Shown: positions 1 through 64,000 of the stretch, piece after piece
Numbering within the stretch: the stretch's first letter is position 1
How the letters are laid out: each line of letters opens with the position of its first letter
Assembly: GCA_903871775.1 (NCBI GenBank)
Contig: CAIQIA010000007.1
Location: 1-64,000 of the forward strand
DNA from: an uncultured cyanobacterium
Lineage (GTDB): Bacteria; Cyanobacteriota; Cyanobacteriia; PCC-6307; Cyanobiaceae
DNA length: 64,000 nt
Direction of reading: 5' to 3'
Notes under the pieces: model-generated
Databases searched by the model: none
Seen by the model: the letters and a program-made list of their open reading frames with translations, nothing else
Told to the model about the DNA's origin: nothing
Program-made: the position numbers and the translations under genes

Positions 1-1
1 C

Positions 2-1432
2 CAGCAGGGTGAGGCTGGAGCCGAGCTGGCGCTCTACACCCGCCTGAACCGCTATGCCCCGCTGCAGGATGTTGAACGGCGGCAGGCGGCGCTGAGCCGC
101 AGCAGCGGCGCCCCGCGTCAGCTGGTGGATCGCCTCACCGCCCTCACCGCCGAGCTGGCGAACGCCAATCTCGACGCGAACAAGCGCCAGCAGGCGCAGG
201 AGGAGAGCCAGCGGCTGCAGGCTGAGCTGTTCGACCAGCTGCCAGAGCTCAAGCCCCGGCTGGTGGAGCCCAAGGATGTGGCGCAGCGGCTGCCGGCCGA
301 TGGGGTGCTGGTGGAGTTGCAGCGCTACAGCCCCTACGACCCGAGCAAGCCCGAAGGCCAGCGCTTTGGCCCCGAGCGCTACCTGGCCCTGGTGCTGCAG
401 CGCAGCGGCACGATCCAGGCGGTGGATCTGGGCCCGGCCCAGCCGCTGGAGCAGGCGATCGCCACGGCACTGGGCGCCACCAAGGATCAAACGGCAGCCG
501 CAGCGCCGGCCTGGGCGGCGGTGGCCGACAAGGTGTTCGGCCCGTTGCAGGCGGCGATCGGCGGCCAGCGGCGCTGGTTGATCTCCCCCGATGGTGAACT
601 GCACCGGGTGCCGTTCAGCGCCCTGGCGGTGCTGGCAGGCAGCAGCCGGGTGCTGCCCGAGGGGGTGAGACTGCAGACGGTCGGCAGCGGCCGCGATCTG
701 CTCCCCTTGCCTGCCGCCGGTGCCACGGCCAGTGCTGCATCAACGGCGCTGGTGCTGGCGAATCCCACCACCCGCGGCTGGCCCGATCTGCCCGCTGCCG
801 AAGCAGAAGGGCTCACGGTGGCCGCTGCGTTGAAGGCGCCGCTGCAGCAGGGCCCGGCCGCCACGGTGGGCCTGCTGCAGCAGACGATCGGGCCACGGGT
901 GATCCATGTCGCCGGCCACGGCTATTTCGATCCCGAAGCCAAGGGCGATCCACTGCTCGCCAGTGGCCTGGTGCTGGCCGGTGCTGATGCCACGCGCCTC
1001 CCAAGCAAAACCCAATCAGCGCCTGGAGGGGTTGCCCAGCCCACTGCAGGGCAAGACGACGGCTACCTCAGCGCCAAGGAAGCCGCCCGGCTGCAGCTCG
1101 ATGGCACCCAGCTGGTGGTGCTCTCCGCCTGCGAAACAGGCCTGGGCAATCAGCGGACGGGAGAAGGCGTGTTCGGCCTGCAGCGGGCGCTCACGGTGGC
1201 CGGTGCCCGCGGCACCCTGCTCTCGCTCTGGAAGGTGCCCGATGCCGCCAGCCGCACCTTCATGGAACGCTTCTACGCCCTGCTCGGCCAGGGCATGGCC
1301 CCGAGCGCAGCGGTGCGGCAGGTGCAGGCCGAATTCCGCAGCCAGCCCACCATCGGTGGCAAGGCCAAACTCGCCAGCTGGAGTGATCCCTACTACTGGG
1401 CGGCCTGGCAGTACAGCGGCGTGCCGGAGTAG
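2..1432 (+). CDS. CHAT-domain peptidase, 5' end outside window
   Basis: The reading frame is open from base 2, so only the C-terminal 476 residues are visible. An N-terminal charged helical stretch is followed by a CHAT (caspase-like) domain. The expected catalytic pair is present: His in HVAGHGYF (about 905-928) and Cys in LSACETG (about 1121-1141). The typical tail GVFGLQRA...GARGTLLSLWKV follows. CHAT proteins are cysteine peptidases often joined to TPR repeats; any TPRs here would lie upstream of the window. It converges on a STAND NTPase gene. Function is unknown; stress-induced or defence-related proteolysis is an inference from the family. Confidence 0.85.
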   Translation, partial: QQGEAGAELALYTRLNRYAPLQDVERRQAALSRSSGAPRQLVDRLTALTAELANANLDANKRQQAQEESQRLQAELFDQLPELKPRLVEPKDVAQRLPADGVLVELQRYSPYDPSKPEGQRFGPERYLALVLQRSGTIQAVDLGPAQPLEQAIATALGATKDQTAAAAPAWAAVADKVFGPLQAAIGGQRRWLISPDGELHRVPFSALAVLAGSSRVLPEGVRLQTVGSGRDLLPLPAAGATASAASTALVLANPTTRGWPDLPAAEAEGLTVAAALKAPLQQGPAATVGLLQQTIGPRVIHVAGHGYFDPEAKGDPLLASGLVLAGADATRLPSKTQSAPGGVAQPTAGQDDGYLSAKEAARLQLDGTQLVVLSACETGLGNQRTGEGVFGLQRALTVAGARGTLLSLWKVPDAASRTFMERFYALLGQGMAPSAAVRQVQAEFRSQPTIGGKAKLASWSDPYYWAAWQYSGVPE

Positions 1433-1733
1433 GACTTCCATCCGGTTGGCACCTGGTTGGAACTTCAGGGACGCGGCATGGGAGCGCTGCCGAGGCAAAA
1501 CTCACCTCACCGCTCTGGCTGATGCCAGGCGACTTACGTCCATTCGTAGTACAAATTAAATACGACCCCGTGCTTCCCGTGGGCCATCCACCAGGCACGT
1601 CGTCCCGGTACCCTCGCAAGGGCGCGGGTTCCCCGTAGGCGGTGCGGCTGCCACCGGAGCTATTGGAGCGATCGGATTGAGTTCGTGCGCTCCGCCGCCA
1701 AGGCCTATGCCCGGCTGGATCCCGCCAAGCGAT
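1433..1733. other. Intergenic gap between convergent genes
   Basis: About 300 bases between the CHAT and STAND gene ends. I see no tRNA, no convincing intrinsic terminator and no intact gene. A short open stretch on the plus strand around 1650-1735 (including the peptide RSAAKAYARLDPAKR) reads like a coding remnant, but it has no recognisable start or family. Confidence 0.4.
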
Positions 1734-4154
1734 CTACTCCGCCAGAAACGCCTCCAGCACCAGCTGGTACTCCTGGCTGCAGGGATGGTCGTGCCCCCAG
1801 GCCTCCCGCACCAGCTCCAGCGCCAGCCGGTAGTGGCGCTCCGCCTGGGTGCGATCGCCGTTTCTCTCCGTCACCACCGCCAGGTTGAACAGCAGCAGGC
1901 CGCGGCGCGGGTGGCGCTCCCCCAGCACCAGGGCCGCCAGCCGTTCCGCTTCCTGCAGCTCCGCCAGGGCCACCGCCGGCTGCTCCAGCTGCAGGGCCAG
2001 CGAGGCGCGGTTGTTGTGCACCGCCACCGCCACCTCGCACGGTGCCTCGGCCAGGGCCGCCAGAGCGTCGCGATAGAGCGGCTCAGCCTCCGCCGGGCGG
2101 CCCTGCCGCACCAGCCAGCGGCCCAGGTTGTTGCGGCTGATCGCCACCAGCCGCGGCCGCGCGCCGCCATGGGCCAGCCGCAGCGCCAGGGCCTCCCGCA
2201 GCACTGCCTCCGCCTCCGCCTCCCCCCGCTCATGCAGCACCAGGCCCAGGCCGTTGAGCGCCTCGGCCCGCTCCAGCGCCCAGACCTCGCCGCTTTCAGC
2301 CTCGGCAGCGGCGCCATCGAGCAGGGCCAGGGCCTGGCGGCAGTGCGCTTCGGCCTGCTGAAGCTGGCGCCGCTCGCGGGCGATGCCCGCCAGCGCCACC
2401 AGACAGCCGGCCTGCAGCTGCGGAAGCGCCGCCACCAGAGCCTCCTCCGCCTGGTGATAGGCGCCCAACGCCGTGCACACCCGGCCCAGGGCCAGCGACG
2501 CCAGGCCCGGCGACAGCCCTGGCCAGCACTCAGGCCCAGCGGCCAGGGCCTCCAGCAGCGGCAGGCAGCGCTCGCAGCGCTCGCGGCCTTCGGCCTCGAG
2601 CACCTCGCTCCAGCCCGCCAGCCAGGGCGCCAGCGCCGCCCCGAGCCGTACCTCCCGCTCGGCAGCTGCCTCGGCGGCGGCCTGGTGAGCGAACAGGTTG
2701 TGCAGCAGTGGATGGGCCTGGAACACACCCTTGGCCACCCGCTCCAGCAGGTGCTGCTGCACCAGCCCCAGCCGCGCCCCATCCCACGCTTCGGGGGTGA
2801 TCGCCTGCGGCCGGCACCCAGCGAGCAGCTCCCAGGGCAGCGCCTGCGCCGGTAAGGCCCCCACCACGCGAGCCAGCTCCCGCTCGGCTTCGCTCAAGCC
2901 ATCCCATACCACCGCCAAGCCCGCCTGCAGCTCGGGGGCCACAGCCACCCGTTGTTGCACCCTCGTCGCCAGATCGGCCAGCTCCAGGTCTGGGTCGCGG
3001 GCGAGCTGGCGCCCCAGCAGCTGCAACGCCAGGGGCAGGCCGCCCACCTCCCGGGCGATCGCCGCCGCCGCACACCGCTCACCAGCCGTGAACGGCGCCC
3101 GCTCCGCCAGCTGCTCCAGCAGCGCCACCGCCTCCCCTTCCGGCAGCGGTGCAAGCGGCACCCGCCGGCGGGCCTCGCCAAGCTGGCGCCGGCTGGTGGC
3201 CAGCAGCTGCAGCCTTGGCGGCAGCCCCTCCGCCAGGGCACTCCAATCCTCCGATCGCTCCAGCGCATCCACCAGCAGCAGCGCCGGCCCCTCCCCCGGC
3301 CAATGGCGATAGAGCCAGGCCAGCCGACCCGCCGCCGGCAGCGCCTCCGGTGGCGTCAGCTCGAACTGAGCGTGGAGAAACAGGGCCAGCTGCTCCACCA
3401 CAGCCGACACCCCCGCCTGGCCATCAAGCAGCACAATGCCGCCGCGGTAGTGCTCCAGCCGGCGGCGCAGATGGTGCAACGCCAGCGCGGTTTTGCCCAC
3501 CCCATCCATGCCCGTGATCAGCACCGGCCCCGCGCCATCGCCCAGCAACAGCTCCAGCCGCTCCAGCGCCTGCTCGCGGCCCACCAGGCCATCGCCGCCC
3601 TGGCTGCGGAAGGGCAGGTTGTGGGGTGTGCCTCGTGCGGGCAGGGTGGGATCGGCCGCCGATTCCCCCGGCCGGGGCGGTGGCGCCGCCGCCAGCAGCT
3701 TGATCGCATCGGCCAGTTCGAGCTCGCTGGCGCACACCTGGGCGCGGCAGTGCCGCTGCACCCGCTCCTTGAACACCTGCAGCCGGGCTCGGCCGGCATC
3801 GCTGTCGATGCCGTAGGCCAGATCACTGCTGAAATTGAAGAAAAAGGCGTGCAGCGTGCAGCCAGCCTCCAGTGCCGCCTCAAACTCCAGTTCCGTCACC
3901 GATTTGTGGTCGTGTTCAGGCTGAGGCGTGCCGTAACGGGCCGCCAGCATCAGCAGGTAGTGATCGCTGCGGCGCACCTCTGCCTGGCAGCTGGCCACCG
4001 GCGGCTCCGGGTGGTGCTCATAGCTGTGGCGGCAGGCCTGTTGCCGTTCGCTGATCCACCGCTGCACCAGGGCCCGCTCCCGTTCGAGCCCCCGCAACGG
4101 GCTGGACAGGTAGAAGCTGTGGGCCGCTTCTCCCCTGGAAGCTGATTCATCCAT
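1734..4154 (-). CDS. DUF4062 / NB-ARC / TPR STAND NTPase
   Basis: 806 residues. Residues about 12-150 match DUF4062, with the pattern FYLSSPLRGLERER, then RRSDHYLLMLAARYG and SVTELEFEAALEAG. An NB-ARC-type NTPase follows, with Walker A ITGMDGVGKTAL near residue 214, an acidic Walker B LLLVDALE near 290, and LLATSRR. Residues about 560-800 are TPR-like repeats rich in Ala and Leu (for example RNNLGRWLVRQGRPAEAEPL). This is a tripartite STAND signalling ATPase: sensor repeats, a nucleotide switch and an N-terminal effector. Many STANDs act in antiphage defence or regulation, but the role here is not shown. It is transcribed towards the CHAT gene. Confidence 0.85.
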   Translation of the reverse strand: MDESASRGEAAHSFYLSSPLRGLERERALVQRWISERQQACRHSYEHHPEPPVASCQAEVRRSDHYLLMLAARYGTPQPEHDHKSVTELEFEAALEAGCTLHAFFFNFSSDLAYGIDSDAGRARLQVFKERVQRHCRAQVCASELELADAIKLLAAAPPPRPGESAADPTLPARGTPHNLPFRSQGGDGLVGREQALERLELLLGDGAGPVLITGMDGVGKTALALHHLRRRLEHYRGGIVLLDGQAGVSAVVEQLALFLHAQFELTPPEALPAAGRLAWLYRHWPGEGPALLLVDALERSEDWSALAEGLPPRLQLLATSRRQLGEARRRVPLAPLPEGEAVALLEQLAERAPFTAGERCAAAAIAREVGGLPLALQLLGRQLARDPDLELADLATRVQQRVAVAPELQAGLAVVWDGLSEAERELARVVGALPAQALPWELLAGCRPQAITPEAWDGARLGLVQQHLLERVAKGVFQAHPLLHNLFAHQAAAEAAAEREVRLGAALAPWLAGWSEVLEAEGRERCERCLPLLEALAAGPECWPGLSPGLASLALGRVCTALGAYHQAEEALVAALPQLQAGCLVALAGIARERRQLQQAEAHCRQALALLDGAAAEAESGEVWALERAEALNGLGLVLHERGEAEAEAVLREALALRLAHGGARPRLVAISRNNLGRWLVRQGRPAEAEPLYRDALAALAEAPCEVAVAVHNNRASLALQLEQPAVALAELQEAERLAALVLGERHPRRGLLLFNLAVVTERNGDRTQAERHYRLALELVREAWGHDHPCSQEYQLVLEAFLAE

Positions 4155-4312
4155 CTCGCTCAGGGGGGGTGGAAAGGAAGCCTGGCATCACCTACGCCCC
4201 ACGGCGAGGATCTTCTCCCCACAGGGGCTCTGATGGGCACCGGCCCCTGGAAGTTCATCTCCAGCAGATCACTGCATCCGCTGCTGATCGACGAATCCGT
4301 TCAGCCCTGCAT

Positions 4313-5224
4313 TCACAGGTCGTTCGGAAACGCCGCCGGGGCGCCGGCATGGCGTGAGTTGATGCGCAGCCACTGGCGGTCGGCCGACACCTCGTAGGTG
4401 AGGGGCCGGCGGCTCTGCAGCCGCGCCTTGCCCTCTTCGGCCAGGCGACCCGCCGGCTGGTCGGCCATCAGCTGCTTCATCTGCTCGACCCGCCGCGGAA
4501 TCGCCGGGTGGGTGGTGTCGAACTCGGCACCTTCGCCGCGGCCCAGCACGTCCAGCACCCGCAGGCAGCCCTGGGGATCAAAACCCGCCCGGGCCATGTA
4601 CTGGTAGCCCGACCGGTCTGATTCCATCTCCCGGCTGCGACTGAGGGCCAGCAGCTCTTCCTTGGCCCCTTCGCCCACCGACGACAACTTCTGCTTGACG
4701 ACCTCCGCCGAGTCGCCGCCGCGGATCGGCAACGGCAGCCTCAGGAGCGTGCTCACGGCGCCCCAGCGCGCGGCGGAACGGTTGCGCTCCTCCTGCTGCT
4801 CGATGATCTGCCGCTGCTGACTCTCGACCGCCGCCTTGGCCTGCGCCTCCTGCTTCTGCCCCACGGCGATGTGGCGGTGCACATGGTGCGCCATCTCGTG
4901 GCCGACCACACAGGCGATCGCGGCGTTGTCGCCCGCCAGCTGATCGAGCAGGCCGCCGTAGATGCTCAGCAGGTTGGTTTCAGAGGCGAAGGCATTGATG
5001 TCGTAGCGGGGGTTGACGCGCACCCGCCAGGGTGTTTCGTCGAGCCCGTTGGCGCGGGCCACCCGGTCGACGATGCGATAGATGAAGTAATACGGGCCGG
5101 GAAGGTCTTTTTTCGCCTTCTCAAAGAAGGCCTTGTTGTCACCACCCGCCGGCGCGGCCCAGGCCGCCGTGGTCGTGGCCATCGCGGCCGTTGCCAGCAG
5201 GGCCAGAAAGCGAGTCACCGCCAC
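4313..5224 (-). CDS. Secreted M48-family zinc metallopeptidase
   Basis: 303 residues from a GTG at 5224, chosen because it directly precedes a hydrophobic signal segment (RFLALLATAAMATTTAAWA). An in-frame start at 5299 would add 25 residues of non-signal sequence. The zinc motif HEMAHH lies near residue 110, and the third ligand is probably in SREMESDRSGYQYMARAGFDP near residue 200. The closing segment FDTTHPAIPRRVEQM is typical of BepA/YcaL-like M48 peptidases. It is expected to act in the periplasm on misfolded or envelope proteins. The substrate is unknown. Confidence 0.85.
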   Translation of the reverse strand: MAVTRFLALLATAAMATTTAAWAAPAGGDNKAFFEKAKKDLPGPYYFIYRIVDRVARANGLDETPWRVRVNPRYDINAFASETNLLSIYGGLLDQLAGDNAAIACVVGHEMAHHVHRHIAVGQKQEAQAKAAVESQQRQIIEQQEERNRSAARWGAVSTLLRLPLPIRGGDSAEVVKQKLSSVGEGAKEELLALSRSREMESDRSGYQYMARAGFDPQGCLRVLDVLGRGEGAEFDTTHPAIPRRVEQMKQLMADQPAGRLAEEGKARLQSRRPLTYEVSADRQWLRINSRHAGAPAAFPNDL

Positions 5225-5262
5225 GGACGTAAGGCTGTAAAAGTTGCCGCAGAGGGTAGCAG

Positions 5263-5291
5263 CCCCCCGGCGGCCACCACTGTTCAAGCCA
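5263..5291. repeat. Direct repeat copy 1 flanking a VapBC module
   Basis: A 29-bp sequence (CCCCCC then GGCGGCCACCACTGTTCAAG then CCA) identical to 6036-6064. The other copy includes the menF stop codon, so this copy looks like a transplanted menF 3' end. The two copies bracket the toxin-antitoxin genes at 5331-5968. Confidence 0.75.
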
Positions 5292-5330
5292 GCGGTCAAG
5301 CCACCGGCAGCGGCTCTGGGGTGGTTGGGC

Positions 5331-5723
5331 TCAAGGAAGCACCCGCTGGGCCAAGGCCTTCAACCGCTGGTCGGCGGTGATCAGCACCGCAGCCTCACGA
5401 CGTGCCAGCGCGAGATAGAGGCAGTCGTAAACCGGATGATCAAGGTGGCAGGCCAGGGCCAGGGCTTCGGCCTGCAGATGGCGGTCGGGCTCGAATCGAT
5501 CCACCAGATCCCGGGCATCCACCAGCAGCAGCTGAGGGTCGAGGGAACCGCCCATGCCGGCACGGTGGAGCTTCCAGAGCGCATTGGCCACTTCGGTGAG
5601 CATCAGTTCTGGTGCCAGCACCAGGGCAGCCTCCTGCAATGGTGCAAGCCACGCAGCGGCCAGCGGGTCGGCGCAGACCACCCTGACCACCGCCGATGCA
5701 TCAAGCACGCAGGCGGCGGCCAT
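5331..5723 (-). CDS. PIN-domain toxin (VapC-like)
   Basis: 130 residues with the PIN-fold acidic residues: LDASAVV near the start (Asp8), LTEVANALW (Glu), PVYDCLYLALA (Asp) and LITADQRLKALA (Asp). PIN toxins are Mg-dependent RNases, often cleaving tRNA or rRNA. Its ATG shares one base with the TGA of the upstream RHH-like antitoxin gene (TGATG), which implies translational coupling. Confidence 0.85.
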   Translation of the reverse strand: MAAACVLDASAVVRVVCADPLAAAWLAPLQEAALVLAPELMLTEVANALWKLHRAGMGGSLDPQLLLVDARDLVDRFEPDRHLQAEALALACHLDHPVYDCLYLALARREAAVLITADQRLKALAQRVLP

Positions 5724-5968
5724 CAGCGCTGCCGATCGTCGCGGATCAGGTCTTCGGGGGTGGCCGACCAGGTTGGCGGCTGACTGTCACACCAGCGCGC
5801 GGCGATGCGTTCCAGTGCCCGCTGGCGTCGCTGACGCGGATCGCCACCGGCGATCGACTCGAGGTCAGCCAGTGCCTGCTGGCTGAGGCTGCGCTTGTGG
5901 ACCCTGGCCCGCAGCTGCAGCAGGCGGTGCAGCGGCTCGGGCAGGTCGCGGATCTGCAAAGACGGCAA
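5723..5968 (-). CDS. Antitoxin of VapBC/FitAB type
   Basis: 81 residues. The N-terminus (MPSLQIRDLPEPLHRLLQLRA, then SLSQQALADLE) fits a ribbon-helix-helix FitA-like DNA-binding domain. The C-terminal tail (PEDLIRDDRQR) would wrap the PIN toxin. It is first in a two-gene operon. A perfect 14-bp palindrome 33 bases upstream of its start is a good operator candidate for autoregulation. Confidence 0.8.
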   Translation of the reverse strand: MPSLQIRDLPEPLHRLLQLRARVHKRSLSQQALADLESIAGGDPRQRRQRALERIAARWCDSQPPTWSATPEDLIRDDRQR

Positions 5969-6000
5969 CGGACCCCAGGCTGCTGCTGTTCAGCGTAGCG

Positions 6001-6020
6001 ATCTGCATGCAGATTGCATG
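6001..6020. promoter_or_regulatory. Palindromic operator candidate upstream of the antitoxin
   Basis: ATCTGCATGCAGAT at 6001-6014 is a perfect palindrome. GCATGC occurs twice within 6006-6020, making overlapping symmetric half-sites. It lies just upstream of the antitoxin start, where FitA/VapB proteins usually bind. An 11-C homopolymer follows at 6031-6041. Confidence 0.5.
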
Positions 6021-6035
6021 CCTCCCCACGCCCCC

Positions 6036-6064
6036 CCCCCCGGCGGCCACCACTGTTCAAGCCA
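6036..6064. repeat. Direct repeat copy 2 (menF 3' end)
   Basis: Identical over 29 bp to 5263-5291 and overlapping the menF stop codon at 6057-6059. Similarity resumes nearby in copy 1 after a 12-bp internal duplication (CCACCGGCAGC at 5301-5311). Confidence 0.75.
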
Positions 6065-7439
6065 CCGGCAGCTCGGCGGGGGTGATCAGCTGCTGCTGCA
6101 GCACCTGCAGCTTCAGGGCCACCTCCTGCAGTTCGCGCTCGGGCCGCGAACCCCGCACCAGCCCGGCGCCGGCGGTGAGTTCAAGGCTGGCCCCCCGCAG
6201 CACACCGCTGCGGATCGCCACCCGCAACTCGGCATCACCGGCGCTGTCGATCCAGCCGATGGGGGCGGCATACAGGCCCCGCTCGAACGGTTCGAGGCTG
6301 CGCAGCCAGGCCATCGCCTGCCGCCGGGGCAGGCCCGCCACCGCCGGTGTGGGATGCAGGGCCGCCGCCAACCGCAACGGATGCTGGCCGCTGAGGGTGG
6401 CGGTGAGGGGGGTGTGCAGATGCCGCAGGGGACCGTGGCGGGCCAGCCGCGGCCGCCGGGGCCGCCGGGGTTGCAGGCCCTGTTCGCCCAGGGCGGCGGC
6501 GATGGCCTCGACCACCAGCTCGTGCTCATGCCGGTCCTTGGTCGACTGCAGCAGGGCCTCGGCGGGTTCACCGGGGGAGGCGGTGCCGGCCAGGGCATCG
6601 CACCGCACCTGGCCCTGGCGCACGGCCAGCAGCCGTTCGGGCGAGGCGCCGATCAGGTCACCCCCGTCGGCCAGCCCCCACAGAAACCGGCAGCTGCCCG
6701 CCTGGCCCCGGCGCAACCCCTCCAGCAGCAGCCGCGGATCGAGCGGTGCCTCCAGCTGCAGCCGTTGCCGCACCGCCAGCACCAGCTTGCTCAGGTCCCC
6801 CTGCTCGACCAGTTCGAGGGCCCGGTCGAGGGCGCCGCGGTAGGCGTCCTGCCACGGCGAACGGCTCAGCACCTGCGGCAGGACGGGGCGGGCCTGGGGC
6901 GTCGCCGGCTCGCCCAGGCGACAGGCCTGCTCCCACAGTTCTTCGGCCACGGCCCGGGGCGTGACATCACCCCCCAGCCGCCGCTGCAACCGCAGCCACA
7001 CCGTGCGGCCCTGGCGGCTCAGCTGCCAGCGGGGCAGCACCGCCCGCAGCCCCGGCAGGGCACCGGGGCCGTCCTGCAGGGGGCCGTCGAAGAACGAAAA
7101 GGCCAGCAGCAGCCGCGGCCGGGCCAGGGCCGGGGTGTCGTCGACCTCGAGCCGGCCGAGGCAGAGCTGGGCGAAGCGCTGGGCGAGCTCGAACCGCCGC
7201 GGGCCGCTCAGTTCGAGGTGCTGGGCGATGCCGGCCGCCGCGAAGCACAACCCCGGAGCCCCATCCCAGAGCATGCGAAAGCTGGCGGCCCCCGGCAGCT
7301 GCGGCCACACCTGCAGCGGATCAAGGGCAGCGGGCCCCTCGAGGGGCAGCGCCAGGCTCAGCAATGCCTCGTCATCGAGGGCGGCCGCCCGGCGGCTGGC
7401 CCGGGCGACCAGGTCGGTGAAGGTCAGGGACAGCGACAC
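6057..7439 (-). CDS. menF: Isochorismate synthase
   Basis: 460 residues from a GTG at 7439; upstream in-frame starts reach into the menA start and add unlikely sequence. The C-terminal chorismate-binding domain is complete: GDLSKLVLAVRQRL, GASPERLLAV, ALAGTASPGE, STKDRHEHELVVEAI, LHPTPAVAGLPR, LYAAPIGWID and TAGAGLVRGSRPERE. It converts chorismate to isochorismate, the entry to phylloquinone synthesis in cyanobacteria. It is divergent from menA with a 74-bp gap and sits at one end of the men cluster, which supports the phylloquinone role over salicylate or siderophore synthesis. Confidence 0.92.
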   Translation of the reverse strand: MSLSLTFTDLVARASRRAAALDDEALLSLALPLEGPAALDPLQVWPQLPGAASFRMLWDGAPGLCFAAAGIAQHLELSGPRRFELAQRFAQLCLGRLEVDDTPALARPRLLLAFSFFDGPLQDGPGALPGLRAVLPRWQLSRQGRTVWLRLQRRLGGDVTPRAVAEELWEQACRLGEPATPQARPVLPQVLSRSPWQDAYRGALDRALELVEQGDLSKLVLAVRQRLQLEAPLDPRLLLEGLRRGQAGSCRFLWGLADGGDLIGASPERLLAVRQGQVRCDALAGTASPGEPAEALLQSTKDRHEHELVVEAIAAALGEQGLQPRRPRRPRLARHGPLRHLHTPLTATLSGQHPLRLAAALHPTPAVAGLPRRQAMAWLRSLEPFERGLYAAPIGWIDSAGDAELRVAIRSGVLRGASLELTAGAGLVRGSRPERELQEVALKLQVLQQQLITPAELPVA

Positions 7440-7513
7440 GCCGGCGCCGCAGCAGCGAGCAGAAGGACTGCTCAAATGTATGGGCGCTTTCCGCCTCACC
7501 CTCCGGGCCCCCC

Positions 7514-8467
7514 ATGGCAGAGCCCCAGGTCGTCGCAAGCCTTCATGCAGCCGCCGGCGGCGACCGCCGCCGGCTGTGGCGGGCGGCGATCAAATGGCCC
7601 ATGTATTCGGTGGCGGTGATGCCCGCCCTGGTGGTGGCCGGCGGCCTGCTGGGCCAGGGTCCGGGGTTGCGCTGGGGCCAGCTGGGCCTGTTCCTGCTAG
7701 CGGCGGTGCTGCTGCTGGCCTGGGAGAACCTGACCAACGATGTCTTCGACAGCGACACCGGCGTCGACCGCAGCGGCAAGCCCCATTCGCTGGTGAACCT
7801 CACCGGCCGCCGTGACCGCATCGCCCTGGCCGGCAGCCTCTGCCTGCTGGCGGGCCTGGCCTTGATGGCGCTCGTGGCCTGGCGCAGCCAGCCGTCGGTG
7901 CTGCTGCTGGTGCTGGCCTGCTGCGGCATCGGCTACCTGTACCAGGGCCCGCCGTTCAGGCTGGGCTACCGGGGCCTGGGGGAACCGCTGTGCTGGCTGG
8001 CCTTCGGACCCCTGGCCACGGCGGCGGCCCTGCAGGCCCTGGCCCTGGTGCCGGCCGACAACCTCTGGCCGCGGGCGCTGCAGCTGGGCAGCGGCCCGGC
8101 CCTGGCCACCACCCTGGTGCTCTTCTGCTCCCATTTCCACCAGGTGGAGCAAGACGCCGCCCATGGCAAACGCTCGCCGGTGGTGCGCCTCGGCACCGCC
8201 CGGGCGGCGGCGCTGGTGCCCTGGGCCGTGGCCGGCACCCTCGCCCTCGAGCTGCTGCCCCTGCTGGCCGGCGCCTGGCCCCCCACCGTGCTGCTGGCCC
8301 TGGCGGGCCTGCCCGCCGCCACCGCCCTGATCGGCCTGCTGCAGGTGCACCATCCGACCCCCGCCCGGGTGGCGGGCAGCAAGTTCGTGGCCCTGCGCTT
8401 TCAGGCCATCAATGGCCTGGGCCTCGCCCTGGGCCTCGCCCTGGGGCCGCTGCTGCTGGGCCGGTGA
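7514..8467 (+). CDS. menA: 1,4-dihydroxy-2-naphthoate phytyltransferase
   Basis: 317 residues, UbiA superfamily integral membrane prenyltransferase with about eight hydrophobic segments. The first aspartate-rich motif is NLTNDVFDSDTGVD. It attaches a phytyl/prenyl chain to 1,4-dihydroxy-2-naphthoate, giving the membrane-bound precursor of phylloquinone (PSI cofactor). The TGA overlaps the GTG start of menC (GTGA), so the two genes are translationally coupled. Confidence 0.93.
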   Translation: MAEPQVVASLHAAAGGDRRRLWRAAIKWPMYSVAVMPALVVAGGLLGQGPGLRWGQLGLFLLAAVLLLAWENLTNDVFDSDTGVDRSGKPHSLVNLTGRRDRIALAGSLCLLAGLALMALVAWRSQPSVLLLVLACCGIGYLYQGPPFRLGYRGLGEPLCWLAFGPLATAAALQALALVPADNLWPRALQLGSGPALATTLVLFCSHFHQVEQDAAHGKRSPVVRLGTARAAALVPWAVAGTLALELLPLLAGAWPPTVLLALAGLPAATALIGLLQVHHPTPARVAGSKFVALRFQAINGLGLALGLALGPLLLGR

Positions 8468-9495
8468 GCGGCGACCTGGTCAGTCGCGACCTGGTGAGCG
8501 GCGATGCGTGGCTGCGCCTCGAGGTGCGCGCCACCGCCGTGCCCCTGCCCACGCCCCTGCACAACCACCGCGGTTTCCACGGCGACGGGCGCAGCTGGCT
8601 GCTGCGGCTGCAGACCGACGACGGGCGCCTGGGCTGGGGGGAAGCCGTGGTCGCCGACCGGGTGCTCGACCCCACGGCCGATGCCGGCATCGCTGCTGCC
8701 CTGGCGGCCCTGGGCCCCGAACCCCGGCGCAGCGATCTCGAAGCGCAGCTGCCGCGGCTGCCCCGGCCCCTGGCCTTCGGGCTTGGGCTGGCCCTGGCCG
8801 AACTCGACGGCCTCGGCCGTGATGGCTGGCGCGCCGCCCCCCGGCCGGCGCAGCTGCTGCCGGCCGGTGCGGCGGCCCCGGCGGCCCTGGAGCGGTTGCT
8901 GGCCCACACCAGCCGCGCCGGCACGGCGGCACCACCGCTGCCGCTGACGGTCAAATGGAAGGTGGCCGTGGCCGATCCCGACCACGAACTGGCCCTGCTC
9001 GAGCAGCTGCTGCAGCAGTTGCCGGCCACGGCCCGCCTGCGGCTCGATGCCAACGGCGGCTGGGACCGGCCCACGGCGGGCCGCTGGGCCGCCCGGCTGC
9101 AGCACGAACCACGGCTGGACTGGCTCGAGCAGCCCCTGGCGCCCGCCGACCACGCGGGCCTGCGGGCCCTGGCCCTGCAGCTGCCGGTGGCCCTCGACGA
9201 ATCCCTGCGGCATCCGGCCGGGCCACCCCGGGGCTGGAGCGGCTGGTGGGTGCACCGGCCGGCCCTGGAGGGCGATCCGCGGCCGCTGCTGCAGGCGTTG
9301 CAGGCAGGCAGCCCGCGGCGGACCATCAGCACCGCCTTCGAGACCGGCATCGGCCGCCGCGCCCTCGAGCACCTGGCGGCCCTGCAATGGGCTGGCCCCA
9401 CCCCCTGCGCCGCCGGCCTGGCCCTCGACCGGCAGCCGCCCGGCGACCTGGCCAGCCGCGATCCCCAGCGGGTCTGGGGGGCGGCAGGGCCATGA
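8464..9495 (+). CDS. menC: o-Succinylbenzoate synthase
   Basis: 343 residues, enolase superfamily. The start is a GTG at 8464 overlapping the menA stop. Catalytic and metal-binding segments are LTVKWKVAV (Lys), RLDANGGWD (Asp), LDWLEQPL (Glu) and LPVALDESL (Asp/Glu). It dehydrates SHCHC to o-succinylbenzoate. The repeated SRDLVSGD-like N-terminus suggests that a slightly downstream start is also possible. The ATGA overlap with menE continues the coupled menA-menC-menE run. Confidence 0.92.
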   Translation: MSGDLVSRDLVSGDAWLRLEVRATAVPLPTPLHNHRGFHGDGRSWLLRLQTDDGRLGWGEAVVADRVLDPTADAGIAAALAALGPEPRRSDLEAQLPRLPRPLAFGLGLALAELDGLGRDGWRAAPRPAQLLPAGAAAPAALERLLAHTSRAGTAAPPLPLTVKWKVAVADPDHELALLEQLLQQLPATARLRLDANGGWDRPTAGRWAARLQHEPRLDWLEQPLAPADHAGLRALALQLPVALDESLRHPAGPPRGWSGWWVHRPALEGDPRPLLQALQAGSPRRTISTAFETGIGRRALEHLAALQWAGPTPCAAGLALDRQPPGDLASRDPQRVWGAAGP

Positions 9496-10637
9496 ACGGC
9501 TGGGAGCTGCTGGCCGCCGCCGAAGATCGGGCCGCCGGCGAGGCGCTGCTGGCGGCGGCCCTGTCGGCGGCCGGGGGCCTGCCCGACGGGCCGGGGGTGG
9601 TGCTGGCCAGCGGCGGCAGCAGCGGCCGGCGCCGCTGGTGCCTGCAGCCCCGCCGCCATCTCGAGCAGTCCGCCGCCGCCAGCGGGCGCTGGCTGCGGCA
9701 GCTGGGCATCGATCCGGCGGCGGTCGAGCTGGTCAACCCGCTGGCGCCCCACCACATCGGTGGGCTGATGCCCCAGGTGCGGGCACAGCAGTGGCAGGTG
9801 CCGCTGCTGGCCCTGCCGCCGGCGGCCCTGAAGCAGCCGGCCCTGCTGCCCCGGCCCGGGGCCGGCGGCCGGCCGGCCCTGCTGTCGCTGGTGCCCACCC
9901 AGCTGGGGCGGCTGCTGGCCGACCCCGAGGGCATCGCCTGGTTGCAGCGTTTCGCCGTGATCTGGGTGGGTGGTGCCGGGCTGGACGCGAAGGCCGCCGC
10001 CGCCGCCCGCCGCCACGGCCTGCGGCTGGCCCCCTGCTATGGCGCCACCGAAACCGGCGCGATGGTCACGGCCCTGGCCCCCGACCGGTTTCTGGCGGGG
10101 GCCGACGGCTGCGGCCCGCCCCTCGACGATGTGGAGCTGCAGATCAGCACGCCAGGGGCTGCGGTGGCGGTGCGCACGGCCCGCCTCAGCCCGGGCTGGA
10201 TCAACGGCGCCGCGGGCCTGCAGCCCATCGCCGACGACGACGGCTGGTGGTGCAGCGGCGACTGCGGCCGGCTGACGGCCGATGGCCTGGTGCTGCGGGG
10301 CCGCCGCGACGGGGCGGTGCTGAGCGGCGGCGAGACCGTGCACCCCGAAGAGGTGGAGGCCGCCCTGGCCGGTGTCGACGGGCTCGGGGCACTGCTGGTG
10401 CTGGGGCTGCCCGATGCCGACTGGGGCGAGCGGCTGGTGGCGCTGATCAGACCTGGCGCTGACCAGGCCCTGGAGCCGCTGCTGGCCCGGCTGATCGGGG
10501 CCGCCGCAGCCCTGCCGCCGGCCCAGCGGCCGCGGCAATGGCTGCCGTGCGCTGCGCTGGCCCCCAATGCCCAGGGCAAATGGGACCGGGCCCACTGGCG
10601 CCGCTGGGCCCGGGCGGCCCTCAGGGCCGGCAGGTGA
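9492..10637 (+). CDS. menE: o-Succinylbenzoate-CoA ligase
   Basis: 381 residues, ANL adenylate-forming enzyme. The phosphate loop is SGGSSGRRRW. Further motifs are PCYGATETGAMV, WWCSGDCGRL, RRDGAVLSGGETVHPEEVE and a C-terminal Lys in APNAQGKWDR. It is shorter than typical acyl-CoA ligases, as is usual for MenE. It activates o-succinylbenzoate with CoA for MenB. The last 17 bases overlap the convergent lysozyme/peptidase gene. Confidence 0.92.
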   Translation: MNGWELLAAAEDRAAGEALLAAALSAAGGLPDGPGVVLASGGSSGRRRWCLQPRRHLEQSAAASGRWLRQLGIDPAAVELVNPLAPHHIGGLMPQVRAQQWQVPLLALPPAALKQPALLPRPGAGGRPALLSLVPTQLGRLLADPEGIAWLQRFAVIWVGGAGLDAKAAAAARRHGLRLAPCYGATETGAMVTALAPDRFLAGADGCGPPLDDVELQISTPGAAVAVRTARLSPGWINGAAGLQPIADDDGWWCSGDCGRLTADGLVLRGRRDGAVLSGGETVHPEEVEAALAGVDGLGALLVLGLPDADWGERLVALIRPGADQALEPLLARLIGAAAALPPAQRPRQWLPCAALAPNAQGKWDRAHWRRWARAALRAGR

Positions 10638-12444
10638 GCAGCCAGCCGCCGGTGTCCTGGGGGCGCCAGCGGGGCACCCAGTTGCGATACGAGTAGTGCA
10701 GCCCGGCGCCGTCGTGGTGCGAGGCATAACCCCCTTCCACCAGGTCGCAGTTGCCGTAGGGGTCGTTGATGAAGAAGCCGGTGGCGTCGTAGCCGATGAT
10801 CACGCACCAGTGGCCGCCGCCGCTGGGGGCGCTGACGGGTCCGTCGCAGAGCCAGCCCACGGCCACCGGCCGGCCGGCGTCGATCTCGGCCTTGAGCATC
10901 GCCACGGTGCCGTCGGTGCGGAAGTCGGCCTGCAGGCCGAGGGACCGCAGGGCCTGCAGCTGGGCCTCGCTGCTGGTGCTGTCGCCGTAGCACTGGCGCA
11001 CCCGGTCGTAGGCGTCCTCGTTGGGTTCCTTGCCCCAGAAGGCTGCCAGCATCGCCGAACTGGCCGAGAAGCACTCGCGGTAGCCCTGGCCATCGGCCAT
11101 CAGCAGCTGGTCGAAGTAGGGCACCGTGAGCCGATGGACACCCGACGGCGACGACGCAGGAGCCGAGGAAGAAGCAGCACTGGGAGACGGGGATCCAGAG
11201 ACGGTGACCGGGGTCTGCCAGAGCTGCCCTTCGGCCTGGCGGCGCCGCAGCAGGCCGTCGGTGACGGCAGTGCCGGGATCGCAGTAAAGACAGAGGGTCT
11301 GGGGCACCTGGGCCCAGTTGCGATTGCGCAGATCGCGGCTGATGCTGGCGAAGTCGGCCTCGTCGCCGTAGAAGTCGTCACCCAGGTTCCAGGCGAAGTC
11401 GACGAGGGCGCAGCGTTGGTTGCTGTTCATCTCTGCCCAGTAGGGGATGGTACCGGCCAGGTGGGCGGCGCAGGCCTGCGCCTGGACCTCGAGCTCGCGG
11501 TCGGCGGCGGCCGGAGTGATGGTCTGACCCGGCACCACCGCCGCACCGCCGACGGTGGTGAAGCCGTAGCCGATGGTCCAGGGTTCGGCGCCACTGGCCG
11601 GGTCGGGGTAGGCGTGGTCGACGAACCCCTCGAACTGGCGGATCAGGGCGAGGGCCGGGCCGAGGGGGTCAGCCGCGGGGGGATGGGGCGCGGCGATCGT
11701 GGGCCGGTGCGGCGTGGGTGTGGATGGAGGTGCTGATGTCCTGATCGGGGTTGATGCCCTGGGCGGGGTCGCGGGCGGGGTCGGGGTGGGGTGGGTGGGA
11801 GGGGTCAGGACGGGGCGAGGGGTCTCGGTCGGGATTGTCGCCATCGAGGGGGTCGGCAGGGCCCCCGCCTGGCGCGCCAGGGGCTGGAACACCTTCGAGA
11901 ACTGGTTGGCCACGTAAGGGGCGAACAGGGTCAGACCCGAGTACAGAAAACCGGTCGCCGCACCGCTGCTGGCGGGCATGGCACAGGTGAAACCGAAGCT
12001 GTAGAGGCAGATGATGCCGAAGCCCAGGTACATCATCAGGATCACCACCATCCCCACCAGGGCGATGAGGCGGCTGCTGCTGGGCTCCAGCACCGTCACC
12101 GTGACCGGAGGGGTGCGGTCAATGCCAGCGGTTGCGGCCTCACGGTCGCCCATCGACTCGAGCCAGCGGGGGTCGGCCGGCACCTGCAGATGGGTAGGCT
12201 CCGAGAGGGCATTGGCGAGCGACCAGCCCTCCTTCTTCAGGCGCCGATCGATCTGGGCCAGGGCCACCAGGGACCCGAGCAGCACCACCGCCACCAACCC
12301 GTAGACCTCGGCGGTGCCCATGGGACGGCAGCCACCGGCCAGCACCTGGGCCAGCTCCTGGGCCGCCGCAGGCAGGCAGGCCACCGCCAACAGCAGCGGC
12401 AGCAGCCGCGAACGGCGCAGCAGATCAGATGTCACGCGGGGCAA
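10621..12444 (-). CDS. Membrane-anchored GH24 lysozyme / C39-like peptidase fusion
   Basis: 607 residues. Order: signal-like hydrophobic N-terminus (LLPLLLAVACLPAAAQ), a membrane segment near 45-65, another near 125-150, a Pro/Thr-rich linker around 200-250, a T4-lysozyme-like GH24 domain (LIRQFEGFVDHAYPDP, TIGYGFTTVGG, LVDFAWNLGD), a Ser/Ala-rich linker, then a C39_2 papain-like domain with Cys in YRECFSASSAM, His in GGHWCVIIGYD and INDPYGNCDLVEGG. It probably cuts peptidoglycan and peptides outside the membrane. It interrupts the men cluster. Domain calls are fairly secure; the biological role is unknown. Confidence 0.8.
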   Translation of the reverse strand: MPRVTSDLLRRSRLLPLLLAVACLPAAAQELAQVLAGGCRPMGTAEVYGLVAVVLLGSLVALAQIDRRLKKEGWSLANALSEPTHLQVPADPRWLESMGDREAATAGIDRTPPVTVTVLEPSSSRLIALVGMVVILMMYLGFGIICLYSFGFTCAMPASSGAATGFLYSGLTLFAPYVANQFSKVFQPLARQAGALPTPSMATIPTETPRPVLTPPTHPTPTPPATPPRASTPIRTSAPPSTPTPHRPTIAAPHPPAADPLGPALALIRQFEGFVDHAYPDPASGAEPWTIGYGFTTVGGAAVVPGQTITPAAADRELEVQAQACAAHLAGTIPYWAEMNSNQRCALVDFAWNLGDDFYGDEADFASISRDLRNRNWAQVPQTLCLYCDPGTAVTDGLLRRRQAEGQLWQTPVTVSGSPSPSAASSSAPASSPSGVHRLTVPYFDQLLMADGQGYRECFSASSAMLAAFWGKEPNEDAYDRVRQCYGDSTSSEAQLQALRSLGLQADFRTDGTVAMLKAEIDAGRPVAVGWLCDGPVSAPSGGGHWCVIIGYDATGFFINDPYGNCDLVEGGYASHHDGAGLHYSYRNWVPRWRPQDTGGWLLTCRP

Positions 12445-12467
12445 CGGCGACCGGAGATGGCGGCAAG

Positions 12468-12932
12468 CTAGCCAGGGTCTGCCGAAGCCACCGCCGCCTC
12501 CAGCCAGCCCTCCAGAACGGGCGGCAGGTCGCAGGGGCGGCGGCTGGCGGCCTCGATGGCCCGATGGCGCAGCAGACCCCAGGCCACCGGCTCGCCGTCG
12601 CGGGCGAAGGCATAGGACACCTCAAAGCTGCCGCCATCGAGCCGCCGCGGGCTGAGCAGCACCTGCAACCGGTCGCCGCAACGCAGGGGCCGGCGGAAGT
12701 CGGCACTGCAATGCACGATCGGCAGGGCCACCGACGGCCCCCCATCGCCAACGGCCGGGTCACCACCGGGGAAGACGGCCGCCGCGGCCACGCCAGACCG
12801 CTCGAGGCTCTCCTCCCAGGCCTCGTGGCACCAGCGCAGCAGCTGATGGAAATGCATCACCCCGGCGGCATCGGTGTCGCCGAAGCGCACGGTGCGGGTC
12901 AGCTGCCAACAGGAGCCAGGACCGGCGATCAC
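12468..12932 (-). CDS. 1,4-dihydroxy-2-naphthoyl-CoA hydrolase (hotdog thioesterase)
   Basis: 154 residues, 4HBT hotdog fold, with the catalytic segment VRFGDTDAAGVMHFHQLLRW and an acid residue nearby in HEAWEESLERSG. Cyanobacterial members of this family hydrolyse DHNA-CoA in phylloquinone synthesis, and the neighbouring menC/menE genes support that. It starts with GTG one base after the ndhH stop, so it is probably co-transcribed and coupled with ndhH. Confidence 0.85.
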   Translation of the reverse strand: MIAGPGSCWQLTRTVRFGDTDAAGVMHFHQLLRWCHEAWEESLERSGVAAAAVFPGGDPAVGDGGPSVALPIVHCSADFRRPLRCGDRLQVLLSPRRLDGGSFEVSYAFARDGEPVAWGLLRHRAIEAASRRPCDLPPVLEGWLEAAVASADPG

Positions 12933-12933
12933 A

Positions 12934-14118
12934 TCAACGATCCACCGACCCCATGATCACGTCGATCGAGCCGAGGATCGCCATGATGTCGGCCACCTTC
13001 ACCCCCTTGAGCAGGTGGGGAAGGATCTGCAGGTTGTTGAAGTCGGCGGCGCGGATCTTCCAGCGCCAGGGGGTGACGTCATCGTTGCCGATCAGAAACA
13101 CCCCCAGTTCGCCCTTGCCCGATTCGACGCGAGCGTAGATCTGGCCGCCAGGGATCTTGAAGGTGGGTGCCACCTTCTTGGCCACGATCTGGTAATCGAA
13201 GCCGTAGAACTCGCTCGTCTTGCCCTCCAGCTGCCGGCGGGCCTCGAGGTTTTCGGTAGGGCCACCGGGGATGCCGGCGCAGGCCTGGCGCAGAATCTTC
13301 AGCGATTCGCGCATCTCCTGGATACGCACCCGGTAGCGGGCGTAGCAGTCGCCTTCGCTGGCCGTGGCGACCGACCATTCGAAGTCGTCGTAGCACTCGT
13401 AGTGGTCGACCTTGCGCAGGTCCCAGGGCACCCCGGAGGCCCGCAGCATCGGCCCCGACAGGCTCCAGTTGATGGCCTGCTCGCGGGTGATCACCCCCAG
13501 CCCCTCGATGCGGCGGCGGAAGATGGGGTTGTTGGTGATCAGCTTTTCGTATTCGTCGATCTTGGGGCCGAACCAGTCGCAGAAATCAAGGCACTTCTCG
13601 AGCCAGCCCCAGGGCAGGTCGGCGGCCACCCCACCGATGCGGAAGTAGTTGTTGTTGACCATCCGCTGGCCGGTGGCCGCTTCCCAGAGGTCGTAGATCA
13701 TCTCCCGCTCGCGGAAGATGTAGAAGAACGGCGTCTGGGCGCCCACATCGGCCAGAAAGGGACCCAGCCAGAGCAGGTGGTTGGCGATGCGGTTGAGCTC
13801 GAGCATCAGCACGCGGATGTAGCTGGCGCGCTTCGGCACCGGCACATTCGCCAGCTGCTCAGGGGCATTGACGGTGATCGCCTCGTTGAACATGCCGGCG
13901 GCATAGTCCCAGCGGCTCACGTAAGGCACGAACATCACGTTCGTGCGGCTTTCGGCGATCTTCTCCATGCCGCGGTGCAGATAGCCGATCACCGGCTCGC
14001 AGTCGACCACGTCTTCGCCGTCGAGGGTCACCACCAGGCGCAGCACCCCGTGCATCGACGGGTGATGGGGCCCGAAGTTGAGCACCATCGGCTCGGTTCT
14101 GGTCTCGAGCTGGGTCAT
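12934..14118 (-). CDS. ndhH: NAD(P)H-quinone oxidoreductase subunit H
   Basis: 394 residues, the full length for NdhH (49-kDa/NuoD family). It has the N-terminal [18 protein letters not shown], the [18 protein letters not shown] segment, and the C-terminal [12 protein letters not shown]. It is a peripheral-arm subunit of thylakoid NDH-1, used in respiration, cyclic electron flow and CO2 uptake. It is separate from the ndhA-I-G-E operon at 56.5-59.2 kb, as is normal for cyanobacteria. Confidence 0.97.
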
Positions 14119-14146
14119 GGCGCCCGCTGCAGCTACGGAGGGGACC

Positions 14147-14548
14147 TCATCCTAGGGAGATCACCGCCACGTCCAGGTCTGTGGCGGCGAAGTCGGTCCC
14201 CTTGAACAGCAGCGGCGCCTGCAGGGCCTTGGCCAGGCCGTAGCTGAAACAGTCGCCCAGGTTGAGCCCCGCCGGGTGGCGGCCCTTGCCGTAGCGGCGC
14301 CAGCCCTCCAGGGCCCAGTGCACGTGCAGGTCATCGAGGGGCACGGGTGTGATCTGCGCGCGGCTCAGCAACAGGTCCAGTTCGGCCTGCCCGGGCCTTC
14401 CCAGCTGCCGCTCCACCACGATCCGGCTCTCCAGCAGCGTGGCGGTGGAAAGCCTTCTGGGACCGGGCCCGGCCAGGCAGCCCAGGAACGCCAGGGCTTC
14501 TGGCTCCACCTTGAGGATCGCCAGCAGCGCAGAGGTGTCGATCACCAT
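14147..14548 (-). CDS. PIN-domain toxin (VapC)
   Basis: 133 residues with [12 protein letters not shown] at the N-terminus (Asp4), [10 protein letters not shown] (Glu), [23 protein letters not shown]-like Asp and Phe-rich region, and [11 protein letters not shown] near the end. This is the typical VapC layout. It starts 4 bases after the stop of the antitoxin gene. It sits between ndhH and rsmH, a place where related genomes usually have no toxin-antitoxin module (from memory). Confidence 0.88.
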
Positions 14549-14552
14549 CGGT

Positions 14553-14822
14553 TCAGAGAGGAAGTCCGTCGTCGTCGTACAGCTCGGCCTGGAGCTCGGT
14601 GCTGCTGCGTGAATCGGTCCAGCGCAACCGCTCGTAGCGTTTCAGCAGGTCCAGCAACGCCGCCTTTCTGGCACTGATCTCCTGGGCCGCGCTGTCGGGC
14701 TGCGTGCGCTCAAGCTCAGCCCGCAGGGCCTGGCGCACCGCGTCGGTGACGGTGGTGGAGCGCCGAGCCGCCAGCTCGCGGGCCATGGCATGCACCTGCG
14801 GATCCTTGATGTTCATGCCCAT
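14553..14822 (-). CDS. VapB-type antitoxin (Rv0623-like RHH)
   Basis: About 89 residues from the ATG at 14822, chosen because AGGAG lies 8 bases upstream; an in-frame GTG at 14831 is the alternative. MNIKDPQVHAMARELAARR and STTVTDAVRQALRAELER match the Rv0623/PSK-type antitoxin family. The acidic C-terminus (ELYDDDGLPL) would bind the toxin. An inverted repeat upstream is the likely autoregulatory operator. Confidence 0.85.
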   Translation of the reverse strand: MGMNIKDPQVHAMARELAARRSTTVTDAVRQALRAELERTQPDSAAQEISARKAALLDLLKRYERLRWTDSRSSTELQAELYDDDGLPL

Positions 14823-14854
14823 GGCGCTCACTCCTGGGCTCGCGCCCCTGGAGA

Positions 14855-14881
14855 GGGTAGAACTTCAGGATGATTCTACCC
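14855..14881 (-). promoter_or_regulatory. Inverted-repeat operator/promoter of the second VapBC
   Basis: GGGTAGAA (14855-14862) and TTCTACCC (14874-14881) are perfect inverted arms with an 11-base spacer, upstream of vapB. Read on the minus strand, the distal arm contains TAGAAT, a plausible -10 box, so a bound antitoxin would block RNA polymerase. Confidence 0.55.
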
Positions 14882-14921
14882 TTGCTGGTCGCTGCGGCTG
14901 CGTTCGCCTAGGACGAGGGGC

Positions 14922-15821
14922 ATGGAGAGCCCCCAGGCCGACGCCCCTTTTGTCCACAGGCCGGTGCTGGCCGCAGAGGTGCTGGAGGCGTTCGCGGCCC
15001 TGCCGGAGCGGGGTGCCGGCGGCGGCCCGCCGCGGCTGATCGACTGCACCCTCGGCGGCGGTGGCCACAGCGCCCTGTTGCTGGCGGCCCATCCAGGCCT
15101 CGAGCTGATCGGGCTCGACCAGGATCCGACCGCCCGAGCCGCCGCCGCCGAGGTTCTTGCGCCCTTTGCCGGCCGCACCACAGTCGTCGCCACCAATTTT
15201 GCCGACTTCGTTCCCGATGGCCCCGTGGATGGCGTGCTGGCCGATCTTGGGGTCAGCAGCCCGCAACTGGATGTGGCGGCACGGGGCTTCAGCTTTCGCC
15301 TGGCCGGCCCCCTCGACATGCGGATGAACCCGGGGCGGGGCGAGACGGCCGCCGATCTGCTCGATCAGCTCGAGGAGGGCGCCCTGGCCGATGTGCTCTA
15401 CCGCTATGGCGAAGAACGTCTGTCGCGACGCATCGCCCGCCGCCTGGTGGCCGAACGGCCCTGGAGCGGTCGCAGCACCACCGATCTGGCCTACGCCATC
15501 GCCGGCTGCTTCCCGCCGGCCCAGCGCCGCGGCCGCATCCATCCCGCCACCCGCAGCTTCCAGGCCCTGCGCATCGCCGTCAACGACGAACTGGGGGAAC
15601 TGGAACGGCTGCTGCAGCGGGCGCCCGACTGGCTGCGGCCGGGGGGTCGGCTGGCCCTGATCAGCTTCCACTCCCTCGAAGACCGGCTGGTGAAGACCCA
15701 CCTGCGCGACGACGAGCGCCTGCGGGTGCTGACCCGCAAACCGCTGGTGGCCAGCGACGCCGAAGCCGAGGCCAATCCCCGCAGCCGTTCGGCCAAGCTG
15801 CGGGTGGCCGAACGGATCTGA
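14922..15821 (+). CDS. rsmH: 16S rRNA (cytosine-1402-N4)-methyltransferase
   Basis: 299 residues, full length for RsmH/MraW. Motifs: [30 protein letters not shown] (SAM loop), [49 protein letters not shown] and [13 protein letters not shown]. It methylates C1402 in the ribosomal P site. In this lineage it lies outside the division/cell-wall cluster and next to ndhH. Confidence 0.96.
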
Positions 15822-15828
15822 CCATCCC

Positions 15829-16389
15829 ATGCCCTCTCCCCTCACACCCGCCGTCGCCTGGTGGGTCGCCCTGGTGATCCAGCTGGTGGCGCTGCCGGGT
15901 GTGCTGCTGCCGGTGCTGCCGGGCCTGGTGCTGCTGCCCCTGGGGGCCGGCCTCTGGTGCTGGAGCGTCGGCTGGAGCCAGGGCTGGCCCGCCCTGGCGG
16001 CCGCCCTCACGGTGCTGGCCCTGGGCTGGGGCACCGACGCCCTCGGCCTGGTGCTGGGGCCGGCCCGGCTGCGGGCCAGCCGCTGGTCGTACATCGGCGC
16101 CGGCGTGGGGCTGGTGCTGGGGATCTTCGGGCTGCTGCCGGCCCTGCCGGTGGGGGGACCGCTGCTGGGGGCGGTGGTGGGGCCGCTGCTGGGGGCAAGC
16201 GTGGGCGAACTGGTGATGGCCCGCACCGCCCTGGGCCCCCTGGGGCTGTCGCGCTTGCTGCGGGCCCTGCAGGTGGGCCTGGCGGTGGTGCTGGGCATGC
16301 TCGTGAGCCGCCTGGCCCAGGCCCTGCTCACCCTGGTGGGGGTGGGGGCGTTCGTGCTGCTCAGCGGAGGGCCGGGAGCAGGCGGCTGA
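15829..16389 (+). CDS. DUF456 membrane protein
   Basis: 186 residues, very hydrophobic with glycine-rich helices. The N-terminal hairpin (LVALPGVLLPVLPGLVLLPL) and the later GLVLGIFGLLPALPVGGPLLGAVVGPLLGA are hallmarks of DUF456. The molecular function is not known. It begins 7 bases after rsmH, so it is probably co-transcribed. Its 3' end overlaps the convergent cysteine desulfurase gene by 29 bp. Confidence 0.8.
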   Translation: MPSPLTPAVAWWVALVIQLVALPGVLLPVLPGLVLLPLGAGLWCWSVGWSQGWPALAAALTVLALGWGTDALGLVLGPARLRASRWSYIGAGVGLVLGIFGLLPALPVGGPLLGAVVGPLLGASVGELVMARTALGPLGLSRLLRALQVGLAVVLGMLVSRLAQALLTLVGVGAFVLLSGGPGAGG

Positions 16390-17494
16390 CCACCGCCAGG
16401 GCCTGATCGATGTCGGCCTCGCCGGTGCCGCGGCCGAGGCCGAACCGCAGCGACGCCGCCGCCGCCTCGCGGCTGAGCCCCAGGGCCTGCAGCACGTGGG
16501 ACGGGGCGCCGCTGCTGCAGGCCGATCCGCCGCTGACGGCCAGCCAGCGCCGCAGCTCCCGGTGCAGCCGCCCCCCGTCGACCCCCTGCACCGTGACGTT
16601 GAGGTTGTGGGGCAGCCGTGGATCGAGGGCCCCGTTGACCGTGATGCCCCCCAGGGCCTCGAGCCCCAGCCGCAGCCGTTCCCGCAGCCGCAGCAGCCGC
16701 GCCCCGCGGGCGGGCGCATCGGCCAGGGCCCGGTCGAGGGCTTCGGCGAGGCCCACGATCAGCGGCAGGGGCAGGGTGCCGCTGCGGCGGCCGCCCTCAT
16801 GGCCACCGCCGTGCAGCTGCGGGGCCACCGTCACGCCAGGCGCCAGCACCAGGGCGCCGATGCCCTGGGGCCCGCCGAACTTGTGGCCGCTGAGGCTGAG
16901 CAGGTCGATGCCCAGCTCGAGGGGCCGCAGGGGGGCCTGGCCCACCAGCTGGGCCCCGTCGCAGTGAAAGGCCACCCCGTGGCGGCCGCAGAGGGCACCG
17001 ATGGCGGCCAGGGGCTGCAGCACGCCGATCTCGTTGTTGGCGGCCATCACGCTCACCAGCACCGTGTCGGGCCGCAGGGCGGCGGCGAGGCGGTCGGGGT
17101 CGAGCAGGCCATCGGGCCCCACCGGCAGCACGGTGAGGCCGAAGCCCAGCCGTTCGAGGTAACGGCAGGGTTCGAGCACCGCCCGGTGTTCGGTGGCGAC
17201 CGTGACCAGATGGCGCCCCCGCTCCAGCCGGGCTTCGCAGAGGCCCTTGATGGCGAGGTTGTCGGCCTCGGTGGCGCCGCTGGTGAACACCACCCCCTCG
17301 GGGGGCACCGCCAGGGCCTGGGCCAGCCGTCCGCGGGCGACCTCGACGGCGGCGGCGGCCGCGAGACCGGGCCGGTGGCCGCGGCTGGAGGGGTTGGCGG
17401 CCCCTTCGGTCCACCAGGGGGCCATGGCCGCCACCACCGCCGGATCGCAGGGGGTGCTGGCCTGGTGGTCGAGGTAGATCGGCGCGGCGGCCAC
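16361..17494 (-). CDS. Cysteine desulfurase (NifS/IscS-like)
   Basis: 377 residues from a GTG at 17494 (VAAAPIYLDHQASTP). The frame stays open far upstream, but only this part has the family sequence. Class V PLP enzyme: TSGATEADNLAIKG, ATEHRAVLEPC, SLSGHKFGGPQGIGAL (PLP Lys) and SGGSACSSGAPS (catalytic Cys loop). It mobilises sulfur from cysteine for Fe-S clusters or tRNA thiolation. SufS normally covers Suf assembly, so this is probably the NifS/IscS-like paralogue. Confidence 0.9.
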   Translation of the reverse strand: MAAAPIYLDHQASTPCDPAVVAAMAPWWTEGAANPSSRGHRPGLAAAAAVEVARGRLAQALAVPPEGVVFTSGATEADNLAIKGLCEARLERGRHLVTVATEHRAVLEPCRYLERLGFGLTVLPVGPDGLLDPDRLAAALRPDTVLVSVMAANNEIGVLQPLAAIGALCGRHGVAFHCDGAQLVGQAPLRPLELGIDLLSLSGHKFGGPQGIGALVLAPGVTVAPQLHGGGHEGGRRSGTLPLPLIVGLAEALDRALADAPARGARLLRLRERLRLGLEALGGITVNGALDPRLPHNLNVTVQGVDGGRLHRELRRWLAVSGGSACSSGAPSHVLQALGLSREAAAASLRFGLGRGTGEADIDQALAVVSRLLPALR

Positions 17495-17554
17495 CCGATG
17501 CCCGTGAACAGAGACAACGCCGCCATGCTGGCGGCAGCCGTTCACTCCTGCGCC

Positions 17555-18091
17555 ATGCGTCGCCGTTGCGGCACGGTTCGCCGTTGCACTGCCCTCGCCC
17601 TGCTGCTGATCGCCGGCGCGGGCCACGCCGGCGAGCCCCCGGCCGATGACGGCGGCCTGCAGGACCCCTCGCGCCACCGCCCCGCCGACCTGGTGGTGCT
17701 GCAGGACCGGCCGGTGCCCTACGGCCGCGAGGTGATCGGCGCCTACGCCGTCACCCCCGTCGCGGGGCAACCGACCATGCGGCAGCTGAAGCTCTGGATC
17801 GAGCAGGTGAACAACGTCAGCGTGCGGCGCGAGACGGTGAACTGCGATCCCGCCGCCCCATCGCGGCTGACCCGGGAGGGCAGCCAGCTGCAGCTGATCG
17901 AACTCAACCCCGGCGGCGCCGTGGGCCCCCACAACCGGCTGAGTCATCAGATCTGGTGGGCCGCCTGCCATCCGTCGCAGGCCGGCCGTGACCCTGCCGG
18001 CCTGGCGATCGTCGCCCGCCGGCTGGGGTACGACGGCCAGCGGCGGGAGGGGCTGCAGATTCTGCCGGCCGGCCCGATCCCGCCGCGCTGA
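17555..18091 (+). CDS. Conserved-type secreted protein, unknown function
   Basis: 178 residues from the ATG at 17555, which is followed by basic residues and a hydrophobic stretch (CTALALLLIAGAGHAG), a clear Sec signal. In-frame ATGs at 17498 and 17525 are alternatives. The mature part (VVLQDRPVPYGREVIGAYAV, QLKLWIEQVNNVSV, HQIWWAACHP) has no motif I recognise. The two mature Cys could form a disulfide. It is divergent from the cysteine desulfurase and just upstream of the response regulator. Confidence 0.7.
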   Translation: MRRRCGTVRRCTALALLLIAGAGHAGEPPADDGGLQDPSRHRPADLVVLQDRPVPYGREVIGAYAVTPVAGQPTMRQLKLWIEQVNNVSVRRETVNCDPAAPSRLTREGSQLQLIELNPGGAVGPHNRLSHQIWWAACHPSQAGRDPAGLAIVARRLGYDGQRREGLQILPAGPIPPR

Positions 18092-18121
18092 ATAGATTCG
18101 GGCAGTGCCTGGCCCCCGCCC

Positions 18122-18862
18122 GTGACCGAGCCCCACACCCCCGCCGATGCCGGCGACACCCTCGCGCCGGCCTCGCCGAAGGTGCTGCTGGTGGATGACG
18201 AACCCGGCCTGCGGGCGGCGGTGCAGGCCTACTTCGAAGACGAGGGCTTCGAGGTGATCACCGCCGTCGACGGGGCCGAGGGCTGGGAGAAGGCCCAGGC
18301 CGAACTGCCGGATGTGGTGCTCAGCGACGTGATGATGCCGCGGGTCGACGGGTTCGGCCTGCTGAAGCAGCTGCGCGACGACGAACGGCTGGGCGGCACG
18401 CCGGTGATCTTTCTCACCGCCAAGGGCATGACGTCTGACCGCATCGCCGGTTTCAGGGCCGGCGTCGACGACTACATCCCCAAACCGTTCGACCCCGACG
18501 AGCTGGTGGCCCGGGTGCGCAACGTGGTGCAGCGCCAGGAGCGGCTGCTGCGCGAGGCGGCCCGCTACGCCGACACCGACCTGGGCCAGATGGCGAAGCA
18601 GATCACCGAGATCCGCTCGCTGCTGCAGGGTGGCGGCGGCAGCCGCCGTGCCACCGCCACCGGCGACCATGCCTTCACCCCCCGCGAGGCCAGCGTGCTG
18701 CAGCTGGTGGCCGAAGGGCTGATGAACAAGGAGATCGCCCGACGGCTCGACACCTCGATCCGCAACGTCGAGAAGTACGTGAGCCGCCTGTTCGCCAAGA
18801 CCGGCACCGCCAGCCGCACCGAACTGGTGCGCTACGCCCTCGAGAACGGCCTGGTGGAGTGA
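18122..18862 (+). CDS. NarL/FixJ-family response regulator
   Basis: 246 residues from GTG. The receiver domain spans about 19-135, with VLLVDDEPGLR, phospho-acceptor Asp in VVLSDVMMPRVDGFG, FLTAKG and DDYIPKPFD. The C-terminal LuxR-type HTH is FTPREASVLQLVAEGLMNKE then IARRLDTSIRNVEKYVSRLF. The layout resembles the conserved cyanobacterial/plastid Ycf29 regulator; I give this as likely, not certain. No histidine kinase is nearby. Its stop overlaps the GTG of the next gene. Confidence 0.9.
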   Translation: MTEPHTPADAGDTLAPASPKVLLVDDEPGLRAAVQAYFEDEGFEVITAVDGAEGWEKAQAELPDVVLSDVMMPRVDGFGLLKQLRDDERLGGTPVIFLTAKGMTSDRIAGFRAGVDDYIPKPFDPDELVARVRNVVQRQERLLREAARYADTDLGQMAKQITEIRSLLQGGGGSRRATATGDHAFTPREASVLQLVAEGLMNKEIARRLDTSIRNVEKYVSRLFAKTGTASRTELVRYALENGLVE

Positions 18863-19842
18863 CCGTCGCCGGGATCCGCAACGGCGGCTGGATCTACCGC
18901 GACCGCATCGGCCCTGCCGACGACGGGGTCGCCCTCACGGCCTGGTACGCCCGGCGCTACCGCCACTCGGACCGGCCAGTGTGGCTGCAGCGGCTCGCAG
19001 CCGGAGAGCTGCATCGCAACGGCCGGCCCGCAGCCGGCGACGGGCCCCTGGCGGCGGGCGATCAGCTGGCCTGGCACCGGCCCCCCTGGTGCGAACCGGT
19101 GGTGCCGCAGCACTGGGACGTGCTGCACGACGACGGCGATCTGCACGTGATCGCCAAACCCGCGGGGCTGCCGGTGCTGCCCGCCGGCGGCTTTCTCGAC
19201 CACACGCTGCTGCGGCTGCTCGAACGCCGCTGGGCCGGCGATCCGGCCGGGGTGCCGCGGCCCGTGCACCGGCTGGGGCGTGGCACCAGCGGGGTGCTGG
19301 TCTGCGCCCGCCGGCCCGCCAGCCGCGCCTGGCTCAGCCGCTGCCTGCGCGACAGCACCGCCACAGCGAGTGACGGCTGCCGCAAGGTGTACCGCACGCT
19401 GCTGCAGCCGGGCCGGCTGGCCCTGGAGGTCGGGGATGCCCTCGAGCTGCGCACCCCCATCGGCCGCCGGCCCCACCCCGGCCTGGGCCAGCTCTGGGCC
19501 GCCGCGGCCGAGGGCGACCCCGGCGCCCTGGCGGCCCTGAGCCGGCTGCAGCTGATCGAACGCCGCCCGGAGGCCGACCTGGCCGAGGTGACGATCGCCA
19601 GCGGCCGGCCGCACCAGATCCGCATCCACTGCGCCGCCGCCGGCGCCCCGCTGCTGGGCGATCCCCTCTACGGGCCCGGCGGCCTGGCCCTGGCGGCGGC
19701 CCTGCCCGGCGACGGCGGCTACAGCCTCCATGCCCTGCAGGTGCAGCTTCAGCGGCCCGATGGCTCGTGGCTGGTGGTGGAGGCGCCCCCACCGGCAGCC
19801 CTGCGGCCGGGGGTCGGCAGCGGGCGGTCGGGCTCCAGGTAG
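18859..19842 (+). CDS. RluA-family pseudouridine synthase-like protein
   Basis: 327 residues from a GTG overlapping the previous stop. RluA fold: LHVIAKPAGLPVLPAGG, PVHRLGRGTSGVLVCA, VYRTLLQPG, ASGRPHQIRIHCAAAGAPLL and GDPLYGPGG. The usual HRLD catalytic aspartate is Gly (HRLG). I recall a cyanobacterial/plastid RluA subgroup with HRLGRGTSG, so this may be lineage-typical. Whether it isomerises uridine is uncertain. The 3' end overlaps the convergent acyltransferase gene by 94 bp. Confidence 0.85.
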   Translation: MTVAGIRNGGWIYRDRIGPADDGVALTAWYARRYRHSDRPVWLQRLAAGELHRNGRPAAGDGPLAAGDQLAWHRPPWCEPVVPQHWDVLHDDGDLHVIAKPAGLPVLPAGGFLDHTLLRLLERRWAGDPAGVPRPVHRLGRGTSGVLVCARRPASRAWLSRCLRDSTATASDGCRKVYRTLLQPGRLALEVGDALELRTPIGRRPHPGLGQLWAAAAEGDPGALAALSRLQLIERRPEADLAEVTIASGRPHQIRIHCAAAGAPLLGDPLYGPGGLALAAALPGDGGYSLHALQVQLQRPDGSWLVVEAPPPAALRPGVGSGRSGSR

Positions 19843-20714
19843 GGCAGCCACAGCCACTGGTCGAGGCGGGGCAGCAGCCAGGCCTCGACCCGCCCATCGA
19901 GATCGCCGGCGAGGCGGCGCACCCGCTCGGCCTGGGGCAGCCCCGCCGCCGGCCGCAGGGCCGGTTCGATCACGACGCGGTAGCGGGCCAGCCCGAGCCG
20001 TTCAACGAACACCGGCACGATCGCCATGCCGTGCTGCACCGCCAGGCGGGCGGCGAACCAGCGGTTGCCGCTGTCGGGCAGCCGGCGCCCGAAGGCCGGC
20101 GCCCAGACGTGGCCGTCTTTTTCTTCGTCGACGAACAGCACCAGGTGGTGGCCGCGGCTCACCTCCCGCACGATCCGGCGCATGGCCTGGGCTGACGCCG
20201 GGATCAGCGCCAGCAGCGGCGTCCAGCGGGCCCGGCTGCGGCGGGCGAGGCGATCGCGCACGGGGCTGGCCAGGGGCAGGTACAGGGCGCAGCTGGGGCC
20301 GTCCAGCAGGGCCACCACCCGTCCGATCAGTTCCCAGTTGGCGCAGTGGCAACCGGCCAGGATCACCGGCCCGGTCGCCGCCGCCAGGTGCTCCCGGCCC
20401 ACCAGCTCGACCCGGCCGGCGGCGCAGAGCTCGGCCAGCCGCGGAATCTCGGCATAGACCTGGCCCACCTGGCGGCTGAAGGTCAGCACCTGCCGGTCGA
20501 GGCCGGCGGGGCCGGCGGGGTCGGCGGGCCGCCAGCGGCCCAGGTTGCGCCGCAGCCGCCGCACCCACGCCCGGTCGGCGGCGATGGCCCCTCGGGCGTG
20601 GCGTTCCCCCAGCCAGCCCCCCAGCCGCACCGCCCAGCTGAGCGGCAGCAGCTGCAGCACCAGCGCCGTGGCGTGTTCGACCAGGGCCGCGCTGCGCAGG
20701 CGGGCGGGGCTCAT
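19749..20714 (-). CDS. LpxL/HtrB-like lauroyl acyltransferase
   Basis: 321 residues from the ATG at 20714, whose A is shared with the TGA of the upstream P450. Lysophospholipid/LpxL acyltransferase fold: the catalytic His lies in [15 protein letters not shown] (HX4E-like arrangement), with [19 protein letters not shown] and [20 protein letters not shown]. It probably adds an acyl chain to a lipid A-type or glycolipid precursor at the inner membrane. The gene start, in the middle of a long open frame, is set by the overlap and the [16 protein letters not shown]-terminus. Confidence 0.85.
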
Positions 20715-22093
20715 GGAGCCGTCCTCGGCGTCAGCAGCATCGGCAGGCCCCCCTGGGGCCGCAGGGTCAGCCGGCATTCGATCGCCACCCGATGCCCCGG
20801 CTGCAGCCGGGCCTCGAACCGCTGGGCCAGCGTCGCCAGGCAGAGGATCCCTTCGGTGAGGCCGAAGCGCAGCCCCAGGCACACCCGGGCCCCGGCGCTG
20901 AAGGGCACGTACAGGTAGCGGTCGGGGCGGGGCTGGCCGGGCAGGAACCGTTCGGGCACGAAGTGGTCGGGCTGGGGCCAGTGCTTGCGATGCCGGTGCA
21001 GCAGCCAGGGAACCACCAGCAGGATGGTGCCCGGATGGATCTCCTTGCGGCGGATGCGGTCGCCGTGGCGGGCCTGGCGGCTGAGCAGCGGCACCGGCGG
21101 GTAGAGGCGCAGGGCCTCTTCGAACACGGCCCGGGTGTAGGGCAGCCGCGGCACGTCGTCGAAACCGGGGGGGCGCCCCGCCAGCACCGTGTCGAGCTCG
21201 TGCCGCAGGCACGCCGCCGCCCGGGGGCTGTGGTCCAGCAGATACCAGCACCAGGCCAGGGAATTGGCCGTGGTTTCGTGGCCGGCCATGAACATCACGA
21301 TCGCCTCGTTGCGGGCCGCCGCCGCCCCCATCGGACAGCCGCCACCGGCCGGGGCGGCATCGAGAAAATGCGAGAGCAGCGAGAAGCGCTGGGCCGGAGG
21401 CCGCTGCCGATGGCGCTCGATGATGCCCTCGATCACCCCCTGCACCCGGTCGGCAGCGCGGCGGGCCCGGCGCCGGCGCCAGGGATCGGTGAGCCAGGCC
21501 AGCGCCGGCAGGCCGAACACATCGGCGGGGTTCATCTGGTCGATGTGGCGCTGGTAAGCCGAAAACCCCCGCACCACCTGCGTCGCCTCGTCGTCGCTGG
21601 TGTCGTCGCCGAACACCGTGCGGCCGATGATGCGGGCAGTGAGCTGGGCCATCTCTTCGAGCATGTCGACGGGCTCTCCAGACCCGCGGCCCTGCCACTG
21701 GTCCGCCAGGGCCCCGACGGCGTCGGTCATCACCGCGGCGAAGCCGGGCAGCAGGTCGGGCTCGAAGGCCGGCGCGCACTGCGCCCGGCGCTGCCGCCAG
21801 GTCTCCCCGTCGCTGACGAACAGTCCATCCCCCAGCAGGGGTTCGAGGGCCCGGCGCATCTGCGGGCTCTTGCGGTCGTAGTTGTCGTGCGCTTCGGAGA
21901 ACACATGCCGCACGGCATCGGCGCTGTTGCAGACGAAATACCGCTGGCGCAGCAGACGAAAGCGGAAGGTCTCGGCGCTGTAGGCCTGCTCGGGCCAGGC
22001 CTCGAGCAGATTGCGCCGGGCCGTGCGGACGATGCGGAAGGGGTTCGGGCGCTGCTGCGGACGGCGGACGCCGACGGGCTCGCGTTCGTCCAT
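20711..22093 (-). CDS. Cytochrome P450
   Basis: 460 residues with every P450 hallmark: I-helix [14 protein letters not shown]-helix [12 protein letters not shown] (ExxR), PERF motif FVPERFLPG, and heme loop [13 protein letters not shown] with the thiolate Cys. There is no N-terminal membrane anchor, so it is a soluble bacterial type. The sequence resembles fatty-acid/terpenoid hydroxylating P450s such as CYP102/110/120-like groups, but the substrate cannot be told. Coupling to an LpxL-like acyltransferase points to lipid substrates (inference). Confidence 0.95.
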
Positions 22094-22153
22094 GGCCCGG
22101 CCCCCGGGAACGACCGTGCGAGGGTACCGTTCCGCCGCGGGCTGGGCCCGACG

Positions 22154-22591
22154 ATGATCCCCCCCTCCCGCTGGCGGCTGATCGCGGTGGGACGCCTGCG
22201 GCAGGCCTGGGTCGCCGAGGGGATCGCCCTCTACCGACGCCGGCTGCCGGGCCTCGAGATCGTCGAAGTGCGCGACGGCACTCCGGCCCGGGAGGCCGAC
22301 GCCATCCGGGCCGCCCTGCGGCCCGACGAACGGCTGGTGGCCCTGGCCGAAGAGGGCGAGACCCTCGGCTCGGTGGCCTTCGCCCGCGCCCTCGAGCAGC
22401 GGGCCGGCGACCGGCTGGCCTTCGTGATCGGCGGCGCCGACGGGCTCGACCCGGCCCTCAAGGCCGGCGCCGCCTGGCGCCTGAGCCTCTCAGCCCTGAC
22501 CCTGCCCCACGACCTGGCGCGGCTGCTGCTGGTGGAGCAGCTCTACCGGGCCCGCACGATCCTGGCCGGTGGGCCCTATCACCGCGCCTGA
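22154..22591 (+). CDS. rlmH: 23S rRNA pseudouridine-1915 N3-methyltransferase
   Basis: 145 residues from ATG at 22154. The SPOUT-class knotted methyltransferase signature is complete: [54 protein letters not shown] and the C-terminal YHR. It methylates pseudouridine 1915 in helix 69 of 23S rRNA. Its last 13 bases overlap the convergent chlM gene. Confidence 0.95.
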
Positions 22592-23304
22592 CGGCGGCCG
22601 AACTCGATCAGCCGCGAGTAATAGAAGGGGGCCTGCTGCAGCGTGCGGCGCAGGGGATCGAAGCCGGCCCCCATGGCCGCCCGCACGATCCCCTCTTCCC
22701 GCAGGGTGTAGGCGCGGGTGGTGCGGCTGGGGCCGGGGAAGAGCTGGCCGATGCCCTTGAGCAGCGCCAGCAGCGGCGTGAACGGGGCGAAGCTCACGAT
22801 CAGCCGCCGGTCGGCCAGGGCCGCCAGATGGCGCACCATCTCTTCAGCCGCGGGCTGGGGGTAATGGATGAAGACATCAAGGCAGATGACGGTGTCGAAC
22901 CGCCCCTGCAGGCTTTCGAGGTCGCCGGCGCTGAAGCGCAGCCGCTCGTCGCCGAGGCCGGCGGCGGCGGCGCGGCGGCGGGCCTCGACCACCATCGCCT
23001 CCGACAGGTCGCTGGCCTGCACCGATCCGGCCCCGGCCTGGGCCAGCGGGATCGCCAGGCTGCCGACGCCGCAGCCGGCATCACAGAAGCTGCGGCCGGC
23101 GATGGCGCCCTGGTCCTGCACCCAGCGCAGCACCTCGTCGACCGTCTTCTGATGGCCGATGCGGATGTTGCGCTGAACCTTGTTCACCGCCTCGCTGTCG
23201 CTGTAGATGCGATTCCAGCGCTCGAAGCCGGTGGTCTCGAAGTAGCCCTTGACCTCCTGCTTCTCGGCGGCCTTGGCGTCGAGGGGGGCCTGGGGGGAGG
23301 GCAT
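22579..23304 (-). CDS. chlM: Mg-protoporphyrin IX O-methyltransferase
   Basis: 241 residues, full length for ChlM/BchM. The N-terminal [18 protein letters not shown], the SAM loop [32 protein letters not shown] and [20 protein letters not shown] are typical. It methylates the propionate of Mg-protoporphyrin IX, the step before the oxidative cyclase, and is essential for chlorophyll. It is the surest pigment gene in the window and identifies a photosynthetic host. Confidence 0.96.
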
Positions 23305-23317
23305 GGAGGGGGCGGGT

Positions 23318-24070
23318 CTACGGGCCGGATCCTATGGGAGCAGAGGCGGCCTCGATGCGCCGCCGCTGGCGCCCGAAGTGCAGCCCCGCCAGGCGGATCA
23401 CCACAGCGGTGATCAGCGCCAGGTGGGGCGGCAGGCCGGAACGGCGCACATCGAGCAGCAGGCCGACGCGATCGGCGCCGGTGCGGTTGATGACCTCGTG
23501 CTCGAAGGTGTCATCCCAGAGCAGATCCTCCCCCTCCCGGTAGGGGATCCACCGGTCAGCCACCCGCAGGCGGCAGTCGTGGTCAGCATCACCGCTGGGG
23601 CAGTGCAGGGTGAGGTGGTAGCGCAGCACCCCCCGGAAGGGGCCCCGGTGGGGGCGGATGTGCTTGCCGCTCTCGAGGCACGACACCATCGCCGAGGTCA
23701 CCTCGGGGTGGGCCCGCAGAAACGGGATCAGCGCCGGCACCAGCGCCTGGTTGGCCGGCAGGTCGCTGCCGTACAGCCGCAGGGTCAGCACCGACCAGCG
23801 GCGGCCGTCGCGGTAGGCGAAGGGGCCTCCGCTCGAGGTCACCTCGTGGAAGCGGGGCAGGGCTTCGAGGGCCAGGGCCCGGGTCTGCTGCTGCAGCACC
23901 GGCGTCAGCCGCAGCAGCTCGGCATGGGCCGGAAAGTGGTCATCGGCCGGCAGCACCGGCCCGGTGGTCAGGGCCCGGTCGTAGAGGGCCTGCAGCAGCT
24001 GCTTGCCCAGGCGGTAGAACCACGGCGTGCGGCCCTGGCGACGGGGGGCGCCGGCGGTGGCGGCGGTCAT
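23318..24070 (-). CDS. Aspartyl/asparaginyl beta-hydroxylase-family dioxygenase
   Basis: 250 residues from the ATG at 24070, which shares a base with the TGA of nagA (TGATG). The core matches the Asp/Asn hydroxylase family: GKHIRPHRGPFRGVLRYHLT with the first metal His, then [20 protein letters not shown] with the second His and the 2-oxoglutarate-binding Arg. A hydrophobic C-terminal segment (LALITAVVIRLAGL) may tether it to membrane. These are Fe(II)/2OG enzymes; related bacterial proteins hydroxylate lipids or peptides. The substrate is unknown. Confidence 0.85.
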   Translation of the reverse strand: MTAATAGAPRRQGRTPWFYRLGKQLLQALYDRALTTGPVLPADDHFPAHAELLRLTPVLQQQTRALALEALPRFHEVTSSGGPFAYRDGRRWSVLTLRLYGSDLPANQALVPALIPFLRAHPEVTSAMVSCLESGKHIRPHRGPFRGVLRYHLTLHCPSGDADHDCRLRVADRWIPYREGEDLLWDDTFEHEVINRTGADRVGLLLDVRRSGLPPHLALITAVVIRLAGLHFGRQRRRIEAASAPIGSGP

Positions 24071-25218
24071 GGCGCCACCATCCGGCACCAGCCGAGGGGG
24101 CCGTCGGCGGGGCGATGCCAGCGCAGGGTCTCGACCAGGGGCAGGCCGATCAGCAGCTCGACGGACGACCGCGGATCCCCCAGCACCCGCCGCGGCAGCA
24201 CCGTGGCGGCACGGATGGCGGCGCCGTCATCACCGGTCCAGTCCGCCAGCCGCACAACCCCATCGAGCAGCCCCAGGGTGGTGCCGGCCAGGGTGCCGTC
24301 GGGCAGGCGGCAGCTGCCGTTCTCCACCCGGATCGTGCGCCGGTCCCACGGGTACTCGCCCGGCGGCAGGCCGTAGGGGGCGAGGGCATCGCTGACCAGC
24401 ACCACCTGCTGGGGCATCAGCCGCTGCAGCAGCACCGCCATCGTCGGTGCCACATGCACCCCGTCGGCGATCAGGCCCAGGGACACCTCGGGCCGGTCGA
24501 GGGCCGCCCCCACGGGCCCCGGCGCCCGGTGGTGCAGGCCGGGCATGGCATTGAAGGCATGGGTGAGCATCGTCACCCCCCGGTCGTAGGCGCCACGGGC
24601 GGCGGTCTCATCGGCGGTGCTGTGGCCCAGGCTCACCACCACGCCCCGGGCGTGCAGGGCCTGGATCACGGCCTCGGCACCGGGCAGCTCGGGCGCCAGG
24701 GTCACCAGGGCGATGCCGTCTTCAAAACCGCCGATTCGCGCATCGAGGGCAGCGGCAGTCGGTGCCGCCAGGTGCTCGATCGGGTGGGCCCCGCGGCGTT
24801 CGGGCGCCAGGAACGGCCCTTCGAGGTGGGCACCCAGCAAGCGGCAGCGGCCGGGCCGATGCAGATGGCGGGCCTCGTCCAGCACCGCCAGGGCCTGGCG
24901 CAGGGGCTCCACCGCGCAGGTGACCAGGGTGGGGCAGATGGCCTCGACCCCGTCGGCCCAGAGGTGGTCGAGCAGCGCGAGCAGTTGCGGCAGCTGCGCT
25001 GGCTCGAGATCGGGAAAGGGCAGCCCCAGGCCACCGTTGATCTGCAGATCGACCCCGGCGGGGCTGAGCCAGTCGCCGCCCCAGTCGATCCCGGCGCCGC
25101 AGCTGCCCATGGGCAGGGGCTCGAGGGCGACGATGGTGCCGTCGTCGTTCACCCCCAGCCGCCAGCGCCGGTCGTCGGAGCCGGGCAGCGGCAGGCGCAG
25201 GTTGGTGTGCCAGTCCAT
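24067..25218 (-). CDS. nagA: N-acetylglucosamine-6-phosphate deacetylase
   Basis: 383 residues from ATG 25218. Amidohydrolase fold: VDLQINGGLG (QxN instead of HxH, as in E. coli NagA), LLGAHLEGPFL (metal Glu), VVSLGHSTADET and MLTHAFNAMPGLHHR (His ligands), and LVSDALAPYGLPPG (catalytic Asp). It deacetylates GlcNAc-6-P in amino-sugar recycling. It is divergent from purE with a 42-bp gap and translationally coupled to the downstream hydroxylase. Confidence 0.93.
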   Translation of the reverse strand: MDWHTNLRLPLPGSDDRRWRLGVNDDGTIVALEPLPMGSCGAGIDWGGDWLSPAGVDLQINGGLGLPFPDLEPAQLPQLLALLDHLWADGVEAICPTLVTCAVEPLRQALAVLDEARHLHRPGRCRLLGAHLEGPFLAPERRGAHPIEHLAAPTAAALDARIGGFEDGIALVTLAPELPGAEAVIQALHARGVVVSLGHSTADETAARGAYDRGVTMLTHAFNAMPGLHHRAPGPVGAALDRPEVSLGLIADGVHVAPTMAVLLQRLMPQQVVLVSDALAPYGLPPGEYPWDRRTIRVENGSCRLPDGTLAGTTLGLLDGVVRLADWTGDDGAAIRAATVLPRRVLGDPRSSVELLIGLPLVETLRWHRPADGPLGWCRMVAP

Positions 25219-25241
25219 GGGTAGAGGGCGGGGGAGAATAC

Positions 25242-25260
25242 CGGCAGAGGCAGTCTGCCG
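25242..25260 (+). promoter_or_regulatory. Hairpin covering the purE ribosome-binding site
   Basis: CGGCAGA (25242-25248), a 5-base loop, and TCTGCCG (25254-25260) form a perfect 7-bp stem that ends directly at the purE ATG. The SD-like AGAGG (25246-25250) is inside the stem and loop. This could lower or gate translation; it could also be chance in GC-rich DNA. Confidence 0.35.
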
Positions 25261-25806
25261 ATGGGCGTGATGGGGGCAGCTCCCCGGGTTGGGGTGGTCA
25301 TGGGCAGCGACTCTGACCTGCCGACCCTGCAGGCGGCGGTGGAGGTGCTGACGAGCTTCGCGGTCGCCCACGAGGTGCGGGTGCTGTCGGCCCACCGCAC
25401 GCCCCTGGCCATGGTCGACTACGCCCGGGGGGCCGCCGACCGGGGGCTGCAGGTGCTGATCGCCGGTGCCGGCGGCGCCGCCCACCTGCCCGGGATGGTG
25501 GCCGCCCTCACGCCCCTGCCGGTGATCGGCGTGCCCGTCACCAGCCGGGCCCTGTCGGGCCTTGATTCGCTGCTGTCGATCGTGCAGATGCCGGCCGGCA
25601 TCCCGGTGGCGACGGTGGCCATCGGCAATGCCGCCAATGCCGGCCTGCTGGCGGTGCAGATCCTGGCGCTGGCCGACCCGGCGCTGCGGGAGGCGGTGGC
25701 CGCCCACCGGGCCGCCCAGACCGCCGCTGTCGAGGCCCGCGACCGGCGCCTGCAGGAGCTGGGCAGCAGCCGCTACCTGGCCGAACGCGAGCGGCCGACA
25801 CCGTGA
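25261..25806 (+). CDS. purE: N5-carboxyaminoimidazole ribonucleotide mutase
   Basis: 181 residues, class I Pur[76 protein letters not shown] and [15 protein letters not shown] cover the whole active site. It converts N5-CAIR to CAIR in purine synthesis. The TGA overlaps the GTG of the next gene. Confidence 0.96.
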
Positions 25807-27248
25807 AGCCCACATCCACCACGGTGTCGACCATGGTGCCGCTGCTGCTGCTCAGCCTGGCGGCGGTGCTGAGCCGCTGGCTGACCCGCACCCAGCTGGT
25901 GCAGGCCTGGGATGCGGGCAACTTCGTGCTGGCCCTCGACCACCTCGACCTGGCGGCGCAGCAGCCGCACCTGCCGGGCTGCTTCTGGAATCTGATCGTG
26001 CTGGGCCGGGCCCTGCGGCCCTTGACGGGCGGCAACGGCGTCGCGGCCCTCGAACTGCTCAATGCCCTGGCCGCCGGGGTCGCGGTGGGCTGCGCCGGGC
26101 TGCTGGGCCGCCGCCTGGCGACACCACGGGCGGGCTGGTGGGCGGCGGTGCTGGTGCTGACGGCGCCGCTGCTGTGGTTCTACGGCAGCCAGTCGCTCAG
26201 CTACGGGGTCGAACTGGCGTGGGTGCTGGCGATCGCCCTCACCGGCTGGCTGGTGGCGGCAGGCCGCGGCTGGGCCCTGGTGCCCCTGGCGCTGCTGATG
26301 GGCACCGCCGGCGGCATCCGCCCCAACACCCCCATCTTTCTGCTGCCCCTGGCCCTGGCCTGCTGCTGGCGCGGCCGGCGGCTGGGCCTGGCGCCCTGGC
26401 GGATCGGCCTGGCGCTGCTGCTGGGGGCCGGCGTGCTGGTGGCCTGGTTCCAGGCCTTTCTGGTCGAGGCCGGCGGGGTGCCGCTGGTGCTGCGGCTGCT
26501 GCAGCAATGGCAGGGGGGCCATGCCCGCCAGAGCCTCGACGGCGGGGTGCTGGCCAACGGCTGGCTGCTGATCAAGACCGTGGCGCTCACGGCACCACTG
26601 GGCCTGGCGCTGCTGCTGGCCCTGGCCCGCCGCGGCGATCCCCTGCCCCCCTCCCGCTGGCGACGGCTGTTCCTGCTGCTCTGGATCACCCCGGGCAGCC
26701 TCTATTTCCTGCTGGTGCACTTCACCCGCATGGGCCATGCCACCACGGTCCTGCCGGGGATCCTGCTGGCCATCGCCCTGCCCCTGGCGGGCCGCAGCCG
26801 CTGGCCGCGGGACCTGCTGCTGGTGGGGCTGCTGCAGACCCTGCTGTTCCTGCTGGTGCCCGGCGACCGCTTCGCCAGCCAGTTGCGCAGCTACGACCGC
26901 GAATGGGGGGCCGCCATCGCCGAGGCGCGGCGGTTCGATGCCGCCACCACCCTGGTGGTGGCCAGCGGCAGCCGCGAGGAGCGGGCCCACCGGCTGCCGT
27001 CGGTGCATCTGCCGGCCTATGACCACGACCGCAGTGATTACGTGCTTGACGAGGTGCAGGAGCGGATCCCGGCGCGGCCACCGCTGCGGCGGGTGCTGCT
27101 CTTCGACCGGGGCCTGGCGGTGCCGGCACCGGCCGTGGCGGGCACCGTGACCCGCACGCTGATTCCAGGCCGGCTGCGGGTGCACGAGGTGCCGGTGCCG
27201 GCCAGCGGCCTCCAGGTGGGCTGGCGGTCGGCAGAGGTGGCGCCATGA
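25803..27248 (+). CDS. Multi-spanning membrane protein, GT39/ArnT-like
   Basis: 481 residues from a GTG overlapping the purE stop. Ten or more hydrophobic helices fill the first 350 residues, and a soluble C-terminal part follows. An early loop with acidic residues ([19 protein letters not shown]) matches the place of the catalytic Asp in GT-C (GT39/ArnT/PMT) glycosyltransferases. A lipid-linked sugar transfer role is likely from the fold but unproven. It overlaps the next gene by 4 bases. Confidence 0.7.
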
Positions 27249-28303
27249 GCCTGGGCAGCCTCCCCCGCTGGCTGCGGCTGAGCCTCGCCCTGCCGCTGCT
27301 GATGCTCAACCTGTTCGTGCTGCGGCAGCTGCTGCTGCCCCTGGCACCGTTTCCGGCCCTGTTCCTGACGGCGGCGCTGATCGCCTTTCTGCTCGACATC
27401 CCCAGCCGCTGGCTGCAGCAACGGGGTCTGCCGCGGCCCCTGAGCCTCACCCTGGTGCTGGGGCTGGCCCTCGGCGGCCTGGTGCTGGCGGTGGTGTGGC
27501 TGGTGCCGCGGCTGGTGGAACAGCTGGGGGAACTGGTGAATGCCCTGCCGGGCTGGCTGGTGGAAGCCCAGGACCAGCTCGACCGGCTCCAGACCCTGGC
27601 GGTCGAACGCGGCTGGCCCACCGACTTCAGCGAGCTGACCAATGACCTGCTGGCCCGCTCGACCCGGCTGGCCCGCAGCGTCAGCCAGCAGGTGCTGGGG
27701 CTGCTCAGCGCCACCCTCGGCATCACGGTCAACACCCTGATCGTGCTGGTGCTGGCGGTGTTTCTGCTGCTGGGGGGCGAAGGCATCGCCGCCGGCCTGG
27801 CCCGCTGGCTGCCGGCCGACTGGCGGGGGCTGGTGGTGGGCACCATCGACCGCACCTTCAGGGGGTACTTCGCCGGCCAGGTGCTGATGGCCCTGATCCT
27901 CAGCGGTCTGCAGATCGTGGTCTTCACCCTGCTGCAGATCCCCTACGGCGTGGTGTTCGCCCTGCTGATCGGCTTCACGACCCTGGTGCCCTACGCCAGC
28001 GCCCTCACGATCGTGCTCGTCAGCGCCCTGCTGGCGGTCGAAGACCCCCGCACGGGGCTGACGGTGCTGGCGGCGGCCATCAGCGTCGGCCAGGTGGTCG
28101 ACCAGTTCATCAGCCCGCGGGTGATGGGCAGCATCGTGGGGCTGCAGCCCGCCTGGCTGCTGGTGAGCCTGCCGGTGGGGGCCCGCTGCGGGGCCCTGCT
28201 GGGCATCGGGGAACTGCTGGGGCTGCTGCTGGCGGTGCCGGTGGCCAGCGTGCTCAAGACCCTGCTCGATGCCATCTATCCCCGCCTGCAGGGCGGGGAC
28301 TGA
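27245..28303 (+). CDS. AI-2E / PerM-family transporter
   Basis: 352 residues with about eight transmembrane segments and the central extramembrane helical region (LPRLVEQLGELVNALPGWL). The family signature near the C-terminus is present: VVDQFISPRVMGSIVGLQPA, then GELLGLLLAVPVASVLKTLL. PerM/AI-2E proteins are putative exporters (autoinducer, Na+/H+ or unknown). It ends convergent with cysC, separated by a short GC-rich hairpin (GGGACCCGTCCC) without a T-run. Confidence 0.88.
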   Translation: MSLGSLPRWLRLSLALPLLMLNLFVLRQLLLPLAPFPALFLTAALIAFLLDIPSRWLQQRGLPRPLSLTLVLGLALGGLVLAVVWLVPRLVEQLGELVNALPGWLVEAQDQLDRLQTLAVERGWPTDFSELTNDLLARSTRLARSVSQQVLGLLSATLGITVNTLIVLVLAVFLLLGGEGIAAGLARWLPADWRGLVVGTIDRTFRGYFAGQVLMALILSGLQIVVFTLLQIPYGVVFALLIGFTTLVPYASALTIVLVSALLAVEDPRTGLTVLAAAISVGQVVDQFISPRVMGSIVGLQPAWLLVSLPVGARCGALLGIGELLGLLLAVPVASVLKTLLDAIYPRLQGGD

Positions 28304-28332
28304 CCAGGGAAGGGACCCGTCCCCGGCGGGGC

Positions 28333-28995
28333 TCAGGCCTCCAGCCGCTGCAGCACCCCCCGGGCCTCGAGCAGGGCAACCACCGCAGCGACGCTTTCCT
28401 CGAGGCTGAGGGCACCGGTGTCGACGCGAAGCTCGGGGGCCTCGGGCACCTCGTAGGGGCTCGAGATGCCGGTGAAATCCTTGATCACGCCGGCGCGGGC
28501 CTTGGCGTACAGACCCTTGGGGTCACGGCCCTCGCAGACGCCGAGGTCGGCGGCGCAGTGGATCTCGAAGAAATCACCGGCCTCGACCAGGGCCCTGGCC
28601 CGGTCGCGGTCAGCGCGGAAGGGGCTGACGAAGGCCGTGAGCACGATCACACCGGCATCGAGGAACAGCTTCGACACCTCGCCGATGCGGCGGATGTTCT
28701 CGACCCGGTCGGCATCCGTGAAGCCCAGGTCGCTGCAGAGGCCATGGCGGATGTTGTCGCCGTCGAGCACATAGGTGGCCAGACCCCGCTGGAACAGCTC
28801 GGCATTGAGGGCATTGGCGAGGGTGCTCTTGCCCGATCCCGACAGGCCGGTGAACCAGAGGATGGCGCTGCGGTGCCCCCGCTGCTGCGCCCGCGCCGCC
28901 CGGTCGACCGTCGCCTCATGCCAGGCGATGTTGGTGGCGGCCCCCTGGTCGGTGAGGGCGCCGTAGGGCGAACCGGCGGCGGGGGTGGCGGTCAT
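28333..28995 (-). CDS. cysC: Adenylylsulfate kinase
   Basis: 220 residues. P-loop [18 protein letters not shown], then [39 protein letters not shown] and [20 protein letters not shown] are diagnostic for APS kinase. It phosphorylates APS to PAPS for sulfate assimilation or sulfation. The start overlaps the stop of the upstream ChaN-PDZ gene by 4 bases, making it last in a sbcD-sbcC-chaN-cysC run. Confidence 0.96.
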
Positions 28996-30125
28996 GTCGC
29001 AGACGGCGATGGCCCGCCATTGTCTCTGCTGGCCGGTGCCAGCGGAACGGTCAGCTCAAGCCGGCGGCCCTCGCGCTCAAGACTGAGGCGCAGCGGTTCG
29101 TCCGGCGGCTGGGCCGCCACCCGGCGGATCACCTGCCCGGCCCGCTCCATCGGCTCACCATTGACCGCCAGCACCCGGTCGCCGGGGCGAATGCCCGCCG
29201 CCGCCGCCGCCGAGCCCGGCGCCACCTGGCGCACCAGCACCACCCCCTCGGCGCTCTCCATGTACACCCCCAGCCGAGGTCCGGCCGCAGATGGCACGCA
29301 GCCTTCGGGCAGCAGGGGCCGGCGGGCGACCGCCACCGGGGCCACCCCGAGGGCCTGCAGCTGGCGGGGCACCCCGTCGTCCCCCTCCAGATGGCCGCGG
29401 CCCACCAGCGCCACCACCAGCCGCCCGGGCTCCCGCCGCTGGGCGGCAGCCAGGCGTTCGGCCATGGCCCGGTCCCGCAGGCGCTGGCTGTCGATGAACC
29501 GCTCGAGATCGGCGGCCGCGGCCGGATCGGCGGGGTCCGCAAGGGTCTGGTGGCCCTGCCAGGCGGCGGTGAGCCGCTGGCGGTAGGCGGGTCCCACCGG
29601 CGCCGGGGGGCCGATCCCCTCCCGTTCGGAGGGGGGCACCAACGCCAGCCCCCGCTGCCGCACCCGCTGGGCCACCGCAGGCTCGACGTTGAGGGCCAGC
29701 AACGGCACCCCCTCGGCGCGGGCCCAGCGCAGCAGGGGCAGGTACAGGCCGGGGTCGTGGTTCCACACCGCGTTCCAGCCCACCTCCTGCAGGAAACCGG
29801 CCTCGTTGGTGCGGCCGGCGCTGTAGCGGTCGAGGGCCCCCTGGCGGGCCGCCGGCACCATCTCAAGCCCGAGGGCCAGGCGGGGCCGGCGCCGCACCAG
29901 GGCCTGCAGGGTCGCCAGCTGCCAGGCGTGGTCGTCGCGGCTGGTGTGAAACTCGGCCAGCAGCAGCACCTTCAGGCCGGGGGCATCGGCGACGAGCTGC
30001 CGGCGGGCCGCCAGCGCGGCATCACAGGCGGGCTCGCGGGGCTGGGCCGGGGCCGGCGAGGTCGGGCCCAGCAGCAGCAGCACCAGGACAAGCCGGGACC
30101 AGCGACGGTTCATCCAGCGCCCCAT
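28992..30125 (-). CDS. ChaN-like (heme-regulated iron uptake) domain fused to a PDZ domain
   Basis: 377 residues with a signal peptide ([19 protein letters not shown]). Residues about 40-270 match the ChaN fold: [50 protein letters not shown] and [19 protein letters not shown]. Residues about 290-370 form a PDZ domain ([20 protein letters not shown]). ChaN binds heme dimers in Campylobacter; the PDZ would bind a peptide or partner in the periplasm. It lies between sbcC and cysC with overlaps on both sides. Confidence 0.85.
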
Positions 30126-33115
30126 CAGGCAAGGCCGGTGATCCGGGCGGTGGAGCCCTCGGCACCGCCCGTCACCTCGATGCCCACCCGGATCCGTTCC
30201 CGCAGGGCCGCCACGTGGCTGATCACGCCGATCAGGCGGCCACCGGCCCGCAGGCGGTCGAGCTCGTCCATCGCCAGCTGCAGGCTGTCGGGGTCGAGGC
30301 TACCGAAGCCTTCATCGATGAACAGCGTCTCGAGCTGCACCCCACCGGCATGGGCCTGCACCGTGTCGGCCACCCCCAGGGCCAGGGCCAGCGACGCCTG
30401 GAAGGTCTCGCCGCCCGAAAGGCTGTTCACCTCGCGGGCATCGCCGGTGTAGGCGTCGAGCACCCGCAGGCCCAGGCCGGCCTGGCGGCCGCCGCGGCCG
30501 CCCTCGTCGCTCAGCTGCAGCTGATAACGCCCGGCGGTCATCTGCTCGAGCCGCTGGTTGGCATGGCGGCAGATCTCGTCGAGATAGGCCGACAGCACCC
30601 AGCGCTGCAGCGAGATGTACGGCGCCGCCCGGCCCGAGCAGCGGTCGGCCACGGCCGCCAGCCGCTGGGCCCGCTCCCGCTCGCGGGCGAGGGCGGCGGC
30701 GGCACGGCGATGGTCGGCCGCCAGGGCCTCGAGGGCCGTGGCGGCCGAACGGGCCTCGCTGTGGCGCTCGACGGCACGGGTGCGGAGGCCATCGGCGGTG
30801 GCCTGGGCCAGGGCCGCTGCCTCGGTGTCGGGCCGTTCGACGGGCAGGTCGGCCAGGTCAGGGCTGGCCAGTTCGCCGCGCCGGTCGCTGCACTCCCGCT
30901 CCCAGGCGGCGATGCGGTTGGCCAGGTGCTGACGCCAGGCCTCATCCTTCAACGCCGCCTGGGCGCTGGCCCCGTCGGCGAAGGGGCTCCCCTGCAGGTC
31001 GGCCGTCAGCCGTTCGGCCGCCTGCTCGAACCGGCTGGCGGCCCGCAGATCAGCCTCGGCGGCGGTGGCCAGCTCCCGCAGGGCCGCCTCGAGGGGCGGC
31101 AGCTGCTTCAGCACCACCGCCGGCTCGAGGCCCGGCCCCAGGGCGGCGGCGACGGTGGTCTGCAGGGCCTCGGCCTGGCGACGGGCCTCGGCGGCGGCCC
31201 GCTGCTGCACGGCCTGCTCGGTGTTCGCCATCTGGATCGCCGCCTGCAGGCGCTGCAGCTGCTGCCCGTGGTCGGCCAGGGCCTGCTGCAGCTCGGGGAG
31301 CCGCCCGGCCTGCTGCTGCGCCGCCGCCAGGGCCCGTTCGGCGGCCGTGGCCGCCGCCGCCGCCGCGGGCGGATCATCGGCCAGGTCGCCGGCCTTCTCC
31401 CGCAGGGCCCGCTCGTCACCGACCGCCGTGGCAAGGGTCGCCGCCGCCTGCCGGTCGGCGGCGGTGGCCCTCTGCAGGGCGGTTTCGGCCGCCTGCAGAT
31501 CGCCATCGGCGACGGCATCGGCGGCGGGCCGGGCCGGGGCCGGATGGTCCCGGGAGCCACACACCGGGCAGGGGTCTGCGGTCGTCAGGTTGGCGGCCAG
31601 CCGGGCGGCCATGCCGCTGATCTGGCGCTGGCGCAGGTCGTGCAGGGTGGCATCGGCCTGGCTGAGGCGCCGCTGGGCCTGCTCACCGGCGGCTTCCGCC
31701 TGTTGCCGGGCGGTGGCGGCGGCAGCGGCGGCGGCGGCGGCGGTGGCCCGGCCGCGGGCCTCGGCGGCGATCTGCTGCAACCCCGCCAGCCGGTCGGCGG
31801 CCGAGCGGACCTGCTCGAGGGCGGTGGTGGTGGCCTGCTGCGCCGCCTCCACCGCCGCCCGCTCGGCGGTGCTGCGTTCGAGGCCTGCGGCGGCGGCCTG
31901 GGCCAGCAGTTCGGCGGCGGCGGCCGCCGCCTGGCGCTCGGCCGCGGCCACCGCCTGGTCGGCCAGGGCCGTGAGTTCGGCCCGGCGGGCCGCCAGGTCG
32001 CTGCGGGCATCGGCCAGGGCCTCGGCCCCCGGCGGCGCCGCCAGCGGCAGCTGCCGCACTGCCGGTGGCAGCGCCTGGGCGGCAGCCCGGGCCCTGGCCG
32101 CCGCCTGCAGCGCGGCGGCCAGGGCCCCCTGCCCGTGCTGCAGCTGCCGGCGTGCCAGCTGCTCAGCTTCGAGGCTGGCCCGCAGGGCCTCGGCCTGCTC
32201 GGCCAGCCGCAACCGCTGGCGGTACTCGTCGACGGCCGGCTGCTTGGCCTCCAGCTCGGCCAGACGGGCCGTCGCCAGGGCCCGCCGCTCCCAGCGGTCA
32301 GCCAGCCGCTGCTGCTGCTGGGCCTGCTGCTGGGCCTGCTGCAACGCCGCCGAGGCCTGCTCCAGGCCGGTGGCGGCCGCCGCCACCTCGGCGGCCACGG
32401 CCACCACCAGCCCATCCATCCCCCCCTGGTCAGCCGGCTGGATGCCGGCGGCGGGCCAGCGGGCGGCGGCCTGCTCCCGCAGGCCCTGCAGCCGGCGGTC
32501 GTGCTCCTCGAGGGTCTGGCGGGCCGTGCGGGCCTGCTCTTCAAGCCACTGGCCCGCCTGCTCGAACAGCACCGTGTGGAACAGGGTCTTGAGCAACGCC
32601 TCCCGCTCGTCGGCCCGGGCCCGCAGCACCTCGGCGAACCGCCCCTGGGGCAGCAGGATCACCTGCTGGAACTGGGCGGCCGTGAGCCCCAGCAGCCGTT
32701 CGATCTCACGGGTCACCTCGGTGGTGCGCCCCGCCACCGGTTCGGCGCCATCGCCCTGCAGCCGGAACAGCACCGCCTGGGCGGCCCGCTCGGTGGTGCC
32801 GCCCCCTCGGACCCGCTGGGCGGTGTGGGCCGGTGAGCGCTCGACCCGCCAGCGGCCGGCGCCGGTGGAGAACTCGAGCGTCACCCGGGGCACCGCCGCA
32901 GGCGGTGCGTGGTCACTCCTGAGGCTGCGCAACGGCCGTTCGCCGGGCACCTCGCCGTAGAGGGCAAAGCAGAGGGCATCGAGCAGAAAGGTCTTGCCGG
33001 CGCCGGTGGTGCCATGGATCAGGAACAACCCTTCGGCGCTGAGGTCGTCGAAGCCGAGCCGCAGCGGTGCGGCGTAGGGCCCGAAGGCCTCGAGGCAGAG
33101 CACGTGCGGTCTCAC
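30125..33115 (-). CDS. sbcC: SbcC exonuclease ATPase subunit (Rad50-like)
   Basis: 996 residues. Walker A in FLIHGTTGAGKTFLLDALCF near residue 35, Q-loop region VILPQGRFAEVL, long Ala/Gln-rich coiled coils, a zinc hook CPVCGSRDHPAP near residue 520, a second coiled coil, then ABC signature NSLSGGETFQASLALALG and Walker B TLFIDEGFGSLD. With SbcD it opens hairpins and protein-blocked DNA ends. Its ATG overlaps the sbcD stop, and its stop shares a base with the ChaN start. Confidence 0.95.
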   Translation of the reverse strand: MRPHVLCLEAFGPYAAPLRLGFDDLSAEGLFLIHGTTGAGKTFLLDALCFALYGEVPGERPLRSLRSDHAPPAAVPRVTLEFSTGAGRWRVERSPAHTAQRVRGGGTTERAAQAVLFRLQGDGAEPVAGRTTEVTREIERLLGLTAAQFQQVILLPQGRFAEVLRARADEREALLKTLFHTVLFEQAGQWLEEQARTARQTLEEHDRRLQGLREQAAARWPAAGIQPADQGGMDGLVVAVAAEVAAAATGLEQASAALQQAQQQAQQQQRLADRWERRALATARLAELEAKQPAVDEYRQRLRLAEQAEALRASLEAEQLARRQLQHGQGALAAALQAAARARAAAQALPPAVRQLPLAAPPGAEALADARSDLAARRAELTALADQAVAAAERQAAAAAAELLAQAAAAGLERSTAERAAVEAAQQATTTALEQVRSAADRLAGLQQIAAEARGRATAAAAAAAAATARQQAEAAGEQAQRRLSQADATLHDLRQRQISGMAARLAANLTTADPCPVCGSRDHPAPARPAADAVADGDLQAAETALQRATAADRQAAATLATAVGDERALREKAGDLADDPPAAAAAATAAERALAAAQQQAGRLPELQQALADHGQQLQRLQAAIQMANTEQAVQQRAAAEARRQAEALQTTVAAALGPGLEPAVVLKQLPPLEAALRELATAAEADLRAASRFEQAAERLTADLQGSPFADGASAQAALKDEAWRQHLANRIAAWERECSDRRGELASPDLADLPVERPDTEAAALAQATADGLRTRAVERHSEARSAATALEALAADHRRAAAALARERERAQRLAAVADRCSGRAAPYISLQRWVLSAYLDEICRHANQRLEQMTAGRYQLQLSDEGGRGGRQAGLGLRVLDAYTGDAREVNSLSGGETFQASLALALGVADTVQAHAGGVQLETLFIDEGFGSLDPDSLQLAMDELDRLRAGGRLIGVISHVAALRERIRVGIEVTGGAEGSTARITGLA

Positions 33116-34257
33116 GATTCACCCCGGCGCGCGGCGGCCCCCAGGGCCTGGCGCAGCAGGTCGGCTTCGGCGTCGTCGGCCGGCCGGCCCTGCTGATCGC
33201 GGAAGAACGCCAGGCTGAGGTCGAGCGGGGTGGCGGCCTGCTGCACCTGCCGGCGCCGGTCGTCGGCGGTCGAGCGCTGGCGTTCGGGGGGGCGGTGGCG
33301 CAGTTCGGCCACCAGCGGAAACCGCTGCCGCAGGCGGGCCATCGCCTGCAGCGGCAGCTGCTCGTCGGTGAGGATCACCCGCAGCCGGGCGGCCGCCAGA
33401 CCGTCGTGGCGCGGATCACTCAGCAGCGTCTCGAGGGATCCTTCGAGGGTGGCCAGGGGCCGGCCCACGGCCAGCGGCACCACCTCCACCGTGGGAAGAC
33501 CGGCGGCATCGAGGTCGACGAGGCGCACCGATTTGGTGTGGTGCTGCTCAGAGAACGAGTAAGGGAGCGGAGTGCCCGAGTAGGCCAGCCGCGGCCCGTC
33601 AAGCTCCTGGGCGCCATGGAGATGGCCCAGGGCCACGTAGGCGAAGCCGGCGAAGGTGTCGATGCTGACGCGGTCGACGTTGCCCACCGTCAGCTCCCGC
33701 TCGGAATCGGATGCGCTGCCGCCGGCCACGAAGGTGTGGGCCACCAGCACCGACCGCCGCCGGTCGCGGGGGAGACGGTCGAGGGCCAGGGCGGTCGCCT
33801 CCTGATGGCGCAGGCGACCCTCGGCCCCCAGCCCCGGCCCCTCGACCGCCGGATCGAGGTACGGCAGCGGGTGGATCGCCACCGGGTCACCACCCCGCCG
33901 CGGCGTGACCGTGACCGGCTCGGCGACCCGGCGCACATCACCGCGGATGGTGACCCGGAAGCGCGACAGCAGCGGGTCATAGGTCGAGACGCGCACGTGC
34001 GAATCGTGGTTGCCGGCGATCGCCACCACCGCCGCACCGGTGGCGGCAAGGCGGGCAAGGGTCTCGCTGAACAGCTGCACCGCCTCGGCGGGCGGAATGG
34101 CGCGGTCGTAGAGGTCACCGGCGATCAGCACCGCATCGACCTCGGCCTCGGCGGCCAGCGCGACGATGCGGTCCATGGCGGCAGCCTGCTCATCCAGCAG
34201 CGAAGCGCCGTGGAACAGGCGCCCGAGGTGCCAGTCGGAGGTGTGCAGCAGGCGCAT
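33112..34257 (-). CDS. sbcD: SbcD nuclease subunit (Mre11-like)
   Basis: 381 residues. Calcineurin-like phosphoesterase motifs in order: LLHTSDWHLGRLFHG, VLIAGDLYDRAIPP, VVAIAGNHDSHVRVS, VLVAHTFVAGG and YVALGHLHGAQELDG. It is the Mn-dependent nuclease partner of SbcC and is transcribed just upstream of it with a 4-base overlap. Confidence 0.95.
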   Translation of the reverse strand: MRLLHTSDWHLGRLFHGASLLDEQAAAMDRIVALAAEAEVDAVLIAGDLYDRAIPPAEAVQLFSETLARLAATGAAVVAIAGNHDSHVRVSTYDPLLSRFRVTIRGDVRRVAEPVTVTPRRGGDPVAIHPLPYLDPAVEGPGLGAEGRLRHQEATALALDRLPRDRRRSVLVAHTFVAGGSASDSERELTVGNVDRVSIDTFAGFAYVALGHLHGAQELDGPRLAYSGTPLPYSFSEQHHTKSVRLVDLDAAGLPTVEVVPLAVGRPLATLEGSLETLLSDPRHDGLAAARLRVILTDEQLPLQAMARLRQRFPLVAELRHRPPERQRSTADDRRRQVQQAATPLDLSLAFFRDQQGRPADDAEADLLRQALGAAARRGES

Positions 34258-34263
34258 CGGCGG

Positions 34264-34632
34264 TCAGGGGGAGGTCACGCGCAGCACGTTGCGGTCGGGC
34301 CCCTGCTGCACCAGCTCGAACGAATGATGCCCCGAGTACAGCCAGGTGCGGCCCTGGCCATCGCGGTAGGGGCGGCGGTCGGTGGTGGGGGCACCGGTGG
34401 GGGTGAACACCCAGAAGGGCCGATCCCCGGCCGACAGGTCGATGCGCATCGCCTCGCTGCCGTCGACGACGGTGATCACGCAGGTCTGGGCGCGGCCGTT
34501 GAGGCTGCAGGGTCGCTGGCTGATGCGCAGGCGGCTGAGGTCATCGGCGGGGGCGGCGGTGGCGGGAGCCGGGGCGATGGTGACGGGCAGGGTCAGCAGC
34601 AGGCCCAGCAGGGGAAACAGGCGCAGCATCAC
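34264..34632 (-). CDS. Small secreted protein, unknown function
   Basis: 122 residues with a strong signal peptide (LRLFPLLGLLLTLPVTIAPA, then TAAPADD). The mature part has two Cys (RPCSLNGRAQTCVITV) likely to form a disulfide, then WVFTPTGAPTTDRRPYRDG and WLYSGHHSFELVQQG. I do not recognise the family. It ends 6 bases before sbcD and may be co-transcribed with it. Confidence 0.75.
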   Translation of the reverse strand: MMLRLFPLLGLLLTLPVTIAPAPATAAPADDLSRLRISQRPCSLNGRAQTCVITVVDGSEAMRIDLSAGDRPFWVFTPTGAPTTDRRPYRDGQGRTWLYSGHHSFELVQQGPDRNVLRVTSP

Positions 34633-34653
34633 GGCAGCTGGCAGGGGCGGGGA

Positions 34654-34977
34654 TCAGCCCCCAGCTTGCTTCGGCCGGAAGCCCGCCTGTTCGAGGGCCG
34701 CCAGGGCTGCCGCCAGCTGGTCGCCCTGCAGTTCGATCACGCCGTCCTTGAGGGTGCCGCCGGTGCCGGCGCTGGCCTTGAGCTGCTTGAGCAGGGCCCG
34801 AGCTTCGGCGTCGGGCAGTTCAAGGCCGGTGATGGCCGTCACCAGCTTGCCCCCCTTGCCCGCCTTCGTGCGCTGCACCCGCACCCGCTGCTGGGCCCTG
34901 GGGGTGGCCGCCGCCGCCGGTTCAGGCCGGGAGGTAGCAGGGCTGCTGAATTCCTGCCAGCCGCCTTTGTTGGCCAT
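34654..34977 (-). CDS. SUI1/YciH-family translation factor
   Basis: 107 residues. A disordered Ala/Pro N-terminus precedes an eIF1-like domain (VRVQRTKAGKGGKLVTAITG, then LKQLKASAGTGGTLKDGVIE, then QAGFRPKQAGG). This is the bacterial YciH/SUI1 protein, which may affect initiation fidelity. It is a regular neighbour of trpB in picocyanobacteria; here the satellite and the amylase lie between them. Confidence 0.92.
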   Translation of the reverse strand: MANKGGWQEFSSPATSRPEPAAAATPRAQQRVRVQRTKAGKGGKLVTAITGLELPDAEARALLKQLKASAGTGGTLKDGVIELQGDQLAAALAALEQAGFRPKQAGG

Positions 34978-35011
34978 CGGTCATGCCCTGGGTCCGGTCG
35001 GATTCTGGCGG

Positions 35012-35161
35012 TCACAGCGGCCCCGTGATCGGCGCCTGCCGGACGCCCTGGGGCTTCTTCTCAAAGACCACAACACTGTCGTAGACAGCAATGCAATCGG
35101 TGGCGCGGGTGAAGGGCGACATCGCGAGCGAACCGCCCCCAAACACCCCGATCTCGTGCAT
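35012..35161 (-). CDS. Small ORF, 49 residues, probably real
   Basis: An ATG at 35161 opens a 49-residue frame (EIGVFGGGSLAMSPFTRATD, then CIAVYDSVVVFEKKPQGVRQ) ending in ITGPL. The composition is protein-like and the local GC is lower than the surroundings. It is divergent from the amylase start four bases away and upstream of SUI1 in the same direction. I do not recognise the family. The frame stays open upstream only as a shadow of the amylase. Confidence 0.5.
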   Translation of the reverse strand: MHEIGVFGGGSLAMSPFTRATDCIAVYDSVVVFEKKPQGVRQAPITGPL

Positions 35162-35164
35162 CAC

Positions 35165-36418
35165 ATGGCCCTGCCCCCGCTGCTGCTGATGCTGCTGCCC
35201 ACGGCGATCGTGCATGCCCACAACGAACCTTTCAGGGCCGTGGCCGCCGAGGTGTGCGGTTTCGCGCGGGATGGCTACAGCCATGTGCTCATCACCCCCG
35301 CCCAGGTGTCGAACCCCGGACCGGAATGGTGGCGGCGCTACCAGCCGGTGGATCTGCGGCGCATCGGCGGCCGCGGCAGTGCCGCCGACCTGCAGGCCCT
35401 CACCCGCCGGGCCCACGGCTGCGGCCTGCGGGTGATCGCCGATGTGGTGCTCAACCACATGAGCAGCGACGCCGCCCACCGTTCGCTGCAGTTTCCAGGG
35501 CTGACCCCGGCCGATTTTCATCCCCGCTGCACCATCAACTACAACGACGGCAACACGATCAGCGAGCGGCGCTGCTGGCTCAACGGCGACCTGCCCGACC
35601 TCGACCCGTCGCGACCCGCCGTCGCCCGGCTGCAGCGGGCCCAGCTGCAGCAGCTGCTGGCCCTGGGGGTGGATGGCTTCCGGTTCGATGCCGCCAAACA
35701 CATCGAACCCGCTGATCTGGCCGGCCTGGTCGCCCACGGGCAGCGGCTCAGCGGCGGCCGCAGCTTTTCGATGCTCGAAGTGATCGACGACCACGACACC
35801 CGGCCGGAGATGTACACCGCCATCGCGCCGGTCACCGATTACGTGCTCTGCGACACGTTGCGGCAGGCCTTCGCCTACGGCGGTCAGCTGAGCAGCCTGC
35901 GGCTGCCGCGGGCGATTGCTGATCGCCGCAGCGTCACCTTCGGCATCAGCCACGATTCAGATCCCGCCATCAATCCGGGCTTCGGCCGCTGCCAGCCCAG
36001 CGATCGCCACGACGGGGTGCTGGCCACCGCCTATGTGCTCGCCAGGGCCGACGGCACCCCCCTGGTGCTGGCGGCCGACCATCGGCGTTCGCCACTCGTG
36101 CGGGCCGGGGTGCGCTTCAGGGCCAACCTGCAGGCCCGCAGCCGCGCCGGAGCCGACACCCGCGAATGGGTGCCGGCCATCGGCGACCCCCAGACCCTGC
36201 TGCTGATGGAACGGGGCGGCGAGGGGTTCTTCGTGGTGAACAAAGCCGCCACGCCCCTCACGCTCTCTGCCGCCGAGCTGGCCGGCGGGCAGCTGCGGGG
36301 CCGCTACCGCAACCTGCGCGACGGCCGGCTGCTGCTGATCGGTGGCCGCGACGGCCAGACCCTCACGGTGCCCGCCCGGGACGGGCTCTATTTTCTCCGC
36401 CAGCAGGGCGCACCCTGA
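35165..36418 (+). CDS. Secreted alpha-amylase-family (GH13) protein
   Basis: 417 residues from ATG 35165, chosen for its signal peptide (LPPLLLMLLPTAIVHA). GH13 barrel motifs: VIADVVLNHMS (region I), DGFRFDAAKHIE with the nucleophile Asp (region II), SFSMLEVIDD with the acid/base Glu (region III), and FGISHDSD in place of the usual NHD (region IV). It is shorter than most alpha-amylases. It ends in RQQGAP, and the 3' 22 bases form the left half of the satellite's attL. The product may act on external or periplasmic glucans. Confidence 0.82.
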   Translation: MALPPLLLMLLPTAIVHAHNEPFRAVAAEVCGFARDGYSHVLITPAQVSNPGPEWWRRYQPVDLRRIGGRGSAADLQALTRRAHGCGLRVIADVVLNHMSSDAAHRSLQFPGLTPADFHPRCTINYNDGNTISERRCWLNGDLPDLDPSRPAVARLQRAQLQQLLALGVDGFRFDAAKHIEPADLAGLVAHGQRLSGGRSFSMLEVIDDHDTRPEMYTAIAPVTDYVLCDTLRQAFAYGGQLSSLRLPRAIADRRSVTFGISHDSDPAINPGFGRCQPSDRHDGVLATAYVLARADGTPLVLAADHRRSPLVRAGVRFRANLQARSRAGADTREWVPAIGDPQTLLLMERGGEGFFVVNKAATPLTLSAAELAGGQLRGRYRNLRDGRLLLIGGRDGQTLTVPARDGLYFLRQQGAP

Positions 36419-36441
36419 TCTACTGCTGCATCGGCAGGGGC
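36397..36441. repeat. attL of the integrated satellite
   Basis: 45 bp matching 45437-45481 with three differences (at 36409, 36419 and 36423). It covers the last codons and TGA of the amylase, one spacer base, and, on the other strand, a copy of the last codons and TAG of the small RHH-like gene now found at attR. All three differences are silent: GGC/GGT in the amylase end, the spacer base, and CAG/CAA in the opposite gene end. Confidence 0.88.
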
Positions 36442-36731
36442 CGCCCCACTAAATCGCCTGCGCTGCAGTAGTTCTCAGGCATACAACTGGTCAGTGCGTG
36501 AAAAAGCGTGGGAATCGGTACGGGCTGAGGCGCTGGTGGATGCGGCGCGGGAGCCTGGCGGGCGTTGACTGCTGCCGAAACAAGTAGCCGTCACAGCGTG
36601 CAGATTTAGAATTGCGGGAATGAATGATGGGCACGGGAACCGGCCAAGTCAGCGCAGCGCCCTTAATTGACAGCATCTATGCGAGGAAATCGTTGTAGTA
36701 GCCTTTCATTGCATCGGTTTTATCTGGCATT
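36442..36731. other. Left-end noncoding region of the satellite
   Basis: About 290 bases (over 300 counting attL) between attL and the GIY-YIG gene. It holds a 24-codon coding-like fragment on the plus strand (36494-36568; VREKAWESVRAEALVDAA then a stop at 36566) and a TTGACA at 36668-36673 that may be a -35 box for the next gene, without a good -10 at ideal spacing. No tRNA is seen. Integrase arm sites would be expected here, but I cannot define them. Confidence 0.4.
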
Positions 36732-38279
36732 GTGGAAATTTCTATTCTCTTGAATCTGACCTGGGCGTGCCTGCTTGTTATTTGTTTATTCAGAATTCGG
36801 GAAAAGAATCAACAGCTACTACACGAAAAGACAAATAACGCTCATCTTCTTGCTGACCTTGACAGATATAAGCGAAAACACAACTTGATAGACGATGCCC
36901 AGCGATACTTTGACAATAGAAAGTCAAGAGCTGACAGCTTGGCGGAATCAATTATTGAAGGAGCTAAGGCGAAGGCTGCAGACTTACGCGAAGAGGCAGA
37001 CAACATGCGCAAACATGCTCAAGAGCATGCACAGGCAACGGCCGAAGAAGCCAAAGCGAAGGCTGCTGATTACCGCGCAAAAGTAAACTACGAACTTTCG
37101 TCTGTCGAGGCATTGCTAAGTGACAAGAAAAAAGAGCTAGCAATTACAGAAAACGCATTACGCTTGAAGTCTGAAGATGCGCGCGCCTTAGATGTTGGAT
37201 ACTATGAGCCAGTCTACGAGTTTGCCGACCTCGAAAAATACCAAAATGAGCTTGACTACATACTTGGAGAGAGAAAAAGGCTTCTGGTTCTTGACCCTAA
37301 GAATCTTAAAGACAAAGGGAAAGCCGCATACTCCTACAAGAACATGTTCGAAACTAGTCCAACACCTTTAAAAACTGACAACAGGAGAATCGAGAGAGTC
37401 TTGAAGCTGATGCTCAGGGCATTTAACTACGAATGTGACTCTTATACGACTAGAGTGACGTACAAGAATATTAATATTATGGAAAGGAGGATCAGATCGG
37501 CTTTTGACCAAATAAATAAACTAGCCGAGCCGTGGCATTGCATGATCACAACGCAATACTTAGAGAATAGGATTGACGAGCTTCGTCTGGTCTATGAATA
37601 CGAAGAAGCAAAGCAGCGTGAGAAAGAGGAGCAGGCCCAGATAAGGGAGCAGATCAGAGAGGAGGAAAAAGCCGAAAGAGAAGCACAGAAAGCGCAAGAA
37701 GAAGCTGAGAAGGAAGAAGCAAAGTATCAGGAGATGCTAAATAAAGCAAGGCTAGATGCTCTGATTGCCAATGAAAAAGACAAGGAGAAACTCACTATGG
37801 AAATCACAGAGCTCCAAAGGCGCATCTCAGAAATAGAAGAGAGAAAACGAGCCATCAGCCAGGCAATGCTCACAAAGACTGGGCACGTCTATGTGATTAG
37901 CAATGTCGGCAGTTTTGGCGAAGAAATCTTTAAGATTGGCATGACAAGACGTCTTGACCCTATGGACAGGGTAAAAGAACTAGGGGATGCCTCTGTGCCA
38001 TTTCCATTTGATGTTCATGCGATGATTAGGTCAAGCAATGCACCAGCTCTTGAGTCAGCACTGCATGCCCATTTCAATGAAAGGCGGCTGAATCTAGAAA
38101 ACGAAAGAAAAGAGTTCTTCAAGGTATCAATTGATGAGATTAAGGCTGAACTTGAATTGCTCAAACAGACCTTGGGCATAGACGGCGAACTTCGACTTAC
38201 ACTTCTCGCTGAAGCGAAGCAATTTCGCCTTAGTGAGGCCAAGAGAAAGCATCTTGAGGCCAGCTATGAGTTAAGTTAA
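36732..38279 (+). CDS. DUF4041 / GIY-YIG (T5orf172-type) protein with N-terminal membrane helix
   Basis: 515 residues from GTG. Residues 4-22 are a membrane helix (LLNLTWACLLVICLF). A charged coiled coil (30-160) follows, then DUF4041 (about 165-300; YYEPVYEFADLEKYQNELDY), a second Glu/Lys/Arg-rich coiled coil (295-375) and a GIY-YIG-like domain of the T5orf172/Mug113 group (380-470; GHVYVISNVGSFGEEIFKIG then MTRRLDPMDRVKELGD). The gene is far AT-richer than its neighbours and on the opposite strand, so it is a separate acquisition. Similar proteins ride on prophages and islands. A defence or superinfection role is an inference. Confidence 0.85.
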   Translation: MEISILLNLTWACLLVICLFRIREKNQQLLHEKTNNAHLLADLDRYKRKHNLIDDAQRYFDNRKSRADSLAESIIEGAKAKAADLREEADNMRKHAQEHAQATAEEAKAKAADYRAKVNYELSSVEALLSDKKKELAITENALRLKSEDARALDVGYYEPVYEFADLEKYQNELDYILGERKRLLVLDPKNLKDKGKAAYSYKNMFETSPTPLKTDNRRIERVLKLMLRAFNYECDSYTTRVTYKNINIMERRIRSAFDQINKLAEPWHCMITTQYLENRIDELRLVYEYEEAKQREKEEQAQIREQIREEEKAEREAQKAQEEAEKEEAKYQEMLNKARLDALIANEKDKEKLTMEITELQRRISEIEERKRAISQAMLTKTGHVYVISNVGSFGEEIFKIGMTRRLDPMDRVKELGDASVPFPFDVHAMIRSSNAPALESALHAHFNERRLNLENERKEFFKVSIDEIKAELELLKQTLGIDGELRLTLLAEAKQFRLSEAKRKHLEASYELS

Positions 38280-38288
38280 TCACACCGG

Positions 38289-38855
38289 TCACTCTGCCTT
38301 CTCCATCGCCTCCAACCCTTCCGCGAGGTGCTCCAGGGCGCTGCGGATCTCCGTGGTCAGCAGTTCATACACTGCCGCCGCGCTGTCCATGCAGGCGATG
38401 TCACCGGCCAGCCTCGACGGCAGTGACAGGAGCCGGTCGCGGCAGATGCGGCCCGCCTGGGCGGCGGCACGCTGAACATCCTCGACCTTCACCAGAGTGC
38501 CGGCGAGCTGGGCGGCTTCCATCTCCGCCACCTGGGCGCGGGCAGCCTCCCGGCGGGCGGCGGAGACATGCCGATCGGGTGGGTCCGCTGCCTCGGACTG
38601 CGCTGCCTCGACTGGTGCTGCTGGTGCTGCTGGTGGCGGTGGTGCCCATGCCTGCATCGGCAGCCTGTACGGCTCGGCCTGGTGATGATGCCGGCGCGTC
38701 GTTGCCTTGAACGCTGCAGCGGCTCGCCCTGGGTCGGCGATGCTGCCATCTGAGAGCAGCAGCTCGGCAGGGATTCGGCCCGCCCGGATCGCGTTGGTGA
38801 CGGCGGCGCGGCTGACGCCTAGCAGCCTGGCAAGGTCGGCTCTGGTGCAGCTCAT
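38289..38855 (-). CDS. Nu1-like small terminase subunit
   Basis: 188 residues. An N-terminal winged HTH (RADLARLLGVSRAAVTNAIR, then GRIP) is joined by an Ala/Pro linker to the helical region ARREAARAQVAEMEAAQLAG, TLVKVEDVQRAAAQAGRICR, DRLLSLPSRLAGDIA and a final helix. This matches the lambda Nu1 / phage DNA-packaging TerS pattern. In a satellite it would steer a helper's large terminase to satellite DNA. The ATG overlaps the stop of the upstream gene by 4 bases. It is the last gene of the minus-strand run. Confidence 0.75.
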   Translation of the reverse strand: MSCTRADLARLLGVSRAAVTNAIRAGRIPAELLLSDGSIADPGRAAAAFKATTRRHHHQAEPYRLPMQAWAPPPPAAPAAPVEAAQSEAADPPDRHVSAARREAARAQVAEMEAAQLAGTLVKVEDVQRAAAQAGRICRDRLLSLPSRLAGDIACMDSAAAVYELLTTEIRSALEHLAEGLEAMEKAE

Positions 38856-39142
38856 TTCGTTAGCAATGTGATTTCTCGGATGACTTTTCTTGCTCCGTCA
38901 TAATCTCCGACTTCCAGGAGTTTCTGATAGAGCTGGCGGTAACTCAGCAGTGCCCAACCTCTTACCGCGTCGCGGTCCGGGCTGCCGGCGGCAGCTAGGT
39001 GCTGCTGCACCGTCAACATCACCTGATCGCTGCGGGCGCGGGGATACTCGGCCTTGAGGGCCTCTTCGATCTGGGTCTCGCTGGCGCCGGTGAGCAGCCA
39101 CTGAACCACGGCCGCTGGTGCTGGCTGTCGTCTGTCAGCCAT
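38852..39142 (-). CDS. Small helical protein in the packaging operon
   Basis: 96 residues, all helical by appearance (VVQWLLTGASETQIEEALKA, then LLSYRQLYQKLLEVGDYDGA then RKVIREITLLTK). I cannot assign a family. The first half looks like a small HTH or helical hairpin. It overlaps the PLD-like gene by 8 bases upstream and the TerS gene by 4 bases downstream, so it is probably part of packaging or capsid-hijacking functions. Confidence 0.6.
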   Translation of the reverse strand: MADRRQPAPAAVVQWLLTGASETQIEEALKAEYPRARSDQVMLTVQQHLAAAGSPDRDAVRGWALLSYRQLYQKLLEVGDYDGARKVIREITLLTK

Positions 39143-39806
39143 GGCGTTTCCACCATTCCGTCTGCTCGCCGTGGGTGGCGTCCTGCAGGCTGCGGGGCTG
39201 CCGTTCCCAGACGTCGAGCATGGCGTCGATCAGGAACCGTGTCAGAGCTGGATCGTGGCCAACCTCGAATGATTCCAGGCGGGGATTCTGGTTTAAGTTC
39301 ATGCTGCTACGCAGGGCCACCTTCCATTCGCGGTTTTCGAGTACCGCGAACTTTGCGTGGGTTCGTGTTACCCGCATTGAGTCGCGGCCGAACCGGTCGC
39401 GGATCGTTGCCACCAGTGACGGGCACCGGCGAACGAAGGTCGCGTCAACCAGCCATCGGCACGCCACAATCTCGCCGCTGTGCAGCAGCTCGGACATGGT
39501 TGTCACGTCGGTGCCGGCAGCGGTCCAGGTGCTGATCCACAGCGATGCCGGGCCCGTCTTCTCGAGGATTGCCCGGATCAGATCCACCAAGCTGAACTGC
39601 CCTTTTGTCAGGCCGTAGACGGCGGTGCCGTCGCGGTCCAGGTGCTCGACGGCTTCGGCGGCTGACTGCTGGCGCCGCAGGTCGAGGATCAGCCGCTTCG
39701 GGCTGAGAGGCACCCGCGTGGTTCCCTGCCGGATGACCGTTGGATCGGCTACCGGCGGGATCGGCGGCTGTAGCAGCGGGTTTTCGGTGTTAATTGATTT
39801 TTTCAT
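39135..39806 (-). CDS. PLD-like protein
   Basis: 223 residues with one HKD-like half-site: THAKFAVLENREWKVALRSS followed by MNLNQNPRLESFEVG, preceded by a beta-alpha region LWISTWTAAGTDVTTMSELL. Single-motif PLD-fold proteins dimerise and can be nucleases. Genes like this occur near terminases in several phages (from memory). It is first in a three-gene overlapping run with the 96-residue protein and TerS. Confidence 0.7.
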   Translation of the reverse strand: MKKSINTENPLLQPPIPPVADPTVIRQGTTRVPLSPKRLILDLRRQQSAAEAVEHLDRDGTAVYGLTKGQFSLVDLIRAILEKTGPASLWISTWTAAGTDVTTMSELLHSGEIVACRWLVDATFVRRCPSLVATIRDRFGRDSMRVTRTHAKFAVLENREWKVALRSSMNLNQNPRLESFEVGHDPALTRFLIDAMLDVWERQPRSLQDATHGEQTEWWKRHG

Positions 39807-39889
39807 CGTTCTCTAGCGATTGATCGGGGCACGAAAACAACCTCGGGGGGGGAGTATTCTTACCAGTACCTTTTTACTATCTGCCGCCA

Positions 39890-40882
39890 TCATGCTGCCT
39901 TCCCGATCACAAACGTGCCACGATTGGCGACGCCGCTTGCTACCGTCTGCCAGATTGTTAGCCTTGTCTTACCACTAGCAGCCAGTGAGTAGGGATCTAC
40001 GATTAACTCCGGCGCTCCCCAGAATCCGATTGTCAGTTGTGACCAGTCGGCACAGATGAACCGACCGGCAGGAATGAACCGGCTGAACATCACCGGCAAG
40101 CCAACGAGGCTGAACGGCTTGGCGTTGCCGGTGTGGATCGTCGGCGTATCACCGTGTACCGCCTGCATCGCGGGGCTGAAGTCAGCGGCACTCATCAGCC
40201 ATGCCATTGACGACATGGCGCCATCGGCCAGCAGCACCGTTTCGACAATCGCGGCAGCCTCCGCGAGGGTTGGCACCTGGCCGCTGATCTGCTGCTGGGG
40301 CAGCTCCGGCGCGGTCAGCAGGCCGAGGGGTTGACCGTTTGCGCCGTTGCCTGCGAGAACGCCTTGCTCGACGGTCGCGGCCAGCGTTCGGCGCATCAGA
40401 TCCAACATTGTCGTCTCTGCCCCTGGAGTCTTGAGTAGCTGGCGGGACAGCACCATCTTTGTGTATGCGTCGGCTCCGCTGAGGCTGACGCCGCTGAATG
40501 TGACGGTCGTCTCGACTGCCTCCATGTCTTCGGCGGCGTAACCACCAGCGGCGATTGCCGGCACTCCGACCGCCAGACCTGAGCGGTTCCCGGTCAGCTC
40601 GACCGTCTGCGATCCGAGCTGGTTGAGCAGCAGCGTGGGGCGGAGGGCTTTGGTCAGGACTCGGATTGAATCCGCGAGGAAGTCCGAGCTTGTCAGCGTG
40701 CGGGTTGCCGGGCCGACTGGCAGGAATGTACCGCCGCGCAGTTCGGCACCATTCTCAGATGCTGTTTTGGCGATCTTTGCACTGAGGCTGATCTCACGCT
40801 GGCCAGCGTAGGGGTTGAAAATTGACGCGTCCTGCTCGTGGCGGGATCGGACGACATTGAGCAGTGAATAGGCCGAGGGCAT
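39890..40882 (-). CDS. HK97-fold major capsid protein
   Basis: 330 residues. The Phage_capsid pattern is clear: SSDFLADSIRVLTKALRPTL, ATVEQGVLAGNGANGQPLGL, AWLMSAADFSPAMQAVHGDT, FSLVGLPVMFSRFIPAGRFI and the P-domain end VANRGTFVIG. The N-terminal arm is short, with no long delta/scaffold domain, and no protease or scaffold gene is nearby. It would form shells using helper portal and tails, or remodel helper capsids. It starts downstream of an intrinsic terminator, so it has its own promoter. Confidence 0.85.
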   Translation of the reverse strand: MPSAYSLLNVVRSRHEQDASIFNPYAGQREISLSAKIAKTASENGAELRGGTFLPVGPATRTLTSSDFLADSIRVLTKALRPTLLLNQLGSQTVELTGNRSGLAVGVPAIAAGGYAAEDMEAVETTVTFSGVSLSGADAYTKMVLSRQLLKTPGAETTMLDLMRRTLAATVEQGVLAGNGANGQPLGLLTAPELPQQQISGQVPTLAEAAAIVETVLLADGAMSSMAWLMSAADFSPAMQAVHGDTPTIHTGNAKPFSLVGLPVMFSRFIPAGRFICADWSQLTIGFWGAPELIVDPYSLAASGKTRLTIWQTVASGVANRGTFVIGKAA

Positions 40883-40914
40883 GAAAGAATCGTCTCTTTA
40901 CATCGTAGCAGGTC

Positions 40915-40950
40915 AAAAAAAACCGCCGGAGGCCAATCCGGCGGTCTTTT
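40915..40950 (-). terminator. Intrinsic terminator between the helicase and capsid genes
   Basis: A perfect 9-bp stem (ACCGCCGGA at 40922-40930 with TCCGGCGGT at 40937-40945, 6-base loop) is followed on the minus strand by eight T residues (40915-40922 read in reverse). It lies 22 bases past the helicase stop and separates the replication module from the capsid/packaging module. On the plus strand a shorter T-run (40947-40950) follows the same stem. Confidence 0.85.
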
Positions 40951-40971
40951 GCAAGTATCGACGATCCAATG

Positions 40972-42714
40972 TTAGCAGGTTGATTTGGCCCGGTTGGGTG
41001 CTGGCTGGTGTTGGCGTTTTGGCCAGTGCGGATCATCGGAGTCATCGGCATCGTCGGCGGCATGTGATCCGGCGGGCATGACTGCTGCGGGTGTCACAAC
41101 CTGCCTGGGTGTCACGACCTGGCACAACTCCTGTTGTTGAGGTTGTGACGGGCAGACCGATTGCGCTGCAACGGATGTCACAACCTGGCCCGGTGTCACA
41201 ACCTTTTTCTCCACCTTTTCCCTGCAACTCTCCCCCGGGCCTACTTGCTTTTTATCCGCACAAAGAGAGTCAATAGGTTGTGACGGTTGTGACGGGGTGG
41301 GCAGTCCGCCTGCGCTGCAGTCGGTTTGGCCCGTCACAACCTCTGTCTCTGTGGTTGTGACATGTTGGGACGGTTGTGACGCCCAGTAGTGGGCCCGGTG
41401 TCCTTCAACGCGCCGGTTCTTCTTCTCGAATCCAAGGGCTTTCAGCACCTTTGATAGTCGCATCTCGTCCTGGCGGGTGATCTGCTCCGATCGCTTCAGG
41501 CCGGCGGCGTAGAGCGCCTCCGCGCTGGTGAAGGGTGTTTCAGGGTCGTAGCTGATCGGCGTGGGGTCGCGGTCTGGGTCCCATCGGTGCATCGGCCGGC
41601 CGTTTATCCATGCCTGCACCATCTCGGCCCATGGGTCGCCAACGTTGAACCGTGTGTTCTGATCCGCTGCTGCGAGTTCGGCTTCACGGGGGAGCATCGG
41701 CAGCTCTCCGGCGCGATACGCTGCCAGAGCTGCTTTCCAGATGGCGGCGCGGTGCGTGGTGATGGCGTCGCGGTCCAGGGTTGCGGTGCCCGTTATCGGC
41801 ACAATCCAGAATCGACGCGAGCCGGTGTCATCTCTGAGGAAGTGATCCTCGTTGACGGTGGCGCAGAGTGCTGATGTGCGTGGGAACTGCTCTGCAGCCT
41901 TGCCGTATGGCACCCGGAACAGATCGATTGGTGTTGTGATTAGGTTTTTGAGTGCTCCTGCGTCTTTCTTCGATGTGATCGAATCGAGCTCTGCCAACTC
42001 CATGATCCATGACCGCTTGAGGACCAAGAGGAAGTCCTTTTCGTTGTCGGGATGGGATGAGGTGAACCACTCGTCTCCAGCCAGTGCCATCAATGCGGTG
42101 GACTTGCCGAGACCCTGGGCACCCTGCAGCACCAGGCAGTAATCGAGTTTGCAGCCGGGCTGCATCACTCGTGATACGGCGCCCACCAGCCACGACCGCA
42201 CCATCTGAGCGTGCAGCGGATCTGATGCACGAAAGAATCGAGGGCCCACCGTGTTCAGGTCGATAGGCTCGATCTCTGGGTTCTGCTCGATTTTCAGCAG
42301 CCAGTCTCTGACCGGGTGAACTGGTGTCTGCCGTGCGACGTGCAGGGTTGCTTGCTTGACCGCCTCCTGGCTGCATCGCCATCCCAACTGGTCGAGGATG
42401 ACCCAGGCCGAGTCCAGGTCGCTGCCGTTGATGGTGGTCCATCCATCACGGGTTTGGAGCTGCGGCATCAGTTCCATCTCGTTGAACCTGAGCGCGGCGC
42501 CTGATTCGGCGATGAGGTTGGCGAAGTGGCCGGGGCTCAGGGCTGATGGTTTGATGCCTTTATCTGTCATCCTCCATCCTTCCGGCATCTGTTCGATCAG
42601 CGCCTGAAACGATGCCGGGCGATCACTACCGGCAGTTGCCTGGGGTCTGGTGCTGAGGATCTCGTCCAGGGTTGGGAGCGCCGGCTGATCCGGTGCTGAC
42701 GTCGCTTTATCCAT
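40972..42714 (-). CDS. VapE-like (SF3-type) replication helicase
   Basis: 580 residues from ATG 42714, which overlaps the primase stop by 8 bases; the open frame upstream is a shadow of the primase gene. Virulence-associated E ATPase domain: Walker A VLQGAQGLGKSTALMALAG near residue 200, acidic WIMELAELDSITSKKDAGAL, LKNLITTPIDLFRVPYGKAA and DTGSRRFWIVPI. A winged-helix-like segment follows (EMRLSKVLKALGFEKKNRRV). Residues about 445-541 are low complexity (VVTPGQVVTS, SQPSQ) because they encode the iterons. It probably unwinds the satellite origin. Confidence 0.82.
   Translation of the reverse strand: MDKATSAPDQPALPTLDEILSTRPQATAGSDRPASFQALIEQMPEGWRMTDKGIKPSALSPGHFANLIAESGAALRFNEMELMPQLQTRDGWTTINGSDLDSAWVILDQLGWRCSQEAVKQATLHVARQTPVHPVRDWLLKIEQNPEIEPIDLNTVGPRFFRASDPLHAQMVRSWLVGAVSRVMQPGCKLDYCLVLQGAQGLGKSTALMALAGDEWFTSSHPDNEKDFLLVLKRSWIMELAELDSITSKKDAGALKNLITTPIDLFRVPYGKAAEQFPRTSALCATVNEDHFLRDDTGSRRFWIVPITGTATLDRDAITTHRAAIWKAALAAYRAGELPMLPREAELAAADQNTRFNVGDPWAEMVQAWINGRPMHRWDPDRDPTPISYDPETPFTSAEALYAAGLKRSEQITRQDEMRLSKVLKALGFEKKNRRVEGHRAHYWASQPSQHVTTTETEVVTGQTDCSAGGLPTPSQPSQPIDSLCADKKQVGPGESCREKVEKKVVTPGQVVTSVAAQSVCPSQPQQQELCQVVTPRQVVTPAAVMPAGSHAADDADDSDDPHWPKRQHQPAPNRAKSTC
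41093..41380. other. Candidate replication origin: GGTTGTGAC iterons inside the helicase gene
   Basis: Nine exact copies of GGTTGTGAC or its complement GTCACAACC: plus at 41141, 41276, 41285, 41353, 41372; minus at 41093, 41177, 41195, 41333. One near-copy lies at 41111 (GTCACGACC). They form two groups, 41093-41203 and 41276-41380, around a 72-base stretch (41204-41275) with more A+T than the flanks. By memory, SaPI origins have the same plan: two iteron sets flanking an AT-rich core next to rep. Here the sites lie in the 3' coding part of the helicase. Confidence 0.75.
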
Positions 42715-43591
42715 GTCTCCGCCGCTCCCTAGCGCGCCTGGTCCGGGCACCAAGCCAGGCCACTGAGTACGGCGCTTTTGTCGTTTCGGCCTTGCGCCAT
42801 TGCCGGCGGAACTCGTCGCCGCCCTTGTGCTTGCTGCTGGCACTGGTCCAGGCGAAGGCTTCCGCTTCGCTGAGGCCGGCGCGGCGCATGGCGACCACCG
42901 TTGCCCACCAGTCGCGCAGGCACAGACCTTCGGCGGGCCAGAACTGGAGGTAGTAGCGGCAGGCGTCGGCATCTGTCCACCTGACGCACCTGTGTGGTGC
43001 TGGCGGTGGTGCTGCTGGTCGCGGCGGTGCTGGTGCTGGCGGTGGCGCGATTGCCTGCAGCAGCCATTCGGGGGCGACGGCGAGGGCCGAATCCCATGGG
43101 CTGATGATCCACCGGTAACAGCCGGTTTCGGGATGCAAGCCACAGATCACCGATTGCTGGCCGGCCCAGCGGATCTCCAGCGCGGTGTGCTGCTGGGGCT
43201 TCAGCCGGTGTCGCCACTGAAGCGGCACCAGCAGCGCGATCTGGCGGCGGCCCGGCTTGCCGCTGCTCCACGTCCATGAGCGCGCGAGGTCAGCGGCGGT
43301 CCGGCCGGTGAGCGCGTGGAAGCCGCGATCACCGGCCGCCGGATCATCGGCCGGCGGGTCGAAGTCAACGGCCACCAGGCCGCTGTGCCCCAACCTCATG
43401 CCGATGGCGGGGGCGGCGGCCAGCTGCTCGGTGCTGAAGATTCGGCCCGGTTGCTGCCAACCTGCGTGCATGGGCCGCTTGTTGGCACCGACGGGGATGA
43501 GCTGGCTGCTGTGTTCACCGAGCGCGGCTCTGAGGGCGGCCGCGGCCTGGTACCTGCAGGGGAATTGTGTGATCATGGTGTTGGGTTTCAT
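42707..43591 (-). CDS. Primase-polymerase (AEP/Prim-Pol) protein
   Basis: 294 residues from ATG 43591; longer in-frame starts run across the hairpin and the HTH gene end. The N-terminal Prim-Pol domain has LIPVGANKRPMHAGWQQPGR, IGMRLGHSGLVAVDFDPPAD (catalytic acids) and WSSGKPGRRQIALLVPL (basic/His-site region). A Pro/Ala linker follows, then a PriCT-like domain (DADACRYYLQFWPAEGLCLR, DWWATVVAMRRAGLSEAEA). It would prime satellite replication together with the downstream helicase; the genes overlap by 8 bases. Confidence 0.78.
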   Translation of the reverse strand: MKPNTMITQFPCRYQAAAALRAALGEHSSQLIPVGANKRPMHAGWQQPGRIFSTEQLAAAPAIGMRLGHSGLVAVDFDPPADDPAAGDRGFHALTGRTAADLARSWTWSSGKPGRRQIALLVPLQWRHRLKPQQHTALEIRWAGQQSVICGLHPETGCYRWIISPWDSALAVAPEWLLQAIAPPPAPAPPRPAAPPPAPHRCVRWTDADACRYYLQFWPAEGLCLRDWWATVVAMRRAGLSEAEAFAWTSASSKHKGGDEFRRQWRKAETTKAPYSVAWLGARTRRARERRRHG

Positions 43592-43600
43592 TTGTTGAGT

Positions 43601-43633
43601 GCCCGGCGGGTTGCAGCTCGCCGGGCTTTTTTT
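43601..43633 (+). terminator. Intrinsic terminator pointing against the operon
   Basis: Stem GCCCGGCG (43601-43608) with CGCCGGGC (43619-43626), then seven T on the plus strand (43627-43633). It sits between the HTH gene stop and the primase start, both on the minus strand, so the T-run serves plus-strand (antisense) transcription only. For minus-strand RNA the same stem lacks a U-tract. Confidence 0.6.
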
Positions 43634-43914
43634 CAGCGCAGTACGCGCCTGGACCGCTGCGCCAGTGCAGCCCAGACGGCGTCGGGCGCCCACCTGAGGT
43701 TTGGCGCTCTGGTGCCTGCACCTGCGGCGCAGTAGTGCACACCTGGCTTGAGGACACCAGCACGGCGAAGCCGGCGCAATGTCGATTCACTGATGCTGAG
43801 CTCCTGCGTGAGCTCGGATGTGGTCGAGGGGAAATGCATCGGACTGAGTAGTGGGGCGGATGCACGCATCTGGCGCACACCGCTGACGCTAGACGGCTCG
43901 ATTTGTGGGTTCAA
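43633..43914 (-). CDS. Small HTH protein, excisionase/regulator-like
   Basis: 93 residues. A MerR/excisionase-type winged HTH: STTSELTQELSISESTLRRL, RRAGVLKPGVHYCAAGAG and LRWAPDAVWAALAQ. Small HTH proteins with the same 'STLRRLRRAGVLKPGVHY' pattern are common next to integrases in cyanobacterial islands (from memory). It may direct excision or repress the replication genes. A 162-bp gap separates it from the integrase. The start may be internal (Met16 or Met26). Confidence 0.7.
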   Translation of the reverse strand: MNPQIEPSSVSGVRQMRASAPLLSPMHFPSTTSELTQELSISESTLRRLRRAGVLKPGVHYCAAGAGTRAPNLRWAPDAVWAALAQRSRRVLR

Positions 43915-44076
43915 GGCGACACCTTCCGCCCCGTAAGTAACGCGCTAACTACTGCTCAGTCCTGAAATTGCGTGAGATTGCAGTCACCGTCAGGCATGTA
44001 ACGCTACGGCTACAACGTAGAGAACCTGCCGGCTCGGCCCGTTTGTCTGCTAAGGCTGTGCAACCTTCTCAACTGT

Positions 44077-45285
44077 CTACCGATTCGCCACAAGTGCTTT
44101 GACCTTGGCCATCAGGCGAGGGCTGTCCAACCGTCGGCCGTATTGGCTGATGTGGATTTGTGGCGAGTGCCCCATCAATTCGGCTGATTCCCTGACGCTC
44201 AGACCTAGTTCAGTCCCAAGCCTGATTGCGAACGCGTGTCTCATTCCGTAGACGGTCAATTCCTCAGGAATCCCGGTCTCTACAGGCGGTCGCTGCCTGA
44301 GTGATCGCAACTGTCTGCCCATGGACTGAGCAGGTGTTTGTCCGTTGAGGACCATTCCCGGCAGCCCGTGGGTCTCCCACCGCTGCAGCAGCCCATGGCA
44401 ATCCGCGGGCCAGCCTGCGGGCGGCACGGCGGGCACGATGCGGGCTCCACTGCTGCCGCTGCTGCTCTTCTTGTTGCGGCTGATCATCGCTACCAGCAAG
44501 CCGTCCTGCACCTCTAGGTGCAGAGCCTGTAACTCCTTTGGCCGCAAGCCGAACGCAATGAGCAGATCCCATGCCACCAGGGCAGCGGGATCCATCTTGC
44601 TGCGCCTGATGCGCAGCCGCAGCTCCTCGATCTCTGCATCAGTGAAGCTGCGGACGCCTCCGGGCGGCGCCGCCGCCTTGCCGTTACCGCGCATCCCCTG
44701 AACTGACTCGGGCCAGGGCCAGCCGGCCTGGCGCCAGATCTGCCTGAACCGGTCGTGGGCCATCTGCCGGGATCGGCTTCCTGGCTGCCAGTGCCGCAGG
44801 GTTGTGGTCAGCAAGGTCTGATCGTCAGGCTGTGGGCCGGCGCCTGCGGTGCTGATCAGCCTCTCGATGAAGGGGCGGTACATCAGCTTCCAGGTTGTCG
44901 GGCTGACCTTCTCTGGCACGACGTGATTTCGCAGCAGCTCTGCTGCTCGCTTCAGCCCTGCGGGTGTGAGCCTGCTGTCGTCGCCGGCACTGGGCACACC
45001 ATCGGGATCGGGCCACTGCCATGCGCCGGCCCGCACCTGGTCGAACAGGTTGCAGGCTTCCATCAGTCCCGCCGTCGCTGTTGCTGGCCCTGGGGGCGTT
45101 GCCAGGGTGACGCTTCTGCGTTTCTGCGGTGCGTCGGCAGGCTCGTCGGGCCGTGGCGGCAGTTCGTCGCTGACGACGCGCAACCTGTCGCGCATCACCT
45201 CGACGGTCCAGCCGGGCCGGCCCTGGCGGTGCCGCTTGAAGCTCCTGGAAAGGTCGGCCAGCCACTGCGGGCGGGTCAGGGCCAT
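44077..45285 (-). CDS. Tyrosine integrase of the satellite
   Basis: 402 residues from ATG 45285 (MALTRPQWLADLSRSFKRHR); an upstream in-frame ATG at 45453 would run into attR. Tyrosine recombinase boxes: IAFGLRPKELQALHLE (Arg I), ISRNKKSSSG (Lys), VYGMRHAFAIRLG (Arg II; Tyr in place of the first His of HxxR), LMGHSPQIHISQYGRRLDS (His and nucleophile Tyr). It sits 152 bases from attR and reads away from it, the usual position for site-specific integration. Confidence 0.92.
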   Translation of the reverse strand: MALTRPQWLADLSRSFKRHRQGRPGWTVEVMRDRLRVVSDELPPRPDEPADAPQKRRSVTLATPPGPATATAGLMEACNLFDQVRAGAWQWPDPDGVPSAGDDSRLTPAGLKRAAELLRNHVVPEKVSPTTWKLMYRPFIERLISTAGAGPQPDDQTLLTTTLRHWQPGSRSRQMAHDRFRQIWRQAGWPWPESVQGMRGNGKAAAPPGGVRSFTDAEIEELRLRIRRSKMDPAALVAWDLLIAFGLRPKELQALHLEVQDGLLVAMISRNKKSSSGSSGARIVPAVPPAGWPADCHGLLQRWETHGLPGMVLNGQTPAQSMGRQLRSLRQRPPVETGIPEELTVYGMRHAFAIRLGTELGLSVRESAELMGHSPQIHISQYGRRLDSPRLMAKVKALVANR

Positions 45286-45436
45286 GGGGCTGCTGCGTGG
45301 TTTCTGCGTGGAATCCTGGCAGACCTTGGCGACTTCCGCTTGTTCTTGGGCCTCTCCGACTGATGATCGTCTGGCTGAGACCTCAGTCTGTGACAGCGTT
45401 AGAACGCCTGCAGGGCCTGGAATCAGGGGATCCGAG

Positions 45437-45481
45437 CCGCCAGCAGGGTGCACCCTGAACTATTGCTGCATCGGCAGGGGC
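45437..45481. repeat. attR of the integrated satellite
   Basis: 42/45 identical to attL. The right half is the genuine 3' end of the small gene at 45460-45714 (ending PLPMQQ). The left half carries a copy of the amylase end (RQQGAP then TGA) with one synonymous change. The core therefore restores both convergent genes after integration. Confidence 0.88.
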
Positions 45482-45714
45482 ACGGGCCCCACGGTGGCGG
45501 TGCCCAGGCGCACCGAACAGCGGCCCGACGAGGCAGCCGCCGCCAGCTGGGCTTCGAGCTGCTCGAGGCCGGCCCGCACCCATTGCTCGCAGGCCCCCTC
45601 CAACGACTGGCCCGTCAGGGCCACCGCACGCTCGACCCGTTGCAAGAGCTCGGCATCCATCAACACCGACGCCCCGACCAGGGGCTGAGGGGTCTCTGCG
45701 GGAGATGCCGTCAT
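45460..45714 (-). CDS. Small host protein, RHH-like, hosts the att site
   Basis: 84 residues: SVLMDAELLQRVERAVALTG, QSLEGACEQWVRAGLEQLEA. The helical pattern fits a small ribbon-helix-helix or helical DNA-binding protein, but no partner toxin is adjacent, so I leave the function open. Before integration its stop codon would have lain one base from the amylase stop on the other strand. The last 22 bases belong to attR. Confidence 0.65.
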   Translation of the reverse strand: MTASPAETPQPLVGASVLMDAELLQRVERAVALTGQSLEGACEQWVRAGLEQLEAQLAAAASSGRCSVRLGTATVGPVPLPMQQ

Positions 45715-45788
45715 CGCCTTGAGGGTCAGCAGAATATCTCCATTGTTGCCCCGTCGTCTGCCAGAACGGATGCAGCGGCACCACCCCC

Positions 45789-46217
45789 ATGCTCAGGGGA
45801 CTTCTGAATCTGCTCTGGTTTGTGCTCGGCGGCCTGGTGATGGGCCTGGGCTGGTGGCTGGCCGGGCTCGTGGCGGCGATCACGATCGTCGGCATCCCCT
45901 GGGCCAGGGCCTGCTTCGTGATCGGCAACTTCTCGTTCTGGCCCTTCGGCCGGGAGGCGGTGAGCCGCCGCGAGCTGACCGGCCATGCTGATCTGGGCAC
46001 CGGCCCCCTGGGCCTGGTGGGCAACGTGATCTGGTTCCTGCTGGCGGGCTGGTGGCTGGCGATCGGCCATCTGGGTTCGGCCCTGGCCTGCTTTGTGACG
46101 ATCGTGGGCATCCCCTTCGGCCTGCAGCACATCAAGCTGGCCCTGATCGCCCTGGCGCCGATCGGCCTGGCGGTGGTGCCCATCGACACCCGCGGCGGCC
46201 GCCGTTCCGCTCCCTAG
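45789..46217 (+). CDS. YccF-domain inner-membrane protein
   Basis: 142 residues made of two similar halves: LRGLLNLLWFVLGGLVMGLG, TIVGIPWARACFVIGNFSFW with PFGRE, then NVIWFLLAGWWLAIGH and TIVGIPFGLQHIKLALIALA. This duplicated YccF pattern gives four membrane segments. Function is unknown. It begins 74 bases downstream of the divergent small gene and precedes trpB. Confidence 0.9.
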   Translation: MLRGLLNLLWFVLGGLVMGLGWWLAGLVAAITIVGIPWARACFVIGNFSFWPFGREAVSRRELTGHADLGTGPLGLVGNVIWFLLAGWWLAIGHLGSALACFVTIVGIPFGLQHIKLALIALAPIGLAVVPIDTRGGRRSAP

Positions 46218-46243
46218 GCTGATCCGACTGCATACCGCCGCCG

Positions 46244-47521
46244 GTGACCGCCACCGTTCCCCCCGCCAAAGTTCCCCCCGCCGCCAGCCCCGACCCCGCC
46301 ACCCTGGCGCCTGCGGTGCGGCCCGACCCCCTGGGTCGCTTCGGCCCCTACGGCGGCCAGTACGTGCCCGAAACCCTGATGCCCGCCCTGGCAGAGCTCG
46401 AGGCCGCCGCGGCCGAGGCCTGGGCTGATCCGGCGTTCAGCGAGCGGCTCAACCACCTGCTGCGCACCTATGTAGGCCGGCCCAGCCCGCTCTACGAGGC
46501 CGAACGGCTGACCGAGCACTACCGCCGGGCCGAGGGCGGCCCGCGCATCTGGCTCAAGCGCGAAGACCTCAACCACACCGGCGCCCACAAGATCAACAAC
46601 GCCCTCGGCCAGGCCCTGCTGGCCCTGCGCATGGGCAAGCGGCGGATCATCGCCGAAACCGGCGCCGGCCAGCACGGCGTCGCCACCGCCACCGTCTGTG
46701 CCCGCTTCGGGCTCGACTGCGTCATCTACATGGGTGCCGAAGACATGCGCCGCCAGGCGCTGAACGTCTTTCGCATGCGGCTGCTGGGGGCCCGCGTGCA
46801 ACCCGTCACCGCCGGCACGGCGACCCTCAAGGACGCCACCAGCGAAGCGATCCGCGACTGGGTGACCAACGTTGAGACCACCCACTACATCCTGGGCTCG
46901 GTGGCCGGCCCCCACCCTTACCCGATGCTGGTGCGCGACTTTCACGCCTGCATCGGCCTTGAGGCCAAACAGCAGTGCCACGAGGCCTTCGGCCGCCTGC
47001 CAGACGTGCTGGTGGCCTGCGTCGGCGGCGGCTCGAACGCCATGGGCCTGTTCCATCCCTTCGTCGAAGACACCGCAGTGCGCCTGATCGGCGTCGAGGC
47101 GGCGGGTGAAGGGGTCGCCAGCGGCCGCCATGCCGCCACCATCACCGAAGGCCGGGTGGGGGTGCTGCACGGCGCCATGAGCCTGCTGCTGCAGGACGAC
47201 GACGGCCAGGTGCAGGAGGCCCACTCGATCAGCGCCGGCCTGGATTACCCGGGTGTGGGGCCCGAACACAGCTACCTCAAGGGCATCGGCCGGGCCGAAT
47301 ACGCCGCCGTCACCGATGCCGAGGCGCTGGAGGCCCTGCAGCAGCTCTGCCGCCTCGAAGGCATCATCCCGGCCCTCGAAACCGCCCATGCCTTCGCCTG
47401 GCTCGAGACGCTCTGCCCCACCCTCGCCCCGGGCACCGAGGTGGTGGTGAACCTCTCAGGCCGCGGCGACAAGGATGTGAACACCGTGGCCGACCGCCTC
47501 GGTGGGGCGCTGGGGGGCTGA
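46244..47521 (+). CDS. trpB: Tryptophan synthase beta chain
   Basis: 425 residues from GTG. PLP-binding Lys in [74 protein letters not shown] and [15 protein letters not shown] are all present. It joins indole and serine to make tryptophan. trpA is not adjacent, as is usual in cyanobacteria. The first 30 residues form an Ala/Pro-rich extension. Confidence 0.97.
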
Positions 47522-47559
47522 ACGGTCTCCCCGACCAGGCCTCCAGGCGATCCCATGGT

Positions 47560-48066
47560 TCAGGGCTGGGAGGCCTTTTCAAACAGGGCCAGGCTGGCCG
47601 GAAACTGCCGTTGGTCGGGATCGCGGTCGGCGGCCGTTGGCTCCCGCAGCCGCGTGGTGTACTCCAGCCGCAGCCCGTTCACCGGATCGTCAAAAAAGAA
47701 GGAGCGGTAGGGGTCGAGATCCAGCAGCTCCCCCAGCACCACACCCGCGGCGATCAGCGCATCCCGCCGCTGCTCCAGCGCTGCCAGCGAAGAACAGCGA
47801 AACGCAAAGTGGAAGGTGCCGCTGGGCACACCCAGGCCGCGGTTGATGCCGCTGTCGAAATCCTTCGGCACTCCGGGCACCTCCTGCCACTGCATGAAGG
47901 CCAGGGCACAGTCGCCGCCGCAATCAAAAAAAATGTGCTCCACCGTGCCCCCTTCCTGCATCAGCATCCGCTCGTGGATCAGCACCGGAAAGCCCAGCTT
48001 TCCCTCGTAAAACGCGCGGGTGGCCGTGATGTCGTGGGTGCCGAAACTCAGATGGTCGAGGGTCAT
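47560..48066 (-). CDS. VOC-family (glyoxalase/dioxygenase fold) protein
   Basis: 168 residues. LDHLSFGTHDITATRAFYEG, EHIFFDCGGDCALAFMQWQE, GTFHFAFRCSSLAALEQRRD and SFFFDDPVNGLRLEYTTRLR give the paired beta-alpha-beta-beta-beta modules, with metal ligands His5, a central His and a late Glu. VOC enzymes include glyoxalases, epimerases, fosfomycin-resistance proteins and extradiol dioxygenases; the substrate cannot be told. It converges on trpB. Confidence 0.85.
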   Translation of the reverse strand: MTLDHLSFGTHDITATRAFYEGKLGFPVLIHERMLMQEGGTVEHIFFDCGGDCALAFMQWQEVPGVPKDFDSGINRGLGVPSGTFHFAFRCSSLAALEQRRDALIAAGVVLGELLDLDPYRSFFFDDPVNGLRLEYTTRLREPTAADRDPDQRQFPASLALFEKASQP

Positions 48067-48150
48067 GGCGGCGGGGCGAGCCGAAGCGGGCTGTGCCTGG
48101 GGGGCGACCCACCAGAGCTGCCATGCTCAAGGGCAAGTGCACGACAGCGT

Positions 48151-49206
48151 ATGCCCGCCACCGCGTCTGCCGGCCCCCTGCGGGTCGGCCTTGCCGGTGT
48201 GGGGCGATTCGGCCAGCTGCATGCGAGCGTTCTGGCCGACCTGCCCGGGGTTGAGCTCTGTGCCCTGGCCGATCCCGATCCGGTCAGCCTGGCTCGGGTG
48301 GCTGACCGCCATGGGGTGATGGCACGTTACGGCGATGCCCTGGACCTGATCGCCGACGACAGTCTTGATGCTGTGGTGCTGGCGACACCAGACGAACAGC
48401 ATGGCCCCCAGGCACGTACGGCCCTGGCGAGGGGGCGCCATCTGTTTGTGGAGAAACCGCTGGCCGCCAGCTGGCACGACGCCAGGGAGCTGCAGCAGCT
48501 GGCGGCCCAGGCCGGGGTGACCCTCCAGACGGGCCTGATCCTGCGCTACGAACCCTCCCATCGCTGGCTGCGCCAGCGGATCGTCGACGGCGCGTTCGGC
48601 GATCTGGTGTCGATCCGGGCCCGCCGCAACTGCAGCCGCTCGTCCTTTGCCGCCATCGCCGATCGCATCCACACGGTGCATCGCACCCTGATCCACGACA
48701 TCGACCTGCTGCTCTGGTTCAGCGGCAGCAGGGTGACCTCGGTGGTGGCGATGGAGGTGCGCCAGGGGGATCACCTGGCCCCCCAGGGTTGTTTTGCCCT
48801 GCTGCGGCTCGCCGATGGTGCCGTGGCCCAGCTGGAAAGCAGCTGGACCGTGCCGGCCCAGGCTCCCGCCAATGTGCTGACAGACGATTGGCAGGGCTGC
48901 ATCGACGCCGAACTGGCCGTGGTGGGCAGCCAGCGCACGGCCCGGATTCAGGGTCTGCAGACCCCATTGCAGGTGTGGAGCGACCACGCCCAGCAGCATC
49001 CAGACATGACCCTCTGGCCCGAGGCCGATGGACGGGTGTTCGGAGCCCTGCGGGACCAGCTGGCCGACTTCACCGGCTGCCTGCGGCGTGGGGAGGCCTC
49101 AACGGTGGCGAATCTTGACGACGCCGTCGAAGCCCTGCGGATCGCCGAGGCGGTCATCACGGCAGGCCGGCAGGGGGAGGTGGTGTCGGTCTCCGCTCGG
49201 GGGTGA
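48151..49206 (+). CDS. Gfo/Idh/MocA-family oxidoreductase
   Basis: 351 residues from ATG 48151. Rossmann start RVGLAGVGRFGQLHASVLAD, then VVLATPDEQHGPQARTALAR, HLFVEKPLAASWHDARELQQ (EKP motif) and VHRTLIHDIDLLLWFSG with the His/Asp catalytic pair. It resembles inositol 2-dehydrogenase and related sugar oxidoreductases. NAD(P)-dependent; substrate unknown. def begins 6 bases later. Confidence 0.9.
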   Translation: MPATASAGPLRVGLAGVGRFGQLHASVLADLPGVELCALADPDPVSLARVADRHGVMARYGDALDLIADDSLDAVVLATPDEQHGPQARTALARGRHLFVEKPLAASWHDARELQQLAAQAGVTLQTGLILRYEPSHRWLRQRIVDGAFGDLVSIRARRNCSRSSFAAIADRIHTVHRTLIHDIDLLLWFSGSRVTSVVAMEVRQGDHLAPQGCFALLRLADGAVAQLESSWTVPAQAPANVLTDDWQGCIDAELAVVGSQRTARIQGLQTPLQVWSDHAQQHPDMTLWPEADGRVFGALRDQLADFTGCLRRGEASTVANLDDAVEALRIAEAVITAGRQGEVVSVSARG

Positions 49207-49212
49207 TTCCCG

Positions 49213-49791
49213 GTGTTGCTAGAGCTGGACGGGTCAACCATGGACCTGATGGCGATTCGGTCGGTGCTGCGGCTGGGAGATCCACGCCTGCGCCAGGCGG
49301 CTCTGCCGGTGGACGATCTGGGCGACCCGCGCCTGGCGCCCTTGATCGTGGACCTGCAACACACCATGGACGCCCACAAGGGTGCCGGCCTCGCCGCCCC
49401 CCAGATCGGCGTGCCCCTGCGGGTGGTGCTGTTCGGCGGCAACGGGCCCAACCCGCGCTATCCCGACGCCCCGGCGATCCCCCGCACCGTGCTGATCAAC
49501 CCGGTGCTCACACCCCTGGGGTACGAGCGCGACGGGGGCTGGGAGGGCTGCCTGAGCGTGCCTGGACTCCGTGGTCGTGTGGCGCGCTGGCGTCGGTTGC
49601 ACTACACGGGCGTGGATGCCGACGGCCAACCGATCGATCGCACGGTGGAGGGCTTCCACGCGCGGGTGGTCCAGCACGAATGCGACCACCTCGATGGGGT
49701 GTTGTTCCCTGACCGCCTCAGCGATCCGGCCGCCTTCGGGTTCATCCCCGAGCTGGAGGCGGCGGGGTTGATTCCGGCCGTTCCGGGGTAG
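49213..49791 (+). CDS. def: Peptide deformylase
   Basis: 192 residues; GTG start at 49213, with internal ATGs near 49240-49250 as alternatives. The three metal motifs are intact: KGAGLAAPQIGVPLRVVLFG, GGWEGCLSVPGLRG and VVQHECDHLDGVLFPDRL. It removes the formyl group from nascent proteins. The 3' end overlaps the convergent methyltransferase pseudogene by 50 bp. Confidence 0.94.
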   Translation: MLLELDGSTMDLMAIRSVLRLGDPRLRQAALPVDDLGDPRLAPLIVDLQHTMDAHKGAGLAAPQIGVPLRVVLFGGNGPNPRYPDAPAIPRTVLINPVLTPLGYERDGGWEGCLSVPGLRGRVARWRRLHYTGVDADGQPIDRTVEGFHARVVQHECDHLDGVLFPDRLSDPAAFGFIPELEAAGLIPAVPG

Positions 49792-50535
49792 GGCCTTCCC
49801 AGCGGATCCGCAGCATCGGGGTGTCTCCCGCTGCACCCTGGTCATAGCTGGTGGGTTCGAGGCTGGCCTGCCAGCCAGCCGGCAGCTCGGCAATCAGGGG
49901 TTCGACGTAGGGATGCACCCGGGTGGGCAGGGTGATGGTGTGGGCCGGATAAATGCGCAGCTCCCGCCGGCAGACCCGCAGCAGTTCGGCCAGGGCCCGG
50001 CGATGCCAGGCCAGGTCGAGGTCGTCGTGTTCATTGAGGCCCCCATCGGCCAGCGGCGCGTAGGCGAACAGCAGGTGGCCGCTCAGGACCAGATCAAAAC
50101 AGTGGTCTGTCAGGGGCAGCTCCGGCAGGGCCCCCGCGCTGTAGGACGCCGGATGGGCCTGGCGGTCGACCAGAAAGGCCTCGAGGGCTTCGAGCTTGTC
50201 CCGGTGGTAGGGCGCGAGGTCAAAATCGGGCCGCACGGTCGGGGACCGGCGCAGGCGCTCCATCGTGAAGGCGATGTCGTCGCGGCAGCGGCGTTCGAGG
50301 GCCTCTGGATCAAGGCATACAACGGATCGATCGCCAGCACCTTCAGGCCGTCGCGGCGCGCCAGGGGCAGCAGCGATCCGGGCCCGCCAGGACAGTCGAG
50401 CAGGCTGGCGCCCGCCCAGTCGGCCAGGTCGAGGTTGAAGAACCGGCAGGCCTCGGCGCCGCTGCGTCCAAAAAACACCACCCGTGGCAGTTCCAAGGCC
50501 CGCAAGCATCCAGGGACTGGGGCAGTCTGTGGCAA
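49742..50535 (-). pseudogene. SAM-dependent methyltransferase-like gene with a -1 frameshift
   Basis: Two frames make one protein. From about 50535 (TTG) the first frame gives RVVFFGRSGAEACRFFNLDL, a SAM-site LLDCPGGPGSLLPLARRDGL and VLAIDPLYA. It then drifts into nonsense at about 50314-50316, while the frame one base back continues LDPEALERRCRDDIAFTMER, FDLVLSGHLLFAYAPL and RELRIYPAHTITLPTRVHPY to 49742. One missing C in the run GCC(C)TTGAT would explain it. Either a recent mutation or a sequencing error; neighbouring genes are intact. Confidence 0.8.
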
Positions 50536-50552
50536 CCCATGCCGCTGAAGCG

Positions 50553-51026
50553 ATGCAGCTCCCTGCCGGCAAGGCCAGCACCGGCCTGGCCTATGTCGCC
50601 GCGGTGGTTCTCGTGAACGTGGGCTTCAGCCGCCATCCCGAACTCGATTGGTTCTGGTCGCTGCTGGTCGGAGGCGTGCTGGCCCTGCGGGACGTGGCCC
50701 AGCGCCGCTGGGGCCATCGGGTGCTGCTGCTCATGCTGGTCGGTGCCGCCCTCTCGTTCAGGCTCGGGGCGCCGGCGGTGGCTCTGGCGAGCGCCACGGC
50801 CTTCCTGATCAGTGAAACGGTCGACTGGCTGGTGTACACCGCCACCCATCGGCCCTTCGCCACGCGGATTTGGTGGTCGGTTCTCTGCAGTGCTCCGGTG
50901 GACACGGCGGTGTTCCTGGCGATGGCAGGGCTGCTGAACGGCCAGCTGTTCGCCATCGGCGTGGGCAGCAAGGTGCTGGCCGGTGGGTTGATCAGCCTCA
51001 GCCTGCGGACCCGGTCCCGATCCTGA
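50553..51026 (+). CDS. VUT-family membrane protein (queuosine-precursor-transporter-like)
   Basis: 157 residues from ATG 50553. Five to six hydrophobic helices, with the VUT/YhhQ-like segment ASATAFLISETVDWLVYTAT and WWSVLCSAPVDTAVFLAMAG. YhhQ-type proteins import queuosine precursors; this one is shorter than YhhQ and may be a VUT paralogue of unknown cargo. It is divergent from the broken methyltransferase. Confidence 0.75.
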   Translation: MQLPAGKASTGLAYVAAVVLVNVGFSRHPELDWFWSLLVGGVLALRDVAQRRWGHRVLLLMLVGAALSFRLGAPAVALASATAFLISETVDWLVYTATHRPFATRIWWSVLCSAPVDTAVFLAMAGLLNGQLFAIGVGSKVLAGGLISLSLRTRSRS

Positions 51027-51041
51027 AAGGCGGGATCCCTG

Positions 51042-51821
51042 CTACAGCGGATCCTCCTCCCAGGCGAAGCGGGGCAGGCGCCGCAGGCCGTCCTGCATGC
51101 AGGCCTGCCAGATCTCGAGCGAACGGCGGACTTCGCGCGAGTCCTGCTCAAGCTTGATCCGGCGCGAGATGCGCAACCGATCGGCCGGCATCAGCGCCAG
51201 TTCAAACGGCGGCCCCACGGTGAGATTGGAGCGGCGGGTGATCAGCTCAGAAATCAGACAGAGCCGCGCCGCATCCTCAAGAGACAGGCCTGTGTGGCCG
51301 ACAAAATCAAGCGGTGGCTTGCCGTATTTGCTCTCGCCGATCTGCAGAAACGGCGTGTCATCGGTGGCCATGACCGCATTGCCCTGGGGATAGATGAGGC
51401 AGAGGCCGTGCTCTTCGCCACGGATCTGGCCGCCGAGGATGAAGCTGGCTTCGCCGCTGGCACCGGCCTGGCGCAGGGAGATGGCGAAGTCCTGCTGCAC
51501 AGCCACGCTCAGATGACCGACGTAATCGGCCGCTTCAAAGAGATGGCGGGCTGTGCACAGATCGGGCCGGCCCCCCAGCGATGATCCGCCCCCCTCGATG
51601 AACCCCTGGTGGCGATCCCGCAGATCCCGCTGGATCCGGTTCACCACCGCCTGGGTGGTGGCCAGGTTGCCGGCGGCCAGCAGCACGAACAGCCGGTCTT
51701 CGGCCGGCTCGAACACATGCATCTTGCTGTAGGTCGAGATGTAATCGACCCCGGCATTGGTGCGTGAATCAGAGGCGAAGACCAGACCCGCCTTGAGGCG
51801 AAAACCGACGCAGTAGGTCAT
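51042..51821 (-). CDS. Anbu-type proteasome-like peptidase
   Basis: 259 residues. The N-terminus MTYCVGFRLKAGLVFASDSR then TNAGVDYISTYSKMHVFE is characteristic of Anbu ('ancestral beta subunit'), an Ntn-hydrolase with Thr2 as the expected nucleophile after Met removal, Asp18 and Lys34 as partners. Anbu forms open helical rings. In many bacteria it sits with alpha-E, ATP-grasp and transglutaminase genes; none is next to it here. It ends up 7 bases downstream of hrcA, so it may be in the same transcript. Confidence 0.88.
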   Translation of the reverse strand: MTYCVGFRLKAGLVFASDSRTNAGVDYISTYSKMHVFEPAEDRLFVLLAAGNLATTQAVVNRIQRDLRDRHQGFIEGGGSSLGGRPDLCTARHLFEAADYVGHLSVAVQQDFAISLRQAGASGEASFILGGQIRGEEHGLCLIYPQGNAVMATDDTPFLQIGESKYGKPPLDFVGHTGLSLEDAARLCLISELITRRSNLTVGPPFELALMPADRLRISRRIKLEQDSREVRRSLEIWQACMQDGLRRLPRFAWEEDPL

Positions 51822-51828
51822 CGCCGCC

Positions 51829-52836
51829 TCAGCTGAGCAGCCGCCCGAGGCTGGCGGCCACCGTCTGCACCGCCGCCCGGGCGGTGGCGTAGGCCATGCG
51901 CATCGGACCGATCAGCGCCACATGGCCTTCGGCGCCGCCACGGGCCTGGTACGTGGCCTGCACGAGGCTGCAGGCCGCCAGGGCCGGGTCGGGATGCTCG
52001 CCACCGATCCACACCCCACCGCGGGGGGGCGCCTGGCGTGGCGGCTGCAGCAGCTCGTGGGGGGTCTGCTCGACGCGCTCCAGCAACGGCCGCAGCTGGT
52101 CACTGCGGCTGAACTCAGGCTGGGCCAGCAGCCCCGCGACGCCCATCGCCAGCACCCCACTGCCCTCCCGCTGGCTGCCCTGGCGCCCCAGGGCCCGCCG
52201 CAGGGGCGCCGCACAGCCCTGCAGATGCGACGGCAGGCTGGCCCACGGAATCGCGGCGGCCCCGCCGTCGGCGCCGTCGTCGAGGCAGCGCAGCAGCCAT
52301 TGCTCCAGGGCCGGCAGCTGGTCGGCGCCGCCGGGCGGCAGGGGCAGGTTGAGGGTGCTGGCCTGGGCGGCACTCTCGACCACGAACACCAGCAGCCGGT
52401 CAGCGCTGGCGGCCAGCCGCACCGTGCGCAGGCGCTGCTGCCGCCGGCGGGGGCGGGTGATCAGGCTGAGCAGGCCGGTGAGGTCCGCCAGGCGGCGGGC
52501 CAGATGCTCGAGCAGATCCTCGAGGGCGGTCCACTGCAGGCTCACCTCCGACAGTTCGCGCTCGAGCTGCAGGGCGGCGGCACCGGGGGGCGGCAGCAGA
52601 CAGTCGACGTAATGGCGGTAGCCGAGGGGGCTGGGCAGACGGCCGGCCGAGGTGTGGGGCTGGGTCAGCAATCCGCGCTGCTCCAGGGCCCCCATGGCCG
52701 ACCGCACCGTGGCGGGGCTGGCATCAAGGGCGAAGCGGCGCACGAGGGTCTGGCTGCCCACGGGCTCCATGGTGTCGACGTAGTGGCGCACCGTGGCCTG
52801 CAACACCTGCTGCTGGCGGCGAGGCAAGGGCTGCAC
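51829..52836 (-). CDS. hrcA: Heat-inducible transcription repressor
   Basis: 335 residues from the GTG at 52836, preferred because AGAGG lies 7-8 bases upstream; a GTG at 52911 would add 25 residues without a ribosome site. N-terminal winged HTH: RRQQQVLQATVRHYVDTMEP, VGSQTLVRRFALDASPATVR and HTSAGRLPSPLGYRHYVDCL. A GAF-like dimer domain follows, ending HVALIGPMRMAYATARAAVQ. It binds CIRCE to repress groESL; no CIRCE or groESL is seen in this window. Confidence 0.92.
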   Translation of the reverse strand: MQPLPRRQQQVLQATVRHYVDTMEPVGSQTLVRRFALDASPATVRSAMGALEQRGLLTQPHTSAGRLPSPLGYRHYVDCLLPPPGAAALQLERELSEVSLQWTALEDLLEHLARRLADLTGLLSLITRPRRRQQRLRTVRLAASADRLLVFVVESAAQASTLNLPLPPGGADQLPALEQWLLRCLDDGADGGAAAIPWASLPSHLQGCAAPLRRALGRQGSQREGSGVLAMGVAGLLAQPEFSRSDQLRPLLERVEQTPHELLQPPRQAPPRGGVWIGGEHPDPALAACSLVQATYQARGGAEGHVALIGPMRMAYATARAAVQTVAASLGRLLS

Positions 52837-52915
52837 GGACGAAACCTCTGGGCCGCCGGCACTGTAAACAGGCCCGCCCGGTCCAGGACGTCGCGCAGAC
52901 GCTTCAGTCACGCGG

Positions 52916-53257
52916 CTAGTAACGCGGCACCGATGGGTCCACCTCGCAGCTCCAGGCGTCGATGCCGCCGCTGAGGTTCCAGACCCGCTCGTAGCCGAGC
53001 CGCTCCATCAGAAAGCAGGCGAAATTCCAGCTGCGCACCCCCGCATGGCACACGATCACCAGATCCCGGTCCCGGGGCAGCAGTTGCTCGAGCTGCGGCA
53101 GCCAGTCTTCGGAGGCGCTGAGGGGCAGGTGGCGGTCGTGGGCCAGGGCCGCCAGGGCCAGTTCGGCCGGTTCACGCACGTCGACCAGCAGCGGCGGCGG
53201 GTCGGTCGCGAGCCGACGCTGCAGCTCACGGGCGGCAAGAACCTGGGGCTGGGCCAT
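52916..53257 (-). CDS. Rhodanese-domain sulfurtransferase-like protein
   Basis: 113 residues from ATG 53257. PPLLVDVREPAELALAALAH, LVIVCHAGVRSWNFACFLME with the active Cys, and YERVWNLSGGIDAWSCEVDP are a complete single rhodanese domain. It carries sulfur as persulfide; the target is unknown. It is upstream of hrcA on the same strand, in an order typical for picocyanobacteria. Confidence 0.93.
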   Translation of the reverse strand: MAQPQVLAARELQRRLATDPPPLLVDVREPAELALAALAHDRHLPLSASEDWLPQLEQLLPRDRDLVIVCHAGVRSWNFACFLMERLGYERVWNLSGGIDAWSCEVDPSVPRY

Positions 53258-53283
53258 GGCCGAACGAAAGGCGATGGTCAAGG

Positions 53284-54786
53284 ATGACTCCAGCCCCTGC
53301 GCCTGTCATGGTCCTGCGCCGTTCCCTGGCGGTGCTGCTCGCCCTGTCCCTGGCCCTGGTGGGGGTGGGGGGCTGGTGGTGGCTGCAACGGCAGAGCCCG
53401 CTGCAGCTGCGCCGGCAGACGTTGCAGATGCCGGCCGCCGCCCGCTTCCTGCCGCGGGATGCCGCGCTGAGCGTCTACCTGCAGGTGCCGCCCGACGCCC
53501 TGGCCGCCTACGCCAGGGCCGTGGCACCGGCCCGCTCGCGGACGAACGCCGCCGCCGGGGTCGACCGCCTGCGCGACGGCATCGCCCGCGCCGCCGGTCT
53601 CGACTGGAGCCTCGACCTGGCCGGCTGGGTGGGCGACGAGCTGGCGGTGGCCCTGCGCCCCGCCGCCACGGGCGGCGGGCCCCCCGGCTGGCTGCTGGTG
53701 CTGGGCAGCCGCCGCAGCGGTGGCGGCCGCGACTTTCTGCAGCGCTTCTGGCAGGAACGCAGCCTGGCGGGGGCCGACCTGAGCATCACCAACCACCGGG
53801 GCCTGGGGGTGATCAGCAGCGATGACCAGGCGCTGGCCTCGGCCCTGCCGAACGACGAGCTGGTGCTGCTGGCCTCGAGCCGGGGGCTGCTGGAAGAGGC
53901 CCTCGATGCCTCCCAGGTCGAGAGCCTGCACCAGGCCTCGGACCCTGATCTGCTGGCCTGGCTGGCCAGCGGGCCCCGGGGCATCGCCCTGGTGCGGGCC
54001 CAGGCCCGCGAGCGGGGGCGGCTGCTGGCGGCCGTGCAGCCCGAGGCGGCCGGCCTGCGGCTGCAGGGCCGCCTGAGGCCGGCCCAGCCCCTGCCGGCGA
54101 TCGCAGCGCAGCCCCTGGGCGACGGCGGCACCGCCCTGGCGGAGGGCCTGCAGCTGGAGGCCCCGCAGCAGGCCCTGCTGCGGCCTTCGCTGGCGGCGGC
54201 CCTCGGGCTGGCGCTGCCGGCCCCCGCCGATGGCGGACCGCTGCTGCCGCTGCTGGCGCAGGGCGACCAGGTCACGCTGCTGGCCCGGCTGGCGCAGCCC
54301 CAGGCCTGGCTGGCGGGCACCGCCGCCGGCGGCCCCGAACCGGCAGCCTTCGACGACGCCCTGGCCGCTGCCGGCTACGACAGCGGTCACCTCGAGGCCC
54401 TGCAGGTGTGGAGCCGGCTGAGCGGCCGCAGCGGCCGGCCGGGGCAGCTCGAGGCCAGCCTGGCGGGGGCCAGCGGCGACCAGGGCAGCCTGCGCTGGTG
54501 GAGCAACGACCTCGAGGCCCTGCAGCGGCAGCTGCAGCGGCCGGCCCGGGGGAGCCGCGGCACCGCCGCCCTAGCGGGCCCGCCCGACCGGGTGGCGGCC
54601 GTGGCCCTGGCGGCGGCCCCGACGCGGACCCTGCTGCTGGGCTGGCGCCCCTGGCAGGCGCTGCAGCTGGCGGCCGCCGCCCCGCTGACACCCGCCATCG
54701 GCGGCCTCGACGCCAGCCTGACCCCGTTGCCAGACGACCCCGGCCTGCTCAGCCTGGAGGCACGCCTGCTGTGGAGCCGCCCATGA
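53284..54786 (+). CDS. DUF3352 protein, exported or membrane-anchored
   Basis: 500 residues. An N-terminal membrane helix (LAVLLALSLALVGVGGWWWL) is followed by PAAARFLPRDAALSVYLQVP, LAGWVGDELAVAL and LLVLGSRRSGGGRDFLQRFW, matching the cyanobacterial DUF3352 family. The rest is Ala/Leu/Arg-rich. Function is unknown; it is likely anchored to the periplasmic face. It is divergent from the rhodanese gene (26-bp gap) and overlaps sixA by 4 bases. Confidence 0.78.
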   Translation: MTPAPAPVMVLRRSLAVLLALSLALVGVGGWWWLQRQSPLQLRRQTLQMPAAARFLPRDAALSVYLQVPPDALAAYARAVAPARSRTNAAAGVDRLRDGIARAAGLDWSLDLAGWVGDELAVALRPAATGGGPPGWLLVLGSRRSGGGRDFLQRFWQERSLAGADLSITNHRGLGVISSDDQALASALPNDELVLLASSRGLLEEALDASQVESLHQASDPDLLAWLASGPRGIALVRAQARERGRLLAAVQPEAAGLRLQGRLRPAQPLPAIAAQPLGDGGTALAEGLQLEAPQQALLRPSLAAALGLALPAPADGGPLLPLLAQGDQVTLLARLAQPQAWLAGTAAGGPEPAAFDDALAAAGYDSGHLEALQVWSRLSGRSGRPGQLEASLAGASGDQGSLRWWSNDLEALQRQLQRPARGSRGTAALAGPPDRVAAVALAAAPTRTLLLGWRPWQALQLAAAAPLTPAIGGLDASLTPLPDDPGLLSLEARLLWSRP

Positions 54787-55262
54787 GCCGAGAGCTGCTG
54801 CTGCTGCGCCATGGCATCGCCGAAGAGCGGGGGGGCAGCCAGCCCGACGACCAGCGGGCCCTGACGGTGGCGGGCCGGGCCCGCACCCGCCTGGTGCTGG
54901 ACCGTCTGCGGCGGCTCGACCTGGGCTGCGACCTGCTGCTCACCAGCCCGCTGGTGCGGGCGCGCGAGACGGCAGCCCTGGCCCTCGAGGCGGGCCTGGC
55001 CCCCGAACTGCGCGACCTCGACGCCCTGGCCCCCGCTGGCGATGCCCGCCCGGCCCTCGAGGAGCTGCTGGCGACCCCCTGGAAGCGGCTGGGGCTGGTG
55101 GGGCACGAACCCGACCTGAGCCTGCTGGCCAGCCGTCTGCTGGGCCACGATCAGCCGCTGCTCGAGCTGCGCAAGGCGGGGGTGGCCCTGCTGCGGTGCG
55201 ACGACGAGGGCGGCTGGATCCTGCGGCTGCTGCTCAGCCCCCGCATCCTGCTGGCGGAGTAA
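54783..55262 (+). CDS. sixA: Phosphohistidine phosphatase SixA-like
   Basis: 159 residues. Histidine-phosphatase signature ELLLLRHGIAEERGG (RHG), DLLLTSPLVRARETAALALE and LGLVGHEPDLSLLASRLLG (second His). SixA removes phosphate from His-containing transfer domains. Its ATG overlaps the upstream stop (ATGA). Confidence 0.9.
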   Translation: MSRELLLLRHGIAEERGGSQPDDQRALTVAGRARTRLVLDRLRRLDLGCDLLLTSPLVRARETAALALEAGLAPELRDLDALAPAGDARPALEELLATPWKRLGLVGHEPDLSLLASRLLGHDQPLLELRKAGVALLRCDDEGGWILRLLLSPRILLAE

Positions 55263-55324
55263 GCACCGGCACCGAAGCTCGCGACCCCTGGCCGTAGCCT
55301 CGCCCCCGGAGTGGAGCGATCCCC

Positions 55325-56488
55325 GTGACAGCGAGCGACTTCCGACCCGGGCTCGAGGGGGTGCCCGCCACCCAGTCGGCGATCAGCGACATCGATGGCC
55401 AGCGCGGCATCCTCAGCTACCGCGGCTACAGCATCGCCGAGCTGGCGGCCCACAGCAGCTTTCTCGAGACCGCCTACCTGCTGATCTGGGGCGAACTGCC
55501 CGATCCCGAGACCCTGCGCACGTTTCAGCACGACGTGCAGATGCACCGGCGGGTGAGCTTCCGCATCCGCGACATGCTCAAGTGCTTTCCCGCGGGCGGC
55601 CATCCGATGGATGCCCTGCAGGCCAGCGCCGCCTCCCTGGGGCTGTTCTATGCCAACCGGGCCCTCGACAATCCCGACTACATCCGCGGGGCCGTGATCC
55701 GGCTGCTGGCCAAGATCCCCACGATGCTGGCGGCGTTCCAGCTGATCCGCATGGGGCACGACCCGATCCAGCCCCGCGATGACCTGCCCTACGCCTCCAA
55801 CTTTCTGTACATGCTCACCGAGCGGGAGCCCGACCCGCTGGCGGCGCGGATCTTCGATTCGTGCCTGGTGCTGCATGCCGAGCACACGCTGAATGCCAGC
55901 ACCTTCAGCGCCCGCGTCACCGCCAGCACCCTCACCGATCCCTACGCGGTGGTGGCCTCGGCGGTGGGCACCCTGGCGGGCCCCCTCCACGGGGGCGCCA
56001 ATGAAGACGTCCTGCTGATGCTGGAGGAGATCGGCACGGTCGACGGTGTCGAGGCCTACCTCGACCGGGCGATCGCCGAGAAGCGCAAGGTGATGGGCTT
56101 CGGCCACCGGGAGTACCGGGTCAAGGACCCACGGGCCACGATCCTGCAGGGGCTGGCCGAAGAACTGTTCGACCGCTTCGGCCACGACGAGATGTACGAC
56201 GTGGCCCGCCGGCTCGAGGCCGTGGCCGCCGAGCGCCTGGGCCCCAAGGGCATCTACCCCAACGTCGATTTCTACTCGGGCCTGGTGTACCGCAAGCTGG
56301 GGATTCCCACCGACCTGTTCACGCCGGTCTTCGCCCTCGCCCGGGCCGCCGGCTGGCTGGCCCACTGGAAAGAGCAGCTCGGCGCCAACCGCATCTACCG
56401 TCCCACGCAGATCTACTGCGGTGCCGCCGGGCGCGCCTGGCAGCCCCCCGAGGCCCGTGTCGCCAAAAACGGCGATCTGACTGGCTAA
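55325..56488 (+). CDS. gltA: Citrate synthase
   Basis: 387 residues from GTG. SAISDIDGQRGILSYRGYSI, LVLHAEHTLNASTFSARVTA, GTLAGPLHGGANEDVLLMLE (catalytic His), VMGFGHREYRVKDPRATILQ (His) and YPNVDFYSGLVYRKLGI (Asp) give a complete type II enzyme in the short form. It makes citrate for the incomplete/modified cyanobacterial TCA branch and for 2-oxoglutarate supply. It precedes ndhA by 24 bases. Confidence 0.96.
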   Translation: MTASDFRPGLEGVPATQSAISDIDGQRGILSYRGYSIAELAAHSSFLETAYLLIWGELPDPETLRTFQHDVQMHRRVSFRIRDMLKCFPAGGHPMDALQASAASLGLFYANRALDNPDYIRGAVIRLLAKIPTMLAAFQLIRMGHDPIQPRDDLPYASNFLYMLTEREPDPLAARIFDSCLVLHAEHTLNASTFSARVTASTLTDPYAVVASAVGTLAGPLHGGANEDVLLMLEEIGTVDGVEAYLDRAIAEKRKVMGFGHREYRVKDPRATILQGLAEELFDRFGHDEMYDVARRLEAVAAERLGPKGIYPNVDFYSGLVYRKLGIPTDLFTPVFALARAAGWLAHWKEQLGANRIYRPTQIYCGAAGRAWQPPEARVAKNGDLTG

Positions 56489-56512
56489 CTTTGCCCCCGT
56501 ACGGTCGTCGTC

Positions 56513-57637
56513 ATGCCCCCCTCCTTCACCGTCGATCTCGAAGCGGGCTTCCGCGGCCTGATCGAGGCCGCTGGCCTGAGCCCGGCGGCCAGCCGTCTGA
56601 TCTGGCTGCCCCTGCCGATGCTGCTGGTCCTCGTGGCCGCCGTGGTGGGGGTGCTGGTGACCGTCTGGCTCGAGCGCAAGATCTCGGCCGCCGCCCAGCA
56701 GCGCATCGGCCCTGAATACGCCGGGGCCCTCGGCATCCTGCAGCCCATGGCCGACGGCCTCAAGCTGCTGGTCAAAGAAGACGTGATTCCGGCCCGGGCC
56801 GATGGCCTGCTGTTCACCCTCGGCCCGGTGCTGGTGGTGGTGCCGGTGATCCTGTCGTGGCTGATCGTGCCCTTCGGTCAGCACCTGCTGATCAGCAATG
56901 TGGGCATCGGCATCTTTCTCTGGATTGCCCTCAGCAGCGTCCAGCCCATCGGCCTGCTGATGAGCGGCTACGCCAGCAACAACAAGTACTCCCTGCTGGG
57001 GGGCCTGCGGGCGGCGGCCCAGTCGATCAGCTACGAAATTCCCCTCGCCCTGGCGGTGCTGGCGGTGGTGATGATGAGCAATTCGCTCAGCACCGTCGAC
57101 ATCGTCGATCAGCAGAGCGGCGCCGGCATTCTGAGCTGGAACATCTGGCGGCAGCCCGTCGGCTTTCTGGTGTTCTGGATCTGCGCCCTGGCCGAATGCG
57201 AGCGGCTGCCGTTCGACCTGCCCGAAGCCGAAGAAGAACTGGTGGCCGGCTATCAGACCGAGTACGCCGGCATGAAGTTCGCCCTGTTCTACCTGGGCAG
57301 CTACATCAACCTGGTGCTCTCGGCCCTGCTGGTGACGGTGCTCTACCTGGGCGGCTGGGGGTTCCCGCTGCCGGTCGAGTGGCTGGCCAGCCTGCTGGGG
57401 CAGAACATCGACGCCCCCCTGGTGCAGGTGGTCAGCGCCACCCTGGGCATCGTGATGACGGTGCTCAAGGCCTACCTGCTGGTGTTCACCGCCATCCTGC
57501 TGCGCTGGACTGTGCCCCGGGTGCGGATTGACCAGCTTCTCGATTTCGGCTGGAAGTTCCTGCTGCCCATCGCCCTGGTCAACCTGCTGGCCACCGCGGC
57601 CCTCAAGCTGGCGTTCCCCGCCGTCTTCGGCGGCTGA
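56513..57637 (+). CDS. ndhA: NAD(P)H-quinone oxidoreductase subunit 1
   Basis: 374 residues with eight or more membrane helices. [60 protein letters not shown] and [20 protein letters not shown] are NdhA/NuoH hallmarks; the last two line the quinone site. It is first in the ndhA-I-G-E operon. Confidence 0.97.
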
Positions 57638-57703
57638 GCGCCGGCGGGGCCATCATGGTTCCGCGTCTGTCCACCTGTTTCGTTCCTTCACCCCCAGGCC
57701 CCC

Positions 57704-58309
57704 ATGTTCGGCTTCCTCCGCCAGGTTGGTGACTACACCCGCGACGCGGTCAGCGCCAGCCGCCACATCGCCGCCGGTCTGTCGGTCACCTTTGATCACC
57801 TGCGCCGCCGGCCGGTGACCGTTCAGTACCCCTACGAGAAGCTGATCCCGTCAGAGCGCTATCGGGGGCGGATCCACTACGAATTCGACAAGTGCATCGC
57901 CTGCGAGGTGTGCGTGCGGGTGTGCCCGATCAACCTGCCGGTGGTCGACTGGGTGATGAACAAGGCCACCAAGAAGAAGGAACTGCGCAATTACTCGATC
58001 GACTTCGGGGTGTGCATCTTCTGCGGCAACTGCGTCGAGTACTGCCCCACCAACTGCCTGTCGATGACCGAGGAATACGAGCTGGCGGCCTTTGACCGCC
58101 ACAGCCTCAACTACGACAATGTGGCCCTCGGCCGGCTGCCCACCAGCGTCACCACCGACCCGTCGGTGATTGCCCTGCGGGAACTGGCCTACCTGCCCAA
58201 GGGGGAGCTGGATCCCCACACCGTCGCCGCCGACCGGCCCCGGGCCGGCCAGCGCCCCGACCAGATCATCGCCGCCGAGGCGGCCCCGTCGTCCCCGGAG
58301 AACAGCTGA
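57704..58309 (+). CDS. ndhI: NAD(P)H-quinone oxidoreductase subunit I (2x 4Fe-4S)
   Basis: 201 residues with two ferredoxin-type clusters: [20 protein letters not shown] and [18 protein letters not shown], each CxxCxxCxxxCP. It passes electrons to quinone within thylakoid NDH-1. The stop TGA shares a base with the ATG of ndhG. The C-terminus is an Ala/Arg-rich tail. Confidence 0.97.
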
Positions 58310-58914
58310 TGCCCCCCCTCGCCGACCTGACCGAGCTGATCGTCTTCGTGCTGCTGGCCGCCGGGGTGGTGGTGGGCTCCCTGGGGGTGGTGCTGCTGCC
58401 CAACGTCGTCTACTCCGCCTTCCTGCTGGGGGGGGTGTTCCTGTCGGTGGCGGGGTTGTACCTGCTGCTGAATGCCAGCTTCATCGCCGCCGCCCAGGTG
58501 CTGATCTACGTGGGGGCAGTGAACGTGCTGATCCTGTTCGCGATCATGCTCGTCAACAAGCGCGAACCCATGGCCGATGCCCCGGGGCTGGGCCTGCGGC
58601 GGCTGCTGTCGAGCGGCGTCTGCGCCGGCCTGCTGTGGCTGCTGCTGCGGGTGGCCTACACCACCCCCTGGGCCACCCCCGGCCCCACACCCCTGGGCGA
58701 AGACGCCGTGGTGCGCCTCGGTGAGCACTTCTTCACCGATTACCTGCTGCCCTTCGAACTGGCCTCGGTGCTGCTGCTGATGGCGATGATCGGCGCCATC
58801 GTGCTGGCCCGCCGTGATGTGTTCGCCAGCGACATCGGCACCGGCGAGGCCGCCGACCAGGGCCTGATCGAGAAGGCCCGCTCCCCCCTGCTGATCGAGA
58901 AGACCCGCCCATGA
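58309..58914 (+). CDS. ndhG: NAD(P)H-quinone oxidoreductase subunit 6
   Basis: 201 residues, five membrane helices. [40 protein letters not shown] and [13 protein letters not shown] are the conserved NuoJ/NdhG segments, including the pi-bulge helix. It is coupled to ndhI upstream and overlaps ndhE by 4 bases. Confidence 0.96.
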
Positions 58915-59249
58915 CCCTCCCCAGCCTCTCCGCCCTCACCCCGGTGCCCCTCGAGGCCTTCCTGACGGTGGCGGCGCTGCTGTTCTGCATCGGCGTCTGG
59001 GGGTTGATCAACAGCCGCAATGCCGTGCGGGTGCTGATGAGCATCGAGCTGATGCTCAATGCCGTGAACATCAACCTGATGGCCTTCTCCAGCCACCTCG
59101 ACGGCCAGGAGATCCGCGGGCAGGTCTATGCGATCTTCGTGATCACGGTCGCCGCCGCCGAAGCCGCCGTCGGCCTGGCGATCCTGCTCTCGCTGTACCG
59201 CAACCGCGAAACGGTCGACATGGAACGCTTCAACCTGCTGCGCTGGTAG
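58911..59249 (+). CDS. ndhE: NAD(P)H-quinone oxidoreductase subunit 4L
   Basis: 112 residues, three membrane helices. [30 protein letters not shown] and [20 protein letters not shown] with the conserved membrane Glu residues of NuoK/NdhE. It is last in the operon; nadK follows after 6 bases. Confidence 0.97.
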
Positions 59250-59255
59250 GCCCCC

Positions 59256-60203
59256 ATGGAGCTGCGCACCGTCTGGGTGTCGTACCGGAGCGGCAGTGCC
59301 ACGGCCCAGCGCCTGGCCCAGCGGTGCGGCGACCAGCTGCAGGCCCGCGGCACCCAGGTCACAGTCGTCGAGAGCGGCCTGCGGCACAACCCCTTTCCGG
59401 CCCTGCTGGCCGAAGGCACCCCGGCCGATCTGATGCTGGTGCTCGGGGGTGATGGCACGGCCCTGGCCGCGGCCCGCCACATGGCCCCCCACGACATTCC
59501 GATCCTCAGCTTCAACGTGGGCGGCCATCTGGGCTTTCTCACCCACGACCCCAAACTGCTCGACCAGCTGCTGCAGGCCGATGGCCCTGGCCTCTGGGGC
59601 CGCCTCGAAGACCACCACTACGCCCTGCAGCGGCGGATGATGCTGCAGGCCCGCATCGACCGGGGCGATGGCATCCCCGACAGCGGCGACCACCACGGCG
59701 ACGGGGGCCTGCCGTACCACGTGGCCCTCAACGACTTCTACCTGCGGCCGGCCCAGGAGGAGGCCTCCCCCACCTGCCATCTGGAGCTGGCGATCGATGG
59801 TGAGGTGGTGGCCCACTACCAGGGCGACGGGCTGATTCTGGCGACACCGACGGGCTCCACCAGTTACGCGATGGCGGCGGGCGGTCCGATCCTGCACCCC
59901 TCCATCGACGCGATTGTGGTCAACCCGATCTGCCCCATGAGCCTCTCGAGCCGGCCGGTGGTGGTGCCGCCGCGGTCACAGCTGGCGGTGTGGCCCCTGG
60001 GCGACAGCGCCCGCCGGGTGAAGCTCTGGAAGGACGGCGCCATGGCCACCACCCTCGATCCGGGCGACCGCTGCCTGGTGGACCGGGCCGAGCACCATGC
60101 GTTGCTGGTGGAGCTGGAGCAACAGCCGTCGTACTTCCGCAACCTCAGCCGCAAACTGCGCTGGGCGGGCAGCCTCACCGACGCCGAACCCGCCCTCAAC
60201 TGA
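59256..60203 (+). CDS. nadK: NAD kinase
   Basis: 315 residues. [20 protein letters not shown] (GGDG motif), [29 protein letters not shown] (the usual NE is ND), [20 protein letters not shown] and [17 protein letters not shown] are present. It phosphorylates NAD to NADP. It follows the ndh operon, one of two NAD kinases usual for cyanobacteria. Confidence 0.95.
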
Positions 60204-60205
60204 CC

Positions 60206-60730
60206 GTGGCCCTCGAGATCGAACGGCGTTTTCTGGTGCGTGGCGACGGCTGGCGGCCACTCAGTGGGCGCCATGAGCTTTTGCACCAGGGCTACCTGGT
60301 GCCCGGGGGAGCGGAGGGACTCACGGTGCGGGTGCGGTTGGCCCCCGAGGAGGCCTGGCTCACCCTCAAGGCGCCGGCCGGGGGGGATCCGCGGGTGCGC
60401 CACGAGTTCGAATGGCCGCTGCCCAGGGATGAGGCCGAGGCGCTGCTGGCCCTCAGCCCCCAGGCCCTGGTCAAGACGCGCCATCATCTGCGGCTGACCG
60501 GTGGCGACTGGGTGGTGGATGTGTTTGCGGGAGCGAACGCGCCGCTGGTGCTGGCCGAGGTCGAACTGGCCCAGGCCGATGCGCCCCTGGAGCTGCCGCC
60601 CTGGTGCGGCCGCGAGATCACCGGCCGGGGTGAGCTGAGCAATGCGGCCCTGGCCGTGCGGCCGCTGGCCACCTGGAGCGAAACGGAACGGCTGGAGCTG
60701 TTCGGCGCCAAAACCGAAAGATTGCCTTAA
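60206..60730 (+). CDS. CYTH-domain protein (triphosphate tunnel enzyme)
   Basis: 174 residues from a GTG 2 bases after the nadK stop. EIERRFLVRGDGW (ExExK-like start with Arg), TVRVRLAPEEAWLTLKAPAG, RHEFEWPLPRDEAEALL and NAPLVLAEVELAQAD supply the alternating charged strands of the tunnel. Family members hydrolyse tripolyphosphate or thiamine triphosphate or make cAMP; a triphosphatase is the likeliest. Confidence 0.88.
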   Translation: MALEIERRFLVRGDGWRPLSGRHELLHQGYLVPGGAEGLTVRVRLAPEEAWLTLKAPAGGDPRVRHEFEWPLPRDEAEALLALSPQALVKTRHHLRLTGGDWVVDVFAGANAPLVLAEVELAQADAPLELPPWCGREITGRGELSNAALAVRPLATWSETERLELFGAKTERLP

Positions 60731-60759
60731 GGTTGTAGCAGCGGAGCGGAGCCGAGGCG

Positions 60760-60921
60760 ATGACAGGCCTGTACGACAACCAGGGCGTGCTGCGCTTCTG
60801 CGGCGAAGACCGCGGCGCCTGCCTGGCCTACGCCGAACTGTTCGGCCTGCGCGACGACGACTACACCCTCGTGTCGCTGGTCGAATCCTGGGACAGTGAC
60901 GATCAGGCCGCGGCGGCCTGA
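60760..60921 (+). CDS. 53-residue conserved-looking small protein
   Basis: ATG 60760, TGA 60919-60921. The product starts MTGLYDNQGVLRFCGEDRGA and continues CLAYAELFGLRDDDYTLVSL with an acidic and Ala tail. GGAG-like purine sequence (GCGGAGCGGAG) lies upstream. Codon use and composition look coding, and I recall similar short proteins in picocyanobacteria. It overlaps the stop end of the convergent DegT gene by 19 bp. Confidence 0.65.
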   Translation: MTGLYDNQGVLRFCGEDRGACLAYAELFGLRDDDYTLVSLVESWDSDDQAAAA

Positions 60922-62129
60922 TCGCCCGCGACGCCGAAGGGCACCACAGCACTCGCCACGCCGAGGCTGCGCAGCACCTGCCGCTGCTGGGCCTCGGTGA
61001 GCTCAGGGAAGATCGGCAGGCTCAGCACCTCGGCCGCGAGGGCTTCGGTCACCGGCAGGCTGCCCGGCTCGAGGCCGAGGAAGGCATAGGCCGGCTGGCG
61101 GTGGATCGGAATCGGGTAATAGATGATCGTCTGCACCTCCTGCTCGAGCAGGTGCTGCTGAAACCAGTTGCGGCAACGCCCTTCGGGCAGCCCGTGGGCG
61201 GCGCTGGTGGGGCAGGGGGCGCAGGCCTGGGCACAGGCCTGGCGACCGGAGGCACAGGCGGGGACCCGCACCACGAACTGGTTCCAGCTGTGGCCGTCGT
61301 CGCCGGCGGCGGGCAGCTGCAGGGTGCCATGGCCTTCAAGGGCCCCGCGATAACGGGCGGCGATAGCGCGGCGGGCGTCGATCCAGCGCTCGAGGTGGGG
61401 CAGCTTGACGGTGAGCACCGCCGCCTGCAGGGCATCAAGGCGGCTGTTATAGCCGAGGTCGGTGTGCAGATACCGGCGGGGCATGCCGTGCACGGCCAGC
61501 TCCCGCACCCGCTGCATCAGGTCGGGATCAGAACCGGTGACGGCGCCACCGTCGCCGGCGGCACCAAGGTTCTTGGTGGGGAAGAAGCTGAAGCAGCCCA
61601 GGTCGCCCCAGCTGCCCACGGGGCGGCCGGCCCAGCTGGCCCCGGTGGCCTGGGCGCAGTCTTCGACCACCCGCAGCCCATGGCGGGCGGCAATGGCCAG
61701 CACCTGCTCCATGTCGACCGGTCGCCCGAAGAGGTGCACGGGCAGCAGGGCCCGCGTGGCGGGGGTGATGGCGGCCTCGATGCGATCAAGATCGATCAGG
61801 TAGGTGGTGGGGTCGACATCGACGAACACCGGCCGGGCCCCCACCCGGCTGATGGCCTCGGCGGTGGCGAAAAAGCTGAACGACGTGGTGATCACCTCGT
61901 CCCCGGGGCCGATGCCCAGGGCGTTGAGGGCCAGCACAAGGGCATCGGTGCCGCTGTTGCAGCCGACGGCGGTGGGCACATCACAGAAGGCGGCAAAGGC
62001 CTTCTCGAAGCCGCTCACCACATCGCCACCGATGTAGCGGCCACTGCGCAGAACGTCGAGCACGGCCTGGTCGAGCTCGTCCCCCAGGGCAGCCAGCTGG
62101 GAGCTCAGATCGAAGGGTGGGATCACCAT
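60903..62129 (-). CDS. DegT/DnrJ/EryC1-family sugar aminotransferase
   Basis: 408 residues from ATG 62129. PLP-dependent fold type I: FCDVPTAVGCNSGTDALVLA, DEVITTSFSFFATAEAISRV, LFGRPVDMEQVLAIA, RVVEDCAQATGASWAG, FSFFPTKNLGAAGDGGAV (Schiff-base Lys) and ELAVHGMPRRYLHTDLGYNS. It makes amino sugars for surface polysaccharide. An extra segment of about 25-30 residues with five Cys (VPACASGRQACAQACAPC and on to RCRNW) sits before the conserved IIYYPIPIHRQPAY. Confidence 0.92.
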   Translation of the reverse strand: MVIPPFDLSSQLAALGDELDQAVLDVLRSGRYIGGDVVSGFEKAFAAFCDVPTAVGCNSGTDALVLALNALGIGPGDEVITTSFSFFATAEAISRVGARPVFVDVDPTTYLIDLDRIEAAITPATRALLPVHLFGRPVDMEQVLAIAARHGLRVVEDCAQATGASWAGRPVGSWGDLGCFSFFPTKNLGAAGDGGAVTGSDPDLMQRVRELAVHGMPRRYLHTDLGYNSRLDALQAAVLTVKLPHLERWIDARRAIAARYRGALEGHGTLQLPAAGDDGHSWNQFVVRVPACASGRQACAQACAPCPTSAAHGLPEGRCRNWFQQHLLEQEVQTIIYYPIPIHRQPAYAFLGLEPGSLPVTEALAAEVLSLPIFPELTEAQQRQVLRSLGVASAVVPFGVAGDQAAAA

Positions 62130-62239
62130 GGGTCCCACCTTAAGCCGGGTCTTTACAGAAGCTGCAGAATCAGCCGGTCGCGGCACCGGCCGGCCGCGCA
62201 GAATCCCATCAGGCACAACAGCGCGAGCCAGGGTCTGCG

Positions 62240-62779
62240 ATGGCGACGGGGGGGTGGCGACGGGTCCCACAGGGGCTGGCACTGCTGCTGACGGCTGCCC
62301 TGGCGGGTTGCGGCGGCGCCGGCCACCAGCCCCTGGCCTGGCGCATCTATCCCCTCAGCCGCAACGGCCCCCACGACGGGCTGGCGGTGGTGAACCAGCC
62401 CGACGGCTACGGGCTGCACATCTGGATCGACACCGACACCCGCCGCCCCGGCGAATGCCGCCCGCGCTGGACCCCCGATGCCGCCCGCCTGTTCAACGGC
62501 AACGGCAGCGCCCCGTTCAGTTCGGGCCTGGCCGGTCGCAACGAGTTCTTCCAGGCGGTGGGCCGCTGGGATGTGGGCCGTCAGCTGCGCCGCGAGAGCG
62601 AGGCCCTCTGCCGCCTGCGGGCGCCGTCGGCACGGTTCGTGTGGGTGGCACCGCCCCGCAACGAGACCGAGGTGGTGCTCGAACCGCTGCCGCCGCTGAA
62701 GGAGAAAGACCTGCTGCCCGACCCCAGCAAACTCAAGGAGGAGGAGAAGCGGCTGCTGGGGGTGCCCCGGGAGCGCTGA
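62240..62779 (+). CDS. Putative lipoprotein, unknown function
   Basis: 179 residues. Signal with lipobox: GLALLLTAALAGCGGAG (LAGC, lipidated Cys23). The mature region (WRIYPLSRNGPHDGLAVVNQ, GLHIWIDTDTRRPGECRPRW, RFVWVAPPRNETEVVLEPLP) has no family I know, and a charged C-terminus ends the protein. It is divergent from the DegT gene and overlaps the convergent phosphopantetheinyl transferase by 47 bp. Confidence 0.75.
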   Translation: MATGGWRRVPQGLALLLTAALAGCGGAGHQPLAWRIYPLSRNGPHDGLAVVNQPDGYGLHIWIDTDTRRPGECRPRWTPDAARLFNGNGSAPFSSGLAGRNEFFQAVGRWDVGRQLRRESEALCRLRAPSARFVWVAPPRNETEVVLEPLPPLKEKDLLPDPSKLKEEEKRLLGVPRER

Positions 62780-63434
62780 CGAGGGCCGCGGCCCCCACGT
62801 AGCCCGCCGGCAGCGCCAGGCGCCAGCGGCGCAGGGGGGGCCAGCCATCGGCCGGCGGGGCAGCGGCCAGGCCCCAGCCGCCGGCCTTGAGCCCGGCCTC
62901 GTGGTGGCACCACAGCTGCAGAAACGCGGCCGGCTGCTCGGCCTCGGGCAGGGCGGCGAGGGCCCTCTGCTGCCCTTCCGGCAGCACCCGCCGGGCGATC
63001 GGCGGCCAGTCGAGCCGTGGCCGCAGCCGCTCCACATCCACCCCCACGGAGCCATGGCGATGCAGGGCGACCACGATCAGACCGCCTGAATGGCTGAGGT
63101 TGAAGGCCGGCCCGCCGGGGCAGTGGGGCTTGCCATGGGCCCCCATGGCGATCGGCACGGCGGCGGCGGGGCAGCCCAGCTCGGCCGCCAGCAGGCGGCG
63201 CAGGCCCCCGCGACCCCGCAGAAAACGGTCCTGGTCGTCTGGCCGCCGCAGGGCCGCCAGCTGCTGCCGCTCCGCCGGCGCCAGGCTGGCCCGCAGGGCG
63301 GCGGCGAGGGGCGGCGCCAGGGCCTCGCGGCGCTCGATCAGCAGCACCAGGGGGGCCGCCGGGGAGGAGGGCGCGGGGGGGGGCGGCTCCGGCAGGTGCC
63401 AGGGGCGGGGACAGAGCACGGGGTCCTCATCCAT
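62733..63434 (-). CDS. 4'-phosphopantetheinyl transferase (Sfp-type)
   Basis: 233 residues from ATG 63434 (63446 is an alternative). Sfp signatures: GRGGLRRLLAAELG, HGKPHCPGGPAFNLSHSGGL, VGVDVERLRPRLDW and LWCHHEAGLKAGGWGL (the WxxKEA Lys is His). It transfers phosphopantetheine from CoA to carrier proteins; in cyanobacteria one such enzyme usually serves fatty-acid ACP and any PKS/NRPS. Confidence 0.88.
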   Translation of the reverse strand: MDEDPVLCPRPWHLPEPPPPAPSSPAAPLVLLIERREALAPPLAAALRASLAPAERQQLAALRRPDDQDRFLRGRGGLRRLLAAELGCPAAAVPIAMGAHGKPHCPGGPAFNLSHSGGLIVVALHRHGSVGVDVERLRPRLDWPPIARRVLPEGQQRALAALPEAEQPAAFLQLWCHHEAGLKAGGWGLAAAPPADGWPPLRRWRLALPAGYVGAAALVSAPGAPPAAASPPP

Positions 63435-63482
63435 CGGCGGCGCCATCGACCGGGCTGGGAACACCCCACCTAGCCTGAGCCC

Positions 63483-63884
63483 ATGCCCGCCCTCGACCCC
63501 CACCACGCGCTCCTGCGGCGGCAGTGGGCCCTCGAGTGCGACGCCCTCGAACGCCGCCGCCAGCGGCTGCTGGCCGCCGCCGCCACGGCCGCCCTTGGCC
63601 TCAGGGAACGCTGGCCCATGCTGGAGGCGGTGTGGCTGTTCGGCTCGACCACCACGCCCCCCACCGCGACCCAGGGCTTCCGCCGCCATTCGGATCTGGA
63701 TCTGGCCGTGGCGGGGCTGCCGGCCGAGGCGCACATCGCCGCCATGGCCGTGGTGGAGCGGCAGGTGGATGCAGCCCTGGCCGCTGACGGGGAAGCGGGG
63801 GTGGCCATCGATCTGGTGCGCGTCGAAGACCTCGAGCCCCACTGGCAGAACCGCATCCGCGAGCAGGCCTGCCGGCTCCTGTGA
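63483..63884 (+). CDS. MNT-type minimal nucleotidyltransferase (antitoxin)
   Basis: 133 residues. MLEAVWLFGSTTTPPTATQG (GS motif) and FRRHSDLDLAVAGLP (DxD) are the pol-beta minimal nucleotidyltransferase signature, and VAIDLVRVEDLEPHWQNRIR adds the third acid. MNT proteins pair with HEPN RNase toxins and can AMPylate them. A HEPN-like ORF begins 18 bases later. Confidence 0.82.
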   Translation: MPALDPHHALLRRQWALECDALERRRQRLLAAAATAALGLRERWPMLEAVWLFGSTTTPPTATQGFRRHSDLDLAVAGLPAEAHIAAMAVVERQVDAALAADGEAGVAIDLVRVEDLEPHWQNRIREQACRLL

Positions 63885-63902
63885 GCCCTGTTCCCCACTG
63901 CC

Positions 63903-64000
63903 ATGGCGCCCCCAACCCCCCAACAACTGAACGACCTGGCCCTGGATCTTCAGGTGGAGCTCGGCAAGCTTGACCGGCTGATTGAAGGCCTCGATTCCCT
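63903..64000 (+). CDS. Start of a HEPN-like partner, cut by the window end
   Basis: ATG 63903 opens MAPPTPQQLNDLALDLQVEL then GKLDRLIEGLDS, still open at base 64000. The leucine-spaced helix matches the start of HepT/HEPN proteins paired with MNT genes. Too little is visible for certainty. Confidence 0.5.
   Translation, partial: MAPPTPQQLNDLALDLQVELGKLDRLIEGLDS

Follow-up and report, generated by a model that had tools for sequence, protein, structure and literature searches.

The way in which integrases change their targets has long been a question, since attP, attB and the protein all have to change together. The integrases of PICIs and helper-embedded PICIs form a clade that uses protein-gene targets with one tRNA exception, and their attP sites contain doubled motifs whose distances from the centre are fixed, a spacing that the authors suggested may constrain changes of the core (Tommasini et al. 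2023, PMC10111431). At icd-type attachment sites, attP restores the 3' end of the protein gene (PMC10111431). Switches of target from one tRNA gene to another are already known from archaea, and it has long been recognized that the anticodon arm matches the layout of the core site (PMC8371274). Of 1.76 million genomic islands surveyed, 43.4% were located in protein-coding sequence and 33.8% in tRNA/tmRNA genes, the other 22.8% being intergenic (PMC12424338). Tycheposons and VEIME-type elements of marine picoplankton have also been named (PMC10187409); like the element considered here, they are tyrosine-recombinase integrative elements of picocyanobacteria or marine viral fractions, a likeness drawn by description only.

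In this work, a stretch of 64,000 nucleotides from an uncultured cyanobacterium of the family Cyanobiaceae (the window) was analyzed, in which two direct repeats enclose a 9.04-kb satellite. Integrases that are 49-60% identical to the one encoded by this element occur in many Cyanobium/Synechococcus genomes and viral contigs. The satellites carrying them (L066, L067, L074 and others) share with the window element an HTH_17 neighbour of the integrase, equally spaced doubled arm motifs and a distance of ~5-9 kb between the att sites; L074 additionally shares VapE and a capsid gene. These satellites are located at tRNA-Val(TAC) or tRNA-Arg genes, whereas the window element occupies the 3' end of a protein gene (hereafter, the small gene). 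Based on sequence comparisons, we propose that the satellite was very likely retargeted from a tRNA gene to the 3' end of a protein gene, its attP core being replaced while the arm motifs and their spacing were retained. The features of the locus are as follows.

34654..34977, - strand: yciH/SUI1-related gene, which usually adjoins the small gene in relatives
35165..36418, + strand: alpha-amylase-like gene, host neighbour outside attL (PF00128, 3.4e-10)
36397..36441, - strand: attL core, integrase-distal; its overlap-to-amylase part would be host (attB) by crossover mapping
36427..36433, - strand: predicted 7-bp crossover CGATGCA in attL (left-arm profile offset 0; motif spacing)
36496..36512, - strand: left doubled arm motif CCCACGC..TTCACGC (TTCACGC at -69 from the overlap)
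36732..38279, + strand: PD-Lambda-1 anti-phage defence protein (DUF4041 + T5orf172; PADLOC PD-Lambda-1, 1.2e-137; Pfam)
38289..38855, - strand: terminase small subunit (phrog_57, 1.8e-22)
38852..39142, - strand: small ORF, 96 aa, no family matched
39135..39806, - strand: endonuclease-like protein (phrog_16945, 5.1e-41)
39890..40882, - strand: HK97-type major capsid protein (PF05065, 9.4e-21; phrog_617, 3.5e-28)
40972..43143, - strand: VapE-like helicase (PF05272, 3.5e-60)
42707..43693, - strand: Prim-Pol primase (PF09250, 2.4e-12)
43633..43914, - strand: HTH_17 protein, AlpA/excisionase-like by position (sub-threshold match; integrase neighbour in most relatives)
44077..45285, - strand: tyrosine integrase, 402 aa (phrog_1, 5.5e-9; Pfam Phage_integrase, 0.0036, below the Pfam cut-off; 51-60% identity in the alignment to relatives)
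45295..45314, - strand: right doubled arm motif ATTCCACGC..CCACGC (+159 from the overlap)
45437..45481, - strand: attR core, adjoining the integrase; its overlap-to-integrase part would be element (attP) by crossover mapping
45460..45714, - strand: target (small) gene, 84-aa conserved protein, C-terminus GP-x-PLP-x-QQ kept in relatives
45467..45473, - strand: predicted 7-bp crossover CGATGCA in attR, small-gene codons P-M-Q (profile and spacing)

The repeats at 36397-36441 and 45437-45481 are identical at 42 of 45 positions (93% over 45 bp), and no further copy of the 45-bp core is present elsewhere in the 2.57-Mb genome; shuffling predicts 0.01 chance occurrences of a 22-nt core stretch in the window. 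The attL copy covers the end of the alpha-amylase-like gene, and the attR copy covers the end of the small gene on the opposite strand. A preliminary description of this locus had the repeat span both gene ends and a single spacer base; the ORF ends and the alignment agree with it, the amylase C-terminus RQQGAP-TGA (ORF 35165-36418) and the opposite-strand C-terminus PLPMQQ-TAG (ORF 45460-45714) being separated by 1 base. It had also reported that every difference between attL and attR is silent for both proteins, as borne out by codon comparison: 36409 C / 45449 T gives GGC/GGT, 36419 T / 45459 A is the spacer base, and 36423 C / 45463 T gives CAG/CAA. Given that 27% of single substitutions in the core are silent by chance, three silent differences out of three have a probability of ~0.02, which is suggestive, not strong.

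From attL to attR, the element encodes PD-Lambda-1, the small terminase, the 96-aa ORF, the endonuclease-like protein, the HK97 capsid protein, VapE, Prim-Pol, the HTH_17 protein and the integrase. The integrase, HTH_17 (sub-threshold), Prim-Pol, VapE and the small terminase constitute a PICI-type gene set. Capsid-forming PICIs encode, in addition to the capsid protein, a head-forming set of their own (portal, protease and others); among the annotated ORFs of the window element, the capsid gene is accompanied by just the small terminase and an endonuclease, which leaves it outside that group. Neither a portal nor a large terminase was found among the annotated ORFs of the element by Pfam and PHROG searches, and a capsid search in viral contigs yielded no relatives. 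We infer that the element is a phage satellite, which would itself encode a capsid protein and a small terminase and receive the remaining functions from a helper. The PD-Lambda-1 gene (36732-38279) is cargo adjoining attL and is AT-rich compared with the rest of the element. Residues R248, R349-H350, H373 and Y382 of the integrase are invariant (14 relatives aligned). The integrase frame is open over 44077-45453, reaching into the attR core; its start at 45285 was deduced from the alignment of the relatives, and the core is located at -196 of this start.

In 25 chromosomal relatives, the integrase is directly preceded on its own strand by a complete tRNA-Val(TAC) or tRNA-Arg, which ends at -148 to -136 in almost every case, and one further tRNA-type relative is interrupted by a contig edge. 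Six more copies, mostly from viral contigs, possess the 3' half of a tRNA from the anticodon loop onwards, as expected of attP or of a far att copy. In total, 32 related units have tRNA-Val or tRNA-Arg at the same place. The crossover in these relatives is predicted within the 7-nt anticodon loop of the tRNA, and four of them, including L066, have perfect or near-perfect att repeats of 43-55 bp. Among the integrase relatives checked, the window element is the sole intact exception to tRNA use; no tRNA is located near it, the sole tRNA in the window being at 9090-9159. One decayed clade member (L105, 7152-8364), with a frame-broken integrase and no adjoining tRNA, was excluded from this count. 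The tRNA-Val and tRNA-Arg users are interleaved in the integrase tree with several switches, so targets do change within the clade.

To locate the crossover, a left-arm profile was built from nine tRNA-type attPs, excluding the window, and was then slid along the window. The offset that makes CGATGCA the overlap scored 28.8 bits and ranked first among 63,800 offsets, while the next best offset within 60 bp scored -5.4. The left TTCACGC is found at -69 from this overlap in the window and at -69 or -70 in five of seven relatives, with an identical offset in L066, L067 and L074; the right doubled motif is found at +159, its distance in the measured relatives being +157 to +160 in 13 of 18 and +168 to +171 in the others. 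The 5-7-5 layout reads CCTGC-CGATGCA-GCAGT in the host version, and its tRNA counterparts are CCTGC-TTTACAC-GCAGG (tRNA-Val) and GCTGC-CTTCTAA-GCAGC; the right half-site of attP, GCAAT, matches the tRNA half-site more poorly than the host GCAGT does. Because SCTGC-N7-GCAG is common here, with 39 matches in the GC-rich window, the half-site match alone is weak evidence, and the argument is carried by the arm spacing. A 14-bp palindrome in attR, CAGGGTGCACCCTG, was considered as the crossover and dropped, as the arm profile and spacing favour CGATGCA. Strand exchange is predicted by homology to occur at CGATGCA. This sequence belongs to the small gene, from whose downstream stop codon 4 bp separate it, and lies outside the amylase, 8 bp past the stop of the latter. 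All three differences between attL and attR fall on the integrase side of this predicted overlap, so attR would hold the element version and attL the host version.

With such a crossover, the element is predicted to resupply just the last codon and the stop of the small gene, and the amylase would keep its own end whatever attP carries. As at icd-type sites, a replacement end in attP would keep the target gene functional; the window attP differs in that it would replace just the last codon and the stop, and in that its identity extends beyond the stop. The identity of attP and attB runs 23 bp past the small-gene stop, more than gene repair alone requires, and in the simplest reading the core was captured recently, the source being a host that had such a junction.

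The small gene is conserved in the relatives with an end of the GPVPLPVQQ type and in most of them the next gene is yciH on the same strand, no more than 112 bp away in seven loci and separated by inserted genes elsewhere. The amylase gene is present in 7 of 400 family genomes and lies beside the small gene in none of the others. The two genes are thus adjacent in none of the sampled relatives, which include a single congeneric genome (G001), an outcome that the preliminary description had itself named as a refutation; a conserved target formed by the convergent pair is not supported. An empty site, with the amylase and the small gene adjacent and no element between them, was not found in the same sample, one congeneric genome included. 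No second element was detected at the small-gene site in the family genomes or viral contigs searched, the small-gene ends of 16 relative loci showed no convincing direct repeats or homologues of element genes, and the core pattern had 0 matches in viral contigs. In G001 (L004, 1134-1500), a gene for a PemK-like toxin fills the gap and ends one base from the small-gene stop, the same convergent spacing as that of the amylase in the window. The flank beyond the small-gene stop is weakly similar between G001 and the window (p 0.087), and this similarity was set aside as evidence. Most homologues of the amylase (35165-36418) carry a C-terminal tail of the form R-x-P-F-x-x-C as well as the partner Cys and a stretch of 13 residues; the window protein has none of the three, and its family similarity ends where the att core begins.

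The arrangement of the core can be explained in several ways. According to the preliminary description, the element carries a diverged, host-derived copy of the double gene end and was under selection to keep the two convergent genes intact. The silence of all three differences (chance ~0.02) and the extension of the attL/attR identity through the last amylase codons agree with such selection, but the predicted crossover in the small gene means that the amylase end is never exchanged: it would be host DNA throughout, for which selection for a whole amylase is unneeded, while the amylase-side copy inside attR would be under no amylase selection. Together with the absence of a conserved amylase-small gene pair in relatives, this makes selection for both genes very improbable. 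What is supported of the earlier proposal is an att-flanked integrase element whose attP holds a slightly diverged, host-derived copy that completes the small gene; its service to both genes is not supported. The same description had called targets at junctions of convergent genes rare; with 43.4% of surveyed islands in protein-coding sequence (PMC12424338), protein-gene targets are generally not rare, and the unusual point is a switch inside a tRNA-using integrase clade, unique in this clade. Alternatively, the amylase may have been brought or truncated by an earlier insertion at the same core, its last codons being att sequence. The sporadic occurrence of the amylase in a gap that is variable among relatives, the loss of the tail, the stop of family similarity at the core and the PemK-like gene at the same one-base spacing in G001 are in line with this scenario, which we nevertheless regard as rather unlikely: no third copy of the core was found near yciH as a mark of an older element, the G001 flank similarity is weak (p 0.087), one amylase homologue also lacks the tail, and the window protein lacks the partner Cys as well. 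A local duplication unrelated to the integrase, which had been named earlier as an outcome that would overturn the att interpretation, is exceedingly improbable; nothing was found in its support, and it is contradicted by the clade-typical integrase-proximal distance of the repeat and the clade-typical offsets of both arm motifs.

The repeats, the clade-wide use of tRNA genes, the arm spacing and, by homology, the crossover position were read from the sequence, and a direction from tRNA to protein gene is suggested by parsimony, on which it rests because the window integrase is located near the clade base. In the integrase tree, this protein and 28 tRNA users form one clade (100/100 support against outgroup integrases), where it is placed beside L066 with an open fork. 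This basal position would be compatible with an old protein-gene site from which the tRNA users were derived, with no switch away from tRNA; however, 28 of the 29 clade members use tRNA genes, L066, the nearest to the window integrase by path, is at tRNA-Val, and several more distant integrases likewise adjoin tRNAs, which makes such an origin quite unlikely.

In the preferred scenario of a switch from a tRNA gene, the ancestral attP would have matched the 3' half of tRNA-Val(TAC) or tRNA-Arg, and strand exchange would have taken place in the 7-nt anticodon loop. This tRNA-derived core would have been swapped for the 3' end of the small gene plus 23 bp beyond it, probably derived from a host whose own small-gene locus was diverged, while the arm motifs, the arm-crossover spacing and the 5-7-5 layout were held constant. 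The resulting ~9-kb phage-satellite-like element would integrate via its own tyrosine integrase at the 3' end of the 84-aa gene and provide its last codon and stop, as its relatives provide the tRNA 3' half. In the satellite origin of the integrases, the combination of protein-gene targets with a tRNA exception and the fixed motif spacing, this resembles the PICI clade (PMC10111431), to which it is likened by features; the PICI clade differs in being enterobacterial, in its prophage late-gene targets and in its motif.

A single clade member with a new core, and with arms and spacing the same to the base, separates what is replaceable (the core) from what is fixed (the arms and the spacing). 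Relative to known target switches, what is new is unusually clear evidence for a core change with constant arms and spacing. The window integrase and its sister L066 in the same genome constitute a defined pair for studying the protein change needed for a new target. The satellite L066 (contig C11, 2816-11703) occupies tRNA-Val(TAC) and is bounded by perfect att repeats of 50 bp. The genome has one full copy of tRNA-Val(TAC), adjoining L066, and one full copy of tRNA-Arg(TCT), adjoining the more distant integrase L008, so both usual seats of the clade adjoin integrases. It is conceivable, though doubtful, that attP cores are exchangeable cassettes at a fixed spacing and that crowding of the tRNA seats favoured a new, conserved landing site, obtained by capturing the 3' end of a protein gene; that occupation of both tRNA seats favoured a new site is speculation. 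The tRNA-Arg(TCT) locus (L147 / L008; contig C15, 40948-42369) consists of the single tRNA gene followed by the more distant integrase. At its far end, L066 carries an MmeI-type restriction-modification gene (8030-10798). The satellite L074 (10030-18950), with the same integrase type, codes for VapE and an HK97 capsid protein and is located at tRNA-Arg.

What the first reader, a model, noticed from the sequence alone, without database searches (positions are those of the whole stretch)
41093..41380. Iteron replication origin written inside the coding 3' end of the helicase gene
Nine exact copies of the 9-mer GGTTGTGAC (five plus, four minus) plus one single-mismatch copy fall within 288 bases; chance expectation for a given 9-mer on both strands is about 0.002. 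Two clusters flank a 72-base AT-richer core (41204-41275, roughly half A+T). The encoded stretch of about 95 residues is low complexity (repeated VVTP and SQPSQ), as expected if DNA function dictates the peptide. SaPI origins, as I recall, also show two iteron sets around an AT-rich core near rep.
Basis: partly seen in the sequence, partly recalled or inferred. Interest (0 to 1): 0.9.

Follow-up and report, generated by a model that had tools for sequence, protein, structure and literature searches.

The report
Replication origin inside its initiator gene
A small mobile DNA element in a cyanobacterium appears to carry its DNA-copying start site inside the gene for the protein that starts the copying, as many of the cyanobacterial relatives examined do, while those examined from other bacteria carry it after the gene.

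Summary
Confirmed: nine exact GGTTGTGAC copies plus one single-mismatch copy lie in 41093-41380; seven more exact copies occur in the remaining 2.57-Mb genome. They sit in the 3' coding tail of a VapE-type helicase gene in a 9-kb integrated island. About half of the VapE loci tested (98 of 203) carry a significant repeat array at the same place, mostly with other repeat words and partly shared spacing. In all seven plasmid records examined whole, the strongest repeat cluster lies at the vapE 3' end (one weak, two near-identical). The modelled helicase matches PriRep1 (7pds) through its C-terminal, winged-helix-like region, and repeat words track that region. So this is very probably a PICI/SaPI-type iteron origin. 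Unusual is its place inside coding DNA: 23 of 35 significant arrays from cyanobacterial hosts or phage (20 of 31 dereplicated) lie wholly in the vapE frame, against 0 of 13 from named other hosts. There the array encodes a low-complexity linker that often leads to a C-terminal segment, somewhat as phage lambda's origin lies inside gene O. No experiment was done. New variant of a known kind.

The parts
41093..41380 (.). iteron array: nine exact GGTTGTGAC plus one single-mismatch copy (41111-41119)
41177..41203 (-). inner iterons on one side of the core (41177 and 41195, 18 bp apart)
41276..41293 (+). inner tandem iteron pair, 9 bp apart, on the other side of the core
41204..41275 (.). AT-richer core, purine-rich (0.68) on the gene strand; presumed melting site
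   Evidence: function inferred
41150..41170 (-). motif B copy (gene strand TGCAGCGCAATCGGTCT...), between opposite iterons
   Evidence: role unknown
41299..41319 (-). motif B copy, 86% like the other
   Evidence: role unknown
40972..42714 (-). VapE-like helicase / presumed replication initiator, 580 aa
   Evidence: PF05272 2.2e-60; DNA helicase phrog_1313 5.5e-68
41383..41532 (-). C-terminal winged-helix-like region of VapE (about residues 395-444), presumed iteron reader
   Evidence: helices and strand pair in the model ('winged helix' is my reading of them); 7pds match spans 43..445; covariation with the iteron word
41092..41382 (-). low-complexity linker (about residues 445-541) encoded by the iteron array
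40975..41091 (-). 39-residue C-terminal end after the array
42707..43693 (-). Prim-Pol (bifunctional primase/polymerase N-terminal domain), overlapping the vapE start
   Evidence: PF09250 2.4e-12
43633..43914 (-). small HTH protein (AlpA/excisionase-like guess)
   Evidence: HTH_17 4.8e-4, below the curated cut-off; no PHROG
44077..45453 (-). integrase
   Evidence: phrog_1 integrase 5.5e-9; no Pfam match
39890..40882 (-). HK97-type major capsid protein
   Evidence: PF05065 9.4e-21; phrog_617 3.5e-28
39135..39806 (-). endonuclease-like protein
   Evidence: phrog_16945 5.1e-41
38289..38855 (-). terminase small subunit
   Evidence: phrog_57 1.8e-22
36397..36441 (.). presumed attachment-site repeat, far end (45 nt)
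   Evidence: direct repeat, 93% like 45437-45481
45437..45481 (.). presumed attachment-site repeat overlapping the start of the integrase gene

Best explanation
The array is the replication origin of a 9-kb integrated phage-satellite-like island. The VapE helicase is the initiator: its C-terminal winged-helix-like region reads the iterons, helicase rings assemble on each side of the AT-richer core, the core melts, the helicase loads and unwinds, and the Prim-Pol encoded just upstream primes. In this island and in many other cyanobacterial VapE elements the origin lies inside the initiator's own reading frame, as the DNA for a low-complexity linker that joins the winged helix to a C-terminal segment; in the relatives examined from other hosts the array lies after the vapE stop codon. 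Shown here by sequence: the array, its recurrence at the same place, a partly shared layout with an AT-richer core, its covariation with the C-terminal domain, its presence on small plasmids, and a frame kept open. Inferred: binding, melting, helicase loading, priming, and the role of the C-terminal segment.
For: Array and genome count. Significant arrays at the vapE 3' end at both k=7 and k=8: 47 of 125 loci against 100 shuffles and, in a wider uniform run, 98 of 203 against 60 shuffles (total). Layout shared between elements with different words: 200 agreeing site pairs among 16 word representatives, null mean 105.9, max 147. In 48 loci (96 halves) 44 halves have an opposite-facing site 50-60 bp from the inner site, null mean 10.7, max 21. 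Largest gap flanked by opposite orientations in 54 of 63 dereplicated arrays, 55-135 bp long in 48 of 63, richer in A+T than the flanks in 54 of 63. In all seven plasmid records examined whole, vapE's 3' end holds the best repeat cluster: Microcystis 3.1 kb (9 copies, null max 3), Cyanobacterium aponinum 5.8 and 6.3 kb (near-identical; inside the CDS), Gluconobacter 4.3 kb (weak: 5 against 4 at k=7, not at k=9), Stutzerimonas 9.9 kb, Apilactobacillus 14.8 kb and E. coli 9.1 kb (9, 12 and 11 copies). Model of VapE matches 7pds, PriRep1 with dsDNA, Z 27.0 over 388 residues, range 43..445, and SaPI5 primase-helicase 7ola, Z 12.8. Iteron word tracks the C-terminal domain after controlling for the ATPase (r 0.185, p 0.004, 25 loci); in pairs with changed words that domain has diverged more than the core. 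Pair L077/L078: 52 of 54 iteron columns identical against 268 of 370 others, although a stop codon ends the L078 ORF inside the array. Literature passages: PICI origins lie immediately 3' to rep with two iteron sets around an AT-rich region (PMC6092414); [quoted passage not shown]
Against: No experiment. Only 16 of 48 picocyanobacterial loci, and 98 of 203 loci in all, pass the strict test. The relative with the highest identity to the window's VapE, L059, fails it (four exact copies, mixed GTCACAA/GCCACAA). The 50-60-bp opposite site is seen in fewer than half of the halves (44 of 96). Most coding arrays of the other cyanobacterial genomes fit the layout poorly: L221, L223, L224, L226, L234 and L246 have a largest inner gap of only 28-48 bp. 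L211, L226, L247 and L260 do not have opposite orientations around the largest gap; L247 is a 21-bp tandem repeat. Cyanophage S-2L has no array there and the Phormidium plasmid has its best cluster 1.1 kb past vapE. In E. coli and one Pseudomonas phage the array starts 302 and 384 bp after the vapE stop, past a small annotated ORF. The layout tests choose the core by rules that favour opposite flanks, and related words within the viral set are not independent. PLSDB gene tables are incomplete, so that vapE is the only initiator of these plasmids is not proved.
Confidence: 0.87

Rival explanations
1. The repeats are operators: VapE or the small HTH protein binds them to control transcription of the capsid/terminase genes downstream.
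For: The array lies between replication and capsid genes, and a terminator-like inverted repeat (40917-40950) separates them.
Against: An array stays at the vapE 3' end on small plasmids with no annotated capsid gene (L206, L207, L213); the two-sided layout around an AT-richer core fits an origin better. A double role is not excluded.
Confidence: 0.05
2. Low-complexity protein repeats: the peptide is under selection and the DNA repeats follow from it.
For: The frame is kept open more than chance in coding cases.
Against: Copies stand in both orientations; many relatives have such an array after the vapE stop; the encoded peptide diverges most; L078 keeps the array after its frame closes.
Confidence: 0.02
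3. Partition, packaging or incompatibility site read by another protein.
For: The island encodes a terminase small subunit; iteron-like arrays can serve as partition sites (general knowledge).
Against: Repeat words track the VapE C-terminal domain better than the VapE ATPase; an array accompanies vapE on a plasmid with only two annotated genes (L207).
Confidence: 0.05

Closest known systems
SaPI / PICI replication origins with their Rep initiators
   Same: Two iteron sets around an AT-rich region at the 3' end of the initiator gene; initiator related by fold to PriRep1 (7pds) and SaPI5 primase-helicase (7ola); C-terminal domain reads the origin in SaPIs. That PriRep1 is itself a SaPI protein is recalled.
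   Different: Here the array is inside the initiator's coding sequence; published PICI origins are described as immediately 3' to rep. Cyanobacterial host; different repeat words.
Phage lambda origin inside gene O
   Same: Iterons plus an A-T rich, strand-asymmetric stretch inside the initiator ORF (PMC4488673, passages)
   Different: Unrelated initiator; lambda has four 19-bp iterons on one side of the AT-rich stretch, not two sets facing each other
Phage-plasmid P4 alpha protein with ori and crr
   Same: Satellite primase-helicase initiator with its own origin (recalled)
   Different: Not compared here; a second P4 origin inside the alpha gene is recalled from memory only
SCCmec Cch2 helicase and its downstream repeats
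   Same: Helicase whose C-terminal domain binds short repeats downstream of its gene; primase partner (PMC7581432, passages)
   Different: Three iterons in intergenic DNA
VapE plasmids of cyanobacteria (pAL20115c, pAL20118c, Nostoc pTCL26-01_E, pNsp_l)
   Same: Iteron array inside the vapE coding tail
   Different: Other iteron words; plasmids rather than islands; no origin is annotated in the tables seen

Membership tests
[quoted passage not shown]
   definition from PMC6092414
PICI/SaPI-type replication origin | located immediately 3' to the replication initiator gene | tested here: inconclusive
   same place relative to the C-terminal domain, but inside the reading frame rather than after the stop codon
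PICI/SaPI-type replication origin | initiator is a helicase with a C-terminal DNA-reading domain | tested here: met
   VapE domain, fold match to PriRep1 7pds over 43..445; by sequence and fold only
PICI/SaPI-type replication origin | initiator binds the iterons and the segment drives autonomous replication | not testable with these tools
   needs bench work
PICI (the whole element) | integrase and attachment site | tested here: met
   phrog_1 integrase; 45-nt direct repeats 9.04 kb apart
PICI (the whole element) | primase plus initiator replication module | tested here: met
   Prim-Pol and VapE
PICI (the whole element) | induction by, and packaging in particles of, a helper phage | not testable with these tools
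   helper unknown
capsid-forming PICI | own capsid and packaging gene set (recalled: capsid, portal, terminases) | tested here: inconclusive
   capsid and small terminase found; no portal or large terminase among the 10 proteins scanned
phage lambda O-type origin | origin inside the initiator ORF | tested here: met
   presumed origin inside the VapE ORF
phage lambda O-type origin | initiator is an O protein and the iterons lie on one side of the AT-rich stretch | tested here: not met
   initiator is VapE; iterons on both sides, in both orientations

The most novel reading that the evidence does not exclude
VapE-type origins follow a spacing rule that crosses phyla (tandem copies at about 9 and 18 bp, few copies at 21-47, an opposite copy near 55, same-facing copies near 72-77 and 84-86) while the repeat word changes together with the initiator's C-terminal DNA reader; and in cyanobacterial hosts such origins have repeatedly been enclosed in the initiator's reading frame, giving a three-part initiator (DNA reader, origin-coding linker, C-terminal segment) that converges on lambda O, so that one gene is a self-contained replicon. 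Odds lowered from 0.5 on recount, because the 50-60-bp site is present in only 44 of 96 halves and most coding arrays of other cyanobacterial genomes fit the layout poorly.
Probability: 0.45. Interest if true: 0.75.

Novelty: new variant of a known kind. Interest (0 to 1): 0.62.

Why it matters
It gives a predicted origin, and so a testable minimal replicon, for satellites and small plasmids of cyanobacteria. Shared spacing with changing repeat words offers a way to look for origins of VapE elements without knowing the repeat. The host-linked difference between an origin inside and after the initiator frame poses a concrete question: why do cyanobacterial elements translate through their origin? 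DNA reader and repeats change together, which makes the pair a natural set for studying how initiator specificity evolves.

Tried and rejected
A single-protein search of viral contigs with the whole VapE found no relative; alignments worked. Motif B as a general origin element: the scan (4 mismatches allowed) found it at the array in the window, L059 and L060 twice each and in L053 once, in none of the other 24 loci it reached, and stopped with an error before the remaining loci; by eye it is also in L068. Kept as a side note. Protein repeats as the cause: rejected. Pfam on 10 post-array C-terminal segments: no match above a curated cut-off. A non-cyanobacterial genome set through the genome search was not possible, so 16 named plasmid and phage records were used as the contrast; they are a hand-picked part of 622 phage and 109 plasmid records.

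Counting notes. 'Coding' means inside the vapE frame; 'after the stop' may still overlap another annotated ORF (part of the arrays of APSE-1 and of the Kurthia plasmid do). L069, L075 and L078 were called coding by the script but have tails of 0-19 residues; I set them aside and do not count them among the 23. L213 repeats L206 and L218 repeats L243; dereplicated the count is 20 of 31. Of 211 loci given to, 8 were excluded as too short; one tested locus was masked in its tail. One search printed only pairs with a match in the array or post-array segment. No paper was found holding all of cyanobacter, plasmid, VapE and origin of replication; the listings showed no report of a VapE/PICI origin inside coding sequence, but most subscription papers are not held.

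Full report
Observation. Nine exact GGTTGTGAC copies and one single-mismatch copy lie in 41093-41380; the genome of 2.57 Mb has 16 exact copies, nine of them here. The array lies in frame in the 3' part of a VapE-like helicase gene, 40972-42714 on the minus strand, and encodes SQPSQP and VVTP stretches. The 74 bp between the innermost 8-mer words are 51% A+T against 40% in the flanking array.

Setting. The gene belongs to an island bounded by 45-nt direct repeats at 36397-36441 and 45437-45481, with integrase, a small HTH protein, Prim-Pol, VapE, HK97 capsid protein, an endonuclease-like protein and a small terminase subunit. No portal or large terminase appeared among the ten proteins scanned. 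A search of 400 genomes of the family found VapE relatives in 75, the window's own included.

Relatives keep an array but not the word. In 50 loci from that search, and the window, I looked for clustered identical 7- and 8-mers at the 3' end of vapE and mapped those that stood out. The words differ (GGTTGTGAC, GAGGTTGCC, AGGTTGAGA, TCTGGTCC, AGGTGTGGC, GTTGCGCC, ATCCGAGG and others), but the order of orientations is similar in many. In some relatives the ORF ends 4-6 residues after the winged-helix-like region and the array follows the stop (L041, L068, L070); in others it is inside a long tail (fully coding tails in this set, 122-186 residues by the measure). The near pair L077/L078 shows 52 of 54 iteron columns identical against 268 of 370 other columns, although the L078 frame stops inside the array. 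On a tree of 66 VapE rows the coding state is scattered (quick method, several long branches).

Statistics. With both k=7 and k=8 above all of 100 dinucleotide shuffles, 47 of 125 tested loci are significant: 16 of 49 genome loci and 31 of 76 viral contigs. The layout could be anchored on a core in 36 of 47; among 16 word representatives 200 site pairs agree in place and orientation, against a null mean of 105.9 and maximum of 147 in 2000 randomisations; for distal sites alone 115 against a mean of 79.2 and maximum of 125, p 0.001. In a wider set, one array per word per set, 48 loci gave 96 halves: 44 have an opposite-facing site 50-60 bp from the inner site, null mean 10.7, maximum 21; same-facing sites pile up at 9-11, 18-20, 72-77 and 84-86 bp, and only 6 lie at 21-47. 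Of the 63 dereplicated arrays the largest gap is flanked by opposite orientations in 54, measures 55-135 bp in 48, and is richer in A+T than the flanks in 54. The rule for choosing the core favours opposite flanks, not. Against: among the other cyanobacterial genomes, L221, L223, L224, L226, L234 and L246 have no inner gap above 48 bp, and only three loci of that set entered. One striking match, picked from many comparisons: five sites of the window's right half (0, 18, 53, 74, 84 bp, two of them single-mismatch copies, with a sixth at 102) stand at the same distances in Marinobacter phage PS3 with a different word.

Small plasmids. tblastn showed VapE on 109 plasmid records. Seven were examined whole. 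In the 3.1-kb Microcystis plasmid with two annotated genes, the best repeat cluster of the record is nine AGGTAGGG just after vapE; in the 5.8- and 6.3-kb Cyanobacterium aponinum plasmids (near-identical in vapE) it is GGTTGAGTA, inside the annotated vapE CDS, in a layout like the window's; in the 4.3-kb Gluconobacter plasmid a weak cluster follows vapE. Stutzerimonas, Apilactobacillus and E. coli plasmids have 9, 12 and 11 copies after the stop, the E. coli ones starting 302 bp on, past a small annotated ORF. Of plasmids read in part, three Nostoc plasmids and a 17-kb Microcystis plasmid have arrays inside the CDS and a Phormidium plasmid has none at vapE's end. A small plasmid must carry its own origin, so this is the strongest sequence evidence for function; the gene tables are incomplete, however, so another initiator cannot be excluded.

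Coding or not. In one uniform run, significant arrays were: picocyanobacterial loci 16 of 48 tested (8 fully coding, 5 after the stop, 3 that I set aside as mixed); other cyanobacterial genomes 11 of 17 (9 coding); cyanobacterial plasmids 7 of 8 (6 coding); cyanophages 1 of 2 (0 coding); named non-cyanobacterial plasmids and phages 13 of 16 (0 coding); viral contigs of unknown host 50 of 112 (1 coding). Cyanobacterial 23 of 35 against 0 of 13 gives Fisher p 3.3e-5; dereplicated, 20 of 31 against 0 of 13, p 5.0e-5. Tails of 100 or more residues occur in 29 of 75 cyanobacterial rows tested, 0 of 16 named others and 1 of 112 viral contigs. With iterons held fixed and the rest shuffled, the frame stays open to its stop in 24 of 400 shuffles for the window, 4-60 of 400 for the other seven picocyanobacterial rows, and 0 or 1 of 400 for the 15 other cyanobacterial and plasmid rows; staying open through the array alone is easier (up to 231 of 400 in L060). 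So the frame is under selection, most clearly outside the GC-rich picocyanobacteria. After the array come C-terminal segments of several kinds, conserved in some pairs (L206/L221: 51% over 68 residues, while the array peptides do not align) and without a Pfam match above cut-off in the ten tried.

Initiator. An AlphaFold model of VapE 1-445 (mean pLDDT 87.2) matches PriRep1 with dsDNA, 7pds, Z 27.0, 388 residues aligned, range 43..445, and the SaPI5 primase-helicase at Z 12.8; that PriRep1 is a SaPI protein is recalled. Word similarity follows C-terminal-domain identity after ATPase identity is taken out (partial r 0.185, p 0.004, 25 loci, up to two per word); the reverse does not hold (p 0.26). 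Pairs with changed words: L221/L223 core 74%, C-terminal domain 40%; L206/L221 61% and 41%; L218/L219 78% and 61%; L223/L246 94% (over 141 residues) and 70%. With the same word: L220/L243 92% and 95%; window/L060 54% and 56%.

Known background. PICI origins: two iteron sets around an AT-rich region immediately 3' to rep (PMC6092414, passages). SaPI Rep reads its origin with the C-terminal domain (PMC7581432, passages). Lambda's origin lies inside gene O, with iterons and an A-T rich strand-asymmetric stretch (PMC4488673, passages). So the origin type is known and an origin inside an initiator gene has a precedent; the combination, and its link with cyanobacterial hosts, I did not find in the search listings.

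Verdict. Very probably a PICI/SaPI-type origin placed in the coding linker of its own initiator: a new variant of a known kind. Binding, melting and replication remain to be shown.

Noticed in passing
window 41150-41170 and 41299-41319: Motif B: a repeated ~20-nt motif (gene strand TGCAGCGCAATCGGTCT), often a small inverted repeat, between opposite iterons on both sides of the core; also near the arrays of L059 and L060 and, by eye, three times in L068, which has a different iteron.
   Followed up: partly
window 40917-40950: Inverted repeat with A and T runs (arms 40917-40930/40937-40950) between vapE and the capsid gene, like a two-way terminator.
   Followed up: no
window 36732-38279: Plus-strand gene with DUF4041 and T5orf172/MUG113 domains (phrog_1847, unknown function) inside the island, opposite in strand to the other genes named.
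   Followed up: no
L099, L120, L126, L157: In several viral contigs the origin module looks mirror-flipped relative to vapE (pyrimidine-rich core on the gene strand).
   Followed up: partly
loci listed: Many iteron words share an AGGT[T/A/G]G half and differ in the other half; exceptions include TAGGAACA, TCTGGTCC, CCTCGGAT and GGTCGGCACG.
   Followed up: partly
L065: Broken vapE copy whose frame ends with TAA inside an iteron, while the aligned region is 95% identical to that of L063.
   Followed up: no
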